Origin: Candidatus Edwardsbacteria bacterium
Lineage (GTDB): Bacteria > Edwardsbacteria > AC1 > EtOH8
Reading direction: 5' to 3'
Assembly: GCA_018821925.1 (NCBI GenBank)
Contig: JAHJLF010000073.1
Coordinates: 1 to 59,896, forward strand
Length of the DNA stretch: 59,896 bases
Positions 1 through 59,896 of the stretch are shown one piece after another (the first letter of the stretch is position 1; every line of letters begins with the position of its first letter). The position numbers and the translations under genes are program-made. The notes beneath the pieces are model-generated. The model ran no database searches. It was not told where the DNA came from and worked only from the letters and a program-made list of their open reading frames with translations.

Positions 1-170
1 AAAAAGAAAAAGAACAACCGATAAGGCACGCCGTGTCCCTACGCGGTATGCAGGCCAGGCAAGAGGCATGGATTCCTGCTGGAAGCCTGCCCTGAGTAAG
101 GCAAGCAAGCCCTGCTGGCTCAGGGTTTATGCTGAATGCAATGAAGTGCAGGAATGACACGTTGGGCGGA
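1..170. repeat. Dispersed repeat C, copy 1 (cut by window edge)
   Basis: The first ~75 bases match 5370-5445 almost base for base (A-rich lead, then GATAAGGCACGCCGTGTCCC and GCGGTATGC, later GAGGCATGGATTCC). Both copies are followed by GGAATGACACGTTGGGC. No ORF is supported. The element begins before the window, so its true end is unknown. Confidence 0.75.
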
Positions 171-183
171 TCAGGGCCGGGCC

Positions 184-411
184 CTACTTGCAGCAGGAAT
201 CGCCTTCCTTTTTCTCCCCGTCGTGCTTGTGATGGCACTTGCAGCAGCATTTCACCGCAATAGCCGCCAGCAGTAATATCTTGGTCATCTCCAGATACGA
301 ACTGGGCACTGTGCCCAAAATGCCGTGGCTCATTCCAGCAACTTTCAAGACGATCCCCACCAGCAGGCATACGCCCGCCAGGATGATCAGGGTACAGGCG
401 GTCTTCTTCAT
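184..411 (-). CDS. Small two-helix membrane protein with Cys/His-rich tail
   Basis: A 75-residue protein of unknown function. Residues 5-27 and about 41-55 are hydrophobic and look like two membrane helices. The C-terminus carries clustered Cys and His (CCCKCHHKH, then CC near the end), which could bind a metal. The start is supported by an AAGGAG Shine-Dalgarno seven bases upstream of the ATG. It stands alone; flanking sequence on both sides is repeat material. I do not recognise a named family. The metal-binding idea is inference from composition only. Confidence 0.6.
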   Translation of the reverse strand: MKKTACTLIILAGVCLLVGIVLKVAGMSHGILGTVPSSYLEMTKILLLAAIAVKCCCKCHHKHDGEKKEGDSCCK

Positions 412-801
412 GGTCTTTCTCCTTTTTGGTTGTTGGTTTTTTTATCCGCAGACTAACGCAGATGGATACAGATTATTTTCCCTTTTCCGGTTGGCTTTCA
501 CCGCCAAGACACCCCCGTTTTTTCGGGGTTCACGCATCTTATTTTTAACAGTGGTTCTCAAGGACACAGTGGCTTTTATTCTTTAAACTTTGAACTGACG
601 TACCGTTCACACATTCAGCCAGTCAGGCAAGCAAGTCTTCTCAGTGTGACAGGTCTTTCAACTTTAAACTGGGTAGCGTGCTATTGGTCCCCCCATCCCC
701 GTAACCCAACACAAAATAATCCGTTCAAATCCAGACCAATCAGTTGAATCTGCGTTCTATTGGTCCTCCCGCACCCGCCCCGATCCGCGTTCCAGACGTA
801 T

Positions 802-927
802 CCCTGTCGCATCAGCTCTGCCGCTGAACCAAGAAGGCCGTTAAGGATTTGGCAGTGTCCGAGCGCAGCGAGTTTGTCAAATTCAGGCCTTAGGGTCTGT
901 GCCTGCCGGGCAGAGGTGCAGCGACGA
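802..927. repeat. Dispersed structured repeat A, copy 1
   Basis: A 126-bp unit about 80% identical to 5139-5263. It is a nested imperfect inverted repeat: outer CTCTGCC (815-821) faces GGCAGAG, and inner AAGGCC (834-839) faces GGCCTT (886-891). In the other copy the inner stem is GGCGGCC/GGCCGCC, so both arms changed together. Function unknown; the strand of any transcript is unknown. Confidence 0.7.
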
Positions 928-961
928 GTTCTCTTTGTAACTTTCTCTTCAAAGAGAAAGT
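928..961. repeat. Hairpin tail module (TTCTCTTTGTAAC type), copy 1
   Basis: TTCTCTTTGTAAC followed by a perfect 9-bp hairpin ACTTTCTCT-TCAA-AGAGAAAGT. The same module ends both copies of repeat B (near 9181-9218 and 11584-11621), although repeats A and B are otherwise unrelated. Confidence 0.65.
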
Positions 962-1103
962 GGGAAGCGGTAGATGATAGATCAGGCACAAAATAATCCG
1001 TTAAAATCCAAACCAATCCGTTGAATCCGTGTGCTATTGGTCCTTCTTCTTACACCAGCCGGCTGTTGAATATATACGCCCGATCTATCGCTCATTTTAT
1101 CCT

Positions 1104-1168
1104 TTTAAGTAAATTTTAACTTACTTAGAAATAAATTTGGGTTCTAAGTAAATTTTAGTTTATTTAGT
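1104..1168. repeat. Pair of AT-rich near-palindromes
   Basis: Two ~23-bp imperfect dyads, TAAGTAAATTTTAACTTACT(TA) and CTAAGTAAATTTTAGTTTAT(TTAG), separated by about 16 bases. They resemble paired operator sites, but no intact gene starts next to them. They may be all that remains of a promoter of a lost gene. Confidence 0.4.
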
Positions 1169-1309
1169 ATGGTTTTATCCTCCACGGCGGATCAGCCTAT
1201 GGCTGATAATTAGGCTGCAACTGGGCAATGATTGATTGCAAGCAGGGAATGATAAATTTTGATTCGTTGCGTACGGGGAGGATTATTGTAACTGAATGTT
1301 TTTTCAACT

Positions 1310-1450
1310 TTAAACTCTTGCCCTGAGCCCAGCCGTGAACCGGGGCTCCCCCCAGCGCAGCACCGCCAGCCCCCCGATGAAGCAGAATTTCCAGCCCCGG
1401 GTTTCTATAAAATCCTGTATTTCGGCCCCGGTCCGGATCAGCTCGATCAT
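1310..1450 (-). pseudogene. Truncated nucleotidyltransferase-like (AbiEii family) remnant
   Basis: A 46-codon ORF that is too short for standard ORF lists. Its middle reads FCFIGGLAVLRWGEPRFT, which is the start of the nucleotidyltransferase fold in AbiEii/MNT-like proteins. In that family this stretch is followed at once by the catalytic Asp-x-Asp segment. Here the protein instead runs into AGLRARV and a stop that lies in a TTTAAAGTT intergenic repeat, so the catalytic aspartates and the remaining ~150-250 residues are missing. It overlaps the upstream ORF by ATGA, the usual coupling in such pairs. Family assignment is from the motif only. Confidence 0.6.
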
Positions 1451-1659
1451 TGGACCAGCCTCTTAAACCGCCGCTGCTGCTCCACCAGCCCTGATCCGCG
1501 GCGCGGGGTCAGCCGCCCGATATGCCGTTCCAGCAGACCGCTGCACAGCAGGATGAACTGCCGGGTATCGGCTTTTAGTATCCTGTCCCGCCGGTCTTCC
1601 TCCAGGGCCTGTCCCGCTGACTGCCAGCCCATCCCGGCTTTGTTTTTCATGTTTATCAT
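1447..1659 (-). CDS. Small partner protein of the broken nucleotidyltransferase
   Basis: A 70-residue protein with the pattern WQSAGQALEEDRRDR near the N-terminus and GSGLVEQQRRFKRL near the C-terminus. I recall small proteins of this form directly upstream of AbiEii-like nucleotidyltransferase genes, where the pair looks toxin-antitoxin-like. The ATGA overlap with the downstream remnant supports translational coupling. The start may be the first ATG or the ATG three codons later. With its partner truncated it is probably no longer functional. Confidence in the family is moderate, in the function low. Confidence 0.5.
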   Translation of the reverse strand: MINMKNKAGMGWQSAGQALEEDRRDRILKADTRQFILLCSGLLERHIGRLTPRRGSGLVEQQRRFKRLVQ

Positions 1660-2129
1660 TGAATCCCCGTACCGATGATTATTTATTGTTGATTCTTTTT
1701 TCGCGCCTTTAGCGGGCCGTCCCCCTGTCTTTCCCGGCTACTGTCTACTGTCTACTTACGGTCTGCCTTCTACTTTGCGAATTTTAAACTGACGTCCCGT
1801 CATTCTGAGTCTGGCGGCCTGACGAACTATCCGAAGAATCTCTATCCGCCGGCGCAGATCCTTCATTAGCCAATCTTGGTTGTCTTTTCAGGATGACGCG
1901 CCTTTTATGCTTTGATCTTTAAGCTTCGTATCCTGTCTACTTTCAGCTTTATGAGCTTTCCGTTTTTTACCCTGAGCGGGGCCTGCGGTGAGTCCGCCGC
2001 GGCGGATCAAACCGTCGAAGGGCTGCCTTCGTTTTAAGTTCCCCTATTTCCCATTTGCCCACTTCCTATTTGTCCAGTTTCCCAAGTTTCCATTGTTCAT
2101 TGTTTGGCTCCCTGCCAGGCTCCTCAAAC
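1660..2129. other. Gap with degenerate repeats
   Basis: No gene seen. TACTGTC heptamers in phase at 1739-1759; a CATTCTGAG...GAAGAATC repeat near 1800-1850; and near 2050-2125, degenerate copies of TTTGTCCA, the complement of the last codons of the downstream ATPase gene. Confidence 0.55.
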
Positions 2130-3308
2130 CTATTTGTCCACTGTTTCCAGCAGCTTCAAGTCATGCGGACCGTTGATCACTAGTTTTTTTCTGGCCGGCG
2201 TCAGCCGGAACAGCTCCTGCTGCATGGCTGTCATGGCGCTGTTATACTTGGCTTCTATCAAAAGGCCCTTATCGGTTACGAAATCCAGCTCGATGCCGTC
2301 CTGGTAAACATAGCGCGGCCCCAGATGCTTGATCTTAAGGTAGATGTAATTCTCAAACAGGCTTCCCAGATCGCGAAATCCGGTGAACTGGCTCCTTATT
2401 CCCAGATCGGCCGCGTAGATCTTTTTGGGGGCCAGCAGCCGGGCATTGGTCTTTCCCTGGCGGGGAACCAGATGGATCAGATAGCTGTCGGCAAACAGCT
2501 CCAGGTAGCGTCCAGCGGTGTCCGGAGATATTGACAGGACGCTGGCCAACTTGTTGATGCTGAATGCTTTGCCCGACCGTTCCATCAGCAGCAGAAAAAA
2601 ATCCTTCAGCTGCTGCAGCGCCTTGATTCCGTGCAGGGCGGCAATATCCTTGTGGATGATGTCATCCGCCAGTTCCCTTAAGTAGGCCGGTTCCCGGCGC
2701 AACACATACTCCGGAATGCCGCCGGTGGCTAAGTATTTCTCAAAGTGGCTTTCGGTAAGATGCCGGTCCGCCTTGGATATGGTGATGTTTGAGAATTTTA
2801 AGTATTCGCCAAAGTCCAGAGGCATTATCTCCACCAACCGGTGCCGCCCCACCAAGTGTGATTTTTTGCTTTTTAAAAGCGAGGCGCTGGATGACGAGGC
2901 GAAGACCTTGGCCCTCTGGCCGTCGTAAACATTTTTAAGCTGCTGTTCGTACCCGGGCAGATAGGTCACTTCGTCCAGGAACAGATATACCTTTTCCCGG
3001 TGGCTGAAGCCGTGTATCTTGCGGTAGGCCTCTATTATTTCGGGCAGGTTGCTCTTGGCCAGCAGATAATCATCCAGGCTTACGTAAAAAATACGCCGGG
3101 GCTCGGCCAGGCCCCTCTTTATCATCCGGTCTATCAGCAGGTGCATCAGGGTGGTCTTTCCGATACGGCGCAAGCCGGTCAGCATCACAATGTCCCGGCT
3201 GTCCAGAGATGCTTCCATCGCCTCCAAATACCCGGCCCGCTGGTGAAGGCTTTCCAGCTGCCAGCCCGGCTCCCACCAGGGATTGTAACGATATAAAATT
3301 TGCTCCAT
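2130..3308 (-). CDS. AAA-family ATPase with DUF4143 C-terminal domain
   Basis: A 392-residue ATPase. The P-loop is GLRRIGKTT (about residues 45-53), and Walker B is the hydrophobic run ending LFLDEV. The C-terminal half is DUF4143-like, and near the end ELDFVTD...LLIEAKYN resembles the Asp...Glu-x-Lys core of PD-(D/E)XK nucleases. Such proteins are widespread in bacteria and archaea, often in mobile or defence contexts, and their substrate is unknown. Start: ATG with an AAAGGAA ribosome site. It has a near-perfect promoter overlapped by one inverted repeat and preceded by a second, so it is probably autoregulated. It is monocistronic. Confidence 0.85.
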   Translation of the reverse strand: MEQILYRYNPWWEPGWQLESLHQRAGYLEAMEASLDSRDIVMLTGLRRIGKTTLMHLLIDRMIKRGLAEPRRIFYVSLDDYLLAKSNLPEIIEAYRKIHGFSHREKVYLFLDEVTYLPGYEQQLKNVYDGQRAKVFASSSSASLLKSKKSHLVGRHRLVEIMPLDFGEYLKFSNITISKADRHLTESHFEKYLATGGIPEYVLRREPAYLRELADDIIHKDIAALHGIKALQQLKDFFLLLMERSGKAFSINKLASVLSISPDTAGRYLELFADSYLIHLVPRQGKTNARLLAPKKIYAADLGIRSQFTGFRDLGSLFENYIYLKIKHLGPRYVYQDGIELDFVTDKGLLIEAKYNSAMTAMQQELFRLTPARKKLVINGPHDLKLLETVDK

Positions 3309-3327
3309 GGGGTTTCCTTTTTAAAAC

Positions 3328-3357
3328 ATTATACGACATCATCGTATAATTTGTCAA
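3328..3357 (-). promoter_or_regulatory. Consensus sigma-70 promoter of the DUF4143 ATPase
   Basis: Read on the minus strand: TTGACA (3352-3357), 18-base spacer, TATAAT (3328-3333). Both hexamers are perfect. Transcription would start about 12-15 bases before the ATG. Confidence 0.8.
3329..3349. promoter_or_regulatory. Operator-like dyad 1
   Basis: Perfect inverted repeat TTATACGA-N5-TCGTATAA lying over the -10 hexamer and spacer of the ATPase promoter. Bound protein would block RNA polymerase. It has the same architecture as dyad 2. Confidence 0.7.
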
Positions 3358-3360
3358 TAT

Positions 3361-3383
3361 GTTATCCGATGCCGTCGGATAAC
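3361..3383. promoter_or_regulatory. Operator-like dyad 2
   Basis: Perfect inverted repeat GTTATCCGA-N5-TCGGATAAC just upstream of the -35. Its centre is 33 bp from that of dyad 1, about three helical turns, so the sites face the same side. The consensus of both is TTATMCGA-N5-TCGKATAA. Confidence 0.7.
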
Positions 3384-3926
3384 TATTTCAGGATTAACGG
3401 CCGGCCTGGTATTTTCACCGGCGGCGGCGATCTTCCGGGTAAACTCAAACTGCGGTTTACTTTATATTTTTCCAAGATCTGCCTTACTTCCCCCTGGGAT
3501 GCTTTTTTAGCGTTTTTCGCGGTTAGCTGCCCGTTGTCTGTCGTTGTTTGACGCCCTGCCGGGACTCTCCAGCGATCCATTGTTGCTGGGCAGCATATCC
3601 TGGCATCTCGTACGTTTCCAACAGTGCTTGAAGTATATCTAGCATCTCCAACGTGGTCCCAGTTGCCCAGCCCGCCCGTCCGGCCTCTCAAACGTTGCCC
3701 TGCCCTCCTGCTGTCTACTTTCTACTTTATGAACTTTCAGCTTAATAATAAATACTGTCTCCTGTATACTGTATACCGGCTTTATTCTTTGGGCTTTAGC
3801 ACTCACACATTCAGCCAGTCAGGCAACGATGTCTTCTCAGTGTGACAAGCTTTTATTCTTTTAACTTTCAGCTTTAAGCTTTAAACTGGGTATTGTCTCC
3901 TGTCTACTGTCTACCCATATCCGCTT
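3384..3926. other. Gap between galE and the ATPase promoter
   Basis: No gene supported. Contains clustered GTTTGA/GTTGGA-type motifs (minus-strand reading, about 3540-3700), TACTGTM heptamer arrays at 3753-3780 and 3859-3918, and a TCACAC...GTGTGA repeat at about 3802-3847. Confidence 0.6.
3859..3918. repeat. Heptamer-phased degenerate array
   Basis: Consecutive 7-mers in one register: TTTTAAC, TTTCAGC, TTTAAGC, TTTAAAC, TGGGTAT, TGTCTCC, TGTCTAC, TGTCTAC. The TTTAAAC and TGTCTAC types, seen separately elsewhere, run together here in phase. Confidence 0.65.
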
Positions 3927-4895
3927 TTATACCTTATGCCACTCCCAAGCCGTCTTCACGATGTCCCCCAGGTCGGTATAGCGGGGCTTCCAGTTCAGTA
4001 TCCTCTTGGCCTTGTCCGACGAGGCGATCAGCCGCGGGGCATCGCCCTCCCTGCGGGGGGTGATCTCCGCCTTGATCTCCCGGCCGGTGACCTTCCGGGC
4101 GGTCGAGATCACCTCCTGCACCGAGAAGCCGTTCCCGTTGCCCAGATTGAAGCAGTCCGTCCCCCCGCCCTGTTCCAGGTATTCCAATGCCAGGACATGG
4201 GCCTCGGCCAGGTCGTCCACGTGGATGTAGTCCCGCAGGCAGGTGCCGTCCGGGGTGTCATAGTCCGCGCCGTAGACCGAGACCTCGGGCCGCTTGCCCA
4301 GGGCCGCCCCCAGCACCAGCGGTATCAGGTGGGTCTCGGGGACGTGCCGTTCTCCGATACCGGCCCCCGGCGCCGCCCCGGCGGCGTTGAAATAGCGCAG
4401 GGCGGCCGAGCGCAGGCCGTAGGCCGCCGAGAAATCCCGCAGGGCCTGCTCGATGATCAGCTTGGTGCGGCCGTAGGGATTGATGGGGGCCAGGGGGTGG
4501 TCCTCACCCAGGGGGATCTGCACCGGGTCGCCGTAGACCGCCGCGGTGGAGGAGAAGATGATCCGGTTCAGGCCGGCCTGCCTCATGGCCGCCAGCAGGA
4601 TCAGGCTGTTGCCCACGTTGTTGCGGTAATATGTCTCGGGCTCCCGCACGCTTTCGCCCACCGCGATGTAGCCGGCAAAGTGCAGCACCGCGTCGAACTT
4701 TTCCGCCGCCAGCAGTTTTTCCAGCCCGGCCCGGTCGCCCAGATCCATCTCCACCAGCCTTCCCCACTTGGCGAATTCCCGGTGGCCGTGGACCAGGTTG
4801 TCCAGCACCACGGTCTGGTGGCCCTTCTGGCTTAAGCATTTGTTGACATGCGAGCCCACATAGCCGCATCCCCCGGTAATCAGTACTTTACTCAT
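3927..4895 (-). CDS. galE: UDP-glucose 4-epimerase
   Basis: 322 residues, normal length for GalE. It interconverts UDP-glucose and UDP-galactose with bound NAD+ in the cytoplasm, feeding surface polysaccharide and Leloir metabolism. The Rossmann motif GGCGYVG is at residues 8-14, the catalytic SSTAAVYG serine region at 115-122, and the Tyr141-x3-Lys145 pair follows. The C-terminal substrate domain contains RDYIHVDDLA. It is a lone gene with repeats on both sides; no other sugar gene is adjacent. A closely related epimerase acting on UDP-GlcNAc cannot be excluded. Confidence 0.93.
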   Translation of the reverse strand: MSKVLITGGCGYVGSHVNKCLSQKGHQTVVLDNLVHGHREFAKWGRLVEMDLGDRAGLEKLLAAEKFDAVLHFAGYIAVGESVREPETYYRNNVGNSLILLAAMRQAGLNRIIFSSTAAVYGDPVQIPLGEDHPLAPINPYGRTKLIIEQALRDFSAAYGLRSAALRYFNAAGAAPGAGIGERHVPETHLIPLVLGAALGKRPEVSVYGADYDTPDGTCLRDYIHVDDLAEAHVLALEYLEQGGGTDCFNLGNGNGFSVQEVISTARKVTGREIKAEITPRREGDAPRLIASSDKAKRILNWKPRYTDLGDIVKTAWEWHKV

Positions 4896-5138
4896 GGCTT
4901 ATATGAATGGTTGATAATGCAGTTAAAAGACCTATTGCCGGTATCCGGTATTCAGGAGATAGTATTCTGTAGAACTTGCTTCTGTTCTCAGTGCTGGTAT
5001 CCCTGCTTTCAAATCACCATCCTCCTCCGTCCCTGTCGCCTTTGTTCTGTCGCTGGCAAACCCAATGCAGGTCCCCGGTCTTGGTTCCCCGCCTTTAAGC
5101 AATTTTGCCCAGGCGAATGGGTGCGGCTGGCCTCGGTC

Positions 5139-5263
5139 CCCTGTCGCCTCAGCTCTGCTGCTGGTCAAAGGCGGCCGTTAAGGATTTGGCAGTGTCCGAG
5201 AGCAGCGAGTTTGTCAAATTTAGGCCGCCGGTCTGCAGCCGCCGGGCAGAGGTGCAGCGACGA
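5139..5263. repeat. Dispersed structured repeat A, copy 2
   Basis: Second copy of repeat A. Inner stem GGCGGCC (5170-5176) / GGCCGCC (5223-5229) replaces AAGGCC/GGCCTT of copy 1, a two-sided change that keeps pairing. The ~40-bp centre is nearly invariant. The hairpin tail that follows copy 1 is absent here. Confidence 0.7.
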
Positions 5264-5369
5264 CCTTTTGACCTCACCACTTCGTAAGCCAGAGCAACCG
5301 GTCATACTCAGTGCAGGCTCTTCCCTCTCCTAATGCTTTAGGAGAGGGGTAGGGGAGAGGTGCGGCACA

Positions 5370-5480
5370 AAAAAGAAAAAGAACAACCGATAAGGCACGC
5401 CGTGTCCCCACGCGGTATGCTTACCAGGCGCGAGGCATGGATTCCCGTTTTCACGGGAATGACACGTTGGGCAGGACCGG
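5370..5480. repeat. Dispersed repeat C, copy 2
   Basis: Near-identical to window bases 1-75, then continues into an ATTCCCG...CGGGAAT hairpin and GACACGTTGGGC. Function unknown. Confidence 0.75.
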
Positions 5481-5670
5481 GCGACCGGACGGTCGCCCAT
5501 ACATTACACGATTATTTTACTTTGAACTTTAAACTTCGTATTTTCAACTGCCGCCTTTGTCACCCTGAGGTCTCGTTCCATCAGGCAAGCTGAACGGGTG
5601 ACTGTATCCACACATTCAACCTGTCCGGCAAGCCAGCCTTCTCAGTGTGACAGATTTTTAACTTTATGAC

Positions 5671-5723
5671 TTTGAACTTTAAACTTAATGCCGGATACTG
5701 TATACCGAATACTGTATACTTCA
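5671..5723. repeat. Heptamer-phased degenerate array
   Basis: In-phase 7-mers: TTTGAAC, TTTAAAC, TTAATGC, CGGATAC, TGTATAC, CGAATAC, TGTATAC. It ends a few bases before the thrS stop codon. Confidence 0.65.
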
Positions 5724-5730
5724 AATTGCC

Positions 5731-7668
5731 TCACTTTCTGCCCTGCACCTCATCCCCCAGCTTGGCCATCAACTCCTCAATCGTCATCTTTCCGATATCC
5801 CCCTGGCCGTGCTTCCGCAGCGAGACGGTCCCGGCCTCCATCTCCCGGTCTCCCACCACCGCCATGTAGGGGATCTTCTCCATCTCGGCGTCCCGGATCT
5901 TGGCCCCCACCTTCTCCGAGCCCAAAAACATCTTCACCCTGTACTCTGATTCCTGTAACCTGTCCCCTAGTTTGCGTGCGTAATCCCCTTGGGCATCGGT
6001 GATGTTCATCACCGCCAGCTGAACCGGGGCCAGCCACAGCGGGAAATTCCCGGCGTAGTGCTCGATCAGGATCCCGAAGAAGCGTTCCAACGATCCCAGC
6101 AGGGCCCGGTGCACCATGTAGGGCCGGTGCTCCTTGCCGTCCTCGCCGATATAGGTCATGTCGAATCCCACCGGCATGTTGAAGTCGAACTGGATGGTGG
6201 TGCACTGCCACAGCCGGCCCAAAGAATCCCGGATCTTGATGTCTATCTTGGGCCCGTAGAACACCGCCTCGCCCTCCATCCTCTCGTAGTCTATGTTGCG
6301 GGCCTGAAGCGCTTTCACCAGCGATTCCTCGCCCTTGATCCACATCTCGTCCGAGCCGGCGTATTTGTCCAGGTTGTTGGGGTCCCGCACCGACAGCTCT
6401 ATCTTGACGTCCTTGAACCCGAAATCGGCCATGATCGACAGCGAGAAGTCCAGCACCCTTAATACCTCGTCGTCCATCTGGGCCGGGGTGCAGATGATGT
6501 GGGCGTCGTCCTGGGTGAAGCCCCGCACCCGGAACAGCCCGGTCAGCGTTCCGCTCCGTTCGTAGCGGTAGACGGTGCCCAGCTCGGCCCAGCGCAGCGG
6601 CAGGTCCCGGTAGGAATAGTGCCCGGCTTTGTAGATCAGTATCTGCATCGGGCAGTTGACCGGCTTCAGGTAATAGTCGGTGCCGTCGATATCCAGCGGG
6701 GAATACATGTTCTCCTTGTAGAACTTCAGGTGGCCGGAGGTCTGCCACACCCATTCCTTGCCGATGTGCGGGGTGTAGACGATATCGTAGCCCCCGGCAA
6801 AATGTCTTTTCCGCCAGTGGTCCTCCACAATTGACCGCATCCTGGCCCCCTTGGGATGCCAGCACACCAGCCCGGCCCCGGCCTCATCGTGCAGCGAGAA
6901 CAGATCCATCTCCTTGCCCAGCTTGCGGTGGTCACGCTTCTTGATCTCCTCCAGCTTCTGCAGGTGGGCCTCCAGCTGTTCCTTCTTGTCGAAGGCGGTG
7001 CCGTAGATGCGCTGCAGCATCTTCCGCTTTTCGTCGCCCCGCCAGTAGGCCCCGGCCACCGACAGTAGCTTGTAGAAGCGCATTCGTCCGGTGGACGGCA
7101 GGTGCGGCCCTCGGCACAGGTCGGCGAACTCGCCCTGGCGGTAGAGGGATATCTTTTCCCCCTCCGGCAGGTCGTTGATCAGTTCGGTTTTATACAGTTC
7201 TCCCTTGGATTTGAACATCTCCAGCGCCTGGTCCCGCGACAGTTCTTCCCTGACGATGGGCAGATCCTTTTTTACGATCTCGGCCATCTGGGCCTCTATC
7301 TTGGCCAGGTCTTCCGGGGTAAAAGCAGTAGCGCGGTCGAAATCGTAGTAGAAGCCGTCCTCAATGGACGGGCCGATGGCCACCTTGACCTCGGGGTACA
7401 GCTCGGTGACGGCCTGGGCCATCAAGTGGCTGGCCGAGTGGCGGTATATATCCTTGCCCTCCGGAGAATCGAAGGTCAGGGCGGTGAAGGAGGCGTCATG
7501 GGCGATGGTGGTGCCCAGGCCCACCGGCTTACCGTCTATTGTGGCCGCAAGCGAAGCTCTGGCCAGACCGCTGCCGATGGATTTGACCACCTCGGCGGCG
7601 CTGACCCCCTTTTGGTATTCCCTGACACTGCCGTCCGGCAGGGTGATCTTGATGCTGTTGCTGTCCAT
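5731..7668 (-). CDS. thrS: Threonyl-tRNA synthetase
   Basis: 645 residues from the chosen start, a full-length bacterial ThrRS that charges tRNA-Thr. Order: TGS domain (about 1-65), editing domain with the HSASHLMAQAV zinc/editing motif, class II catalytic core (motif 2 region RYERSGTLTGLFRVRGFTQD, motif 3 near the end), and an anticodon-binding domain. The ORF can be extended 15 codons upstream, but that ATG lies at the predicted transcription start and has no ribosome site. The ATG at 7668 has AAGGGA in place. The infC-rpmI-rplT genes that often follow thrS are absent. Confidence 0.96.
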   Translation of the reverse strand: MDSNSIKITLPDGSVREYQKGVSAAEVVKSIGSGLARASLAATIDGKPVGLGTTIAHDASFTALTFDSPEGKDIYRHSASHLMAQAVTELYPEVKVAIGPSIEDGFYYDFDRATAFTPEDLAKIEAQMAEIVKKDLPIVREELSRDQALEMFKSKGELYKTELINDLPEGEKISLYRQGEFADLCRGPHLPSTGRMRFYKLLSVAGAYWRGDEKRKMLQRIYGTAFDKKEQLEAHLQKLEEIKKRDHRKLGKEMDLFSLHDEAGAGLVCWHPKGARMRSIVEDHWRKRHFAGGYDIVYTPHIGKEWVWQTSGHLKFYKENMYSPLDIDGTDYYLKPVNCPMQILIYKAGHYSYRDLPLRWAELGTVYRYERSGTLTGLFRVRGFTQDDAHIICTPAQMDDEVLRVLDFSLSIMADFGFKDVKIELSVRDPNNLDKYAGSDEMWIKGEESLVKALQARNIDYERMEGEAVFYGPKIDIKIRDSLGRLWQCTTIQFDFNMPVGFDMTYIGEDGKEHRPYMVHRALLGSLERFFGILIEHYAGNFPLWLAPVQLAVMNITDAQGDYARKLGDRLQESEYRVKMFLGSEKVGAKIRDAEMEKIPYMAVVGDREMEAGTVSLRKHGQGDIGKMTIEELMAKLGDEVQGRK

Positions 7669-7716
7669 TTTGGTTCCCTTTTTCTCTGGTAATAATACAT
7701 TATTTTTTGACATTTT

Positions 7717-7746
7717 ATAATACCATTATATGCGGCTTAATGTCAA
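7717..7746 (-). promoter_or_regulatory. thrS promoter
   Basis: Minus-strand TTGACA (7741-7746), 18-base spacer, TATTAT (7717-7722). It puts the transcript start near 7709, which rules out the longer reading of thrS and leaves a ~40-base leader with no obvious T-box. Confidence 0.65.
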
Positions 7747-8299
7747 TATATTTTAATAGGTTACGTGGGTTTTTTATCCGCTGATTATCGCCGATGGGCC
7801 CAGATCATTTTCCGGTTGGCGCGCCTAGCTTTGTCACCCTGAGGGGCCTTCCCGCCAAACAAGACGAACGGGTGACGATCTTCTATATTCACACATTCAG
7901 CTAGTAAGGCAAACCGGTCTTCTCAGTGTGACGTTTTTTGATCTTTTGCCGTAGCAGCGGCACCCCGCATTGGCGGTGGCAGCTTTACGAACTTTAAACT
8001 GACGTATCGTCATCCTGAGCCCGACACACCTGCCTTACAAACTGAAGGATCTATTTACCGCAAATCCCACCAAGTAAATCGTATCCCTCTCCGCATCGGG
8101 GAGGGTTGGGTGGGGTCGACCAAGATGCCTTGACTTTTTCCCTTTTATGGGTTATCTTTATCATGGTTGCGAACTACAGTCTACTGAATACCGTATACCG
8201 GATACTCATCCGGCTTTTGAACTTTAAACTGTAAACTTTAAACTGTTCGGATATTCCGACTTTCATTCTTTGAACTTTAAACTTTAAACTCAATTAGAG
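7747..8299. other. Gap between thrS and tmRNA
   Basis: No gene seen. Contains a TCACAC...GTGTGA repeat (about 7889-7934), repeat D copy 1, a TCATCCTGAG...GAAGGATC repeat near 8010-8060, and heptamer arrays at about 8172-8206 and 8218-8290 (TTTGAAC, TTTAAAC, TGTAAAC, TTTAAAC in phase) that run up to the tmRNA 5' end. Confidence 0.6.
7941..7987. repeat. Repeat D, copy 1
   Basis: A 47-bp unit (ATCTTTTGCCGTAGCAGCGG...GGCGGTGGCAGCTTTA) repeated at 9615-9661 with two differences. GC-rich, with internal partial dyads. Function unknown. Confidence 0.65.
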
Positions 8300-8652
8300 G
8301 GGGGCGACAGGTTTCGACGGATTAAGATAGATCAAAGTGGCATGTCGAGAATGTCAGAGGGCTCGTTAAAATACTGGCAAGCCATCAAAATGGCAACTTT
8401 AATTACGCTTTAGCAGCTTAGTTTTAAGCGCTATGTCGTTGTAGGTCTCCGCCCATCGGGCTTACAAACGACATCGTAAAGAAGGGCTGGTTCCGGGTGA
8501 TGTCCCGTCATTCGGAATAAGATTCCAGGGGCTGCTCCGACCAGGACCGTGTTTATGCGGGCCTTTAGGAAAAGACAAAACATAAACTAAACATGTAGAG
8601 GCTTCGGTTGTTCTTTTTTCGGACGTGGGTTCGATTCCCACCGCCTCCACCA
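8300..8652 (+). ncRNA. ssrA: tmRNA (transfer-messenger RNA)
   Basis: Rescues stalled ribosomes by trans-translation. The 5' end GGGGGCG (8300-8306) pairs with CGCCTCC (8642-8648) to make the acceptor stem with one G-U pair. The T arm GTGGG-TTCGATT-CCCAC precedes it, and an encoded CCA ends the gene at 8652. The tag reading frame runs from GCA at 8377 to TAG at 8421 and encodes ASHQNGNFNYALAA, ending in the standard YALAA degradation signal. The conserved TTTCGACGG follows the 5' end. One-piece, non-permuted form. smpB is not in the window. Confidence 0.96.
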
Positions 8653-8689
8653 TATCCGCTCCAGAGTATGGCAATAGTCCGCCGCAGCT

Positions 8690-8950
8690 TCAGCGCAGGC
8701 GGGCACCACTCCAAAGCGTGAAGCATGACAGAAGCCCCGATAACCAAGCGTATCGGGGCACCATCCCAAAGTGCAGAGCTTGGCAACTGTTCATCGAGTA
8801 GACCGCAGGCCATATCGAGATGAACAGCCCCCCGGCAAAGGCGGGCACCACTCCAAATATCCAACGCTTGGCAACTGTTCATCGAGTAGGCCGCAGGCCA
8901 TATCGAGATGAACAGCCCCCGGCAAAGGCGGGCACCATTCCAAAGTGTGG
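8690..8950. repeat. Tandem repeat cluster downstream of tmRNA
   Basis: Two 88-bp-period units (8778-8857 and 8866-8944) contain CTGTTCATC...GATGAACAG hairpins and end GGCGGGCACCA-YTCCAAA. A partial unit at 8710-8771 shares GGCGGGCACCACTCCAAAG and a GCCCCGATA...TATCGGGGC hairpin. Each unit ends in CACCA, like the tmRNA 3' end. Function unknown. Confidence 0.7.
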
Positions 8951-8959
8951 AGCATGACA

Positions 8960-8999
8960 GAAGCCCCGATAGCATAACCTATCGGGGCTTCTTATTTCT
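8960..8999 (+). terminator. Rho-independent terminator downstream of the tmRNA repeats
   Basis: 13-bp hairpin GAAGCCCCGATAG-CATAAC-CTATCGGGGCTTC followed by TTATTTCTTTT. The same hairpin occurs at 9262-9293, so the two flank repeat B copy 1. Confidence 0.75.
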
Positions 9000-9033
9000 T
9001 TTATTAAGAAAGTGTACAGCCTTCTAACATCAA

Positions 9034-9218
9034 CTTAGCCGGCGAAGTATGAACCTGCTAAGCCGGGTTTTAGGGGACGGCCGCGTTCAGCGTTGCAAGC
9101 ATAAAAGTCGGAAAACCAATATAAAAGCGGTTTGAAAATATTGTTGGATTTAATACTCCAGCTGGTCGTCCCCTAAAGCTTCTCTTTGTAACTTTCTCTT
9201 GGCTACAAGAGAAAGTTA
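9034..9218. repeat. Dispersed structured repeat B, copy 1
   Basis: 185-bp unit with three stems: CTTAGC (9034-9039)/GCTAAG (9057-9062); TTTAGGGGACG (9069-9079)/CGTCCCCTAAA (9167-9177) around an ~87-base middle; and a 13-bp hairpin tail TAACTTTCTCTTG-GCTA-CAAGAGAAAGTTA (9189-9218). Copy 2 has compensatory changes in the first two stems. No ORF is conserved between copies. Possible ncRNA or structured mobile repeat. Confidence 0.75.
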
Positions 9219-9614
9219 AATGTTCGTTTCTTAAAATACTCTGGCTCATCAGAAAAACACAGAAGCCCCGATAGCATAACCTATCGGGGCTTTTCATAAT
9301 CACTTCTTCTTCACCACAGAGTCGCAGAGGTTTTATTGCTTTTTGTCATTCCCGCGCAGGCGGGAATCCAGACTTTTTTAACCGCAAAGACGCAAAGGAC
9401 GCAAAGACTTTATTACTTTAATCAGGATGACGCGCTTCAAATACTGTCTACTGTCTACTTTCACCGCAGAGCGATGCACTGAGTTTAATCGAATTGTCGC
9501 AGAGACAATCTAGTTATTGGACAATCAGTAAAAATCCGTTGAATCCGTGCGCCATCCGTTCCCCTTACTGTCTCCTGTCTCCTGACTACTGTCTACCGTA
9601 TACTTTATACTCTA

Positions 9615-9661
9615 ATCTTTTGCCGCAGCAGCGGCACCCCGCAATGGCGGTGGCAGCTTTA
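9615..9661. repeat. Repeat D, copy 2
   Basis: Matches 7941-7987 except for two bases (CCGCAGCAG for CCGTAGCAG, and GCAATGG for GCATTGG). Confidence 0.65.
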
Positions 9662-9699
9662 AGCCCGCCCTACTGTCGCCTGCCCGGCCAAGGGAACGG

Positions 9700-10230
9700 C
9701 TACTGGATCATCTGCTTGGCGAAGGCGGTGATGGTGGGTTTCAGGTCGATGTCTCTTACCGGGTATTCGAAGATTTTCTGCAGGTACGGTTTCAGCCTCT
9801 GGTGGGCCTCGCCGAACCCCTGCGACGACTCCCGGGCCTCCCACCGCCACTTGTCGGCCACGTCCACTTTGCGGTCGTATTCCTTGACGCCGTTGGCCTG
9901 CTCCTCGCAGTCCAAAAACTCGGTGCCGAAGACAAAGCCCGCCTTCTTGGCCTTGTTCAGCAGGTCAATGAACTCGGCGTTGAACCGTCTCAGCTTCTTA
10001 GACGAAGGCGGGTACACCAGGATCGCCTGCTTGCGCAGCGACTCGATGTTGGCCGAGAACTTGTCGAAATCGCCGGGCAGGTAGTTGTTGAAGTCGTTGG
10101 CCAGCTCGGCATACTGTACCACCAGCGGCCGCATGGCTCGGAGGTACTCCTGGTCGCGGGGGTCGGGCCCGCAGCCGGCGGATGAAAAGACCACCGAGAA
10201 ACATGCCGCGGCGATGAGAAAATATCGCAT
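9700..10230 (-). CDS. Putative lipoprotein, helical
   Basis: 176 residues. A short signal peptide ends in the lipobox SSAGC with the lipidated Cys at residue 20, so the mature protein is probably anchored at a membrane. The rest is polar and mostly helical by composition, with no motif I recognise; it ends LKPTITAFAKQMIQ. AGGAGG five bases before the ATG fixes the start. It stands alone, 330 bases downstream of ftsE on the same strand. Function unknown. Confidence 0.75.
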   Translation of the reverse strand: MRYFLIAAACFSVVFSSAGCGPDPRDQEYLRAMRPLVVQYAELANDFNNYLPGDFDKFSANIESLRKQAILVYPPSSKKLRRFNAEFIDLLNKAKKAGFVFGTEFLDCEEQANGVKEYDRKVDVADKWRWEARESSQGFGEAHQRLKPYLQKIFEYPVRDIDLKPTITAFAKQMIQ

Positions 10231-10561
10231 TTTTACCTCCTGGTTAAATAATAAAATAATATCTATTTCCCTCTCCTAATGCTTTAGGGGAGAGCCTGCA
10301 CTGAGCCTGACTTATTGTTGCACAAACCGAAGTGGTAGGGTGGGGTCCGTTCCCTGTCCGTTTTTCGCTTCACCGCCGAGCACACAGAGATCACGTAGAA
10401 TTCTAAAATACTGTAAAAATCTCCCGCCGCTTCAAACACCGTCCGGCTGGCATAACAGGCTTCTCGATCATTTCAAACAACGCTTTGCTCAAATAGTGTG
10501 CGCCTCAAACGACACCCCGCCTATCTCCCATCATCCGTTCCCCATTATCTGTAATCTGATC
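10231..10561. other. Gap between ftsE and the lipoprotein gene
   Basis: No gene, and in particular no ftsX. Holds a CTCTCCTAA-TGCT-TTAGGGGAG hairpin (about 10274-10296) and several GTTTGA motifs in minus-strand reading (about 10430-10520). Confidence 0.55.
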
Positions 10562-11254
10562 CTACTCCTCCCGCCGCCGCTGGGTGATCCTGGCCGGCAG
10601 GTCCTTCTCGATCTTTCCGTTGTCCAGCATCAGCACCCGGTAGGGCATCTTCTTCACCAGCTCCTGCTCGTGGGTGGCCATCAGCACCGCCGTTCCCCTG
10701 GCATTGATGTCCTTCAGGATCTGGATTATCTCCAGGGTCCCCTGGGGATCCACGTTCCCGGTGGGCTCGTCGGCCAGCAGGATGAACGGATCGTTGACCA
10801 GGGCCCGGGCGATGGCCACCTTCTGCTGTTCGCCGCCCGACATCTGGTGCGGCAGGGAGTGCCGCTTGTGCGACAGTCCCACCTGGTTGAGGGCCGCCAT
10901 GGATTTCTTGTGGATCATCCCGTGGGAGGCCCCGGTCACTTCCAGGGCAAAGGCCACGTTCTCGTAGACCGTCCGCTCCGGCAGCAGCTTGAAATCCTGG
11001 AAGATCACCCCCAGCTTTCGCCTCAGCTGGGGTATCTGCCGGCGCTTGATGCAGTCCGAGGCGAACCCGGCCACCTTGACCACCCCCTGATCCGGGAAAT
11101 CCTCCATCATCAGCAGGCGCAGGATAGTGCTCTTGCCGGAGCCCGATGGACCGATCAGAAAGACGAACTCGCCTTTTTCGATACTAAAATTGATCTCTGT
11201 CAGCGCCTGCCAGCTGTTCTGGAAGGTCTTGGAGACATGCAACAGTTCTATCAT
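10562..11254 (-). CDS. ftsE: FtsE-type ABC transporter ATP-binding protein
   Basis: 230 residues. Walker [10 protein letters not shown] (about 35-43), signature [15 protein letters not shown], Walker [12 protein letters not shown] and the switch His in MATHEQELV are all present. FtsE pairs with FtsX at the divisome to activate peptidoglycan hydrolases. The match is to FtsE in length and sequence style, but no ftsX follows; the next gene is an unrelated lipoprotein. A related single ATPase (LolD-like) is the main alternative. A TATAAT hexamer lies about 35 bases before the start. The Shine-Dalgarno is weak. An M23 peptidase that could act with it is at 21.3 kb. Confidence 0.8.
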
Positions 11255-11622
11255 AATCGCTTAAATATTTTACGTTTTCGATTTTTCATTATACCATAAA
11301 TGGGCCGTTGGGATAATCTCTTTTCACTCGCTATCCATGCCCCCTCATTGACCATTTTAAAATCCATCAGCCAGCTCCAAAGAATCATGTGATCCGGAGA
11401 TTTAGACATATTAGTATTATTAACAACAACATTAACTTGGCCTGTGAAGCATGAAACAGCCAAGCCGGGTTTTAGGGGATGGCCGCGTTCAGCGGTCCAG
11501 GGCTAATTATTCAGCATCCGGCAATGACGGCGGTTTGAGTGCTTTGTTCCAATGTATACTTTAGCTGGTCATCCCCTAAAGCTTCTCTTTGTAACTTTCT
11601 CTTGGCTACAAGAGAAAGTTAA
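11255..11622. other. Gap between pdxA and ftsE
   Basis: About 370 bases. The half next to pdxA is repeat B copy 2. A 70-codon minus-strand ORF reaches ftsE with an ATGA overlap but begins inside the repeat, so I do not call it. TATAAT for ftsE lies near 11288. Confidence 0.5.
11436..11621. repeat. Dispersed structured repeat B, copy 2
   Basis: Stems CTTGGC (11436-11441)/GCCAAG (11459-11464), TTTAGGGGATG (11471-11481)/CATCCCCTAAA (11570-11580), and the 13-bp hairpin tail 11592-11621, which ends one base before the pdxA stop codon. Middle segments GCCGCGTTCAGCG, GCGGTTTGA and AGCTGGTC are conserved with copy 1; the rest has diverged. Confidence 0.75.
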
Positions 11623-12585
11623 TTAAAGGCCAGGACCATGATCCTTTGATGCCTTTCCCGACAGCCTGGCCGCCAGCAGCACCGCCCGGATCATCGGCTC
11701 GGGGTCGGCCTTATTTTTCCAGGCGATATCCGTGGCCGTCCCGTGATCCGGCGAGGTCCGGATGAACGGCAATCCCAGGGTGATGTTGGTGGCCCCGCCC
11801 AAAACTTTTAGAGCCAGCAGTCCCTGATCGTGGTACATGGCCAGCAGGGCGTCGGCCCTTCCCTCCTGGCATAACCTGAAACCGGCCTCAGCCGACACCG
11901 GCCCGATGGCATTGATGCCAGATTTAACAGCCCGGGCCACGGCCGGAGAGATCACCGCTATCTCCTCCCTGCCCAGCAGACCCTGCTCTCCGGCATGGGG
12001 ATTGAGCCCCAGAACCACGATCCGGGGATTTTTGATGCCCCATAATTTTTTCAGGGCGGCATCGGTCAGGGACAATTTATCCAGTATCACCTGCCTGGTG
12101 ATCAGCCCGGGAACCTTGGCCAGCGGCTGGTGAATGGTGGCCAGCGTCACCTTGAGCTTTTGGGCGGCGAACATCATGGCGCAGGGGCCGGAGCCGCACA
12201 GCTCGGCCAGCAGCTCGGTGTGGGCCGTCTGTTTATAGCCCGCCAAAGCCAGGGCTTTTTTGGAGATGGGGGCGGTGGCCATTCCGGATATCGCGTTGTC
12301 CAGGGCCATCACCGCCGCGGCGATGATGGATTCGGCCGCGATCCTCCCGGTCTGGGCGCTCTCCCTGCCCGGTCCGATGTTGAACTTGGGGCAGTAGATG
12401 TCGTGTATCGGGACATTGTTCAGCTTCAGCTTGAAGGCCCCGGCTAATTCCCCCCACAGGTCCCTCGGCCCCACCAGTATGGGACAACAGGCCCGTCTGA
12501 CCCGGTTGTCCAGGGCCGCTTTTATGGCGATCTCCGGCCCGATCCCGGCCGGATCCCCCATGGTTATGGCTATTCTTGGTTTCAT
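11623..12585 (-). CDS. pdxA: 4-hydroxythreonine-4-phosphate dehydrogenase
   Basis: 320 residues, typical for PdxA. It oxidises 4-phosphohydroxy-L-threonine with NAD+ in the DXP-dependent pyridoxal phosphate pathway. N-terminal ITMGDPAGIGPEI is diagnostic. The three metal-binding histidines lie in TAHTELLAE, the NPHAGEQG segment and YHDQGLLALK. No other pdx gene is in the window. It is 253 bases downstream of fmdB on the same strand, with repeat motifs between, so cotranscription is uncertain. The stop codon abuts the hairpin of repeat B copy 2, which may serve as its transcript end. Confidence 0.95.
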   Translation of the reverse strand: MKPRIAITMGDPAGIGPEIAIKAALDNRVRRACCPILVGPRDLWGELAGAFKLKLNNVPIHDIYCPKFNIGPGRESAQTGRIAAESIIAAAVMALDNAISGMATAPISKKALALAGYKQTAHTELLAELCGSGPCAMMFAAQKLKVTLATIHQPLAKVPGLITRQVILDKLSLTDAALKKLWGIKNPRIVVLGLNPHAGEQGLLGREEIAVISPAVARAVKSGINAIGPVSAEAGFRLCQEGRADALLAMYHDQGLLALKVLGGATNITLGLPFIRTSPDHGTATDIAWKNKADPEPMIRAVLLAARLSGKASKDHGPGL

Positions 12586-12838
12586 GCTTCTTTATATTTT
12601 CCTTCTCATACTAAGGCACAAAGGTTTTCGCTCAATGGTCATTCCCGATTCGATCGGGAATCCACACCCTTTGTAAATATTCTTTACCCTTTGTGCCCCA
12701 TACAATGTTTCCAATATTTTTAAACATCGCCTGGCATCCAGCTCAATATCCCAAACGCTTCCATTATTTCAAACATCGCCCAGCACACTATCAGGCTCCT
12801 CAAACAATCAAACGTCGCTCATCCCTCCGCTGGGATCC

Positions 12839-13186
12839 TCAAACATTCTCTTCATCTTTGCTTTTATGGACCTCCTCCTCCATGGTCTGGTCCACCATCT
12901 CGTCGAAACCTTCCCCGGCCTCGTCCCCCAGTTCTTTTCCCATCTTCTTGGCCCATTTGGCCACCGAGACCGGATCGTTCTCGTCCAGCCCGGTAAAGGA
13001 GGAGGGATTGGCCAGCTTCTCCATCCGCTTCTCCTCGGACTGCCGGGTTCGGAATCGCGACATGATCCGCTCCAGTTTTTCGCTTTTACAGCTGGGACAT
13101 TGTGGTGTCCCGTAAGTCGTGGGGTTGAGGATCAGCAGGCTGACCTTCTTTTTGCAGCCCTGGCAGATGTATTCATAGATCGGCAT
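12839..13186 (-). CDS. FmdB-family zinc ribbon protein
   Basis: 115 residues. The N-terminus MPIYEYICQGC is the FmdB/CxxC_CxxC_SSSS signature: Cys8-x2-Cys11 and Cys30-x2-Cys33 bind zinc. The acidic remainder (EEKRMEKL to DEMVDQTMEEE) is of low complexity. FmdB was named as a putative regulator in methylotrophs, but the general role is unknown. It starts three bases after the TPR gene stop, so it is the last member of that operon. Its final codons read AATGTTTGA, a motif that recurs in the downstream gap. Confidence 0.85.
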   Translation of the reverse strand: MPIYEYICQGCKKKVSLLILNPTTYGTPQCPSCKSEKLERIMSRFRTRQSEEKRMEKLANPSSFTGLDENDPVSVAKWAKKMGKELGDEAGEGFDEMVDQTMEEEVHKSKDEENV

Positions 13187-13189
13187 GGT

Positions 13190-14692
13190 TCAGGTTTTCT
13201 TTGAATGGGAATGATCCCATTTCTCAACGATCCGGGCTATGCTCCGGTTCTTGCTCAAAAATCCGGTCCGCTCTTTTTCATCCTTTATGTTCCCGGCCTT
13301 GGCCTGCACTTCTTTATAGGCTAGTTCCAGGTAATTGTCAGATTCTTTCTGCCGGCCCTGCTTCTCCAGAATCAGGCAATGGGTGAAATAGCTGTCCTCC
13401 TTGTTGACCTCGAATAGTTCCTGGCTTTCGATTATCCCCACGGCCCGGCTGGAATATTCCCAGGCCGGTTCGATCTCTCCGGTGTCGTAATATATATCGG
13501 CCAGCGAGGAATACAAGGTGACCAGGTGGCTCTGGTTGCCGGAACTCTTCGACATTTCTATGGCCTCTTCCCCCAACGCCTTGGCCCCCTGGTAATCCTT
13601 GATATTGCCCAGGTATCCCACTTTCTGGGTGAGGTAAAACTCGTGGTAGCTGCGGCTGTTGATCTTTCTGCAGATCTCCAGCGCCTGGTCAATGTAAACG
13701 ATGGCCCGGTGAAAATCGCCCTTTAGCGAGTAGAGGGTGGCCAGGTTCCCCAGCTTGCGCATCTGGCCGTCCTGGTTGCCGGTGGCCTGTTCTATCCTGA
13801 GGCCCTTTTCAAAATTGGCCAGAGCCTGATCGTGGTTGCCCATCAAAGCCTGCATCACCGCAATATTGCTCAGCTTGGTCGACTGGCCATGGAGGTTGCC
13901 CAGGGTCTCATCGATCCTGAGCCCCAGGCGGTAATGTTCCAGGGAGCCGGTATAATCGGCCTGGCTGTACATGATCGCCCCCAGATTATTGTGCAGGGTG
14001 CTCTGTTTGGCCAGGTCGCCAATGCGCCGGCAGATAGCCAACGACGCCAGATAATATTCCTGGGCCTTGCTTGGTTCATCGGTGGCCAGCAGCACATTGG
14101 CGGTGGTTAGCAACACCAAGGCCAGCGAACGCTCGTCGCTGTTTTCCTGGAATATCTGTTTGGCGCGATCCAGGGCCGGCAGGGCCTTGGGATATTGCCC
14201 CATCTTCCAGTAGATCTGCCCCAGCCTGGCCAGCGAGCTTCCCAGCCGGGGCTGATTGCCTGCGGCCGAATAAATATTCATGGCCTTTTGGGTGTGCTCC
14301 ACCGCCTGGTCGAAATTGGAAAGATTCTGGTGAGCCGACGATAACTGCTCATAGATATTGGCTAGCAAATCTGCTTGGTTCCGATTAAGCGCCAGGACCA
14401 GTGTATCCTTGGCCTGTTCCAGGGCCTTTTGGTATTCTCCGTTGTAGATGTGAAGCTGGGACAGATACAGTCCGGCGGTTATGGCATAACGGGAATTCCT
14501 CGGAGACAGGGAATTTACCTTTTCGGCCACCGACCGGGCCCGGGCCCGGTCGCCGATGACGTCGCAAACCTCCCATTGACGCTGCCAAATGGTAAAGGGA
14601 ACCGCGGAGGAGATATCTTCGGTGGTCCCCGCCCCCCCGTTATTTTTTATCCAGTTCACTGCTCCGCATCTCATCTGGCGCTCACCGATCAT
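13190..14692 (-). CDS. TPR-repeat protein B
   Basis: 500 residues, almost entirely tetratricopeptide repeats of the 40-residue, NB-ARC/LGN-associated type (repeating A.....LG.....G....A....). The N-terminal ~50 residues contain PFTIWQRQWEVCD, shared with its neighbour TPR-A, so this block is a family-specific module before the repeats. There is no signal peptide or enzymatic domain. Likely a cytoplasmic protein-interaction scaffold; partners unknown. It overlaps TPR-A by ATGA. The first 18 residues are uncertain because an internal ATG at codon 7 is also possible. Confidence 0.85.
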   Translation of the reverse strand: MIGERQMRCGAVNWIKNNGGAGTTEDISSAVPFTIWQRQWEVCDVIGDRARARSVAEKVNSLSPRNSRYAITAGLYLSQLHIYNGEYQKALEQAKDTLVLALNRNQADLLANIYEQLSSAHQNLSNFDQAVEHTQKAMNIYSAAGNQPRLGSSLARLGQIYWKMGQYPKALPALDRAKQIFQENSDERSLALVLLTTANVLLATDEPSKAQEYYLASLAICRRIGDLAKQSTLHNNLGAIMYSQADYTGSLEHYRLGLRIDETLGNLHGQSTKLSNIAVMQALMGNHDQALANFEKGLRIEQATGNQDGQMRKLGNLATLYSLKGDFHRAIVYIDQALEICRKINSRSYHEFYLTQKVGYLGNIKDYQGAKALGEEAIEMSKSSGNQSHLVTLYSSLADIYYDTGEIEPAWEYSSRAVGIIESQELFEVNKEDSYFTHCLILEKQGRQKESDNYLELAYKEVQAKAGNIKDEKERTGFLSKNRSIARIVEKWDHSHSKKT

Positions 14693-16203
14693 TGGCTGCG
14701 GCCGGCATCAGCTGGCTGACCCTTCCTTGCCGCCTCCAATTCCTCCCATTCCCTGATGATGGTCTGGTTGTCTTTATTATTATTGTAGAATCGCTCTAAT
14801 TCCTTGGGATCGGTTATCTCCCGGGCCTTTTTTAGTACCTCCTGGTAGGCCCTCTCTATGGATTCCCTGGCCTCTGGTTGACTGCCTAGTTTTTTCAGTA
14901 TCAGGTATCTCCGGTAATACATCTTCTCCAGGGCCACCTCGAAGGTTGAATGATTGGCTATCATCTCGATGGCCCGGTTGGAATATTCCAGAGCCTTGTC
15001 CGGCTGCCCCAGGGCATCGTACAGATCGGCCATGTTGGACAGCCCCATGCTCAACCCCGAGAAACTTTGGATCTCCTCGGCCAAAGCGATCCCCTCCAGG
15101 CCGTAAGATTCGGCATCCTGATGTACCCCCATCTGGACGCACAGATGAACGTTCCTCATCAGGGAATGGGATAGATACGCCTTGGAATTTATCTGCCGGC
15201 TCAAAATCACCGTTCGCTGACTGTAATCGAAAGCTTTTTTAAAATCCTCCTTCAAGGCCCACAGGTCGGCAATATTACTCAGCTTAGAAATCTGTCCGTT
15301 GATGTTCCCGGTAGAGATGTCTATCTCCAGCGCCTTTTCCAAATATTCCAACGACTGATCATAATTGCCCAGAGTTCCCTGAAGCACTCCGATATTGTTC
15401 ATCTTTGATGCCTGGCCGGTGATATTGCCGATGGTCTGGTCAATCTTCAGACCCTCCTGCAGCCTGGCCAGGGCTTCATTATATCGGCCTTTTCTTATCA
15501 GGATGGCTCCCAGGTTGTTCAAAATGGTGCTCTGCTTATGGACATCGCCCACCTGGCGGGCCAGGACCAGCGCCTCCTGGTAAAGATCATAGGCCCGGTC
15601 CGCCTGGTCCATCCGCAGCAGGGCCCCGGCCACGTTAGACTTGTTGGAGACCATCTTGCGGATATCGTTGTTCTTTTGATATATGTCCAGGGCCTGCTGG
15701 TAATAATCCAGGGCCTGCTGGTTATCACCCATCCGCCAGTAGGCCAGGCCGATGTCGCCCTTTACGTCGCCCGACCTCACCTCCATCCCTAACGACTGGT
15801 AGATGGCCAGGGCATCGAGCCGGTGCTCGATGGCCTTAGGGTAATCGGACAGGTTATAGCAGGCCTCGCCCATCAGGCTGTGCATCAGGGCGGTTTTTTC
15901 CCGGTCTCCCTTTTCTCTGGCCATTTCCAGCCCCTTCCGGGATAGTTCCAGGGCTTTAGTGTATCTGGCCTGGTACTTGGCGATGACGCATTGATAATAC
16001 CAAGCGTCAATCTGGTATATTGGGATTTTTTCGGACAGCCGGTTCACCCGCCGGGATATCTCTTCGGAAGATCTCCGGTCGGCGACGATATCGCACACCT
16101 CCCATTGCCTCTGCCAAATGGTAAAGGGAATGCTGGCTGCCAGGTCGCCTTCGCTCCGGATCTCCTTGACATTGTTTATTATCCAGCCGGTCAGCTTGTT
16201 CAT
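14689..16203 (-). CDS. TPR-repeat protein A
   Basis: 504 residues, paralogue of TPR-B along its length. The N-terminus INNVKEIRSEGDLAASIPFT runs straight into IWQRQWEVCD; about ten TPR units follow and a basic C-terminal tail ends the protein. It overlaps both the half-size permease gene upstream and TPR-B downstream by 4 bases (ATGA), which points to translational coupling. Function unknown; large TPR arrays without an enzyme domain usually assemble complexes. Tandem duplication followed by divergence explains the pair. Confidence 0.85.
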   Translation of the reverse strand: MNKLTGWIINNVKEIRSEGDLAASIPFTIWQRQWEVCDIVADRRSSEEISRRVNRLSEKIPIYQIDAWYYQCVIAKYQARYTKALELSRKGLEMAREKGDREKTALMHSLMGEACYNLSDYPKAIEHRLDALAIYQSLGMEVRSGDVKGDIGLAYWRMGDNQQALDYYQQALDIYQKNNDIRKMVSNKSNVAGALLRMDQADRAYDLYQEALVLARQVGDVHKQSTILNNLGAILIRKGRYNEALARLQEGLKIDQTIGNITGQASKMNNIGVLQGTLGNYDQSLEYLEKALEIDISTGNINGQISKLSNIADLWALKEDFKKAFDYSQRTVILSRQINSKAYLSHSLMRNVHLCVQMGVHQDAESYGLEGIALAEEIQSFSGLSMGLSNMADLYDALGQPDKALEYSNRAIEMIANHSTFEVALEKMYYRRYLILKKLGSQPEARESIERAYQEVLKKAREITDPKELERFYNNNKDNQTIIREWEELEAARKGQPADAGRSQ

Positions 16204-16559
16204 TTGGCCAGGATCATCTTTACCGCAATGGCCATCAGGAACACCCCGAACATCCTCTGCAGCCAGACCCCGGAGATCTTCTCGGCCAGCACCGCCCCCA
16301 ACAGCCCGCCGAAGAAAAAGCAGACCGCCATTACCCCGGCCGCCTTGATGTTGACATGCCCGGCCGAATAATAACGCCAGGCCGCCAGCAGTCCGATGGG
16401 CAAAAGCAATGTAGCCAGCGAGGTGCCCTGGGCCTGGTGTTGGGAAAATTTAAACAATATAACCAGCGCCGGAACAATCACCACCGCCCCGCCTATGCCG
16501 AACAGTCCGCTGACCACTCCGGCCATGGCCCCCAGCATCCCGTATCCCAGCCAAACCAT
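16200..16559 (-). CDS. TauE/SafE (TSUP) family permease, half-length
   Basis: 119 residues, about half the usual 240-260. Four hydrophobic helices are visible, and the glycine-rich motif SGLFGIGGAVVIVPAL (about 17-32) is the TSUP hallmark. Family members move sulfite, sulfoacetate or other small anions. Single-repeat proteins of this size would have to dimerise to rebuild the normal fold. The ATG directly follows the nnr stop codon. There is no frameshift partner next door: the downstream sequence is the TPR gene. Substrate unknown. Confidence 0.85.
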   Translation of the reverse strand: MVWLGYGMLGAMAGVVSGLFGIGGAVVIVPALVILFKFSQHQAQGTSLATLLLPIGLLAAWRYYSAGHVNIKAAGVMAVCFFFGGLLGAVLAEKISGVWLQRMFGVFLMAIAVKMILAK

Positions 16560-18122
16560 CTAAGTATCCTCCATTATTTTTTTAAAGGCCCGGGGGAGAT
16601 GCTCGATGATATCCCCCGCCAGCAGGCAGTATTCCGTTTTATCTTCAGCCGCCAGGTCCCCGGCCAAACCGTGCAGATAGGCCCCCAGCACCGCCGCCCT
16701 CTCCGGAGCCAGCCCCTGGGCCAGCAGCCCGCCTATCAGCCCGGCCAGCACATCCCCCACTCCGGCGGTGGCCATGCCACTGTTGCCGGTGGGGTTGATC
16801 CAGGCCCTTCCGTCCGGCAGTGCGGTGACGGTGGGAGCCCCTTTGAGAATGATTATTTGGTTGAATTTCTTGGCCGCCTCCAAGGCATATTTGAGTGGCT
16901 GGCTCTTTATCTGTGGGATATCGGCTTTCAGTAGCCGGGACAATTCTCCGTAGTGGGGTGTCATTATCAAGGATGCTGCGGACCTCAGCAGTTCCGGCCT
17001 AGAGGCAAAGGCATTGAGGCCGTCGGCATCCAATACTGCCGGAAGGTTGCTCGACCTGATGACCAACTGCACCAGTTCGGCGGTCTCGGGATGGGCCGAA
17101 AGCCCCGGCCCGATAGCCAGCGAATCGGCCTTGGCCATAAGCTTAAATATCCGGTCCAGCGAAGACAGGGAAAGGGTGCGGTTTCTGGTCTCGGGCAGAG
17201 GCTTAGTGATGACCTCGGTCAGCTTGGCCTCCATGATATCGTTCAGACTATCGGGGATCCCCAGATAAACCAGCCCGGCGCCGGAACGCATGGCGGAAAG
17301 CGAGACCAGGCTGGCCGCTCCGGTCATGCCGGCCGAGCCGGCCAGCACCAGCACCGTTCCGCAGCTGCCCTTGTGGGCATCGGGTTTTCTGGCCGGCAGC
17401 CAGTCTTTGACGATAGAGTGCTCTGCCAAGCGGACAGCTATCTTCTGTTCCTCTATGGCTTTTGCGGGAAATCCGATGTCGGCGATTATGGTTTTCCCAG
17501 CCAGCATTTTACCGGGATGGAATAACAGCCCGGTCTTCAAAAGCCCCATGGTGACTGTGACATCCGACCGGATAGCGCAGGATGATACCTGCCCGGTCTC
17601 CCCGTCCACTCCGGAGGGAATGTCGGCCGATAGCACCGGCCGGCCGGAAGCATTGATGAGGTCCATGGCCGAAGCAATGTTTTTTCCAATCGGGCCCTTG
17701 AACCCCGTGCCGAAGATGGCGTCTATCACCAGATGGGAACCGGCCAGGTCTTTCTTCAGCGATGTCAGCCCTGCTGCCGACACTATCTCCCTGACCTTCA
17801 ATCCACTCTTGCCCAGCTTTTTGGCATTGGTCAGGGCATCGCCCTTAACATCGTTTATGCGCCCCAGTAAAAAGACCGAGACCTGGAAGCCGTTTTCCGC
17901 CAGCATCCTGGCGGCTGCAAAACCGTCCCCCCCGTTATTCCCCTTGCCGCAGACCACGCAAATGCTCCGCTGGTCGCCCAGCCCGCCGGCCCCCAGCATG
18001 GCCTCCGCCTGCTCGGCCACCGCCCGCCCGGCGTTCTCCATCAGGGTCAGCCCGGAAATTTTGTATTTCCTTATGGCCCGGGCGTCTATCTCCCGCATCT
18101 GTTGGGGTGTGACTACAATCAT
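16560..18122 (-). CDS. nnr: Bifunctional NAD(P)HX epimerase / ADP-dependent dehydratase
   Basis: 520 residues, the YjeF-type fusion. The N-terminal epimerase (about 1-215) has GKGNNGGDGFAAARML and SADIPSGVDGETG. The C-terminal kinase-like dehydratase (about 225-515) has GSAGMTGAASL, MTPHYGELSRLL and GNSGMATAGVGDVLAGLIGG with the catalytic Asp. It repairs hydrated, inactive NAD(P)H. The neighbour acpS is a common companion. The stop codon touches the start codon of the permease gene. It is unrelated in sequence to NadE at 47.9 kb, but both serve the NAD pool. Confidence 0.95.
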   Translation of the reverse strand: MIVVTPQQMREIDARAIRKYKISGLTLMENAGRAVAEQAEAMLGAGGLGDQRSICVVCGKGNNGGDGFAAARMLAENGFQVSVFLLGRINDVKGDALTNAKKLGKSGLKVREIVSAAGLTSLKKDLAGSHLVIDAIFGTGFKGPIGKNIASAMDLINASGRPVLSADIPSGVDGETGQVSSCAIRSDVTVTMGLLKTGLLFHPGKMLAGKTIIADIGFPAKAIEEQKIAVRLAEHSIVKDWLPARKPDAHKGSCGTVLVLAGSAGMTGAASLVSLSAMRSGAGLVYLGIPDSLNDIMEAKLTEVITKPLPETRNRTLSLSSLDRIFKLMAKADSLAIGPGLSAHPETAELVQLVIRSSNLPAVLDADGLNAFASRPELLRSAASLIMTPHYGELSRLLKADIPQIKSQPLKYALEAAKKFNQIIILKGAPTVTALPDGRAWINPTGNSGMATAGVGDVLAGLIGGLLAQGLAPERAAVLGAYLHGLAGDLAAEDKTEYCLLAGDIIEHLPRAFKKIMEDT

Positions 18123-18214
18123 TTGATTTCCTCCATAATACCCCGCCCACTAAAAACACTAACCCTTAAAATATTTTAGCGTCATTTCGTGTATTTTGCG
18201 GGCAACTCCCGTAG

Positions 18215-18586
18215 TTATATTTTCTCCATCACCGCCACGGCCACCACCATGCTCCGGTCATGTGAGAGAGACAGGTGGAGGGTATACCCCCGGCCGTACT
18301 CGGCCGCCCGGCCGTGAAGTTTTACTGTGGGGCGGCTCTTCTCATTGTCCACGATCTCTATCAGATTGGGATAGACCCCCCGCCGGAAGCCCGTCCCCAG
18401 GCACTTGGACACCGCCTCCTTGCCGGCGAACCTGGCGGCATAGCTCTGAAACTTGTTAGGGCGGCCCTGGCAGAAAGCGATCTCGGACGGAGTATAGACC
18501 TTGTCCAGGAACCTTTTCCCCCACCGGGTTATGGCCTCCTCCACCCTTTTTACTTCGGCAATGTCAATACCTGTCGATGCTATCAT
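18215..18586 (-). CDS. acpS: Holo-[acyl-carrier-protein] synthase
   Basis: 123 residues, the normal size. It transfers 4'-phosphopantetheine from CoA to the ACP serine. GIDIAEVKRVEEAI near the N-terminus holds the Mg-binding Asp, and ARFAGKEAVSKCLGTG holds the catalytic Glu; the HLSLSHD segment lies near the C-terminus. It sits between the YkvA-like gene (12-base gap) and nnr (92-base gap) on the same strand. Confidence 0.95.
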   Translation of the reverse strand: MIASTGIDIAEVKRVEEAITRWGKRFLDKVYTPSEIAFCQGRPNKFQSYAARFAGKEAVSKCLGTGFRRGVYPNLIEIVDNEKSRPTVKLHGRAAEYGRGYTLHLSLSHDRSMVVAVAVMEKI

Positions 18587-18598
18587 AGTGCAAATTTA

Positions 18599-18943
18599 TT
18601 ATTCGTTTTTAATTTTAGCGGATTGGGTTCTCGTCAGCTCCTTAAGATCGAACGGTTTCATTTGCTCGGTCTCCAGAATGGTCCGGTGATGGGTGGCCAG
18701 TTCCTCGGGAACCAGCCTAAAGAACAGCCATAACAAAAATCCCACCACTATCAGGTCGTCCAGATAGCCTAGCACCGGAATGAAATCCGGGATGATGTCT
18801 ATCGGCGACAGCAGGTATGCGATTACCAGGCCGGGAATGAATTTCAGCTTTTTGGGCAGGCGGGGATCTCCGTAGATCCGCTTCATCAGGAGCAGCTCCT
18901 TCCATAGCCTGGCCGGGATATCATTTAATCGGAGCTTGCTCAT
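18599..18943 (-). CDS. YkvA-family (DUF1232) membrane protein
   Basis: 114 residues. The core YLLSPIDIIPDFIPVLGYLD (about 43-62) followed by DLIVVGFLLWLFF is the DUF1232 signature, giving one or two membrane helices. The role of this family is unknown. It is the first gene of the acpS-nnr operon. A TTGACA-N16-TAAATT promoter candidate lies just upstream. The start ATG has GGAGC-like bases only weakly placed. Confidence 0.85.
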   Translation of the reverse strand: MSKLRLNDIPARLWKELLLMKRIYGDPRLPKKLKFIPGLVIAYLLSPIDIIPDFIPVLGYLDDLIVVGFLLWLFFRLVPEELATHHRTILETEQMKPFDLKELTRTQSAKIKNE

Positions 18944-19023
18944 ATCTTATATGTGATTGATAAATTTATCATAATTTGACGAAATGTCAAGGATTAATAT
19001 TATCCCGGGGCGGCCATAGCTTG

Positions 19024-19052
19024 TTGACAGCCCTGATAATTTAAGTTAAACT
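19024..19052 (+). promoter_or_regulatory. Promoter of the extended SDR gene
   Basis: TTGACA (19024-19029), 17-base spacer, TAAACT (19047-19052). The start point would fall on or next to the ATG at 19059, which has no Shine-Dalgarno, so the message may be leaderless. Confidence 0.6.
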
Positions 19053-19058
19053 AATAGT

Positions 19059-20060
19059 ATGATTAAATCGGATGGTAAATCATTGGCCCTGGTCACCGGG
19101 GCCAGCGGGTTCATTGGCAGCCATTTAACGGAAGCCCTCTTGAGCAAAGGCTGCCGGGTCAGGGCTTTGGTCAGGACCACCAGTAATTTAAAATGGCTCA
19201 AAGGTCTGAACCTTGAGCTGGCCTATGGATCATTCGAAGACCAGTCATCTCTGACTGACGCCGTCAAGGATGTGGATTACATATTTCACATCGCCGCCGC
19301 CAAGTCCGGTTCCCGGCAGAAACTATTCCGCGATAATGTGGAGGCCGTCATAAATCTGGCCAACGCCGCCGCCAGGTCCGCTCCCGGCCTGAAGAGATTT
19401 GTCTTTTCATCCAGCCAGGCGGCGGCCGGACCATCGGGCTGCCTGGAGGAGCCCCGGTGCGAGTCCGACCAATGCCACCCCCTTTCCGATTACGGGCGAA
19501 GCAAGCTGGAGGCCGAGCGGCAATTGATGAAATTGGCGGAGCAAATTCCCCTTACCATAGTCCGGCCACCCACGGTCTACGGCCCCCGGGACACCGATGT
19601 CTTTTTATATTTTAAATGGATAAGCCGGGGCCTGGCCCTGCTGCCGGGATTCAAAAAAAGGTACGCCCATATGATATTCGTTCGGGACCTGGCCGAAGGG
19701 ATGATCGGCGCGGCCCAGTCCGATGCCGCGGCTGGCAAAACATATTTCCTGTCCGATCCCCAAAGCTATTCCTGGCAGGAGATCTCCTCCGCCATCGCCC
19801 AGAGCCTGAACAAGAAGCCTCTCCCGCTGATGGTTCCGCTGGGCCTGGCCAATTTCGCGGCCCTGCTGGCCGAAGGCGGGGCTTTGGTGGCAGGGAAAGA
19901 CAGCATCTTCAATCGCCAGAAGGTCCGGGAGATGGCCGAAAGGTACTGGACCTGCTCTCCCGGCCAGGCCGAAAAAGATTTCGACTTCACCTGCCGGTAT
20001 GATCTGAAAAGGGGGCTGGATATCACCGCCCGGTGGTATAAAGAAAACGGCTGGCTGTAA
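19059..20060 (+). CDS. Extended SDR: NAD-dependent epimerase/dehydratase
   Basis: 333 residues. Rossmann motif TGASGFIGSH (about 14-23), FSSSQAAAGPS in the catalytic serine position and YGRSKLEAE (Tyr-x3-Lys) are present, as is the PPTVYGPRD loop. It belongs to the atypical/extended SDR group acting on nucleotide sugars or steroid/flavonoid-like ketones; the substrate cannot be read from sequence. It is followed after 44 bases by a CapA-like gene, so a cell-surface polymer role is plausible but unproven. Confidence 0.85.
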   Translation: MIKSDGKSLALVTGASGFIGSHLTEALLSKGCRVRALVRTTSNLKWLKGLNLELAYGSFEDQSSLTDAVKDVDYIFHIAAAKSGSRQKLFRDNVEAVINLANAAARSAPGLKRFVFSSSQAAAGPSGCLEEPRCESDQCHPLSDYGRSKLEAERQLMKLAEQIPLTIVRPPTVYGPRDTDVFLYFKWISRGLALLPGFKKRYAHMIFVRDLAEGMIGAAQSDAAAGKTYFLSDPQSYSWQEISSAIAQSLNKKPLPLMVPLGLANFAALLAEGGALVAGKDSIFNRQKVREMAERYWTCSPGQAEKDFDFTCRYDLKRGLDITARWYKENGWL

Positions 20061-20104
20061 GATATTTTATCTAAAATAATCGACCTCATAATCAGTTTGA
20101 TTCT

Positions 20105-21238
20105 ATGAAAAAAACAAAACTTTACGCCATCATTGGGCTTTCGCTGGTGCTGCCGGCCTGCAGTACCGTTCGTCTGAACCAGGCCGTTACTACCAGTCCG
20201 GATACTGCCACTGTCATCCTGTCCCCGGCGGACACTGCCGCAACGGATCTGATCTTTTACAGCCCGTTCCCGCCGGATTCTTTGTTCAGCGACACCGTCA
20301 CCATCGCCGCAGTGGGCGACATCATGATGGGCAGCTGTTATCCTACTCCGCTGCTGCCGCCGGAGAATGGCCGACGCTTATTCGACGACTGTCGGGAGAT
20401 ACTAAAAAAGGCCGACCTGGCCTTCGGCAATCTGGAGGGCCCCTTATGCGACGCCGGCAAGCCGGCCAAGATTGCTAGAAAGGGCAGGTCTTATGTCTTT
20501 CGCACTCCGGCATCGTATGCCGGCAACCTGGCCCTGGCCGGGTTCGACGTGATGTCCCTGGCCAACAACCACGCCAATGACTTCGGCTCCGGTGGAAGTT
20601 TATCCACCAGAAAGGCTCTGGCCCTGGCCGGCATAAGCTGTAGCGGCAAGGATGGGCCGACTGCCGAGTTCAATATCCGCGGAATTAAAATTGGGCTGAT
20701 CGCCCTGTCCGTGGGCAGCCCCCCCCGATCGATCGTCCATCCCGAAGAAGCGCTTAACGAGATCGATTCCCTGGCCAGAATTTACGATATCCTGATCGTC
20801 TCGGTTCATGGCGGCGGGGAGGGAAAGTCCGCCCTGCATATCAAGGACGCCCCGGAGAAATACCTGAACGAGCCGCGGGGGCACCTGGTTAAATTCGCCC
20901 ATCAGGCCATCGACCGGGGGGCCGATCTGATAATCGGCCACGGTCCCCATGTCCCCCGGGCCATGGAGGTCTACCGGGACCGGCTGATAGCCTACAGTCT
21001 GGGGAATTTCTGCACCTACGGCGGCATGAACTTGAGCGGGGAGTCCGGTTATGCCCCTTTGCTGTGGGCGGAACTTGATAATCAGGGAAAATATTTGAGC
21101 TTCAAGGTGCATTCTTTTATCCAAGCCCGACCCGGCGGTCCGAAATGTGACCAGCTGGACAGGGCTTCCGAACTGATGAGAAAATTATCCAAACAGGATT
21201 TTCCCCAAAGCCATCCCTATCAGGAAAATGATATCTGA
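20105..21238 (+). CDS. CapA-family lipoprotein (poly-gamma-glutamate synthesis-type phosphoesterase fold)
   Basis: 377 residues. The signal peptide ends in the lipobox LPAC (Cys19). The CapA metallophosphatase-like fold follows: VGDIMMG, FGNLEGPL, SLANNHANDFG, VSVHGGGE and IIGHGPHVPRAMEV with YSLGNF. In Bacillus CapA works with CapBC in poly-gamma-glutamate capsule export; here capB and capC are absent, so a generic surface-anchored hydrolase role is as likely. It ends 60 bases before a convergent M23 peptidase gene, with a shared bidirectional terminator between. Confidence 0.88.
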   Translation: MKKTKLYAIIGLSLVLPACSTVRLNQAVTTSPDTATVILSPADTAATDLIFYSPFPPDSLFSDTVTIAAVGDIMMGSCYPTPLLPPENGRRLFDDCREILKKADLAFGNLEGPLCDAGKPAKIARKGRSYVFRTPASYAGNLALAGFDVMSLANNHANDFGSGGSLSTRKALALAGISCSGKDGPTAEFNIRGIKIGLIALSVGSPPRSIVHPEEALNEIDSLARIYDILIVSVHGGGEGKSALHIKDAPEKYLNEPRGHLVKFAHQAIDRGADLIIGHGPHVPRAMEVYRDRLIAYSLGNFCTYGGMNLSGESGYAPLLWAELDNQGKYLSFKVHSFIQARPGGPKCDQLDRASELMRKLSKQDFPQSHPYQENDI

Positions 21239-21254
21239 ATATCGTTGATCCAAT

Positions 21255-21290
21255 TAAAAAAGGCCAGGAGCGATCCTGGCCTTTAAATTT
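21255..21290. terminator. Bidirectional terminator
   Basis: Perfect 11-bp hairpin AAAGGCCAGGA-GCGA-TCCTGGCCTTT (21259-21284) with A-run before and T-rich sequence after, between convergent genes. Confidence 0.85.
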
Positions 21291-21298
21291 TATCGGTA

Positions 21299-22222
21299 TC
21301 AGAACATCCGGGCTGAGAGGATATAGTTCGCCGGATTTGAAGCCATGCCATTAGTAAGTACTTCATAGTGCAGATGCGGGCCAGTGGTCCTTCCGGTGGA
21401 TCCTACCAAGGCGATAACCTGGCCGCGCGACACCCTGGAACCCTGGCTGACCCGAATCAGCGAACAATGGGCAAACCTGGTCATTATCCCGTAGCCATGA
21501 TCCACCTCCAGGCATAGCCCATAATTGCCGCGGGAGCCTACCGATTTGACCACCCCGTCGGCCGGAGCGGTGATGATGGTACCGCCTGGAGCGGCAATAT
21601 CTATCCCTTCATGCATCCTCATCTCGCCGGTCAGGGGATCGCGCCGGTAGCCAAAATCGCTGATGATCCATCCGGGAGTGGGTTGGATGGAGGGCATATG
21701 GTTCCACATCTGCTGGCGATCCTCAAGAGCGGTTGCCAGTTCCTGAAAACTCTCATTCTGCAGCTTGGCCTCCCTGATAAGCCGGCCAAGGTCCTCCTCC
21801 ACCTCCCTGATTGAAGAGGCGGTCTTTACCGAAACCTCATTGGGAAGGTCCTCCTGCTTGCCGCCCCCGATGCCCACCTGCCTGATATCGGGATCTATGA
21901 TCTGGAGGCCGGACATCATCCTGACCTTGGAGTCAAAATTCACGAACATCGCTATCTGTTTGTGCAGATCGGCTGATTTTACCGCAAACTCGTTCAGCTT
22001 GCTTCCTAGAATGCGATTTTCTACCTGTAGCTTCTGCAGCATTGAGACATCGACAAATTTATTGATATAGCCGGTGGTTACCAAGCCCAAGCCCAATAAA
22101 AGAAATACCCCAAAGCACCCCAGGCATACCAGAAGCCATTGGGGCACCCTGACGCTTACGGTGTTACCCCCGTGATGGGGGATAAACACTATGGTAAATT
22201 GAGTTTTTTCCTTGAGACCCAT
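21299..22222 (-). CDS. M23-family peptidoglycan endopeptidase
   Basis: 307 residues. One membrane helix near residues 29-52, a coiled-coil stretch (about 60-185), then a LytM/M23 domain. Zinc and catalytic positions are visible: His and Asp in MHEGIDIAAPGG, His in TRFAHCS, and HLHYEV. All LytM residues are present, so it should be active, unlike EnvC-type activators. It cuts peptide cross-links in the periplasm, probably during growth or division. Confidence 0.92.
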   Translation of the reverse strand: MGLKEKTQFTIVFIPHHGGNTVSVRVPQWLLVCLGCFGVFLLLGLGLVTTGYINKFVDVSMLQKLQVENRILGSKLNEFAVKSADLHKQIAMFVNFDSKVRMMSGLQIIDPDIRQVGIGGGKQEDLPNEVSVKTASSIREVEEDLGRLIREAKLQNESFQELATALEDRQQMWNHMPSIQPTPGWIISDFGYRRDPLTGEMRMHEGIDIAAPGGTIITAPADGVVKSVGSRGNYGLCLEVDHGYGIMTRFAHCSLIRVSQGSRVSRGQVIALVGSTGRTTGPHLHYEVLTNGMASNPANYILSARMF

Positions 22223-22270
22223 AAAATAAAAACAACCGCTAGGTTTAAAATTTAAGCGATAACTTCATAG

Positions 22271-22300
22271 ACCATAACACAAATCAGCATTTCTTGTCAA
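22271..22300 (-). promoter_or_regulatory. M23 peptidase promoter
   Basis: Minus-strand TTGACA (22295-22300), 18-base spacer, TATGGT (22271-22276). Leader about 45 bases. Confidence 0.5.
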
Positions 22301-22341
22301 GTAAAATATCAACAATTGTTTATAATCCCCTAAGGCCTGCA

Positions 22342-25300
22342 TCACCTTACCAAAATCAGTTTTTGGGTCAAAGTGACAGCTCCGGCTGCCAGCCGGTAGA
22401 AATAGATGCCCGAAGACATATTATTTCCCCGGCTGTCCCGGCCATCCCAATTCACTTGGTATAGGCCGGGGGCTTTTTCTCCGGAATCCAGCAATCTGAT
22501 AGTTTGACCCAGGATATTGTAAACAGTCAGGGTAACTTGTGATTTGCTGGGCACCTGATAGGATATCGCAGCGTTGGAACGCATGGGGTTGGGATGGCTG
22601 CGGTTAAGTTTTAAGACCCCTGAAAGCTTAGGCTCCTCCGGACGGACGGCCACTCCGGTTGGAGTTGTCACCGAGATATCATCAATGTGCCAGCCCAAAC
22701 CTGTCACAGAAACATCAGAAGTGAAACGGAACTTGAGCAGTACTTTGGAGCCGACAGGAATACCGTTTATATCATATGATTGCTCGGTCCAATCGCTCAA
22801 CGTACCGGTAAAATTGGCCAACTCGGTCCAACTTGAACCGTCATCGGTGCTGTATTCCACAAAACCGTAATCATAGTTCGATTCTATCCAATATTTATGC
22901 CAGAATGACACCGTCGCCTGGGTACCCACTGCGAACTCCGGAGTAACCAGCGACGAGTTCATGTAGTTTATATATGGTTGATCGTCCCCTACTCCGCAAC
23001 GCCAGCAGGTGGTGGGACTGTAAGCGGTGTATTCCGTGGTATGCCACAGGTTACCGGCCTGGTATTGGTTGGTCAGAATGCTGTCCTCCACGTTGTCGTA
23101 AAAACCAGGGCTGGCAATGGCCAGCATAAAGCTGTCATACTGAACAAGCGTGCCCCCCAGGGTTTTCATCTGCAGCCTGAGCCGGGCATAATACGGATTT
23201 TGAGGCGGGGTTCCGAAGGTCAGCAGATAGGGAATAGCCGAACCTCCAGCGCTGTCGGGCTGTATATCTCCGTAGCCTGAGCTGTCGCTTACTATGGCAA
23301 CATACGGATCACTGCTGGATAGAATGGCCGTGACATTGTCTGCCGTTTGCAGCCCTTTGTTCTTAAGATATACCCTCAGGCTATCGGTCTCCCCGGGCTC
23401 GGCGAAGCTGTTATTGTTGGCCGGAGCGGGGTCGATTATACAGTAGGTGCTGTAAAACAGCTTGGGCGCGGAGACCTTGACTGTAAAATTGGTGGTCCAG
23501 CTATTTTCGGTATCATGACATTCCAGCGTGAAGGGAATGATGGTCCCGTTGGTGCAGGCCGGTGAGACATTGAACTTGTATCCCGAAGAGTACTGGGCCG
23601 AGTCCCCGGAATAGACCAGTCCGAAATTGTAGAAGCTGTCGGTGATGGCTGCCTGATTGCTGGTGGTTCTCAAGGTTCCCTTGACCGTCCCGGTTGATAT
23701 GACACTGCCGTAATTCTTCACCCACAGGGGCAGGGCTATCGCTTCGCCGGGGTTGATATCACTGTTGCCGTTTCCGGCCGAATCATTAATGGTATGCTTG
23801 TAGTGTAGTACGCAGGGGCCGGCCACCGAGATTTTTATCTGCCCGGAATACGGCGCACAATTGTGAGCTGTTACTACCAGGCCGATGCTGTCGAGGATGG
23901 TGGTTACGATATCAAGAGATACATTGCCCGAGGCATCGGTGTACCCCGTGGCCAGGATCTCTCCGTTTGATTTATAGGTCAGACAGACCAGGGCGTTCTG
24001 CACCGCGGTCCCGGCCGCTACATTGACATTCACAGTGGCCGGACCCAGCGGTACCGTGGCCGGGTGGCTGACGGTCATGGTCAGGGGCTGCTTGGTGTAC
24101 AGGTCAATGGCACCGCTGCCCAGAATATTATACTGTTCAAAATATATTTTTACAGATACGCTTGGGCCGCTGGCCCAATTATAGTAACGGCCAAAATCAA
24201 GTTTAGCTTTAAAAGTCAATCCCCCTATCCAAGTATAGCCGCTATCCAGAAAAGCATCATACATGCGACGCTGGAGGATATCGTCCTCATCCCAATAGGA
24301 GAGTACCGAGGAGCCCCAGAAAGCAACGGCTCCTTTGTTCGCTGCTCTGATCCACGTTTCTCCGAAACATTCGGGATAGGAACCACTCGCAAAGGCACCC
24401 GTCAAGCAAGAAAAACTGGTAACAAATGAATATTTATTACTGTTAGTCAATGAGTTTATATTTGATGGTGTAAAACCTGGCCCGCCCCAGCTATCATACC
24501 AACCATGGCCAGTGTAGGTCATGATGGTAGTTCCGTTATTAAAGGCATCTGTAATGTCAACCGTGGAACCACCCAAACGCTGATAGGCCGAATCGCACAC
24601 CATCCCGTGCGCCCGGCTTCGGGCAATACAATAGTTATCGGTCGCTTCAGTCACAGTATAATAATCCGCTGAAGCTGTGAAGAAAGCTTTCTGCATCCAG
24701 GAATGATCGCTGGTCCAGGACCCCTGCTGGTAGTCCAGGTATTTGGCAATATAGTTATGCAACTGAATGGTGTCGGCCACCGAGATCCGGCTGACATACA
24801 GATCTGGCACGAAATCCGTTCCCGCCATGGTTGAATAATACAAATCAGTAACAGGGTAGTTCGGTACGGTATTGGTATAATAAGTGGGAACAACGTCTAC
24901 ATCGCCCACTAATAGAACAAAGTCCGGCGGGTTCTCCCCGTCGTACTGGCTTTTTATATATTGACGAATATGGCTGGTATCGGCCCCTCCGGGGATCTCA
25001 GAGGTTCTGGTGACCAGTGTCCGGTATCCCTTACGGGTGTCCCAATCCGCCAGGGGCGCCAATGCATCATAATATTCATCGCCCACGATGATAAGTTGGT
25101 TTATGGGCAGAGCGGGAACGGCCTTGGCGAATGATTCGTATGTGCCGAAATTGATCAAGGTCGATGACAACGGGCTGTCGTATGCCGCCGACCGATACTT
25201 GGCTGACATCTTCCTGGTTCCGGCGATATCGGAGCCCGATAGTTTTAAGGATATTTTAGCCTTGGTAATGGCTTTTATATCCCCGGTCACCGGATTATAG

Positions 25301-25857
25301 GCCACCGGCCAGAAACTAACCAACACCGCCCGGTGTCCTCTCATCTGGACCGGCTCGGATAGCGTGACTTTGGCTTTGCCGTAAAATTCGTTGCTGGAGT
25401 ACACCGATTGATCTATGCTGAAGGGAACCTTCTCTTCCGCTCCCGGCATCTTGGGCACCGGAAGCTGGACCGGCATTATCTTTTTATCAAAGCCCTTGTC
25501 CTTCAGATTAAAGCTCTCCGAGGCGATCACCTCCAGAGAGGCTTCAACCCTGGCTCCCTGCGGTATCTCCACCCATTCAGAAACCACCGGCAATTTGGGA
25601 TGGCCCAGCTCGGTGTTATATCCCTGGTCCGGAACTGAAAGCAGGATATATGCGCCGTCCTTGGTTTTTCCCTCTGAGACATCAAGCCCCGGCAAGGTAA
25701 CATCCAATACGATGGCGTCGAAACCGGCGCTTGACAATCCTACTGTCCTCCCGGGGTTGCTGTTGGCGGCCAGCGGGATCCATTGCCCGGGAAAAGCCGC
25801 GGTGGCTGACATTGCCAGGACCAGAACGGCCAGTGATGTGATTGTTCTATGATTCAT
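22342..25857 (-). CDS. Gingipain-like C25 cysteine protease, secreted
   Basis: 1171 residues. Signal peptide (about 1-23), a propeptide-like region, then a C25 caspase-fold catalytic domain: GDVDVVPTYY, the catalytic His451 in MTYTGHGWYD and Cys484 in TSFSCLTGAF. Ig-like/CARDB-like domains follow, then a MAM-like beta-sandwich (FWHKYWIESNYDYGFVEYST). The last ~85 residues are a FlgD-like, Por-type sorting module: HPNPMRSNAAISYQVP, LTVYNILGQTIR and GIYFYRL. Such modules direct type IX-like export in FCB bacteria; the machinery is not in this window. It shares an upstream region with the divergent subtilase. Substrate unknown. Confidence 0.92.
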   Translation of the reverse strand: MNHRTITSLAVLVLAMSATAAFPGQWIPLAANSNPGRTVGLSSAGFDAIVLDVTLPGLDVSEGKTKDGAYILLSVPDQGYNTELGHPKLPVVSEWVEIPQGARVEASLEVIASESFNLKDKGFDKKIMPVQLPVPKMPGAEEKVPFSIDQSVYSSNEFYGKAKVTLSEPVQMRGHRAVLVSFWPVAYNPVTGDIKAITKAKISLKLSGSDIAGTRKMSAKYRSAAYDSPLSSTLINFGTYESFAKAVPALPINQLIIVGDEYYDALAPLADWDTRKGYRTLVTRTSEIPGGADTSHIRQYIKSQYDGENPPDFVLLVGDVDVVPTYYTNTVPNYPVTDLYYSTMAGTDFVPDLYVSRISVADTIQLHNYIAKYLDYQQGSWTSDHSWMQKAFFTASADYYTVTEATDNYCIARSRAHGMVCDSAYQRLGGSTVDITDAFNNGTTIMTYTGHGWYDSWGGPGFTPSNINSLTNSNKYSFVTSFSCLTGAFASGSYPECFGETWIRAANKGAVAFWGSSVLSYWDEDDILQRRMYDAFLDSGYTWIGGLTFKAKLDFGRYYNWASGPSVSVKIYFEQYNILGSGAIDLYTKQPLTMTVSHPATVPLGPATVNVNVAAGTAVQNALVCLTYKSNGEILATGYTDASGNVSLDIVTTILDSIGLVVTAHNCAPYSGQIKISVAGPCVLHYKHTINDSAGNGNSDINPGEAIALPLWVKNYGSVISTGTVKGTLRTTSNQAAITDSFYNFGLVYSGDSAQYSSGYKFNVSPACTNGTIIPFTLECHDTENSWTTNFTVKVSAPKLFYSTYCIIDPAPANNNSFAEPGETDSLRVYLKNKGLQTADNVTAILSSSDPYVAIVSDSSGYGDIQPDSAGGSAIPYLLTFGTPPQNPYYARLRLQMKTLGGTLVQYDSFMLAIASPGFYDNVEDSILTNQYQAGNLWHTTEYTAYSPTTCWRCGVGDDQPYINYMNSSLVTPEFAVGTQATVSFWHKYWIESNYDYGFVEYSTDDGSSWTELANFTGTLSDWTEQSYDINGIPVGSKVLLKFRFTSDVSVTGLGWHIDDISVTTPTGVAVRPEEPKLSGVLKLNRSHPNPMRSNAAISYQVPSKSQVTLTVYNILGQTIRLLDSGEKAPGLYQVNWDGRDSRGNNMSSGIYFYRLAAGAVTLTQKLILVR

Positions 25858-25893
25858 AGATAAATCCCTAATCGGTTTGAATATAATAGAATA

Positions 25894-25922
25894 ACTTTAT
25901 ATTACTTTTCCCTCTTTGTCAA
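25894..25922 (-). promoter_or_regulatory. C25 protease promoter
   Basis: Minus-strand TTGACA (25917-25922), 17-base spacer, TAAAGT (25894-25899), in the 172-base divergent region shared with the subtilase gene. Confidence 0.6.
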
Positions 25923-25954
25923 GGGCTTAACTTTATTTTACTTGTGATATGATA

Positions 25955-25983
25955 TTGACAAAGCCGGCCATCGGTAGTAATAT
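25955..25983 (+). promoter_or_regulatory. Subtilase promoter
   Basis: TTGACA (25955-25960), 17-base spacer, TAATAT (25978-25983). It starts about 40 bases before the ATG at 26030 and excludes the longer in-frame ATG at 25949. Confidence 0.6.
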
Positions 25984-26029
25984 TAAATGCCGTTTGAAAG
26001 ATTTGCCATCAATAAAAGAAAGGGAATAT

Positions 26030-29000
26030 ATGAAAAAGCTCATCCCGTTACTAGTGCTGCTCCTGACGACAGCACTCACATCCCTCAGCCTGGCCGAGAG
26101 GCCCGGGACCACTCAATCCCAGACTTACCTGCCCGGAACAGTGATAATCAAGTTGAAGTCTCCGCCCAGTATTGACTCCAAGAGCACATCCACCGGTAAT
26201 GCGGCAGTAGACGGGGTTTTAAACAGCTCCGGCCGGCAGGAGGTAAAACAGCTTTTTCGGACCAAGGAGAATGCCAAGACCCCTTTGGGAAGGTCGCTGG
26301 CCAATATCTGCCAGGCTCGGGTTTCAAAACAGACCGACATTTTACAGCTGTGCCGGGACCTGGTAAAGACCGGACAGGTGGAATACGCCGAGCCGAGGTA
26401 TGGCTACCGGGTTGAAGCAACCACCCCAAATGATCCGTTAATAGGCAGCCAGTGGTTCTTGGACAAGATCCAAGCGCCCGCTGCCTGGGATATCTCCCAG
26501 GGGGATACCACCGTCTGGATCGGCATAGTGGATTGCGGGGTCCAGCTGACCCATCCCGACCTGGCAGACAATATCTGGATCAACCCGATAGAGGATATCA
26601 ATCACAACGGGATATTCGACAATTTTCCGGTCGGCTCCGGCGGGGACATTGACTCCCTTGACAATGATATGAACGGCTTTGTTGACGACGTCCAGGGCTG
26701 GGATTTCTGCGGGCCGGACACTGCCAACCTGGCCTATGCCGGCGACAACGATCCCAACGTCTACGGTTCCAACAACGATCACGGGACCCATGTGGCCGGA
26801 GACGCCTCGGCGGTGACCGATAACGCCACCGGGGTGGCCGGTATCGGATGGAACTGCAAGGTGATGGCCATCAAATGTTCCTTCGATAATGATACCAGGG
26901 CCCCGGGCGGCAAGGGCTATATTTATTTCGGATACGACGGAATCGTCTATGCCGCTGACAACGGGGCCAAGTCCATCAACTGCAGCTGGGGCGGTACGAA
27001 CTACAGCCAGTTCGCCCAGGACCTGGTCAATTACGCCTGGGAGGGCGGATCGGTGGTGGTCTGCGCCGCCGGCAACGATGCCAGTTCGGACCCTCATTAT
27101 CCCTCAAGTTACAATAACGCCCTCTCGGTGGCAGCCACCACCACTTCGGATGCAAAAGCATCTTTTTCCAATTATGGAACCACCGTTGACGTTTCTGCCC
27201 CTGGTGTCAGTATCTGGAGCACTGTTTATCCTAATACTTATGGCGGAACAGAATGGAGCGGCACCTCCATGGCCAGTCCGGTGGCGGCCGGTGTGGTGGG
27301 CCTTATCTGGGCCACTAATCCCACCTGGAATAACACCCAGGTGGCCACCCAATTGATCATGACCACCGATAACATCGATGCCTCAAATCCTTCCTACGCC
27401 GGCCTGCTGGGCACCGGAAGGATCAACGCCTATAAGGCCCTGACCATCACGCCGGTGCCTCTGGTGAAATATGAAAACCATTACACTCCGGACGGAGGCA
27501 ACAACATTCCCGAGGCTGGGGAGACCGTGGCCCTGTCTGTGGTATTAAAGAATTGGTGGGGCGATGCCGCCGCAGTAAGCGCCACCATTCACAGCGATGA
27601 TTATGCGGTGCAGATACTCTCCAATTCCGGCAGCTACGGAGCCGTCAACGGCGGATATGCCGACACCGTGGCCACCTTCAGCTTCACAGTGGACAACACC
27701 GCCCTGCCCCACTGGGCCACCTTCATTATCGACATCACTGCCGATGCCCAGAACCGCACCGACACCTTCTACGTCCAGATCGAGAAATCCCCCATCCTGC
27801 TGGTGGACGATGATACCGGGGCGCTCAACGTTGACGATTTCTATACCAACTCCATTTCCAAATTGGGATATTTTTACGACCATTACGACCATTCCCAAAA
27901 AGGAGCCCCCGACACCTCCTTGTTGAATTCCTATAATACCGTTATCTGGCTGTGCGAATGGGCCTTCCCCTCGCTGGATTCCATGGACCGGGCGGCGCTG
28001 AGAAATTATCTGGACAATGGGGGAAACCTGTATCTGTCAGGACAGGATATCGGCTGGGATCTGGCCGATCCCACCGGGGCGCAGTACAGCGCCGAGGCCG
28101 AAGCTTTTTATCAGGACTACCTGCATGCCACCTACGGCGGCGACCATAGCGCGGTTACCTCGATAGTGGGTACCACCAGCGATCCCATCGGCGACGGGCT
28201 GGCCTTCTCCATCCTGCAACCCTATATCGGAGCAAACCAGTACTACGATTACTTTACGCCCCGGGCCGGAGCCGATGTCATCATGGATTATTCGGGCTTC
28301 TCCTCGGGCCAGGCCGGGATAAAATATTCCGGCGTCCACAAGGTGGTCTACACCGGGTTCGGCTTCGAGGCCATCACCTCGGGAGCGGTCCGGGATACCG
28401 TCATGGACCGCATCGTCAAATGGTTCATGGGGGATATCCAGATAGCCCATACCCCGCTGACCGACACCGAGGATACATTGTCCCCCTATGTTGTGCAGGC
28501 CAATGTGGCATCCAGCGCCGGTGTGGCCCAGGTCTATCTGTACTGGGATGACGACGGCGCCCTGCCTTTCGCCAACCGCACCCTGATGACCGATATGGGC
28601 GGCAGCCTGTATGAGGGATCGATCCCAGCTCACAGCGACAACCAGATTGATTACTTCGTCTATGCCGCCAACAGCAACGGCCTTAACAAGACACTGCCCG
28701 GGGGAGCTCCTTACAATTATTACTCCTTCTACGCCGGGCCGGATCCCTACGCCCCGGTGATCACCCACACTCCGCTGGCCAACACCATCAATTTGTCCGG
28801 CCCTTACAGGATCAATGCAGTGATCACTGATAATTATGGTGTGTTCCAGGATTCCAGCTTTATTCATTACAAAGTCAATTCCGGCTCGGAATATCCCCAG
28901 GTCATGATGGCTTCGGCTGGAAACGATTTTTCCGGAAACATTAGTCTACCTTCCCACATCTACACCGGGGACACCGTCCACTACTATATCACGGCCGTGG

Positions 29001-29881
29001 ATACCTCCAGCCGGCGCAATATCGGACGCAGCCCAGCCAGCAATTACCACTCATTTGTGATGGTGGATTCGGTAATGGTGTCCAATTTCGATACTCCGTC
29101 CATGCTGGCGATGTTCGACACCCTGGCTGGCACCAATCCATGGAGGACTTATGTTACAGGGCCCCATTCCGCTCCTAACTGCATGCGAACCGGAACGGGC
29201 GTTTATCCCAACAGCGCAGAGATCATCATGCAGTTGAAACCGGAATACGGCTATAACCTGGATGCCTATGCCGACAACAATAACTGGGTCCGGTTATACC
29301 TGTGGGTAAAGGGCATCATCAGCACTACCCCGGGCGATACCATCTTTCTTGAGGCATCTAAAGACGGAGTCGCATGGGCGATATTAAAATATCGAACATC
29401 TCTGACTACCTCCTGGGCCATGGATAGCGTCGAATTGAATCCCATATTCTCGACCAAGGGAACCAACGACAGCATCCTGTTCCGGATGCGGCTTAAGTCC
29501 GACGCCGCCTCCAATGCCTTCGGCTGGCTGTTAGATGATGTTTATCTCAAGGTCCAGCCCTTCCCCAGCGGAGTGGCTGGCACGCCGAACGAGATAGCCA
29601 TCAGGGTATTTTCGCTTGACCAGAATAGGCCCAATCCCTTCCGGGGGCAGACCGCCATCAAATATCAGCTGCCGTCAGAGAGCCGGGTAAGGATCAATGT
29701 CTATAACATCTCCGGCCAACTGGTAAGGACCATGGTGGATGCCAAACAGCTTCCGGGCTATTATAACATTGCCTGGAATGGCCGGGATAATTCAGGCCGG
29801 CCGGTTTCCGCCGGGGTGTATTTCTACCGGCTCAACGCCGGCGACATCAATCTGACCAAAAAGATGGTTCTGCTTAAGTAA
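26030..29881 (+). CDS. Secreted subtilisin-like (S8) serine protease with C-terminal sorting module
   Basis: 1283 residues from the ATG with AAAGGGA in front. Signal peptide (about 1-22), inhibitor-type propeptide ending GQVEYAEPRYGY, S8 domain with Asp168 (IVDCGVQLTHPDL), His251 (NDHGTHVAGD) and Ser413 (SGTSMASPVAAG). After it come a CARDB-like domain, a flavodoxin-like/GATase-like segment beginning ILLVDDDTGALNVDDFY, two beta domains, a MAM-like stretch, and the same FlgD-like end as the C25 protease (NRPNPFRGQTAIKYQLP, GVYFYRL). Probably surface-exposed or released to degrade protein. It is divergently transcribed from the C25 gene. Confidence 0.94.
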   Translation: MKKLIPLLVLLLTTALTSLSLAERPGTTQSQTYLPGTVIIKLKSPPSIDSKSTSTGNAAVDGVLNSSGRQEVKQLFRTKENAKTPLGRSLANICQARVSKQTDILQLCRDLVKTGQVEYAEPRYGYRVEATTPNDPLIGSQWFLDKIQAPAAWDISQGDTTVWIGIVDCGVQLTHPDLADNIWINPIEDINHNGIFDNFPVGSGGDIDSLDNDMNGFVDDVQGWDFCGPDTANLAYAGDNDPNVYGSNNDHGTHVAGDASAVTDNATGVAGIGWNCKVMAIKCSFDNDTRAPGGKGYIYFGYDGIVYAADNGAKSINCSWGGTNYSQFAQDLVNYAWEGGSVVVCAAGNDASSDPHYPSSYNNALSVAATTTSDAKASFSNYGTTVDVSAPGVSIWSTVYPNTYGGTEWSGTSMASPVAAGVVGLIWATNPTWNNTQVATQLIMTTDNIDASNPSYAGLLGTGRINAYKALTITPVPLVKYENHYTPDGGNNIPEAGETVALSVVLKNWWGDAAAVSATIHSDDYAVQILSNSGSYGAVNGGYADTVATFSFTVDNTALPHWATFIIDITADAQNRTDTFYVQIEKSPILLVDDDTGALNVDDFYTNSISKLGYFYDHYDHSQKGAPDTSLLNSYNTVIWLCEWAFPSLDSMDRAALRNYLDNGGNLYLSGQDIGWDLADPTGAQYSAEAEAFYQDYLHATYGGDHSAVTSIVGTTSDPIGDGLAFSILQPYIGANQYYDYFTPRAGADVIMDYSGFSSGQAGIKYSGVHKVVYTGFGFEAITSGAVRDTVMDRIVKWFMGDIQIAHTPLTDTEDTLSPYVVQANVASSAGVAQVYLYWDDDGALPFANRTLMTDMGGSLYEGSIPAHSDNQIDYFVYAANSNGLNKTLPGGAPYNYYSFYAGPDPYAPVITHTPLANTINLSGPYRINAVITDNYGVFQDSSFIHYKVNSGSEYPQVMMASAGNDFSGNISLPSHIYTGDTVHYYITAVDTSSRRNIGRSPASNYHSFVMVDSVMVSNFDTPSMLAMFDTLAGTNPWRTYVTGPHSAPNCMRTGTGVYPNSAEIIMQLKPEYGYNLDAYADNNNWVRLYLWVKGIISTTPGDTIFLEASKDGVAWAILKYRTSLTTSWAMDSVELNPIFSTKGTNDSILFRMRLKSDAASNAFGWLLDDVYLKVQPFPSGVAGTPNEIAIRVFSLDQNRPNPFRGQTAIKYQLPSESRVRINVYNISGQLVRTMVDAKQLPGYYNIAWNGRDNSGRPVSAGVYFYRLNAGDINLTKKMVLLK

Positions 29882-29895
29882 CTTGGGAAAACAAA

Positions 29896-29925
29896 ATCCC
29901 CCCGCTAAAAGCGGGGGGATTTTTA
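29896..29925 (+). terminator. Subtilase terminator
   Basis: Perfect 10-bp hairpin ATCCCCCCGC-TAAAA-GCGGGGGGAT followed by TTTTATT, 15 bases after the stop. Confidence 0.88.
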
Positions 29926-29970
29926 TTATATATCAGTAATCTAGGAGAGGCTTTTTTACGCGAACAATAG

Positions 29971-30456
29971 TTACGCAGCTTTAGCATGCCACCCGGCAGC
30001 ATCCGCTATTATCTCAAATCGAGATTGCTTTTGACTATCATGGGTAACTTCCCGTAATAGTTCAAGTGAGTACCTATCGACCGGCTTTTGATGCGCAAGC
30101 ATCAATCTAAGAAGCCTGTCAGCAATAGGACCCATGGGTTCTTTATCATTCTCCCATCTCGATACTGTTTCAGGGGCTACTCCCATATGTTCGGCAAAGT
30201 CTTTTCCAGACCAACCAAGATACTTACGAAGGTAGCGGATTTCACCTGCAGAAAGCCGTTCTTTCTTTTTAATAATTGCAAAAGCTATGACACGATGCAA
30301 TTCCTCGATTTTCGGTATGGATACAGTTTGTTCGCCACATTTACTGCAATTGCAAATATCGACATTCTGCAAGGTAATATAATGTAGACCGGACTCTGTA
30401 TATAAATAGTTACCTTTCTGTGTAACCATTTCTGATCTGCAATTAGGGCATTTCAT
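29971..30456 (-). CDS. MqsA-like antitoxin (YgiT zinc finger plus Xre HTH)
   Basis: 161 residues. The N-terminal zinc ribbon has CPNC (3-6) and CNCSKC; the C-terminal helix-turn-helix includes YLRKYLGWSGKDFAEHMG and VSRWEND, typical of MqsA-type antitoxins that bind their own promoter. It lies 15 bases downstream of a DUF4258 toxin-like gene on the same strand, the toxin-first order seen in MqsRA. It ends with a tail not needed for the core fold (QSRFEIIADAAGWHAKAA). The pair sits between iscU and the subtilase. Confidence 0.85.
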   Translation of the reverse strand: MKCPNCRSEMVTQKGNYLYTESGLHYITLQNVDICNCSKCGEQTVSIPKIEELHRVIAFAIIKKKERLSAGEIRYLRKYLGWSGKDFAEHMGVAPETVSRWENDKEPMGPIADRLLRLMLAHQKPVDRYSLELLREVTHDSQKQSRFEIIADAAGWHAKAA

Positions 30457-30471
30457 AATGAAATCTCCTTT

Positions 30472-30765
30472 TCAGGTCTTTCTCCATGCTGTAACAAGAA
30501 CGAGTTCGGTTTCGCTCTCAAGTTCAATAACAACCCAAATTTTTGCAGTATGCACATGGTATCTCCACGCACCATTTTCCCATTCCGCAGGTTCAACAAT
30601 ACCACCCCTGAGAACATTTATGCAATCCACGATAGTAAGATTATCAGCTGTCATTTCCCGCTTGGCATGTTGCGTAGAGATTACCTTGCCTTCTGTAATA
30701 ATGGCAAGTATTAATTGCTTTGCTTTTGGGGGACTATATGCTTTTTCTAATGGATTATCATCCAC
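30472..30765 (-). CDS. DUF4258 toxin-like protein
   Basis: 97 residues from the GTG start. It contains ISTQHAKREMTADNLTIVDC and the C-terminal beta strands IWVVIELESETELVLVTAWR, the DUF4258/MqsR-RelE-like layout, so probably an mRNA-cleaving toxin neutralised by the MqsA-like protein. The open frame runs to an ATG at 30834, but a TTGACA-N16-TATAAT promoter puts the transcript start near 30778, so that ATG is outside the message and GTG at 30765 is favoured. The Shine-Dalgarno is weak. Toxicity is inferred from context. Confidence 0.75.
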   Translation of the reverse strand: MDDNPLEKAYSPPKAKQLILAIITEGKVISTQHAKREMTADNLTIVDCINVLRGGIVEPAEWENGAWRYHVHTAKIWVVIELESETELVLVTAWRKT

Positions 30766-30784
30766 TGCGATTCCATTTCTTGAT

Positions 30785-30812
30785 ATTATATCATATATTG
30801 ATAATTTGTCAA
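30785..30812 (-). promoter_or_regulatory. Toxin-antitoxin promoter
   Basis: Minus-strand TTGACA (30807-30812), 16-base spacer, TATAAT (30785-30790), overlapping AT-rich ATATATGATATAATAT that could be the antitoxin operator. Confidence 0.6.
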
Positions 30813-30851
30813 GTCTAAAAAAACAAATCCACACATTACAGAAGTTTTCAT

Positions 30852-31280
30852 CTATTTCTCATGTTCATGAATTTCGTGCTCGTGCCCGCTTTCTTTAAGC
30901 TCCAATCCCGGCCGGCCAGTCTTGACCAGATAGTCATTGATGGCCGCACGCACGCCGTCCTCGGCCAGCACCGAGCAGTGGGTCTTGACCGGAGGCAGGC
31001 CGTCCAGGGCCTCGGCCACCGCCTTGTTGGATACCGCCAGGGCCTCGGTCAGCGTCTTGCCCTTGACCAGCTCGGTGGCCATGCTGGAGGTGGCGATGGC
31101 CGCCCCGCACCCGAAGGTCTTGAACTTGACTTCGGTGATGACATCCTTCTCTATCTTCATCATGATCTTCATCATGTCGCCGCAGACCGGGTTCCCTACC
31201 ATCCCCACTCCGTCAGGGTTCTCGATCTCTCCCATATTACGGGGATTCATGAAATGGTCCATCACTTTTTCGCTGTACAT
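30852..31280 (-). CDS. iscU: Iron-sulfur cluster scaffold protein IscU/NifU-like
   Basis: 142 residues. Cluster ligands are visible: NPVCGD, TFGCGAAIA and KTHCSV with the conserved Asp near the first Cys. It builds Fe-S clusters from cysteine desulfurase sulfur; iscS is not next to it. The C-terminus ESGHEHEIHEHEK is a His/Glu-rich extension beyond the usual ~125-residue fold, perhaps an extra metal-binding tail. A TTGACT-N17-TAGAAT promoter (31315-31343) precedes it. The toxin-antitoxin operon lies immediately downstream on the same strand. Confidence 0.92.
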   Translation of the reverse strand: MYSEKVMDHFMNPRNMGEIENPDGVGMVGNPVCGDMMKIMMKIEKDVITEVKFKTFGCGAAIATSSMATELVKGKTLTEALAVSNKAVAEALDGLPPVKTHCSVLAEDGVRAAINDYLVKTGRPGLELKESGHEHEIHEHEK

Positions 31281-31314
31281 CGGCTAAATTCTCCATTAAA
31301 ATAAGATATTCGGC

Positions 31315-31343
31315 ATTCTATACTATTTGATGCCAAAAGTCAA
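31315..31343 (-). promoter_or_regulatory. iscU promoter
   Basis: Minus-strand TTGACT (31338-31343), 17-base spacer, TAGAAT (31315-31320); ~30-base leader. Confidence 0.6.
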
Positions 31344-31444
31344 CCAAAGGATTCAGGTGTTTCTCAACAACCAATACATTCACCTATCGCCCTCCATACT
31401 TCTGACATCTCTCATGGTGCGTTGCTCCCAACATAGCATCTCAA

Positions 31445-32098
31445 TCAAGCCACTCCGCTTATAAGTCGTCTCAAATCCCGGACCGCTCTAGCCACCTCCT
31501 CCGCCTGGGTAATAGCGGTTACCACTGCTATCCTCCTGACACCAGCCCGCAGAACCTGATCGATATTCGATGCATTGATGCCGCCCATGACCGTGAACGG
31601 TATATTCAGGTGCGGAGCTATTTCCTTGATAGCTTCCGGCCCCAGCGGGGCCATGGCCACCTCCTTGGTCCGGGTGGCGAATATCGGCCCGATATTCACA
31701 TAATCGGCCCCCTGTTCCTGGGCCGTCAATGCTTCTTTCAGGTTGTGAGTGGAAACGCCGATCAGCAGTTCCGGAGCCAGCTTCCTAGCGGCGGACAGCG
31801 GCAGGTCGTCCTGCCCCAGATGCACCCCGTCCGCCCCGCAGGCCATGGCGATGTCCAGGTGATCGTTGATGATCAGCAGCATCCCAGCTGAGGCGGTCTT
31901 TTCCCGGAAGGGCAGTGCCATCTGGTAAAAATCTTTTTTGGAGAGGTGCTTTTCCCGCAGTTGGACGATCCTGGCTCCCCCGGCGATCAGGCCGTCCAGT
32001 ATTTCAAGATTGGAACGTCCCCGCGACAGGCTTTGATCGGTGACGGGATAGAGGTCTATCTGTCGAAAGGCTTTCAGCCGTTGTTCTTTATTATTCAT
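31445..32098 (-). CDS. thiE: Thiamine-phosphate synthase
   Basis: 217 residues, TIM barrel. It joins HMP pyrophosphate to the thiazole phosphate. The motifs VQLREKHLSKKDF, INDHLDIAMACGADGVHLGQ and the phosphate-binding VMGGINASN are present. Last gene of the thiSGHE cluster, 130 bases after thiH; that gap contains GTTTGA repeats. thiC and thiD are not in the window, so pyrimidine synthesis is encoded elsewhere or HMP is salvaged. Confidence 0.95.
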   Translation of the reverse strand: MNNKEQRLKAFRQIDLYPVTDQSLSRGRSNLEILDGLIAGGARIVQLREKHLSKKDFYQMALPFREKTASAGMLLIINDHLDIAMACGADGVHLGQDDLPLSAARKLAPELLIGVSTHNLKEALTAQEQGADYVNIGPIFATRTKEVAMAPLGPEAIKEIAPHLNIPFTVMGGINASNIDQVLRAGVRRIAVVTAITQAEEVARAVRDLRRLISGVA

Positions 32099-32228
32099 TT
32101 AATTACCTCTCACAGATGACACAGATGCTTGTAACAGATGGTACGGAAACATTTTCGACCTCAACCATTTTTAACCTGTTCAAACATTTCGAACACCGTT
32201 GGGCCATTCATGTGGCAGCTCAAACGTT

Positions 32229-33389
32229 TCAAACATTGCCGGACTCTCCTGCTCTCTGCTCCTCAAACCCCTGATCCCAATCCTTCCACACCGTATCGTA
32301 ACCCTTGGCTCTGATGCTTTCTGCCACCGCCTCCACCGGCCGGTCGTCGAACACATTGAACTGTTCCTCGGCGGCCGGCCCCTGCTCGTCCAGATACCCG
32401 CCCGGGGCCGTTTTGGATCCGGCGCTCATTCTGGTGATACCCAGCCCTATCAGGCTGTCGCGCAAATGGGCCGGCTCCCGGGTGGACAGCACCAGTCCGG
32501 CATCGGGTAGCATCAGCCGGAAGGCGCATATCATCTGCACCAGTTCGCTGTCGCTGATGGGGAACTCCGGACTGTATCCCCCGGCCGCCGGCCTTAAGCG
32601 GGGAAATGAAATGGAAACCTGGCTTTTCCAGAAATGCTTCATCAGGTACGCCGCGTGATGCATTAGATAATAGGATTCCACCCGCCAGTCGTTCAATCCC
32701 AGCAATGAGCCTATGCCGATCTGCCTGAAACCCGCGGCCGCCCCCCTCTCCGGAGCTCCCAGCCGGTATTGGTAATCCCGCTTGGGCCCGGCCGGATGGA
32801 CCGTGGAATATAGATTTTGATCATATGTTTCCTGGTAAATGGCCAGTCCGTCTATGCCGGCCCGGTAAAGCCTCTCGTAGTCCGGAGTATCCAGCGGGTA
32901 TATCTCTATGGACAGCGAGGGGAACAGCCCTTTGAGATCGCGGGCTATATCCTCCAGCAGATCAACGCTGACCTCGGCCGGACATTCCCCGCTTACTAAC
33001 AGCAGCTGCGAAATATTTTTATTTTTCAAAAGACGGGCTTCGGATAATATTTCTTCCCGGCTCGAGGTCCGGCGGTTGATCTTATTATGAACATTGAACC
33101 CGCAGTAAACGCAGGAATTGCTGCAATGGTTCGAGATATATAAAGGGGCATAAATTTGGATGGTCCTGCCGAAGCGCCGGGCGGTGATGGTTCTTGCCAG
33201 CTGGGCCATCGGCTCCAGCAGTTCGGCGGCGGCCGGAGATACCAGTATGGCGATATCCTCGGGGTTGGGGATGGTGCCGGTGCTGATGGATTCCAAAAGG
33301 GCCCTGACTTGTCCGGTGGTAATTTTCGGCAGATTTTTTTTTATCCGGGAGGCGTCCAGAGATCCAATTATTTCATAAAACGAGATCAT
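32229..33389 (-). CDS. thiH: 2-iminoacetate synthase (radical SAM)
   Basis: 386 residues. The radical SAM cluster motif Cys-x3-Cys-x2-Cys is in [18 protein letters not shown], and the C-terminal domain is of the biotin/thiamine-associated type. It cleaves tyrosine to dehydroglycine for the thiazole ring, the anaerobic route (aerobes use ThiO). It overlaps thiG by ATGA. The last codons read AATGTTTGA, and that motif recurs in the gap after it. Confidence 0.95.
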
Positions 33390-34156
33390 CTTAAAAATCC
33401 GGTCAGGGGGCTGGAGGCGGAAGCAGCATCGCCCTCAGGAACAGGCCCGGCCTCCATTCCTGTCAATGATGCCTCCACCGCCAGTTTGAATGCTATGGCC
33501 ATCTTCACCGGATCATCGGCCACCGCCACTGCGGTATTGACCAGCACCGCGTCGGCCCCCAATTCAAAGGCCTGGCAGACATGCGAGGGCAGTCCCAGCC
33601 CGGCATCCACCACCACCGGCACCGTGGACTGCTGGATGATGATTCTGATCTGGTCGGCGGTCTTGATCCCCCGTCCGGAGCCTATGGGCGAGCCTAAAGG
33701 CATCACCGCCGCACATCCGGCATCCTGCAGGCGCTTGGCCAAAATGGGATCGGCATTGATATATGGCAGGACCACGAAACCTTCCTTGATTAGGATCTCG
33801 GCTGCTTTCAGCGTCTCGATGGGGTCGGGAAGGAGAAAGTTCGGCTCGGGAGTGACCTCCAGTTTCAGCCAGTTCCAGCCGGTGGCCGCCCGGGCCAGTT
33901 TTGCGATGCGAACCGCCTCCTCCGCGTCGCGGGCTCCGGAGGTGTTGGGCAACAGCAGATATTTTTTTTGATCGACATGGGAGATGATATCATCCTGTGG
34001 ATTGTCGAACTCCACCCGGCGCAGGGCCACGGTCACGATCTCGGCCCCCGAGGCCTCCAGGGCATCCGCCATCACCTGTGAACTGGGGAATTTCCCGGTC
34101 CCCAGAAAAAGGCGTGATTTGATTTGCCGCCCGGCTATCACTAAAGGTTTTAACAT
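33386..34156 (-). CDS. thiG: Thiazole synthase
   Basis: 256 residues. [20 protein letters not shown] at the N-terminus and the barrel motifs [15 protein letters not shown]-type and [20 protein letters not shown] mark ThiG, which forms the thiazole phosphate from DXP, dehydroglycine and ThiS thiocarboxylate. Overlaps thiH by 4 bases. The C-terminus is slightly extended ([19 protein letters not shown]). Confidence 0.95.
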
Positions 34157-34197
34157 ATTACTTCTGTATTTATTGATTTATTTTTACACTAAGCATG

Positions 34198-34217
34198 CCC
34201 TGAGCCGAGCCGAAGGG
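34198..34217. repeat. Short dispersed repeat CCCTGAGC...GAAGGG
   Basis: 20-bp unit in the thiS-thiG gap. A 17/20 match lies in frame inside the large oxidoreductase gene at 55771-55790. Confidence 0.55.
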
Positions 34218-34329
34218 ACACAAATAGCACAAAGAAAATTTTCCTTAATTCGTAATTACTGTTTTCCCCGTTACTAAATACTGTATACCGACTACTGGCT
34301 ACTGGCCTCTAACTTTTGCTTTCATCGAA

Positions 34330-34530
34330 TCATCCCCCGCCCACCAGTTTGACGATCTCGACGATGTCCCCCTCATTCAAAAATACATCTTGATACTGGT
34401 CTCTCTGCATTATCAATGAATTCACCTCCGCCACCACCCGGCTGTCATCCTGCCCCAGATCTATTAATAGATCGTTGATTGTGGCCGGCCTGTTCAATTG
34501 GTGTTCTTTTCCGTTTAGAATGATTTGCAT
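34330..34530 (-). CDS. thiS: Sulfur carrier protein ThiS
   Basis: 66 residues from the chosen start (MQIILNGKEHQLNRP), a ubiquitin fold ending in the Gly-Gly needed for thiocarboxylation (KLVGGG). The upstream ATG at 34620 would add 30 unlikely residues from repeat sequence. It is separated from thiG by 173 bases that hold heptamer repeats, yet both lie behind the same TPP riboswitch. No thiF is adjacent. Confidence 0.92.
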   Translation of the reverse strand: MQIILNGKEHQLNRPATINDLLIDLGQDDSRVVAEVNSLIMQRDQYQDVFLNEGDIVEIVKLVGGG

Positions 34531-34830
34531 GTGGCAATGAGTATAAAGTAATAATGTATTATTGCTTTGGTATTTAAATAGATCAATAATCCAAATTGTC
34601 ATGCCATTGAAGAATGGCATCCAGGCATGGATTCCCTCTGGAGTTTACCCCGCACAAAGATGCGGGGAGGGAATGACACATTGCTGTAATTTAGTTGCCC
34701 TGGGAATAAAAATAGAAAAGACCTATAACCCTCTGCGCTCTCTGTGTTCTCCGCGGCAAAGAAAATCGTTCCCTCCGGGCAAAAAAATATTCGTGTTTTT
34801 CGCGTGTTTCGTGGGCAAGTGATCTTAAAC
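34531..34830 (-). other. Leader between riboswitch and thiS
   Basis: About 300 bases without a gene, containing a 44-bp ATTCCCTC...GAGGGAAT repeat (34631-34674) and degenerate CGCAGAGAACACAGAG-like and GAAACACGCGAAAAACACG-like sequence. The thi transcript crosses this after riboswitch readthrough. Confidence 0.6.
34631..34674 (+). repeat. 44-bp terminal-inverted repeat element, left copy
   Basis: Bounded by ATTCCCTC and GAGGGAAT. It matches the reverse complement of 36565-36608 at 43 of 44 positions. The two copies face each other around the riboswitch and gdh gene. Confidence 0.8.
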
Positions 34831-34866
34831 AAAAAAGCCTTTGCCCTGATTTCACGGAGCAAAAGC
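34831..34866 (-). terminator. Riboswitch-controlled intrinsic terminator
   Basis: Minus-strand hairpin GCTTTTGCTC (34857-34866) / GGGCAAAGGC (34837-34846) with three G-U pairs, 10-base loop, then TTTTTT. It lies 20 bases after the TPP aptamer, the normal place for an expression platform. Confidence 0.75.
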
Positions 34867-34887
34867 CGATAACCACCGGTTATTACC

Positions 34888-34990
34888 GCTTCCCTCCGCT
34901 GGTGTTACCCAGTTCAGGTTAAGGGGTCGCCCTATCTTTTATTTGATCGGGCCTCTCAGCCTGGCATTTATGCCTTATGCTCCCCCAGCC
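34888..34990 (-). promoter_or_regulatory. TPP riboswitch (THI element)
   Basis: Minus-strand sequence contains the conserved aptamer pieces GGGGGAGC, CAGGCTGAGAGG, GACCCCTTAACCTGAACTGG and CACCAGCGGAGGGAAG. Binding thiamine pyrophosphate should favour the terminator at 34831-34866 and shut off thiSGHE. Confidence 0.95.
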
Positions 34991-34997
34991 GATACGA

Positions 34998-35026
34998 AGT
35001 ATACGATTATCGAAAGGTTTTGTCAA
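34998..35026 (-). promoter_or_regulatory. thi operon promoter
   Basis: Minus-strand TTGACA (35021-35026), 17-base spacer, TATACT (34998-35003), just upstream of the riboswitch. Confidence 0.75.
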
Positions 35027-35049
35027 TATGAAATGCTATCCGAATGGAT

Positions 35050-35078
35050 TTGACTTTAATTTCTGCTTGTGATATAAT
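35050..35078 (+). promoter_or_regulatory. Promoter of the first glutamate dehydrogenase gene
   Basis: TTGACT (35050-35055), 17-base spacer, TATAAT (35073-35078), giving a ~100-base leader. It is divergent from the thi promoter, about 45 bases away. Confidence 0.7.
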
Positions 35079-35187
35079 CCGCATGAATTTAGAATAACAG
35101 AGGCCTCTGTCGAATATTCTGTACTTTTTGCGGCTATTCTGCAGGGGTTTCATATATATTAACTACTCATAAAAGGAGCTGATTCTC

Positions 35188-36474
35188 ATGGCTGACAAAT
35201 CCTTCAATGCCTTTGAGATGGCCCAAAAACAGTTCGACGACGTGGCCGAAAAACTGGGTCTCGATCAGGGAACCCGTGACCTCCTGCGCAATCCCATGCG
35301 GGAGTATCACTTCAATATCCCGGTCCGCATGGATGACGGCACCGTCAAGGTGTTCCGCGGATTCCGTGTCCAGCACAACGATGCCCGCGGCCCCGGCAAG
35401 GGCGGCATCCGCTTCCACCCCCAGGAAACCATCGACACCGTCAGGGCCCTGGCCACCTGGATGACCTGGAAGTGCTCGGTGGTGGACATTCCCCTGGGCG
35501 GCGGCAAAGGCGGGGTCATCTGCGACCCGCATCATCTTTCGGAGCGCGAACAGGAAGGCATCTGTCGCGGCTGGGTGCGCCAGGTGGCATACAACATAGG
35601 TCCCTTCCTGGATGTGCCGGCCCCGGACGTAATGACCTCCGGCCAGCACATGATCTGGATGATGGACGAATACGAGAAGATACATAACGGCCGCTTTCCC
35701 GGCGTCATCACCGGCAAGCCGCTGGGCGTGGGCGGTAGCTTGGGCCGCACCGAGGCCACCGGCTACGGCTGCGTATATGTCATGCGGGAGGCCCTGCGCG
35801 AGATGGGCATCGACATCAAAAAAACCAAGGCCGCCTTCCAGGGGTTCGGCAACGTCTCCCAGTACGCTGTCAAATTATACAAGGAATACGGCGGCAATCC
35901 GATCTGCGTGTCCTGCTGGGACCAGGCCGATCAGAAATCATACACCTTCCTCAAGAAGACCGGCATCGACGCCGACGAGCTTTTAAAGATCACCGACCGC
36001 TTCGGCGGCATCAGCAAAGACAAGGCCAAGGCCGCCAGCTACGAGGTGCTGAACGGCGACGCCTGGATCGAGCAGGACGTGGAGATACTGGTCCCTGCCG
36101 CCCTGGAGAACCAGATCACCAAGGACACCGCCCCCAAGATGGCCAAGGGCGTCAAGCTGATCGTGGAGGGCGCCAACGGCCCCACCACCCCCGAGGCCGA
36201 CGAGATCATCAAGCAGCGCGGCATCTTCATGGTTCCCGACTTCCTGGCCAACGCCGGCGGGGTCACCTGCAGTTATTTTGAGCAGGTGCAGTGCAACATG
36301 AACTATTTCTGGACCAAGGACGAGGTGCTCTCCAAGCTGGACACCAAGATGACCGACGCCTTCCTGAAGGTATCCGCCCTGGCCCGCGACAAGAAGGTCT
36401 ATATGCGCGATGCGGCCTACATGATCGCCATCCAGAAAGTGGCCGAGGCCTGCCGCCTGAGAGGCTGGGTCTAG
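35188..36474 (+). CDS. Glu/Leu/Phe/Val dehydrogenase (glutamate dehydrogenase, GdhB/RocG-like)
   Basis: 428 residues. GPGKGGIRFHP (substrate Lys), PLGGGKGGVICDP (catalytic Lys), the Rossmann FQGFGNVSQYAV and FLANAGGVTCSYFEQVQ are all present. It catalyses reversible deamination of glutamate to 2-oxoglutarate. The closest style is the hexameric NAD-type enzyme of clostridia and archaea rather than the class I NADP type found at 45.4 kb. AAAGGAG precedes the ATG. It has its own terminator. PEP-binding-type genes follow on the same strand. Confidence 0.93.
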   Translation: MADKSFNAFEMAQKQFDDVAEKLGLDQGTRDLLRNPMREYHFNIPVRMDDGTVKVFRGFRVQHNDARGPGKGGIRFHPQETIDTVRALATWMTWKCSVVDIPLGGGKGGVICDPHHLSEREQEGICRGWVRQVAYNIGPFLDVPAPDVMTSGQHMIWMMDEYEKIHNGRFPGVITGKPLGVGGSLGRTEATGYGCVYVMREALREMGIDIKKTKAAFQGFGNVSQYAVKLYKEYGGNPICVSCWDQADQKSYTFLKKTGIDADELLKITDRFGGISKDKAKAASYEVLNGDAWIEQDVEILVPAALENQITKDTAPKMAKGVKLIVEGANGPTTPEADEIIKQRGIFMVPDFLANAGGVTCSYFEQVQCNMNYFWTKDEVLSKLDTKMTDAFLKVSALARDKKVYMRDAAYMIAIQKVAEACRLRGWV

Positions 36475-36510
36475 TTCAGGGATTAGATTTTAGAGAATAG
36501 ATATTTGTGC

Positions 36511-36540
36511 GGCGCAGGAGTTTCTCCTGCGCCTCTTTAT
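36511..36540 (+). terminator. Terminator after the first glutamate dehydrogenase gene
   Basis: Perfect 10-bp hairpin GGCGCAGGAG-TTT-CTCCTGCGCC followed by TCTTTATTT. Confidence 0.85.
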
Positions 36541-36564
36541 TTAAAAGCGGTACAGCAATATGTC

Positions 36565-36608
36565 ATTCCCTCCCCGCATCTTTGTGAGGGGTAAACTCCA
36601 GAGGGAAT
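36565..36608 (-). repeat. 44-bp terminal-inverted repeat element, right copy
   Basis: Inverted relative to 34631-34674, with one mismatch in 44. Confidence 0.8.
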
Positions 36609-36721
36609 CCAGGGATATAAAAAAGTGTTGCTTCTCGCAAATTTGTAAATCAATACAAATTATCATTGATTTTACCCTGCCCCTTGGCATATACTAATGT
36701 AAAATACTTGAGCGATTAATT

Positions 36722-39700
36722 ATGTCTTCCCTAAAACCTAAATCAACCGACCAAGAACTGCTGGTCCTGGACGATTTCTATTCATCCAAACTGCAGCACC
36801 TTATGTCCTACCGGGTTCGCCGAGTCCTGCTGGTGGCCAGCCTGTACGATTCATACATCCTGGAGGAGGAAGGACGGCTGGCCGACCTGCTGGGCCAAGT
36901 CTATAAACAGCGCGACCTGGGCTATGTGCCGGTCATCACCCGGACCGCAGGCGGCCAGGCCGCCTTAAAAGCGGTGGATGAGGAAGCGTTCGACTTGGTG
37001 GTCACCATCCAGCGGCTGGGGGACATGGACCCCTTCACCTTCGGCCGGGCGGTAAAGGAAAAACATCCCGGCCTGCCGGTGGTGGTGCTGGCCTACAATA
37101 CACCGGAGCTGCAGCGGCTGGTGGAGGCCGATGACGGCCATTCGGTGGATAAGATCTTCGCCTGGCAGGGCGACGGCAAGATAATGGCCGGCATCATCCA
37201 GTACATTGAGGATGTCAAGAACTCCGATCATGACACCGGGCTGGTGGGCGTCCCTAACCTGCTAATTCTGGAGGATTCAATCCCCTTCTATTCCTCCTAC
37301 ATTTACTTAATATACGAGGAACTGTGGAACCAGACCAGCCGTTTGCTGCATGAGAACCTGTCCTTTACCCAGAGAGTGCTCAGACAGAACGGCCGGCCCC
37401 AGGTCCACCTGGCCGGCAGCTACGAGCAGGCGGTGGCCATCTACCAAAAGTTCAAGGACAGTATGCTGGGAATCTTTAGCGATATCCGCTGTCCGCGTAA
37501 TGGAAAACTGGATGACCGGGCCGGGATCGATTTCGTCAAACTGGTAAGGGCCCAGCAACCCTTCCTTCCCATAATGTTCCAGTCCAGCGAAGAGAATACC
37601 CAACAGATCGCCCGGGAACTGGACGCGGCCCACCTGCTGAAAAACAGCCCCACCCTGATCAGCGATTTTCACCAGATCCTGACCGATCATTTCAATTTTG
37701 GCGACTTGGTGTTCCGGAACGAGAATCGGAACGAGGTGGCCCGGGTGACCAATATCGAGGCCTTCCTGTCAGTGGTGGACAGTCTGCCGCCCGACATACT
37801 CTCTACCTATTACCGCCATGACGATCTCAAGCGCTGGCTACTGGTCCGCACCGAGTTCCAGCTGGCCCAGAAGATCTACCAGCCCGGGATTGCCGGCCAG
37901 GCCGATCCCCTTCTGCTGCGCCGGGCCATCAAGGATGCTTTCCTGGAGCATTACAACAGCATGCACCGAGGCGGCGTTTTTTATTATTCCCGGCAATTCA
38001 ATCTCAAGCAGTGGCATTTCTACCGGATGGGCGGCGGCTCCATGGGCGGTAAGGCCCGGGGCCTGGCTTTCATCGACAAGGTCCTGTCCTCTAATCTGAA
38101 GGAGAGTGATTTTCCGGAGGTCAAGATCTCCATTCCCCGCACCTTGGTGCTGGGCACCGATCTATTCGACGAGTTCGTCCGCAAGAACGACCTTTTCAGC
38201 ATGGCCCTGCAGGAGAAATCGGATATCCGAATAGCCAACGCCTTCCTTCATGCCGAACTGCCGGCCACCATCGTGGGCGACCTGCTGGATTTTATCCGGC
38301 AATTGAAGACCCCGCTGGCGGTACGGTCCTCCAGCCTGCTGGAGGACGCCCTCTACCAGCCCTTCGCCGGGATCTACGTCACCAAGATGATCCCCAACAA
38401 CGAACCGAACCTGGATGCCAGGTTCCTGAGCCTGGCCAACGCCATCAAGCTGGTGTGGGCCTCCACCTTCTTCCAGCAGGCCAAGGCCTACATCGAATCC
38501 ACCAACCACCGGGTGGAGGAGGAAAAAATGGCGGTGGTCATCCAGGAGGTGGTGGGCCAGAAACGGGACGGCAGCTTCTATCCCGATTTCTCCGGGGTGG
38601 CCCGCTCCTACAACTACTACCCGGTGGGCAGCGCCACCCCCGAGGACGGGGTGGTCAACGTGGCCCTGGGGCTGGGCAAGACGGTGGTGGACGGAGGATC
38701 ATCCTTAAGGTTCACCCCGGCCTATCCCCGGGTCCTGCCGCAGTTCGGCACCACCAAGGAGATGCTCAACAACTCCCAGCGCGAATTCTACGCCATAAAC
38801 ATGAAGTCCCTGGCCACCACTGCCTTTGCCGATGAGGACCAGTTCCTGCTGAAGGCCGATCTGAAGCAGGCCGAGCTGGACGGCACTCTGGGCAACCTGG
38901 CCTCCACCTATTCGCCCCAGAACGATCAATTCTACGACGGCATCAACCAGCCCGGGCCCCGCAGCGTCACCTTTGCCAATATCCTGAAAAATGATATCTT
39001 CCCCCTGGCCGGGATATTGGAGCGGCTGTTGCAACTCTCCCGGGAGGCCATGGGCTGTCCCATCGAGATGGAGTTTGCGGTCAGCCTGGACGCCCGGAAC
39101 GTGCTTCCGGCCGAGTTCGGTTTTCTGCAGGTGCGCCCCCTGGTGGTGGGCGACGAGTTGGTCAAGGTAGATCTCAAGGAGAATAATTTTAAGAATGCCC
39201 TGTGTTACAGCCATCAGGTGCTGGGCAACGGGGTCAACAAGGAACTGGCGGATGTGGTTTATGTCAAGCCCGACACCTTCAATGCCGCCAACAGCCAGCA
39301 GATAACTTACGAGATAGAGAAATTTAACGCCCGGCTCAAAGAGGAGGATCGCAATTATATTCTAATCGGCCCCGGACGCTGGGGATCGTCGGATCCCTGG
39401 CTGGGCATCCCTGTAAAATGGAACCAGATCAGCCGGGCCAAGACCATGGTCGAGGTCAGCCTGCCCAACATGAATGTGGATCCCTCTCAGGGCTCGCACT
39501 TCTTCCAGAACATGACCTCGCTGAGGATCGGATATTTCACCGTGCCCCTGGACCCGGAGCACGGCGGGATGGACTGGGCCCGGCTGGAGCAGGGGCCGGT
39601 GATCGGCGAATCGGAGAACGTCCGGCACCTGCGCTTTGCCAAGCCGCTGACGGTGATGATTGATGGCCGCACCGGCCATGGCGTTATTTTGTTAGACTGA
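36722..39700 (+). CDS. PEP/pyruvate-binding domain protein with N-terminal receiver-like domains
   Basis: 992 residues. The first ~340 residues look like two degenerate response-regulator receiver folds (VRRVLLVASLYDSYILEEEG; later VPNLLILEDSIPFYSSY). Residues ~435-850 are the ATP-grasp PEP-synthase N-terminal domain: GGGSMGGKARGLAFID, VRSSSLLEDALYQPFAGIY and an LQVRPL end. The phosphohistidine swivel and PEP-binding barrel of real PEP synthase are missing. The end is an uncharacterised module with GPGRWGSSDPWLG and SQGSHFFQN, shared with the next gene. Likely an ATP-dependent phosphotransfer or sensing protein; reaction unknown. Confidence 0.82.
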   Translation: MSSLKPKSTDQELLVLDDFYSSKLQHLMSYRVRRVLLVASLYDSYILEEEGRLADLLGQVYKQRDLGYVPVITRTAGGQAALKAVDEEAFDLVVTIQRLGDMDPFTFGRAVKEKHPGLPVVVLAYNTPELQRLVEADDGHSVDKIFAWQGDGKIMAGIIQYIEDVKNSDHDTGLVGVPNLLILEDSIPFYSSYIYLIYEELWNQTSRLLHENLSFTQRVLRQNGRPQVHLAGSYEQAVAIYQKFKDSMLGIFSDIRCPRNGKLDDRAGIDFVKLVRAQQPFLPIMFQSSEENTQQIARELDAAHLLKNSPTLISDFHQILTDHFNFGDLVFRNENRNEVARVTNIEAFLSVVDSLPPDILSTYYRHDDLKRWLLVRTEFQLAQKIYQPGIAGQADPLLLRRAIKDAFLEHYNSMHRGGVFYYSRQFNLKQWHFYRMGGGSMGGKARGLAFIDKVLSSNLKESDFPEVKISIPRTLVLGTDLFDEFVRKNDLFSMALQEKSDIRIANAFLHAELPATIVGDLLDFIRQLKTPLAVRSSSLLEDALYQPFAGIYVTKMIPNNEPNLDARFLSLANAIKLVWASTFFQQAKAYIESTNHRVEEEKMAVVIQEVVGQKRDGSFYPDFSGVARSYNYYPVGSATPEDGVVNVALGLGKTVVDGGSSLRFTPAYPRVLPQFGTTKEMLNNSQREFYAINMKSLATTAFADEDQFLLKADLKQAELDGTLGNLASTYSPQNDQFYDGINQPGPRSVTFANILKNDIFPLAGILERLLQLSREAMGCPIEMEFAVSLDARNVLPAEFGFLQVRPLVVGDELVKVDLKENNFKNALCYSHQVLGNGVNKELADVVYVKPDTFNAANSQQITYEIEKFNARLKEEDRNYILIGPGRWGSSDPWLGIPVKWNQISRAKTMVEVSLPNMNVDPSQGSHFFQNMTSLRIGYFTVPLDPEHGGMDWARLEQGPVIGESENVRHLRFAKPLTVMIDGRTGHGVILLD

Positions 39701-39873
39701 ATATTTTGATATTATCTACCACTTGGATTCCCGCCGTCGCGGGAATGACACATCGGTCAATTGTAGGGACATGATGCATCATGTCCGGCCTTGGTCACAC
39801 CCTCGCCTGATTTATCAGGAGAGGGATGGGTGAGGTCATTAAATAAATTATAAACTCCAACGGGAGAACCACA

Positions 39874-42174
39874 TTGCCCCATAACAAGCCCGAATGGCAG
39901 GTGATCATCGACCTGCTGCGTGACACCAACCCCGTACTGCTGAGCCGGATCGGCCGCAAAATGATGAACCACCTCTACAAGCGCAACATCTCCAGGATCG
40001 AGGTGCTGATGAAGCGATTAGAGTCCACCTCCACCGACTGGGAGTACAGCGAGAACCAGCCCGTGCCCCGCCTGAACCAGGTGCTGTTGCAGGAGATCAT
40101 GGACGAGGTGTTCACCATCGCCGCCCAGGAGGTCAGCGCCGAGGAGATCGTCCGGATGATCAGCCTGTGGGTCAAGCACGAACAGGCCCGCTTCCTGGCC
40201 ATGGCCGCCGAGAAAAGGGACGTCCCCCTGGCCGATATCACCGAGGCCGTCACCCGTTTCAGCCTGATGCCCGACGCCCAGAAAACCCTGTCGCCTGAGG
40301 AACGCATAGGAGTCCGGGTGGCCCTGATCCGGCGATTCTTCAGCGAGGACCTGGATTACATAAATACCACCAAGAATTTTGTGACGGTGTTCGATTTCGC
40401 CCCGGTGCTGTCCCGCACCATCGGGCCAGCCACCGGCAACGGCAAGCTGGGCGGCAAGGCCGCCGGATTGTTTAGGGCTGAAAAAATACTGCTGGCCGCC
40501 AAGAAAGACAACATCGCCCTGCGCAACCTGTCCATCCCCAAGACGTGGTACGTTACCTCGGACGGCATTATGGATTTTCTGCACTTCAACGCACTGGAGG
40601 AGATGCCCACCATCAAGTACCGCGATCCGGTGGAGATCCGCCAGGAGTACCCTTACATCGAGCAGATATTCAAGAATTCCTCCATGTCGCCGGAGATCAT
40701 CGCCGGCTTGAGTCTGGCCCTGGACGATTTCGCTGATCGTCCGCTGGTGGTGCGTTCCTCCAGCCTGCTGGAGGACACACTGGGCTCCTCCTTTGCCGGA
40801 AAATACAAGAGCCTGTTCGTGGCCAACCAGGGCACCAAGCGAGAGAAGCTGGAGGCCCTGATAGACGCCATCGAGGAGGTGTACGCCAGCGTCTTCGGGC
40901 CCGACCCCATCGAGTACCGCCGGGAGCGGGGACTGCTGGACTTCAACGAGGAGATGGCCATCGTCATCCAGGAGGTGGTGGGCCGCCGAATCGGAAAATA
41001 CTTTTTCCCGGCCTACGCCGGGGTGGCTTTCAGCTCCAATGAGTTTCGCTGGTCGCCCCGCATCAAGCGGGAGGACGGCATCATCCGGCTGGTGGCCGGC
41101 CTGGGCACCCGGGCGGTGGACCGGATGGGCGACGATTACCCGACCCTGGTCTGCCCCGGCCAGCCCGGCCTGAAAGTGAATGTCAGCCCCGAGGAGGTGA
41201 TGTGGTATTCCCAGAAGAACATCGACGTTATCAACCTGACCACCCGCCGCTTTGAGACCGTCAATTTCGAGAAGTTGTTGCAGGAATGCGGCCAGGAATA
41301 TCCGGCCCTGCCCCAGATCATCTCCATCTACCAGGACGGCCAGCTGTTCTCTCCGGTGGGCACCATGATAGATTACGACAAGGGCGCTCCGGTGGTCACC
41401 TTCTCCAAACTGCTGACCCACGGCCCCTTCATCCCCCAGATCAAGGCCATATTGGACATCCTCAGCAAAGAGCTGGGCTGGCCTGTGGACATAGAGTTCG
41501 CCTGCGACGGCGACATCCACAAGCTGTACCTGCTGCAGTGCCGGCCCCAAAGCCAATCGGGCGGTGTGCACAACATCCCGGTGCCCCAGGATGTGCCCAA
41601 GGACGACATCCTGTTCACCGCCGACAAGTTCATCACCACCGCCCAGGTGGAGGATATCGAATACCTGGTGTATGTAGATCCAGAGGAATACGATTCCCTG
41701 CCCACCATGGAGGAATTGATCCAGGTGGGGCGAACCATCGGCGAGTTGAATAATAAACTTCCGCGCCAGAAATTTATTCTGATGGGGCCGGGCCGCTGGG
41801 GCAGCCGGGGCGACATCAAGCTGGGCGTGCGGGTGGGGTATTCGGACATCAACAACACCGCCATGCTGATCGAGGTGGCCAAAAAGAAGAAGGATTACGT
41901 GCCCGAGGTCTCCTTCGGCACCCATTTCTTCCAGGACCTGGTGGAGGCCCGGATCCGCTACCTGCCGCTGTATCCCGACGAGAAGAACATGGTGTTCAAC
42001 GAGAAGTTCTTTAATAACGCCCCCAACCTGCTGAAGAGGATACTGCCGGATGCCAAGAAGATGGACAAGGTCATCAAGGTGATCAACGTTTCCAAGATGA
42101 TGGCCGACGCCACGGTCTCGGTGATCATGGACGGCGATAACGACCAAGCACTGGGATACATTAAAAGGAACTAG
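39874..42174 (+). CDS. PEP/pyruvate-binding domain protein, paralogue without receiver domains
   Basis: 766 residues from a TTG start with GGGAG ten bases upstream. An N-terminal helical region (~1-165) is followed by the same ATP-grasp domain (LGGKAAGLFRAEKI, VRSSSLLEDTLGSSFAGKY, LLQCRPQ) and the same C-terminal module (GPGRWGSRGDIKLG, GTHFFQD). Again no swivelling His domain or PEP barrel, so it cannot be a complete PEP synthase or PPDK. It lies 173 bases after the 992-residue paralogue, so the two may act together. Its last 69 bases are duplicated 630 bases downstream. Confidence 0.82.
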   Translation: MPHNKPEWQVIIDLLRDTNPVLLSRIGRKMMNHLYKRNISRIEVLMKRLESTSTDWEYSENQPVPRLNQVLLQEIMDEVFTIAAQEVSAEEIVRMISLWVKHEQARFLAMAAEKRDVPLADITEAVTRFSLMPDAQKTLSPEERIGVRVALIRRFFSEDLDYINTTKNFVTVFDFAPVLSRTIGPATGNGKLGGKAAGLFRAEKILLAAKKDNIALRNLSIPKTWYVTSDGIMDFLHFNALEEMPTIKYRDPVEIRQEYPYIEQIFKNSSMSPEIIAGLSLALDDFADRPLVVRSSSLLEDTLGSSFAGKYKSLFVANQGTKREKLEALIDAIEEVYASVFGPDPIEYRRERGLLDFNEEMAIVIQEVVGRRIGKYFFPAYAGVAFSSNEFRWSPRIKREDGIIRLVAGLGTRAVDRMGDDYPTLVCPGQPGLKVNVSPEEVMWYSQKNIDVINLTTRRFETVNFEKLLQECGQEYPALPQIISIYQDGQLFSPVGTMIDYDKGAPVVTFSKLLTHGPFIPQIKAILDILSKELGWPVDIEFACDGDIHKLYLLQCRPQSQSGGVHNIPVPQDVPKDDILFTADKFITTAQVEDIEYLVYVDPEEYDSLPTMEELIQVGRTIGELNNKLPRQKFILMGPGRWGSRGDIKLGVRVGYSDINNTAMLIEVAKKKKDYVPEVSFGTHFFQDLVEARIRYLPLYPDEKNMVFNEKFFNNAPNLLKRILPDAKKMDKVIKVINVSKMMADATVSVIMDGDNDQALGYIKRN

Positions 42175-42194
42175 AAACGATAGGAGGAACTAAT

Positions 42195-42770
42195 ATGCAC
42201 AAGCTTGTGCTAATACTACTAATGGGATTTATTATGGGGTGTGCCACAAGCGGTTCGGTTAATAAAACTCATTATATTGATTCCAAATACCCATTCTCCG
42301 TAGCTTTCCCCAAAGATTATGAACCTCGATCATCTGGTAAAAATTCAACCGAAAGAGTTTCTGCTGTACGTTATCAAAGAGAACTGGACGTTATTGGCGG
42401 TTTAATATTATTAAAGCCTGTTTTTGTGATTTCTGTTTTTGAGACTACACAATCATTTTCTGAATTTATTGAAGATAAAAAAGAACGCTTTTTTGAACCC
42501 CGCTACTACTTCAAATATAATGTTGTGGGCACAAAAGATATCAAGGTCAACGAATGCCCTGTTCATTTGATTTATTTCACCAGCTCAGTAGCCACCGCCG
42601 GAGGTGAAGGTATTAGCATAAAAGGCAATAATTTAGGGATAACTGGTTTTATCCATCTGGTTAACTATTATTTGAAAATTGAATACATCGCTAATAAATC
42701 AAGATTCAAACAAGAGGATTTTGATTATGTGCTTGATAATTTAGTTATAACTAATACTCCAACGGAATAA
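42195..42770 (+). CDS. Small lipoprotein, AT-rich gene
   Basis: 191 residues. The lipobox is MGC with lipidated Cys16. The mature part resembles the PsbP/DUF1795-like layout in outline (FSVAFPKDYEP, a single alpha-beta domain, LDNLVI at the end) but I cannot assign it. AGGAGG precedes the ATG. Base composition is clearly more AT-rich than the preceding gene, and it sits between that gene and a duplicate of that gene's 3' end, so it was probably inserted. Confidence 0.75.
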   Translation: MHKLVLILLMGFIMGCATSGSVNKTHYIDSKYPFSVAFPKDYEPRSSGKNSTERVSAVRYQRELDVIGGLILLKPVFVISVFETTQSFSEFIEDKKERFFEPRYYFKYNVVGTKDIKVNECPVHLIYFTSSVATAGGEGISIKGNNLGITGFIHLVNYYLKIEYIANKSRFKQEDFDYVLDNLVITNTPTE

Positions 42771-42801
42771 CAGAACTATTTTTAATTCCACAAAGACTAA
42801 C

Positions 42802-42870
42802 GACGCCACCGTCTCGGTGATCATGGACGGCGACAACGACCAGGCGCTGGGATTCATAAAAAGAACGTAG
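42802..42870 (+). pseudogene. Duplicated 3' end of the PEP-binding gene
   Basis: Sixty-nine bases align without gaps to 42106-42174 (60 identical), ending in the same TAG. Six of the changed codons are synonymous and two change residues (Tyr to Phe, Asn to Thr). There is no start codon. A remnant of a related gene or of an integration event. Confidence 0.85.
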
Positions 42871-42914
42871 TAATTATAAACCTTGAACTAGGTAGCTTCG
42901 GGAGAAACAATGCC

Positions 42915-43577
42915 ATGGATCACAACCATCCTACACGTTATTTTATAACAAAATCGACCTATGATCATTACAAAAACGAGCCTTTATTTATCACATTCCT
43001 AACTTTTGGACGTATTTTGAATTCGATCAATTATTGTAGAAGCACTTTGGTAAGCATCAAATCCGGTGATAATAAACCTTCTGATATACGTGCTACACAC
43101 AATTATTTCTTTTTTATGTGTGGTATTTTACATGAGGGGATACGGGAATTACAAAAAAATAAAATCCTTTTTAAGAGCTTCGATACATATAAATCAAAAG
43201 TAGCTATCTATTTAAAAAAAGTAGCTACCTTTGATAGAACCATCTTGGGCACAATAAGAGATAAGGCTGTTTTTCACTTAGATAATAAAGATTTTTATAA
43301 TTCAATTCAAACACTTGATTTAAATGAGTATGAGCTTGTAACGAGTACAGATCAGACCTATGGTGAAACATACTATACCCTTTCGGATTTAATTGCGTTG
43401 AATACATTATTTACAAATATAAATAAAAATAATGAATTGGAACATCTTGAACGTCTTATTTCTGATTTAAAAACTTATAGCGATGAATATGTTGTTATAG
43501 TTTCAGACATTATGAAAGAGGCTATTGATAAAATGGGCTGGTTATCAGATAATGTGCAAATTGTTGCTAAGAATTAA
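42915..43577 (+). CDS. Hypothetical protein with HEPN-like R-x5-H motif
   Basis: 220 residues, AT-rich. No signal peptide. Mostly helical by composition. The segment IRDKAVFHLD has Arg115 and His121 spaced as in the R-x4-6-H active site of HEPN ribonucleases, and the surrounding helices fit that fold loosely. HEPN proteins act in toxin-antitoxin and defence systems, but no partner nucleotidyltransferase is adjacent. GGGAG lies 11 bases before the ATG. Function is a guess; I do not recognise the full-length family. Confidence 0.65.
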   Translation: MDHNHPTRYFITKSTYDHYKNEPLFITFLTFGRILNSINYCRSTLVSIKSGDNKPSDIRATHNYFFFMCGILHEGIRELQKNKILFKSFDTYKSKVAIYLKKVATFDRTILGTIRDKAVFHLDNKDFYNSIQTLDLNEYELVTSTDQTYGETYYTLSDLIALNTLFTNINKNNELEHLERLISDLKTYSDEYVVIVSDIMKEAIDKMGWLSDNVQIVAKN

Positions 43578-43908
43578 TTTTGCGCTACGCAAAAATCAGC
43601 AAGAAAACCCATCTCGCTCAACTCAATAATTTAATAAACCTATTATGCCCGACAACCTTAAAAATACCCTTGCCTTTCCCGTCGGTTACCATAAATTCCA
43701 CCCCAAGCAGCTTTTCAACTTCCAGCTTAACCGGCCGTATTCTTTTGGGTATGCCAGATACCAAGACCTGCTGTGCTGCCTATCAACAAGGTCTGCTCTG
43801 GACACAAAGGACAAAGCCCCGCAAAACTGCGGAGCTTTAAGTTACTTTTCGTTTTGTGTCATCCTTCAACTTGCCATGCACAGGATTGTTCTCAGGATGA
43901 CACAATGA
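43578..43908. other. Gap after the AT-rich island
   Basis: About 330 bases without a convincing gene. An AAAGCCCCGCA-AAAC-TGCGGAGCTTT hairpin (43813-43838, one mismatch) may end convergent transcripts, and a CATCCTTCAAC...CTCAGGATGAC repeat follows. Confidence 0.5.
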
Positions 43909-44466
43909 TCACATATTCCACTCCACCTTATAGCGGCACACCGTGCCGCCGGTGGCCCGGCATTCAACCTCAATCATCTTGATATCCCTGGCCCCGCACA
44001 TCTTGAGGGCCTCCTTGTACCATCCGATCACCGTCAGGCAGTCCGGGACTGAAAAGGTCTTGGCCTCATGAGTGGTTATCACCCCGGAGTTGGGGCCGGT
44101 GGCCTGGTATTCCCGGTAGCCGGTATCGTAATAGAACTTATAGATGGAGCCGGTCTTCTTCATGAAAGCCTGTGGATTGCCCGGCGCCAGGAATGTCCGG
44201 TGCTCCTTGGCCAGGCTCTTCTGGGCCGACTTGGCCCCCAGCTGTTCGAACACCAGATTGTCACCCTTGCCCAGCACCTTGACTATGGCCTTGTCTATGT
44301 GGTCGCCGATCTCGAAAGGATACCACTGGCTGGAGAGGATGGATTCGCCTATCAGCTGCCGGTCCTCCTGCGAAAGTCCGTCCATCACCTTTTCCCAGGC
44401 CCCCTGACCGAAGTTTTCGTTCACGAATTCCTTGCGGGCGGCTATGATCATGCCCTTGATCTTCAT
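43909..44466 (-). CDS. DUF2378/V4R-like sensor protein
   Basis: 185 residues from the internal ATG (MKIKGMIIAARKEFV), preferred over the frame's first ATG, which adds 22 odd hydrophobic residues. The N-terminal half includes SSQWYPFEIGD, and the C-terminal half ends IEVECRATGGTVCRYKVEW; the Cys-x(n)-Gly-x3-Cys pattern resembles V4R/heme-NO-binding and TIGR02265 (DUF2378) proteins of myxobacteria. Such proteins sense small molecules or serve as signalling adaptors. The assignment is by resemblance only. It stands alone. Confidence 0.55.
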   Translation of the reverse strand: MKIKGMIIAARKEFVNENFGQGAWEKVMDGLSQEDRQLIGESILSSQWYPFEIGDHIDKAIVKVLGKGDNLVFEQLGAKSAQKSLAKEHRTFLAPGNPQAFMKKTGSIYKFYYDTGYREYQATGPNSGVITTHEAKTFSVPDCLTVIGWYKEALKMCGARDIKMIEVECRATGGTVCRYKVEWNM

Positions 44467-44548
44467 AAAACCGTTCTCTTTAAGAATTATAGATGTAATT
44501 ATAGATAAACCCACCCCATAAGTCAACGACAATGATATAGCCCCTTAA

Positions 44549-44583
44549 CCACAAAGCCCCCGCCTGTGGCGGGGGCTTTGTGG
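44549..44583. terminator. Strong terminator between lipoprotein and sensor genes
   Basis: Perfect 16-bp hairpin CCACAAAGCCCCCGCC-TGT-GGCGGGGGCTTTGTGG just downstream of the 44.6 kb lipoprotein gene (minus strand). Confidence 0.8.
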
Positions 44584-44591
44584 CAGCCATA

Positions 44592-44984
44592 TCAGTTGCC
44601 GGGCCACATTTTCTTTATCTCGTCCATCTGTTCCGGGTGGAGCTTGACCGTGCCGTCGGCCTCCAGGTCAACCCGCAGGCCGTTCCAATGTTCAGCCGAG
44701 GCCGGGAATTCCTTTTTTCCTATCATGGTCAGCAGAACGTGGGCGACGGCAAATTTATTTGTGTCTGACAGGGCGCCGCGCAACCCGGGCACCGCAGTTT
44801 TTCCCTGTTTTAAAATATTTTGCGCCTCTTTATCCATGATCGCTGGATAAAGGCCGAAAGATGTCCCTTCCCAGATGATATCGGAATTTGCCAGTTGGCT
44901 GATTTGCAACTGAAGATCTTCATTCGGGGCCTGGGAGCAACCGGCTAACAGTACCAGCAGGAAAACCACTGATAGTTGTTTCAT
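44592..44984 (-). CDS. Small putative lipoprotein
   Basis: 130 residues from the ATG that has GGAAG eight bases before it; a GTG three codons upstream overlaps that ribosome site and is less likely. Signal peptide with lipobox LLAGC (Cys16). The mature part contains TAVPGLRGALSDTNKFAVAH, HEAT-like in flavour, and ends KLHPEQMDEIKKMWPGN. No family recognised. A clear TTGACA-N17-TATAAT promoter (45027-45055) precedes it. Confidence 0.75.
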   Translation of the reverse strand: MKQLSVVFLLVLLAGCSQAPNEDLQLQISQLANSDIIWEGTSFGLYPAIMDKEAQNILKQGKTAVPGLRGALSDTNKFAVAHVLLTMIGKKEFPASAEHWNGLRVDLEADGTVKLHPEQMDEIKKMWPGN

Positions 44985-45026
44985 TATCGTCACTTCCTAT
45001 GGATTTCAAATAATTATCTTTTGTTC

Positions 45027-45055
45027 ATTATAAATACTTATCCTTCTTCTGTCAA
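45027..45055 (-). promoter_or_regulatory. Lipoprotein gene promoter
   Basis: Minus-strand TTGACA (45050-45055), 17-base spacer, TATAAT (45027-45032); both hexamers perfect. Confidence 0.75.
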
Positions 45056-45061
45056 GTATTT

Positions 45062-45088
45062 AAAGACCCCGCGGTAAGCGGGGTCTTT
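45062..45088 (-). terminator. Terminator of the 33-residue gene
   Basis: Perfect 11-bp hairpin AAAGACCCCGC-GGTAA-GCGGGGTCTTT, 44 bases downstream of the small lysine-rich ORF. Confidence 0.8.
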
Positions 45089-45131
45089 GTTGTTTCCGTG
45101 ATCGCGGCGGTTGACTGGCCGGCTTCTGTTT

Positions 45132-45233
45132 TTACTTGCCTGATTTTTTGGCTTTTTTAGCCAGTCTTTTTTCCATCAGGGTTTTCCCGGCCTTCTTTTT
45201 ACCGTCCTTTTTAATGTCCTGATCTTTAGCCAT
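45132..45233 (-). CDS. 33-residue lysine-rich protein
   Basis: MAKDQDIKKDGKKKAGKTLM followed by EKRLAKKAKKSGK. Too short for usual ORF lists but well supported: TTGACA-N17-TACAAT promoter, GGAGAAGG ribosome site, 33 codons, and a strong terminator of its own. Very basic, so it probably binds nucleic acid or ribosomes; that is inference. No family recognised. Confidence 0.7.
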   Translation of the reverse strand: MAKDQDIKKDGKKKAGKTLMEKRLAKKAKKSGK

Positions 45234-45286
45234 GGTCCTTCTCCGCTTTTAAAGATTATATTTTGACTTTGCCATTTAATAGGGCA

Positions 45287-45315
45287 ATTGTATATCCTCG
45301 ATGGTTTTTTGTCAA
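45287..45315 (-). promoter_or_regulatory. Promoter of the 33-residue gene
   Basis: Minus-strand TTGACA (45310-45315), 17-base spacer, TACAAT (45287-45292); ~45-base leader. Confidence 0.65.
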
Positions 45316-45354
45316 TATATTTTTTATATTAAATAGCTATGTCTCAAATAAACC

Positions 45355-45384
45355 AGAGCCCCGCATCTCTGCGGGGCTCTTTGA
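45355..45384 (-). terminator. Terminator after the class I glutamate dehydrogenase gene
   Basis: Perfect 10-bp hairpin AGAGCCCCGC-ATCTCT-GCGGGGCTCT about 40 bases downstream of gdhA. Confidence 0.75.
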
Positions 45385-45421
45385 TACTCCCTTCCCTCAC
45401 GGGGAAGGGTTGGGGTTAGGT

Positions 45422-46780
45422 CTATACCACGCCCTGGGCCACCATGGCCTTGGCCACTTTGACGAACCCGGCGATGTTGGCGCCCGCCAGATAGTCGCCC
45501 TTGGTGGCGTAGGTCTCGGAGGCGTCCAGGCACTGCTGGTGGATGGCCTGCATGATTCTCTGCAGCTTCTGGTCCACTTCCTCGCGGTTCCAGTACCAGC
45601 GGGAGCTCTGCTGGGCCATTTCCAGTCCGGAGGTGGCCACGCCGCCGGCGTTGGCCGCCTTGGCCGGCCCGTACAGCACATTGTTGCCCTGGTAGATCTT
45701 GATGGCCGCCAGGTTGGAGGGCATGTTGGCGCCCTCGGAGACTAGGAAACAGCCGTTCTTGACCATGGCCTGGGCGTGCAATTCGTCGATCTCGTTCTGG
45801 GTGGCGGAGGGGAAGGCGCAGTCGAACTTGATGCCCTGTTCCTTGACCACATCCCAGACGCTCTTGCCCTCGTAATACTTGGCGCTCTTGTATTTGTCGG
45901 CATATTCCTTGGCCCGGCCCCGGCGCACATTCTCCAGATCCATGATGAATTTCAGCTTCTCGGCATCGATGCCCTCCTCGTCGATGATGGTTCCGCCGGA
46001 ATCGCAGATGGACAGGGCCTTGCCGCCCAGCTGGGTGATCTTCTCGATGGTATACTGGGAAACGTTGCCCTTGCCGGACACGATGCAGCGCAGCCCCTTG
46101 TAGTCCTTCTTGCGGGTGGCCAGCATCTCGGCCCCGAAATAGACCGCGCCGTAGCCGGTGGCTTCGGGCCGGATCAGCGATCCGCCGTACTCCCGGGCCC
46201 GGCCGGTCAGCACGCCGGTGAACTCGTTGCGGATCTTTTTATAATAACCGTACATGTAGCCGATCTCCCGGCCGCCCACTCCGATGTCGCCGGCGGGCAC
46301 GTCGGTGTCCTGGCCGATATGACGGAACAATTCGCGCATGAATGACTGGGTGAACTTCATCACCTCCATATCGCTCTTGCCCTTGGGGTCAAAGTCCGAG
46401 CCGCCCTTGCCGCCGCCCATGGCCAGGGTGGTCAGGCTGTTCTTGAATACCTGCTCGAAACCCAGGAACTTGATGATGCCCAGGTTGACCGAGGGGTGGA
46501 AGCGCAGGCCGCCCTTGTAGGGCCCGATGGCGTTGTTGAACTGTACCCGGAAACCCTTGTTGACCTGGACCTCGCCCTTGTCGTCCACCCAGGGCACCCG
46601 GAACATTACCACCCGGTCCGGCTCGCAGATCCGCTCGTATATCTTCCATTTGACGAACTCGGGGTGCTTGGCTACGGTCGGCTCCAGGGTCTTCATGACC
46701 TCCTCTACCGCTTGATGGAATTCCGGCTCTCCCGGATTCTTGGCCTTGACTTTGGCAATAACATCAGTGATGTGGGACAT
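45422..46780 (-). CDS. gdhA: Glutamate dehydrogenase, class I hexameric (probably NADP type)
   Basis: 452 residues from the ATG after AAGGAGG (a GTG two codons upstream lies in the ribosome site). NAIGPYKGGLRFHPSVNLG, TLAMGGGKGGSDFDPKGKSD, VPAGDIGVGGREIGY and SGKGNVSQYTIEK are diagnostic of the E. coli GdhA family, normally the ammonia-assimilating enzyme. It is only distantly related to the dehydrogenase at 35.2 kb, so the genome carries both types. Monocistronic, with its own promoter and terminator. Confidence 0.95.
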   Translation of the reverse strand: MSHITDVIAKVKAKNPGEPEFHQAVEEVMKTLEPTVAKHPEFVKWKIYERICEPDRVVMFRVPWVDDKGEVQVNKGFRVQFNNAIGPYKGGLRFHPSVNLGIIKFLGFEQVFKNSLTTLAMGGGKGGSDFDPKGKSDMEVMKFTQSFMRELFRHIGQDTDVPAGDIGVGGREIGYMYGYYKKIRNEFTGVLTGRAREYGGSLIRPEATGYGAVYFGAEMLATRKKDYKGLRCIVSGKGNVSQYTIEKITQLGGKALSICDSGGTIIDEEGIDAEKLKFIMDLENVRRGRAKEYADKYKSAKYYEGKSVWDVVKEQGIKFDCAFPSATQNEIDELHAQAMVKNGCFLVSEGANMPSNLAAIKIYQGNNVLYGPAKAANAGGVATSGLEMAQQSSRWYWNREEVDQKLQRIMQAIHQQCLDASETYATKGDYLAGANIAGFVKVAKAMVAQGVV

Positions 46781-46850
46781 TGGCACCTCCTTATAAGTTA
46801 AAAGTTAGAAGGGATACTAGCGTGAAATATTTCAATCCACTGTGTTTTAT

Positions 46851-46879
46851 ATTATAAATCCTTGCCTTCAAAGTGTCAA
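46851..46879 (-). promoter_or_regulatory. gdhA promoter
   Basis: Minus-strand TTGACA (46874-46879), 17-base spacer, TATAAT (46851-46856); both hexamers perfect. Confidence 0.75.
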
Positions 46880-46964
46880 GATAAATATACCGAACTTACC
46901 CGCTTCCGCTATTCTCCTTGTTTTTCGTTCTGTAAACGGCAAGTCAGAGCGTCTTATACAGACC

Positions 46965-47825
46965 TTACCACTCGGGGCTGTCCTCCAGCATGATCAGCTT
47001 GGTGTCCTTGTCCGACATCCCGTGCCAGAAACAGCCCTTGCGCAGGCAGATATAGAAGGATATCAGCTTCTGCATGGCCGAAACGGTGATCTTGGCGGTG
47101 TAGGATTGGCATTTATCGCACCGGCGGCCTTTTTCGATAAGGCTGTGGCGGCAATGGGGGCATTTCAGGTCCTTCACCTGTTCTCCCTCCGGGATCTCTA
47201 TGGTGGACCGGTTGGTAAAAACATTGAGGTAGGGATTTATCATCAGGCTGCCCTCCCGGCCATTTCTCCTGACCACAATGAATTTTATGGAGTTTTTGTC
47301 TATCAGGCTTCGCTGGCAGTGGGGACAATAAGACTGTAGGAAGGTTCCGCTATGAATCACCTCTTTCTCTTTTTCCTGTTTCTTGGATTTGCTTATGGCC
47401 CCTGCGTCGGTGGGCAGTTTACCCGGGTAGGAATAAGTATCGTGGAATTTGGCCAACGCCCCGTTTATATCCTCGAACTCTAAAAAATGCTTCTTGCAGC
47501 CCCGGCGGGAACAGATGAACATCTTGCCGCCCTCCTCCAGCATCATCGGCACCATCGAGGCGCCGCAGATCTCGCATTCGGTGGAACCCTTCAGCGCCGT
47601 CTGGCAATGGGGGCACGATATCCTGACAATGGAGCCCTTGGCGATGGGGAACTCGCTTTCCACCTTGTAGCTGCCGTAGACCGGCGAGAGCCTCAGCCAG
47701 CCTTTCTTTCCTTTGACATCCACCCTCAAGCCGATAGCGGATTGGCCGTCGATCTTATGCCCTTTGTCCATCAGGCTCTTGCGGCAGACAGGGCACTTCA
47801 ATTTCAGGGCTACTTGAGAAGCCAT
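46965..47825 (-). CDS. Multi-zinc-ribbon protein with internal duplication
   Basis: 286 residues and many Cys pairs: LKCPVCRKSLMDKG, ISCPHCQTALKG, CEICGASM, CSRRGCKKHF in the first half; YCPHCQRSLIDKN, KCPHCRHSLIEKG, CDKCQSY and CLRKGCFWHG in the second. The halves line up in order, so the protein is an ancient tandem duplication of one unit (ribbon, beta region, ribbon, short ribbon, Cys-x4-Cys end), with a lysine-rich linker (KSKKQEKEKE) between. Probably an intracellular zinc protein that binds nucleic acid or protein; function unknown. Confidence 0.8.
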   Translation of the reverse strand: MASQVALKLKCPVCRKSLMDKGHKIDGQSAIGLRVDVKGKKGWLRLSPVYGSYKVESEFPIAKGSIVRISCPHCQTALKGSTECEICGASMVPMMLEEGGKMFICSRRGCKKHFLEFEDINGALAKFHDTYSYPGKLPTDAGAISKSKKQEKEKEVIHSGTFLQSYCPHCQRSLIDKNSIKFIVVRRNGREGSLMINPYLNVFTNRSTIEIPEGEQVKDLKCPHCRHSLIEKGRRCDKCQSYTAKITVSAMQKLISFYICLRKGCFWHGMSDKDTKLIMLEDSPEW

Positions 47826-47882
47826 GCGTTCTCCTCCTTATTCTTAATTTTGCCGGTCATTATTTTTTGACAGGATTTACAG

Positions 47883-49523
47883 TCAGTACTTGGCCGCGAT
47901 CGGCATACGGCGACCTCCGCCGAAGGCCTTGCTGGTGACTTTGAGGCCCGGAGCCGCCTGCTTTCTCTTGTGCTCATTGACTCTTATGGCCTGGATCACC
48001 CACTCCACCGTATCCCTGTCCAATCCCTGGCCAACCAGCTGATCAATCGACAGATCGCCTTCAAGATATCCTGCCAGTATCCTGTCCAGCACTTCATACG
48101 GCGGAAGGGTATCCTGATCTTTTTGATCGGCCCTCAGCTCGGCCGAGGGCGCCTTGGTGATTATGGCCCGGGGGATGATCTCCCTGTCACGGTTGATATA
48201 TTCGGCCAGTTTATAGACCATAGTCTTGGGAATATCAGATATCACCGCCAGTCCACCGCTCATGTCGCCGTAAAGCGTGCAGTAGCCCACCGCCAGCTCG
48301 CTCTTGTTGCCGGTGGTCAGCACCAAGTGCCCGAATTTGTTGGAAACCGCCATCAGGATGTTGCCCCTGATTCGGGCCTGGATGTTCTCCTCGGCGATGT
48401 CCGGCGGTTTTTCGCCGAAATGCGGTTCCAGGATCTCCAGGTATTTTTCGTATATCTCGGTGATTGATATCTCTTTTATCTGAATGCCCAGCTTGTCTGC
48501 CAGCTTCCGGGAATCATCCACGCTTCCTTGTGACGAGAAGGGCGAGGGCATGGTAATGCCCAGCACGTTGTCCGGCCCCAGCGCCTCGGCGGCGATAGCC
48601 GCCACCACCGCCGAATCGATCCCCCCGGAAAGCCCCACCACCGCTTGGTTAAAGCCGCATTTTCGGAAATAATCCCGCACCCCCAGTTTCAAGGCTGAAT
48701 ATATTGATTCGATTTCATCCTGAACCGGGAGTTCGGCCGGTTTGCCCGACAGGGAACTGTCGATGGTCACAACATCTTCCTGGAATGCAGGCAGCGACCA
48801 AGCCATTTGCCCGTTTTTGTCCACCCCGAAACTCCGGCCGTCAAACACCAACTCGTCGTTTCCGCCGATCTGGTTGACATAGATGAACGGCAGTCCGTGT
48901 TTTTTAGCGTGCCGCCCGATCAGTTCGAACCGGGTCCTTTCCTTGCCGGCTTCGAACGGCGAGGCCGAGATGTTTATCAGCAGGCTGGCCCCCATCTTGG
49001 CCAGGTCGGCCACCGGATCGTAATCGTAAGGCTTGCGCTTGGGCCACAGATCAGGATGGTTCCAGGCGTCCTCGCAGATGGTCATGCCCAGCTTTTGGCC
49101 CTTGAAATCAACCAGCCCAACCGAATCCGCTGGGTCGAAATACCTGACCTCGTCGAACACGTCATAGCTGGGAAGCAGGGTCTTGTGCTGGCAGGTATAT
49201 TTACCCTTGTGAATAAGGACAGCCGAGTTGAAAAGCCCTTTACCGATGTTACGACCGGTCGGTGTGGGAGCGCCGAATATCAGTCCGGTATCCGGATAAT
49301 CAAAAGAAGCCTCTGTCAGTTCCTTGATGGCTGCGCCACAACGATCTATGAACCAGGGCTTCTCCAGCAGATCCCGGGGCGGATATCCGGTCAGGAACAA
49401 TTCGGGAAAGATTATCAGATCAGGCTTCTGGGCCTTGGTCTGGGCCAGAACGCCGGTTATCTTCCTGGCATTTCCCTCAATATCGCCCACCAGGGGGTTA
49501 AGCTGACAGATGGTTATTTTCAA
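47883..49523 (-). CDS. nadE: Glutamine-dependent NAD+ synthetase
   Basis: 546 residues. The N-terminal nitrilase-type amidase (about 1-255) has FPELFLTGYPPRDLL (Glu), HKTLLPSYDVFDE (Lys) and MTICEDAWNHP (Cys). The C-terminal synthetase has the P-loop GLSGGIDSAVVAAIAAEALG and LTTGNKSELAVGYCTLYGDM. It makes NAD+ from NaAD with glutamine. The true start is very likely TTG at 49523 (LKITICQLNPLVGDI after AAGGA); the longer frame to 49574 reads through a CTCAGGGTGACA intergenic repeat. Confidence 0.95.
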   Translation of the reverse strand: MKITICQLNPLVGDIEGNARKITGVLAQTKAQKPDLIIFPELFLTGYPPRDLLEKPWFIDRCGAAIKELTEASFDYPDTGLIFGAPTPTGRNIGKGLFNSAVLIHKGKYTCQHKTLLPSYDVFDEVRYFDPADSVGLVDFKGQKLGMTICEDAWNHPDLWPKRKPYDYDPVADLAKMGASLLINISASPFEAGKERTRFELIGRHAKKHGLPFIYVNQIGGNDELVFDGRSFGVDKNGQMAWSLPAFQEDVVTIDSSLSGKPAELPVQDEIESIYSALKLGVRDYFRKCGFNQAVVGLSGGIDSAVVAAIAAEALGPDNVLGITMPSPFSSQGSVDDSRKLADKLGIQIKEISITEIYEKYLEILEPHFGEKPPDIAEENIQARIRGNILMAVSNKFGHLVLTTGNKSELAVGYCTLYGDMSGGLAVISDIPKTMVYKLAEYINRDREIIPRAIITKAPSAELRADQKDQDTLPPYEVLDRILAGYLEGDLSIDQLVGQGLDRDTVEWVIQAIRVNEHKRKQAAPGLKVTSKAFGGGRRMPIAAKY

Positions 49524-49720
49524 TTTAATATCCTTAAATATGAACGAATGCGCTATGTCACCCTGAGAATACAACCATGCCTGATAAATTGAATGGGGGA
49601 ACTGTCATCCTTCAACCTTTTCGGCTTTGAAGTTCCCTCAGGATGACAATTTTCTATCAGTCCCTCTTCCATTAAGATACCTGAATTCAAAATCAAAGTC
49701 AAGCGAGATTTTATAAACAA

Positions 49721-49750
49721 AAAGCCGCGGCTTAAAAAGCCACGGCTTGA
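49721..49750 (-). terminator. Terminator after the VWA gene
   Basis: AAGCCGCGGCT-TAAAA-AGCCACGGCTT hairpin with one mismatch, 15 bases past the stop. Confidence 0.6.
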
Positions 49751-49764
49751 AATGAATTTAACGG

Positions 49765-51657
49765 TTAATCCTGCTTCACCGCCAGCTGGCTGGCGGCCTC
49801 CACCAGTTTGATGAACTCGGCCCGGTACCCCTCGGTGTCATTCCCTCTGGAGCTTCTGGCCAACTCCAGCACCTGACGGTAGCTGGAGTTTCCCTTATGC
49901 TCCGAATCCCTGAGCAGCAGGCCGAACTCGGCCACCGCCGAGGCAAAGCGCAGGTCTTCTGGCATCTTTGCCATTTCAGCCTTGTCATCGTAGATCGCTT
50001 TCGTTATCAAACGGCTCTTGTTCCCGTCGGGATCCTTGTAGCGCAATTTGACAGTCATCAACTCTCCGGAAAAATTGCTGTTTGGTTTTGGCGTAACTTT
50101 CTGGTATTTGAGATCATCAACCTTTGAGATTTTTTCTTTTGACCCGGCCGGCACTAATTCGTAAAGCGCGGTGACGGTATGGCCCACCCCCAGCTCCCCG
50201 GCGTCCTTCTTGTCGTCGTTGAAATCCTCCTTGTTAAGCATCCGGTTCTCGTAGCCGATCAGCTTGTAGGCCTTGACCCGGGCCGGGTTGAACTCCACCT
50301 GGATCTTGACATCCTTGGCGATGGTGAACAGGGTCCCGGCCATCTGGTTGACCAGCACCTTTTTGGCCTCGGTGATGTTGTCGATGTAGGCGTAATTGCC
50401 GTTGCCCTTGTCGGCCAGCTGTTCCATCCGGGAGTCTTTCAGGTTGCCGCTGCCGAATCCCAGAACCGACAGAAATATCCCCTCCTCACGCTTCTGCTCG
50501 ATCATCCGGATCAGCTCGGAGGTGCTGGAGACCCCCACGTTGAAATCACCGTCGGTGGCCAGTATCACCCGGTTGTTGCCGCCCTTGATGAAGTTCTCCT
50601 TGGCCGTCCGGTAGGCCAGCTGGATCCCGGCCGCACCGGCCGTGCATCCCCCGGCTTCCAGCTTGTCCAGAACATCCAGGATGGCCTTTTTGTTTTTGCC
50701 GGAAGTTGACGGCAGAGCCAGGCCCTCGGAGCTGGCATAGACCGCAATGGCTATCCGGTCTGCCGGCCGGAGTTGATTGACCAGCATCTTGAAGGCCGAC
50801 TTGAGCAGGGGCAGTTTATCGGGGCTCTGCATGGAGCCGGAGACGTCTATCAAAAAGACCAGATTGGTGGGAGGCAGTTTGTCGCGGGGTATCTCCTTGC
50901 CCTTGATCCCTATCCTAACCAGCCGGTGACCGTTATTCCAGGGGCAGGGAGAGGCATCTGTGATAACGGAGAAGGGCCGGCCGTCGTCCGGCAGGGGATA
51001 GTCATAATCAAAATAATTTATCATCTCCTCTATGCGAACCGCATCCTTGGGCGGCATCTGACCGTAATTGAGAAAGCGCCGGACGTTGGCATAGGAGGCC
51101 GGATCTACGTCGATGGAGAAGGTGGACAGCGGGTTCTGGACAACTTCCAAAAAGCGGTTCTCGTAGATCCGGGAATATTCCTCGGTGTTGAAATCGGCTG
51201 GCAGACTGTATCCACCCATCTGATCGCACTCGGCGGCAACCATTTTGCAGGCAACCATGGCGCAGGGCGGTGAAATATATTTTTTTTCATCCTTGGTCAG
51301 CCCCAGGCGCTGCAACAACCCTTTCTTCTGATGAGCTTTTAATTTAAAAGCAAGCTTGACGATTTGGTTGGTCTTTACTTTGACATTTTTTTTGATCATG
51401 GTCTGATAACCGGCCAGGCTGGCTTCCACGGTGTAGGTCCCTTCGGGAAGCCCGGTGAACTGGTAATGCCCGGCTTTGTCGCCAACAGCGACATAGGATG
51501 TACCGGGTATTCTCAGCGTAACACCCGTCAGCAGATTGTTGTTGGCATTATCCATGACAATACAATTGATAACGCCTGTTCCGGCGGCTCCGATCAGGCT
51601 GGCCGAGATTAAAGCCAGCACTGCTGCCGCGATCAGGGGGAAGATCCTGTTTTTCAT
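49765..51657 (-). CDS. Secreted von Willebrand factor A protein (YfbK family)
   Basis: 630 residues. Signal peptide (about 1-24), a carboxypeptidase-regulatory-like domain (VTLRIPGTSYVAVGDKAGHY; about 26-107), then the YfbK-type N-terminal block (NRFLEVVQNPLSTFSIDVDP), the VWA domain with the MIDAS motif DVSGSMQS and the second metal site in LATDGDFNVG, and a C-terminal DUF3520-like domain. It binds partners through a metal site outside the cytoplasm. Substrate and partners are unknown. Monocistronic. Confidence 0.9.
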   Translation of the reverse strand: MKNRIFPLIAAAVLALISASLIGAAGTGVINCIVMDNANNNLLTGVTLRIPGTSYVAVGDKAGHYQFTGLPEGTYTVEASLAGYQTMIKKNVKVKTNQIVKLAFKLKAHQKKGLLQRLGLTKDEKKYISPPCAMVACKMVAAECDQMGGYSLPADFNTEEYSRIYENRFLEVVQNPLSTFSIDVDPASYANVRRFLNYGQMPPKDAVRIEEMINYFDYDYPLPDDGRPFSVITDASPCPWNNGHRLVRIGIKGKEIPRDKLPPTNLVFLIDVSGSMQSPDKLPLLKSAFKMLVNQLRPADRIAIAVYASSEGLALPSTSGKNKKAILDVLDKLEAGGCTAGAAGIQLAYRTAKENFIKGGNNRVILATDGDFNVGVSSTSELIRMIEQKREEGIFLSVLGFGSGNLKDSRMEQLADKGNGNYAYIDNITEAKKVLVNQMAGTLFTIAKDVKIQVEFNPARVKAYKLIGYENRMLNKEDFNDDKKDAGELGVGHTVTALYELVPAGSKEKISKVDDLKYQKVTPKPNSNFSGELMTVKLRYKDPDGNKSRLITKAIYDDKAEMAKMPEDLRFASAVAEFGLLLRDSEHKGNSSYRQVLELARSSRGNDTEGYRAEFIKLVEAASQLAVKQD

Positions 51658-51812
51658 CTTCGTTTCTCCGGTTAATTGGTTGAAGTTTTACGGTTAGCTG
51701 TCCAATATACCGCCCACCGGAGAATAATATTCCCAATTTAAAAATATTATTTATTCCAAGAAGACAATAGATATCCCCCTCCTTGCGGGAGGGGGATTAG
51801 GGGGCGGTCAAA

Positions 51813-51844
51813 TACTAAAGCCCCGCTTAAGCGGGGCTTTAGTA
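51813..51844. terminator. Perfect 32-base palindrome, bidirectional terminator
   Basis: TACTAAAGCCCCGCTT immediately followed by its exact complement AAGCGGGGCTTTAGTA, just downstream of the nitroreductase gene. Confidence 0.75.
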
Positions 51845-51860
51845 AACTATTTAATGCTAT

Positions 51861-52439
51861 TTAATATTCTTTTATTATCAGTTCCTTCAACGGTCTCTTC
51901 GGCACATGGTGCACCTGCTTGTCGTCCCGCCAGTATTCGATCTTCCCGTCCGGCCCGACATCATCTATCACGGCCGTCTCCGCCGGCTTGCCCAGGGCTA
52001 TCACCAGCGGTATCTCGTATCCCGCATCGATATCAAGCGCTTTTCTTAACCCCTCACGGTTCACCGAGGCCAGCATGCACCCGCCCAAACCTTTCTCGGC
52101 CGCGCCCAGCAAAATGCTTTGGGCGCAAATCCCGGCATCATAATGCATCTTACTGAGACAGATTGATGTATCCCACAACATGACGATGTAGGCAGTCGGC
52201 CGCTCGCCCTCTGCCGGCCCTTTCCAGTCTTTCAGATATTTTGCCCAAAGCAGGAAAGGGAAAATAGTTTCGTTGGTTTCTGGATCAGAGGAGAGGATGT
52301 ATTTTAGCGGCTGGAGGTTTCCAGCCGAGCCGGACAGCCTAGCCAGCTCCACCAAGTGCCGTAAGGTTGCCAGTTCAACCTGATGCTTCTGGTCGAAACG
52401 TCGATAGCTCCGGTTTTTTAATATCAGGTCTTTCAGCAT
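51861..52439 (-). CDS. Nitroreductase-family FMN oxidoreductase
   Basis: 192 residues. N-terminal RSYRRFDQKHQV is the FMN-phosphate-binding RRF-type motif, AGNLQPLKYIL follows, and the mid region DAGICAQSILLGAAEKGLGGCM is the dimer core; ALGKPAE lies near the end. These enzymes reduce nitro or quinone-like compounds or dehalogenate with NAD(P)H. Substrate cannot be told. Single gene, start fixed by the N-terminal motif. Confidence 0.9.
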   Translation of the reverse strand: MLKDLILKNRSYRRFDQKHQVELATLRHLVELARLSGSAGNLQPLKYILSSDPETNETIFPFLLWAKYLKDWKGPAEGERPTAYIVMLWDTSICLSKMHYDAGICAQSILLGAAEKGLGGCMLASVNREGLRKALDIDAGYEIPLVIALGKPAETAVIDDVGPDGKIEYWRDDKQVHHVPKRPLKELIIKEY

Positions 52440-52503
52440 ATTCTAAATATCGAAAAATTATTTGTCCCTGAAAGCAGTTTCACGATCAACTAATAACGAA
52501 TAA

Positions 52504-53061
52504 CTATTTATTTCCTTCGTCCTCGCAGCCCCCGCAGCAACTTCCCTGTTCGTGATCATGGTCATGCTCGTGCCCGCAATCGCCGTGTCCGCTGCCGCAT
52601 CCGCCGCAGCCCTGATGATAGCCCTCGGGCACATCCCCGGCCTCGATCAGTTTGAGGTCAAAGGTCAGGTCCTTGCCGGCCAGCGGGTGGTTGGCGTCCA
52701 GTGTGGCGTGGGTTTCGCTGAGGGCGGTGATGGTTACCGGCACATGCTTCCCGTCCTCCATGCTCAAATGAACCCGTTTGCCCAGCTCCGGTTTGGCATT
52801 GGGTCCGAATTTGTCCAGCTCCATCTCCACCACCATTTTTTCATGATGCGGTCCGTAGGCCTGGTCGGCCGGGATGGTCACTTTCTTGCTTTCGGCCACC
52901 TTCATGCCGTCGATGGCCTGGTCGAAGCCAGGGATCACCTGGCCCGAGCCCAGGATGAACTCCAGCGGTTCGCCGTTTTCGGAGGTGTCGAATACCTTTC
53001 CGTCGTTAAAGGTCCCGGTGTAATGTACTTTTACCAGATCGCCCGATTTTGCCTGAATCAT
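52504..53061 (-). CDS. slyD: SlyD-type FKBP peptidyl-prolyl isomerase
   Basis: 185 residues. FKBP half-domains (VKVHYTGTFNDGKVFDTSE, GSGQVIPGFDQAIDGM) flank the IF chaperone domain (AYGPHHEKMVVEME, ANHPLAGKDLTFDLKLIEA). The tail after residue 150 is rich in His, Cys and Gly (GCGGCGSGHGDCGHEHDHDH, then CCGGC), like E. coli SlyD, which passes nickel to hydrogenase. It acts as a cytoplasmic folding helper and probable metal store. Promoter TTGACA-N17-TATCCT at 53124-53152. Confidence 0.93.
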   Translation of the reverse strand: MIQAKSGDLVKVHYTGTFNDGKVFDTSENGEPLEFILGSGQVIPGFDQAIDGMKVAESKKVTIPADQAYGPHHEKMVVEMELDKFGPNAKPELGKRVHLSMEDGKHVPVTITALSETHATLDANHPLAGKDLTFDLKLIEAGDVPEGYHQGCGGCGSGHGDCGHEHDHDHEQGSCCGGCEDEGNK

Positions 53062-53123
53062 CTATTCGTCCTTGTTATCATTGAAAATTTCTCTCACCTT
53101 GGAAATAAGGGAGCGTCTATTTA

Positions 53124-53152
53124 AGGATAATCGATTTATCGTGGTATGTCAA
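53124..53152 (-). promoter_or_regulatory. slyD promoter
   Basis: Minus-strand TTGACA (53147-53152), 17-base spacer, TATCCT (53124-53129). Confidence 0.5.
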
Positions 53153-53180
53153 TGGCTGTTAGAAACCGTTTGATAATTGA

Positions 53181-53214
53181 AAAACAGCCCAAGCAATAAT
53201 GCCTGGGCTGTTTT
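53181..53214 (-). terminator. Terminator of the Nuo-like operon
   Basis: AAAACAGCCCA...TGGGCTGTTTT hairpin, 15 bases downstream of the large oxidoreductase gene. Confidence 0.8.
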
Positions 53215-53228
53215 GATTGTTCTTGCTT

Positions 53229-56200
53229 TTACCTTAGCAGTCCCTCTTTCTTCTTCAGCTCGGCCGCCTTCTTTTCCATCACGTCTGAAGCGAATCCGAC
53301 GCTTACTGCCTTGCCCTTCTTCAGGCTGGGGATGCCGAATTGTTTTCCCTTCTGCCTTTCCTTGGGCAGGTTGGGCAGCGGCGCGCCGCCCAGCTCCACC
53401 AGCACCTGCCGGGTGGTTCTGCCGGAGATCGGTTTGATGCCTGCCTGGAGGTGCTGCAGACGTCCCTCGCTGTTGATGAAACTGCCATCGCTCTCGGCAA
53501 AACCGGAGGCCGGGAATATGATGTCGGCCAGTTTGGCGGTCTCGGTAAGAAACATATCGCAAACTATCAGCTTCTCCAGCTTGGCCAAAGCGGTCTTGAC
53601 CTTGGCTCCGTCGGTCAGACTGCCCACCGGGTCATCGTTGAGAAGCACCGCGGCCTTGATCTTGCCCTTCAGTATCCCAGAAGCATCGATATTGACAAAC
53701 CGGTCCACCCCCGTGGCGTTGGCCTTGGCCCGCAGGGCGATAAAATTCTCCGAAACGTCAATCAGCAGGATGATATTGGCCAAGGCTGTGGCGGTCTCGG
53801 CATCTATGCCTTCGGCATTGAATATGAAGAAGCAATTCTGTTCGGACAAGATCAGCTTGGCCAGGTCCTCGATGTCGCCCTTCTTGAGCCCGCTGTTGGT
53901 GGACACCGCTGCGGCGCTGAGCTTGCCCAAGGCCTTGGTCAGTTCCTTGTATCCGGGATATTTGGAATTGCACTTGGCCAGCAGGGCTTTGAGCACTCCG
54001 TTCAGGGCGAATGGCAACCCGCCTTTTTTAATGACCAATTCCTGCGCGGCGATCTCGCCCAGCTTGGTGGATCTTTCCTGCAGGGAATAGAGGCTGGCCC
54101 CGCCCTTGACGGCCTTTCTGATCATCTGGGAGAACACCGGGTGCTCGGCATATGCATCGGAGCCGATCAGGAAAATGGTTTTGGCCTCGGACAGCGACTG
54201 ATATCCCTTGCCGCTGGCCTTCCCCAAGATATTCTCCACGGCATTCAGCGCCCGCCCGTTCTCGACATAGGCGAAACTGCCGAACTGTTTGACGCCTTTT
54301 TTATCGGCCCAGGAGCGCAGGCCCTCGGCCTCTTCCAGCGATGTCCTCCCCGAGGCGAACACCGCCACCGAATCCGGCCCGTATTTTTTGACCATGGCAT
54401 CGATATCGTTGTTGACCTTGTTTATGGCCTCGGACCAAGCTATCTCTTTATGCTTGGCTCCGGCCTTGGCCAGCGGAGCGCTCAGGCGTTCCAGGCTGTG
54501 CAGCAGTTCGAAGCCGAATTTGCCCTTGAAGCACAGCGAGCCCTGGCTTACCGGGCTGTCCTCGCTACCGGTGACCCGGACCACCTTGTTGTCCATGATA
54601 TTCAGATCCAGGCCGCAGCCCACTCCGCAGAAGGTGCACACCGAGGGAACTTTCTCCATCTTCCAGGGCGAGGGCTTGATGTGCCGCACCCGTTCGGTCA
54701 GAGCGCCCACCGGGCAGGTCTCGATGCAGGCTCCGCAGGACACGCAGGGCGATTCGGGATATGGCTTCTCCATTGTCGGGGCCACGATGGCGTTAAACCC
54801 GCGGTAGACGAAGCCCAAAGCCGCCGCCCCCACCACCTCCAGGCACATCCTGACGCAGCGGCCGCACATCACGCATTTTGACTGGTCGCGCACCAGGAAG
54901 GGATGGCTGTCGTCGATGGGATGCTGCTTGACCTCGCCCATGAACCGCTGGACCATCACGTCGTAGACCGTGGCGTAATCCCGCAGCTTGCACTCCTGCA
55001 TATCGGCGCAGCCGCACTCCAGGCAGCGTTTGGCCTCCTCGATGGCGGTAAGGCGGGAGAAGCCCTTTTCCACCTCGTCGAAATTCCTTCTCTGGGAGGG
55101 CTCCAGCATCGGCATCTTGGCCTTGGCCTTTTTGGGCTCGTCGGCGAACAGATCCTTGGGAACCTGGTTGATCTTGCCCTTGGTGATGTTGTATTGTTTT
55201 ACTTTCTTCTCAGTCTTGTCGTATCTCAGGTATTTGTCGATCGCCAGGGCCGCCTTGCGGGCCCCTCCGATGGCCTCTACCACGGTGGCCGCCCCGGTGG
55301 CCATATCTCCTGCGGCAAATATCTTGGGATCGGCGGTGGCCCCGGTCTCGGGATCGGTCTCCAAAGTTGTCCAGCGGGTTATTTTTAGATTATGATTCTC
55401 GCCCAATCCGGACAGGTCGGGGCTTTGGCCGATGCAGGAGATGATCAGGTCGGCCTCGATATGAAAGTCGGAATTCTGGACCGGCACCGGGCGGCGGCGG
55501 CCCGAGGCGTCCGGCTCGCCCAGCTCCATCTTCTGGCAGGAGATGGCCCCGTTCTTGTCGTGGGTGCAGGCGATGACCCGGGTGGGCGCGGTCAAAAACT
55601 GGAACTTGACCCCCTCGTGCTTGGCCTCCTCGATCTCGAAGGGGTTGGCCGGCATCTCCTTTTCCGAGCGGCGGTAGACGATGAACACTTCCTGGGCCCC
55701 CAGGCGCAGGGATGTCCGGGCGGCGTCGATGGCGGTGTTGCCGCCGCCGATGACGGCCACTTTTTTAATCTTGCCCTGAGCAAAGTCGAAGGGTTCGCCC
55801 AGGGTCAGGCGTTTTAGAAAATCTATCCCGGCCACCACCCCGCGGTCCTCCTCGTTCTCCACCCCCATCCTGGAGGAGGCGTGGGCCCCCATGCCCAGGA
55901 ATACCGCGTCATACTGGTCTTTCAGGCCTTCCAGGGTGACATCCTGGCCTAATCTTTGGTTGTATTTTATCTCCACCCCCAGATCGGTGACGGTCTTGAC
56001 CTCCTGGTCCAGCACCTCCTTGGGCAGGCGGTACTGCGGTATGCCGTAGCGCAGCCATCCGCCGGACTTGGGCAGGGCCTCGTAGACGGTAACCTGATGG
56101 CCCTTCTGGCGCAGGTAATAGGCGGCGGTCAGCCCGGCCGGGCCGGCCCCCACCACCGCCACCTTCTTGCCGCTGTTGGGCGCCACCGGGGGCAGGTACG

Positions 56201-56744
56201 GCTGGCCGGAGTTGAGATCGAAATCTGCTGCGTGGCGTTTGAGGTAGCAGATGGACACCGGCTCCTCCACCAGGTTGCGGCGGCACTCGGTCTCGCAGGG
56301 ATGGGGGCACACCCGGCCCAAGCTAGCCGGCAGGGGCAGGGTCTCCTTGATCAGCTTGATGGCCTCGGCCTCCATGCCGTTCGCTATCAGCGCGGTGTAG
56401 CCCTGGACGTCGCAGCCGGCCGGGCAGGTGTCCACGCAGGGCCCGATGCAGTCGCCGGAGTGGTTGGACAGCAGCAGCCCCAGCGCCATCTGGCGGGCGG
56501 CTTTCACCCGGTCGTTCTCGGTCTCCACCACCATTCCGTCCATCACCTTGGTGGCGCAGGCCGGCACGAAGCCCCGGGCGTTCTTGACCTCCACCAGGCA
56601 CACCCAGCAGGAACCATAGGGCTCCAGCTTGCTGTCGTGGCACAGGGTGGGGATGAAGGCCCCCTGCTCTTTGGCCACGTCGACTATGGTCTGATTGGAA
56701 TCGCAGGCGATCTGTTTGTCGTTGAATGTAATGTTTATCTGCAT
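53229..56744 (-). CDS. Fusion oxidoreductase: [2Fe-2S] / GltD-like FAD / NuoG-FdhA-like
   Basis: 1171 residues. Order: plant-type [2Fe-2S] domain (Cys in [15 protein letters not shown] and PACATK), the His-x3-Cys NuoG-type cluster ([17 protein letters not shown]), a GltD/NfnB-like flavin and NAD(P)H domain (~180-540; [30 protein letters not shown]), two ferredoxin clusters ([31 protein letters not shown]), a fourth cluster ([11 protein letters not shown]) and a molybdopterin-oxidoreductase-like fold. The formate dehydrogenase catalytic Cys/Sec segment and the C-terminal cofactor-binding domain are not seen, so it is probably a NuoG-like electron conduit rather than a formate dehydrogenase. 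Residues 319-325 (PFDFAQG) come from a repeat inserted in frame. It is two bases downstream of the NuoF-like gene. Confidence 0.88.
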
Positions 56745-56746
56745 TT

Positions 56747-58585
56747 CTACCTCACCTTTATGGCGTCGAATTTACATTTGGTCACGCAATTGCCGCACTT
56801 GATACAGGTCTCCTGGTCTATCACGTGGGGTTTCTTCACCTGTCCCGAAATGGAGGTCACCGGGCAGACCCTGGCGCAGGCGGTGCAGCCCACGCACTTC
56901 TCGGGGACGATCTCGTACTTCAGCAGTTCCTTGCAGGAATGGGCCGGGCATTGTTTATCCTTGATATGGGCCTCGTATTCCTGGCGGAAATACTTGATGG
57001 TGGTCAGCACCGGGTTGGGCGCGGTCTGGCCCAGTCCGCACAGCGACGATATCTTGATCTTCTCGGCCAGTTCCAACAGCAGTTCGATGTCCCCCTCCCG
57101 GCCCTGCCCCTTGGTGATGCGTTGCAGGATCTCCAGCATCCGCTTGGTGCCCACCCGGCAGAAGGTGCACTTGCCGCAGGATTCCTTCTGGGTGAAATCC
57201 AGGAAGAACCGGGCGATGTCCACCATGCAGGTGGTATCGTCCATCACCACCATGCCGCCCGAGCCCATTATGGCCCCGGTCTGGCCCACCGAATCGTAAT
57301 CCACTATGGTATTGCCCAGGGCCGCCGGGATGCAGCCGCCCGAAGGCCCGCCCATCTGCACCGCCTTGAAGGTCCGTCCGTCCTTGATGCCGCCCCCCAC
57401 CTCGTGGATGATCTCGTTGATGGTGATGCCCATCGGCACCTCCACCAGCCCGCCCCGGGCGATCTTTCCGGCCAGGGCGAAGACCTTTGAGCCCTTGCTC
57501 TTCTCGGTGCCCAGCGAAGCGAAGGCCGCCGCACCGTTGAGGATGATCCAGGGCACGTTGGCAAAGGTCTCCACGTTGTTGATGTTGGTGGGCTTGCCCC
57601 ACAGGCCGGATACCGCCGGGAAGGGCGGCCTCAGACGCGGCATGCCCCGCTGGCCCTCGATGGAGGCCATCAGGGCGGTCTCCTCGCCGCAGACGAAGGC
57701 CCCGGCTCCTTCTTTTATCTTCATCTCAAAATTGAACTTGGTGCCCATGATGTTCTTTCCCAGAAAACCCTTCTTCTTGGCCTGCTCAATGGCCATTTTA
57801 ATCCGTTCCACCGCCAGGGGATATTCGGCCCGGACGTAGAAATAGCCCTCGTCGGCCCCGATGGCGTACCCGGCGATCAGCATTCCCTCCATCACATTGT
57901 GGGGGTCTCCCTCCAGCACGCTGCGATCCATGAAGGCCCCGGGATCGCCCTCGTCGCCGTTGCAGACGATGTATTTTTTGTCGCCTTTGGAGCCGCGGGC
58001 GAATTGCCACTTGCGCCCGGTGGGGAAACCGGCCCCGCCCCGGCCCCTTAAGCCCGAATCCAGCACTTCTTTGATGACCTCGTCCTGGGCCATCTTCTTG
58101 AGGGCCTTTTCCAGGGCCTGGTAGCCCCCATGAGCCATGTAATCTTCTATCTTCTCGGGATCCATCTGCCCGCAGTTGCGCAGCACGATCCTCTTCTGCT
58201 TGGCGTAAAAGCTGTCGTCCGGCAGGGCCCGGTCACTGGCCCTTACTAACCAGTCGGCCACCGGCTGGCCCTTACCCAAATGCTCGTCAATGAACCGAGG
58301 CATCCTGTCCGGGGTCATGTTGCCGTAGGTGTAGACCTGGCCGTGCTTGTCATGGACATCCAGCAGGACCTCGCTGTAGCACATGCCCACGCAGCCGGTG
58401 TCGGAGACCCGAACGTTGAGCTTGGTCTTTTTCAAGTTCTCCATCAGGGCCGCCTTCACCTTGTGCCCGCCGGCCGCGATGCCGCAGCTGCCCAGGCCCA
58501 CCACTATCCGGTAATCCGGTGCCGCCGGCTTTTTTACGGCCTTCTTTTTGGGAAGGGCCTTGGCTTTTATGGTTTTTTTCGTCAA
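56747..58585 (-). CDS. NuoF/HydB-like NADH-binding flavoprotein subunit
   Basis: 612 residues. A lysine-rich start, a thioredoxin-like [2Fe-2S] domain ([19 protein letters not shown]; about 27-125), the FMN/NADH core ([46 protein letters not shown]), the [4Fe-4S] site [16 protein letters not shown], and two added ferredoxin clusters at the C-terminus ([24 protein letters not shown]). This layout matches NADH-oxidising subunits of soluble bifurcating hydrogenases and formate dehydrogenases rather than respiratory NuoF. Forms a complex with the neighbours. Confidence 0.93.
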
Positions 58586-58744
58586 GGGAGGATCCTCCTT
58601 GTATATGAGAAATTTTTTGCATTTTTGATAAAGATTATGTCATCCTGAGAATGCTGCCAAACGTGGCTGGGCGTAGGATGACGGCTTTCACCCGTTCAAC
58701 TTGTCAGGCATGATGCACTTCTCAGGGTGACAGCCCCGAGCAAC

Positions 58745-59224
58745 TTAATACTCTTTTACCCCCTTGATGGCGCTCTCCGGGGTCAGCCGGCCGAAGGTGT
58801 CGTTGTCTACCATCATCACCGGTGCCAGACTGCAGCAGCCCAGGCAGGCCACCGATTCCACCGTGAACTTGCCGTCGGCCGTGGTCTCCCCGTCCTTGAC
58901 GCTGAGGCCGGCCTCGATGGCCACGCTTATCTTCTCGGCCCCGCCCACGTGGCAGGCCGTCCCGTGGCACACCCGCACCAGATGTTTACCGATGGGCTTC
59001 AGGCGGAACTGGGTATAAAAAGTGGCCACCCCGTAGATCTGGCTCAGCGGTATCGCCAAGCCATCGGAGATGGCCCTCAAACTGTCCTGCGACAGGAATC
59101 CCAGCGCCACTTGCACTTCCTGCAGCACCGGGATCAGCGCTCCCTTGTTGCCCTTATATTTGGCCAGGACCTGGTTGATCTTTCCCAGATCTGGATTTGC
59201 CTTCTTTCCTGGAGCCTTCTTCAT
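58745..59224 (-). CDS. NuoE/HydC-like [2Fe-2S] subunit
   Basis: 159 residues, thioredoxin-like. The four cluster ligands are Cys86 and Cys91 (VCHGTACHVGGA) and Cys127 and Cys131 (CLGCCSLAPVM). It passes electrons to or from the NuoF-like flavoprotein. First gene of the operon. The 159-base gap to the next gene contains a CATCCTGAGAATG...CTCAGGGTGACA repeat, so the operon has been split by repeat insertion without loss of order. Confidence 0.93.
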   Translation of the reverse strand: MKKAPGKKANPDLGKINQVLAKYKGNKGALIPVLQEVQVALGFLSQDSLRAISDGLAIPLSQIYGVATFYTQFRLKPIGKHLVRVCHGTACHVGGAEKISVAIEAGLSVKDGETTADGKFTVESVACLGCCSLAPVMMVDNDTFGRLTPESAIKGVKEY

Positions 59225-59322
59225 ATATTCCTCACCTTATTATTTTTGGGTTGATAATATAAGAAAATATTTTAACATATAGCCCGCCGCAGTTCAAGAC
59301 AATTTTATATACGACATTTCCT

Positions 59323-59351
59323 TTGACTGCCCTCCGGATTTATCGTATAAT
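59323..59351 (+). promoter_or_regulatory. Promoter of the partial membrane protein gene
   Basis: TTGACT (59323-59328), 17-base spacer, TATAAT (59346-59351). The start point is about three bases before the ATG at 59361, with no room for a ribosome site. Confidence 0.7.
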
Positions 59352-59360
59352 TCCGGGACA

Positions 59361-59896
59361 ATGAACCAGATACCAAAACCTTCCCCCCGCCTGCTGCATA
59401 TCGACTGGGCCCGCGGCCTGGCCGTGCTGTGGATGATCCGGGGTCATGCGATAGACGCTTTTCTGTCGCCGGCCTGCCGGCAATCCCAGGCCTTCGGCTT
59501 ATGGCAGATGCTGGGCGCCTATACCGCTCCGGCCTTTCTGTTCCTGGCCGGGCTATCGGTGGGATTGAGCTACGCCAAGATAGACCAGATGGATATCACC
59601 TTTGGCAAAAGGCTTTGGTTCTCCACCCGCCGGGGTTTGGAGATACTGGGCATCGCCTACCTGTTTCGGTTGGAGGAATTCCTGCAGTGGGTGCCGTACT
59701 CAAAGTGGCGGGATATTTTAAGATTCGATATCCTCAATAGTATCGGAATATCCCTGATACTGGTGGGATTGCTTTTCGCGGTGATACGAAAGAACCGCCT
59801 AAGATACTGGGCCCTGGCGGCAACAACCATCCTGGTGGCATTGTTCTCTCCGGCGGTCTGGAGCTCTCCGCTGGTCAATTCGCTTCCCTGGTATAT
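59361..59896 (+). CDS. Acyltransferase-like membrane protein (DUF1624/heparan N-acetyltransferase type), cut by window end
   Basis: The first 178 residues are visible. RLLHIDWARGLAVLWMIRGH is the DUF1624-type start, with an Arg-Gly pair and the His thought to take part in acyl transfer in this superfamily. Hydrophobic helices follow (APAFLFLAGLSVGLSY, GISLILVGLLFAVI, TTILVALFS). Probably modifies a sugar or lipid at the membrane. The message may be leaderless, given the promoter position. The 3' part lies beyond the window. Confidence 0.8.
   Translation, partial: MNQIPKPSPRLLHIDWARGLAVLWMIRGHAIDAFLSPACRQSQAFGLWQMLGAYTAPAFLFLAGLSVGLSYAKIDQMDITFGKRLWFSTRRGLEILGIAYLFRLEEFLQWVPYSKWRDILRFDILNSIGISLILVGLLFAVIRKNRLRYWALAATTILVALFSPAVWSSPLVNSLPWY

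Follow-up and report, generated by a model that had tools for sequence, protein, structure and literature searches.

A multi-copy structured repeat of Candidatus Edwardsbacteria and its probable nature as a gene-free mobile hairpin element

The window analysed here, a 59,896-nucleotide stretch of a Candidatus Edwardsbacteria genome, contains two ~187-bp copies (B1 and B2) of one structured non-coding repeat, flanked by ordinary bacterial genes. This raises the question of whether such copies represent a folded RNA or a structured mobile repeat, the two readings offered in the initial annotation. The comparison set comprised 10 genomes, including the own genome (G000) and three of the same genus (G001, G002 and G003).

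Both copies were found to be complete class I units with the same order of parts on the minus strand: hairpin 1, the CAAAGAGAAG tag, a long-range G-rich stem 2 and hairpin 3 (see the table). The strongest feature, a third hairpin that the initial annotation had missed, is hairpin 1 with its tag (AACTTTCTCTTGGCTACAAGAGAAAGTT plus TTCTCTTTGT, at ~9190–9217 and ~11593–11620), which is identical in both copies; the full minus-strand sequence of hairpin 1 is AACTTTCTCTTGTAGCCAAGAGAAAGTT. Stem 2 reads TTTAGGGGAyG ... CrTCCCCTAAA on the minus strand, with a C-G pair in B1 changed to U-A in B2, and encloses a variable middle of ~90 nt carrying conserved islands. The arms of the two stems noted previously lie where they had been placed (CTTAGC 9034–9039 / GCTAAG 9057–9062 and CTTGGC 11436–11441 / GCCAAG 11459–11464 for hairpin 3; TTTAGGGGACG 9069–9079 / CGTCCCCTAAA 9167–9177 and TTTAGGGGATG 11471–11481 / CATCCCCTAAA 11570–11580 for stem 2), and the comparison of B1 with B2 agreed with the description of a middle diverged apart from its islands. 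The alternative or crossing helix CCGGC/GCCGG that had been proposed is present in B1 only and was counted as non-conserved because B2 reads CCTGT there. Folding z-scores for the two copies were -5.2 and -5.2 on the plus strand and -4.9 and -3.4 on the minus strand.

Positions in the window of copies B1 and B2, their parts and related elements
Feature	Position	Strand	Remarks
Copy B1, complete class I unit	9032–9217	-	model positions 1–187; aligned with 10 other copies
B1 hairpin 1	9190–9217	-	AACTTTCTCTTG-TAGC-CAAGAGAAAGTT; from sequence
B1 tag	9179–9189	-	ACAAAGAGAAG; hairpin 1/stem 2 junction; near-invariant across classes I–III
B1 stem 2 arm 1	9167–9177	-	TTTAGGGGACG on minus; pairs with 9069–9079
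B1 stem 2 arm 2	9069–9079	-	CGTCCCCTAAA on minus; pairs with 9167–9177
B1 hairpin 3	9034–9062	-	CTTAGC...GCTAAG
Copy B2, complete class I unit	11434–11620	-	directly downstream of pdxA
B2 hairpin 1	11593–11620	-	identical to B1
B2 tag	11582–11592	-	ACAAAGAGAAG; identical to B1
B2 stem 2 arm 1	11570–11580	-	TTTAGGGGATG on minus; pairs with 11471–11481
B2 stem 2 arm 2	11471–11481	-	CATCCCCTAAA on minus; pairs with 11570–11580
B2 hairpin 3	11436–11464	-	CTTGGC...GCCAAG; covariation analysis
Class III relative with hairpin 1 and tag	797–967	-	BLAST 96% in hairpin and tag, 92% in inner part
Class III fragment lacking hairpin 1	5135–5263	-	BLAST 79–95% in pieces

No evident coding sequence was found in B1 or B2, the ORF listing giving only short and overlapping frames, and a decayed coding element was rejected on this basis. 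The unit does give rise to spurious ORFs of the FSCxQEKVTKRS type, which could possibly be mis-annotated as proteins; one spurious-looking ORF of 77 aa (9070–9303, minus strand), reading ...TFSCSQEKVTKRS..., crosses hairpin 1.

B1 and B2 are members of a multi-copy family in Candidatus Edwardsbacteria. A BLAST search with B1 against its own genome returned B2 (E 2.6e-41) and further copies, and a search with the hairpin 1 pattern gave 16 sites in that genome, versus 1 for the reversed pattern, and 13, 6 and 10 sites in the three same-genus genomes. A covariance model (CM R1) was built from 11 class I copies, B1 (183.6 bits, E 2e-50) and B2 (167 bits, E 9.7e-46) among them. Across G000–G003 it recovered 15 class I copies scoring over 100 bits (6, 1, 2 and 6, respectively), most of them its own training sequences, together with weaker class II and III copies, and found none in G005, G007 and G008. 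The family is present in all four same-genus genomes, with few or no copies in the rest of the phylum. The count of two copies given initially was too low, although both are real: the window also holds a class III relative (~797–967; 28.1 bits, E 1.3e-6) and a class III fragment, the latter followed by a different hairpin module at 5320–5362 (BLAST match of 100% over 43 bp), and many more copies occur genome-wide.

Hairpin 1 and the tag are common to three subfamilies, which differ in stems 2 and 3: I (TTTTAGGGGACG; Ia a single unit, Ib extended), II (TCCTGGGGGCG, with hairpin 3 GGCCGATCATTTTGGC; a single unit) and III (CTTTCTCTTTGAAGAGAAAG, stem TGTCGCTGCACC). Elements of subfamilies Ib and III are composites in which a second, inverted unit sits at the far end; the class I model detects this second unit as well. 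Hairpin 3 is usually, though not invariably, part of a unit. Almost every copy, whatever its class, has the tag (CAAAGA(G)AA) in the form CAAAGAGAA(G/C), and the islands of the variable middle include (A/G)(A/G)CTAA. Other hairpin modules, such as AGTGCCTCCGCTAAAGCTACGGCACTCGAGGAAGC, were observed in nested position at the loops or tags of class III elements (loci L019, L020, L051 and L055).

The compensatory stem changes first described from two copies were upheld when 11 class I copies were compared. Over 34 pairs, 96.8% of stem cells were paired, and 23 double-sided compensatory cells were counted versus 9.4 in shuffles, which do not preserve relatedness, and at most 4 when the structure was slid, a control that favours the class I structure because the structure was derived from the same alignment; the covariation score of 0.184 compared with 0.100 for shuffles and no more than 0.040 for slid structures. 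Both-side changes occurred in 7 of the 34 pairs and were spread over all three helices, with two covarying and nine invariant pairs in hairpin 1 and changes on both sides in 3 of the 10 pairs of hairpin 3. Class II likewise covaries (five both-side-changed pairs). Neither of the outcomes that the initial annotation had named as refuting its reading was observed: the stems do covary genome-wide, and the copies flank no shared coding element.

At four orthologous loci, whose segments were delimited by hand, identity was 94.8% in stems and islands, 80.2% in loops and 87.5% in flanks (stems versus flanks, p 1.2e-6), indicating slower evolution than the flanks in stems and islands and faster evolution in loops; the flanks are partly coding, and the stem-versus-flank comparison is therefore conservative. 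The slower evolution of stems and islands could reflect host function, gene conversion or continuing activity.

Orthologous sites were also used to assess mobility. Copy B2 is missing from the ftsE–pdxA gap in G001, G002 and G003, and a class Ib copy (G000:C90:20025) corresponds to 8 bp at the orthologous site in the same three genomes. No target-site duplication or clean boundary was seen at these two empty sites, and the insertion ends could not be placed, because additional flanking sequence is absent there too. Because the relatives were assembled from metagenomes, single loci may be affected by assembly error. Some shared sites hold different units in the same orientation: one carries class III in G000 and class II in G002, and the site downstream of ssrA carries B1 in G000 and a unit of another subfamily with different stems in G001 (E 2.2e-9). 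Such differences point to insertion hot spots or unit exchange. Several Ib copies carry another hairpin module, joined at a constant junction, in place of the 3' arm of hairpin 1 and the tag, with an intact orthologue in another species in two cases; the swapped-in module also occurs in the window, at 5320–5362. The orientation of elements relative to genes was random (+|+ 10, +|- 7, -|+ 7, -|- 7).

Covariation, empty orthologous sites and copies scattered in either orientation support the conclusion that the repeat family is mobile, and of the two readings offered initially it is the structured mobile repeat that gains support, although the units may still act as folded RNA. As a separate observation, a 4.1 kb insertion at locus L073 (2443–6571, G000:C90), absent in G002 and G003, comprises an end unit of class III, three cargo ORFs, one of which looked GNAT-like on inspection by eye, and a full class III element; at this site G001 carries a class III element alone.

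We consider it probable that the repeat is a non-coding, non-autonomous mobile element built of a hairpin unit and moved by an enzyme supplied in trans. This enzyme would recognize the hairpin and tag at the outer end of each unit, probably in the form of single-stranded or cruciform DNA, and would then copy or move the element. Only well-folded copies would be mobilized or tolerated, and for this reason the stems would be kept while the loops drift freely.

A transposase-less hairpin-based mobile element of the REP/REPIN/MITE kind is accordingly the best reading; the kind is ordinary, a gene-free mobile hairpin repeat, and the architecture is unusual. The repeat resembles REP and REPIN sequences in that a short intergenic hairpin, non-coding and bearing an unpaired tag, occurs singly and in inverted pairs (the latter, as in REPINs, in classes Ib and III), is mobile and is present several times per genome. 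It differs in its far larger size (about 190 to several hundred bp), its internal long-range stem and its tag, CAAAGAGAA rather than the GTAG/CGTC of REP. It shares with bacterial MITEs a small, gene-free, interspersed intergenic and structured form, presumably moved in trans, but no parent IS was found among the Y1, TnpB, RT and IS110 families, no target-site duplication was seen at the empty sites, and each end is itself a hairpin. As to the terminal inverted repeats of MITEs, Ib and III have diverged hairpin-plus-tag ends, and Ia and II (including B1 and B2) are single units. The TIR elements of TIRtrons/TIRYTs are partly self-complementary inverted repeats, dispersed singly or as dimers, for which a GGGGWSAS motif has been reported (Di Nocera 2013, PMC3733652). 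The stem 2 motif GGGGACGG of the present repeat does not fit GGGGWSAS, and its copies enclose no transposase. The omega RNA of TnpB/IscB and HEARO are likewise structured elements that also exist as stand-alone copies (theirs lie at an IS end), but the present repeat has no Rfam match and the TnpB domain is absent from 9 of the 10 genomes. No integron attC core sites (RYYYAAC / GTTRRRY) were noticed by eye, and the literature searched contained no account of the repeat.

Among the alternatives, a host non-coding RNA family, with several paralogues acting in trans (e.g. by binding protein) and stems selected as RNA, would account for the covariation, the strong folding z-scores and the slow evolution of stems and islands at shared loci. 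It is nevertheless quite unlikely given the Rfam search, in which B1 and B2 had no match at the gathering cut-off and weak matches below it, and given the non-Watson-Crick cells, in which A-C was about as frequent as G-U (14 versus 12 on the strand that reads hairpin 1 first), so that neither strand is favoured as RNA. Copy number and sites that vary between species of one genus, random orientation to genes and the presence in some orthologous copies of unrelated modules in place of hairpin arms also argue against it. The best sub-threshold Rfam match, His_leader (E 0.0093, 32.5 of 49 bits), fell over a flanking terminator-like hairpin and was rejected. Cis-regulation or termination of a neighbouring gene was dismissed on the random orientation, and a phage or plasmid origin on the lack of a meaningful DNA match for copy 1 and the class II end.

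Mobilization of a REPIN-like element by a host Y1/RAYT (TnpA-REP) transposase appears improbable. The hairpin with its unpaired tag and the inverted pairs do resemble REP/REPIN, and Y1 genes are present in 8 of the 10 genomes, including two in the own genome, but no hairpin motif was found within ~1.5 kb of the Y1 loci examined, some of which lie at contig ends, and no RAYT association was found there. Presence does not correlate either: G003 has no Y1 match yet 6 full class I copies, and G007 and G008 have 4 and 3 Y1 genes, yet no repeat copy. Both Y1 genes of the own genome (L070 and L071) are bordered by other repeats of their own (GTAGCATCATAGATGCGACATGG and GGCACAAATTCTATTTGTGCC). Other candidate mobilizers were rejected as absent from the own genome and not tracking the family: the TnpB domain PF07282 was found only in G006 (in a search limited to this domain), the reverse transcriptase domain PF00078 only in G002 and G003, and IS110 was absent from the own genome. 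No parent IS with matching ends was found among the families searched (Y1, TnpB, RT and IS110).

Equally doubtful is a passive origin, in which replication template switching and recombination at palindromes would spread hairpin repeats with no dedicated enzyme. The swaps of the hairpin 1 arm and tag at a constant junction, with orthologues intact in two cases, the nested hairpin modules and the fuzzy insertion ends are in line with such a process, but the conserved tag and islands and the arrangement in two units are seen again in a distant phylum, beyond what palindromy alone requires.

The recurrence was found in gut Clostridia, where units with a hairpin, a AACCAAAGAA tag, a GGGGGC stem and a GGCTAA island occur in plasmid records of Subdoligranulum variabile and on several IMG/VR contigs. 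The class I model detected further units on the gut contigs, within an inverted two-unit element, at E 1.6e-6 and 3.1e-5, values that are optimistic, since the hairpin motif had been the basis for selecting the contigs. The viral contigs are nearly identical to the Subdoligranulum records and so probably derive from Faecalibacterium-like hosts. The Edwardsbacteria and gut elements may share common descent, but similarity beyond hairpin and tag was not significant; outside these parts, class II and the gut elements had in common an 11-base match (GGGGGCGTTCC) at chance level. A tentative, broader reading is that these are cross-phylum modular gene-free elements of Candidatus Edwardsbacteria and gut Clostridia, composed of a hairpin, a CAAAGA tag and a G-rich long-range stem, often as inverted pairs, and perhaps spread by an enzyme of an undescribed kind that would read folded single-stranded DNA rather than sequence-defined ends.

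With its alignment, covariance model, empty sites and orthologous pairs, the repeat constitutes a defined family in which DNA hairpins are kept while stem sequences change. It could be used to test how gene-free repeats spread and whether folded single-stranded DNA or RNA is selected.

Several further features were observed in the window. A tmRNA gene (8300–8652; Rfam 170.7 bits) lies a few hundred bp upstream of B1 and is followed by repeated ~48-bp stretches around 8780–8930. Two identical 32-bp terminator-like hairpins (AGAAGCCCCGATAGCATAACCTATCGGGGCTT) bracket B1 at 8959–8990 and 9261–9292, with a third, diverged one at 8730–8761; the corresponding locus has one such hairpin in G003 and two in G001, where they enclose a different unit. 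A TPP riboswitch aptamer (56 bits) is located at 34874–34996 on the minus strand.
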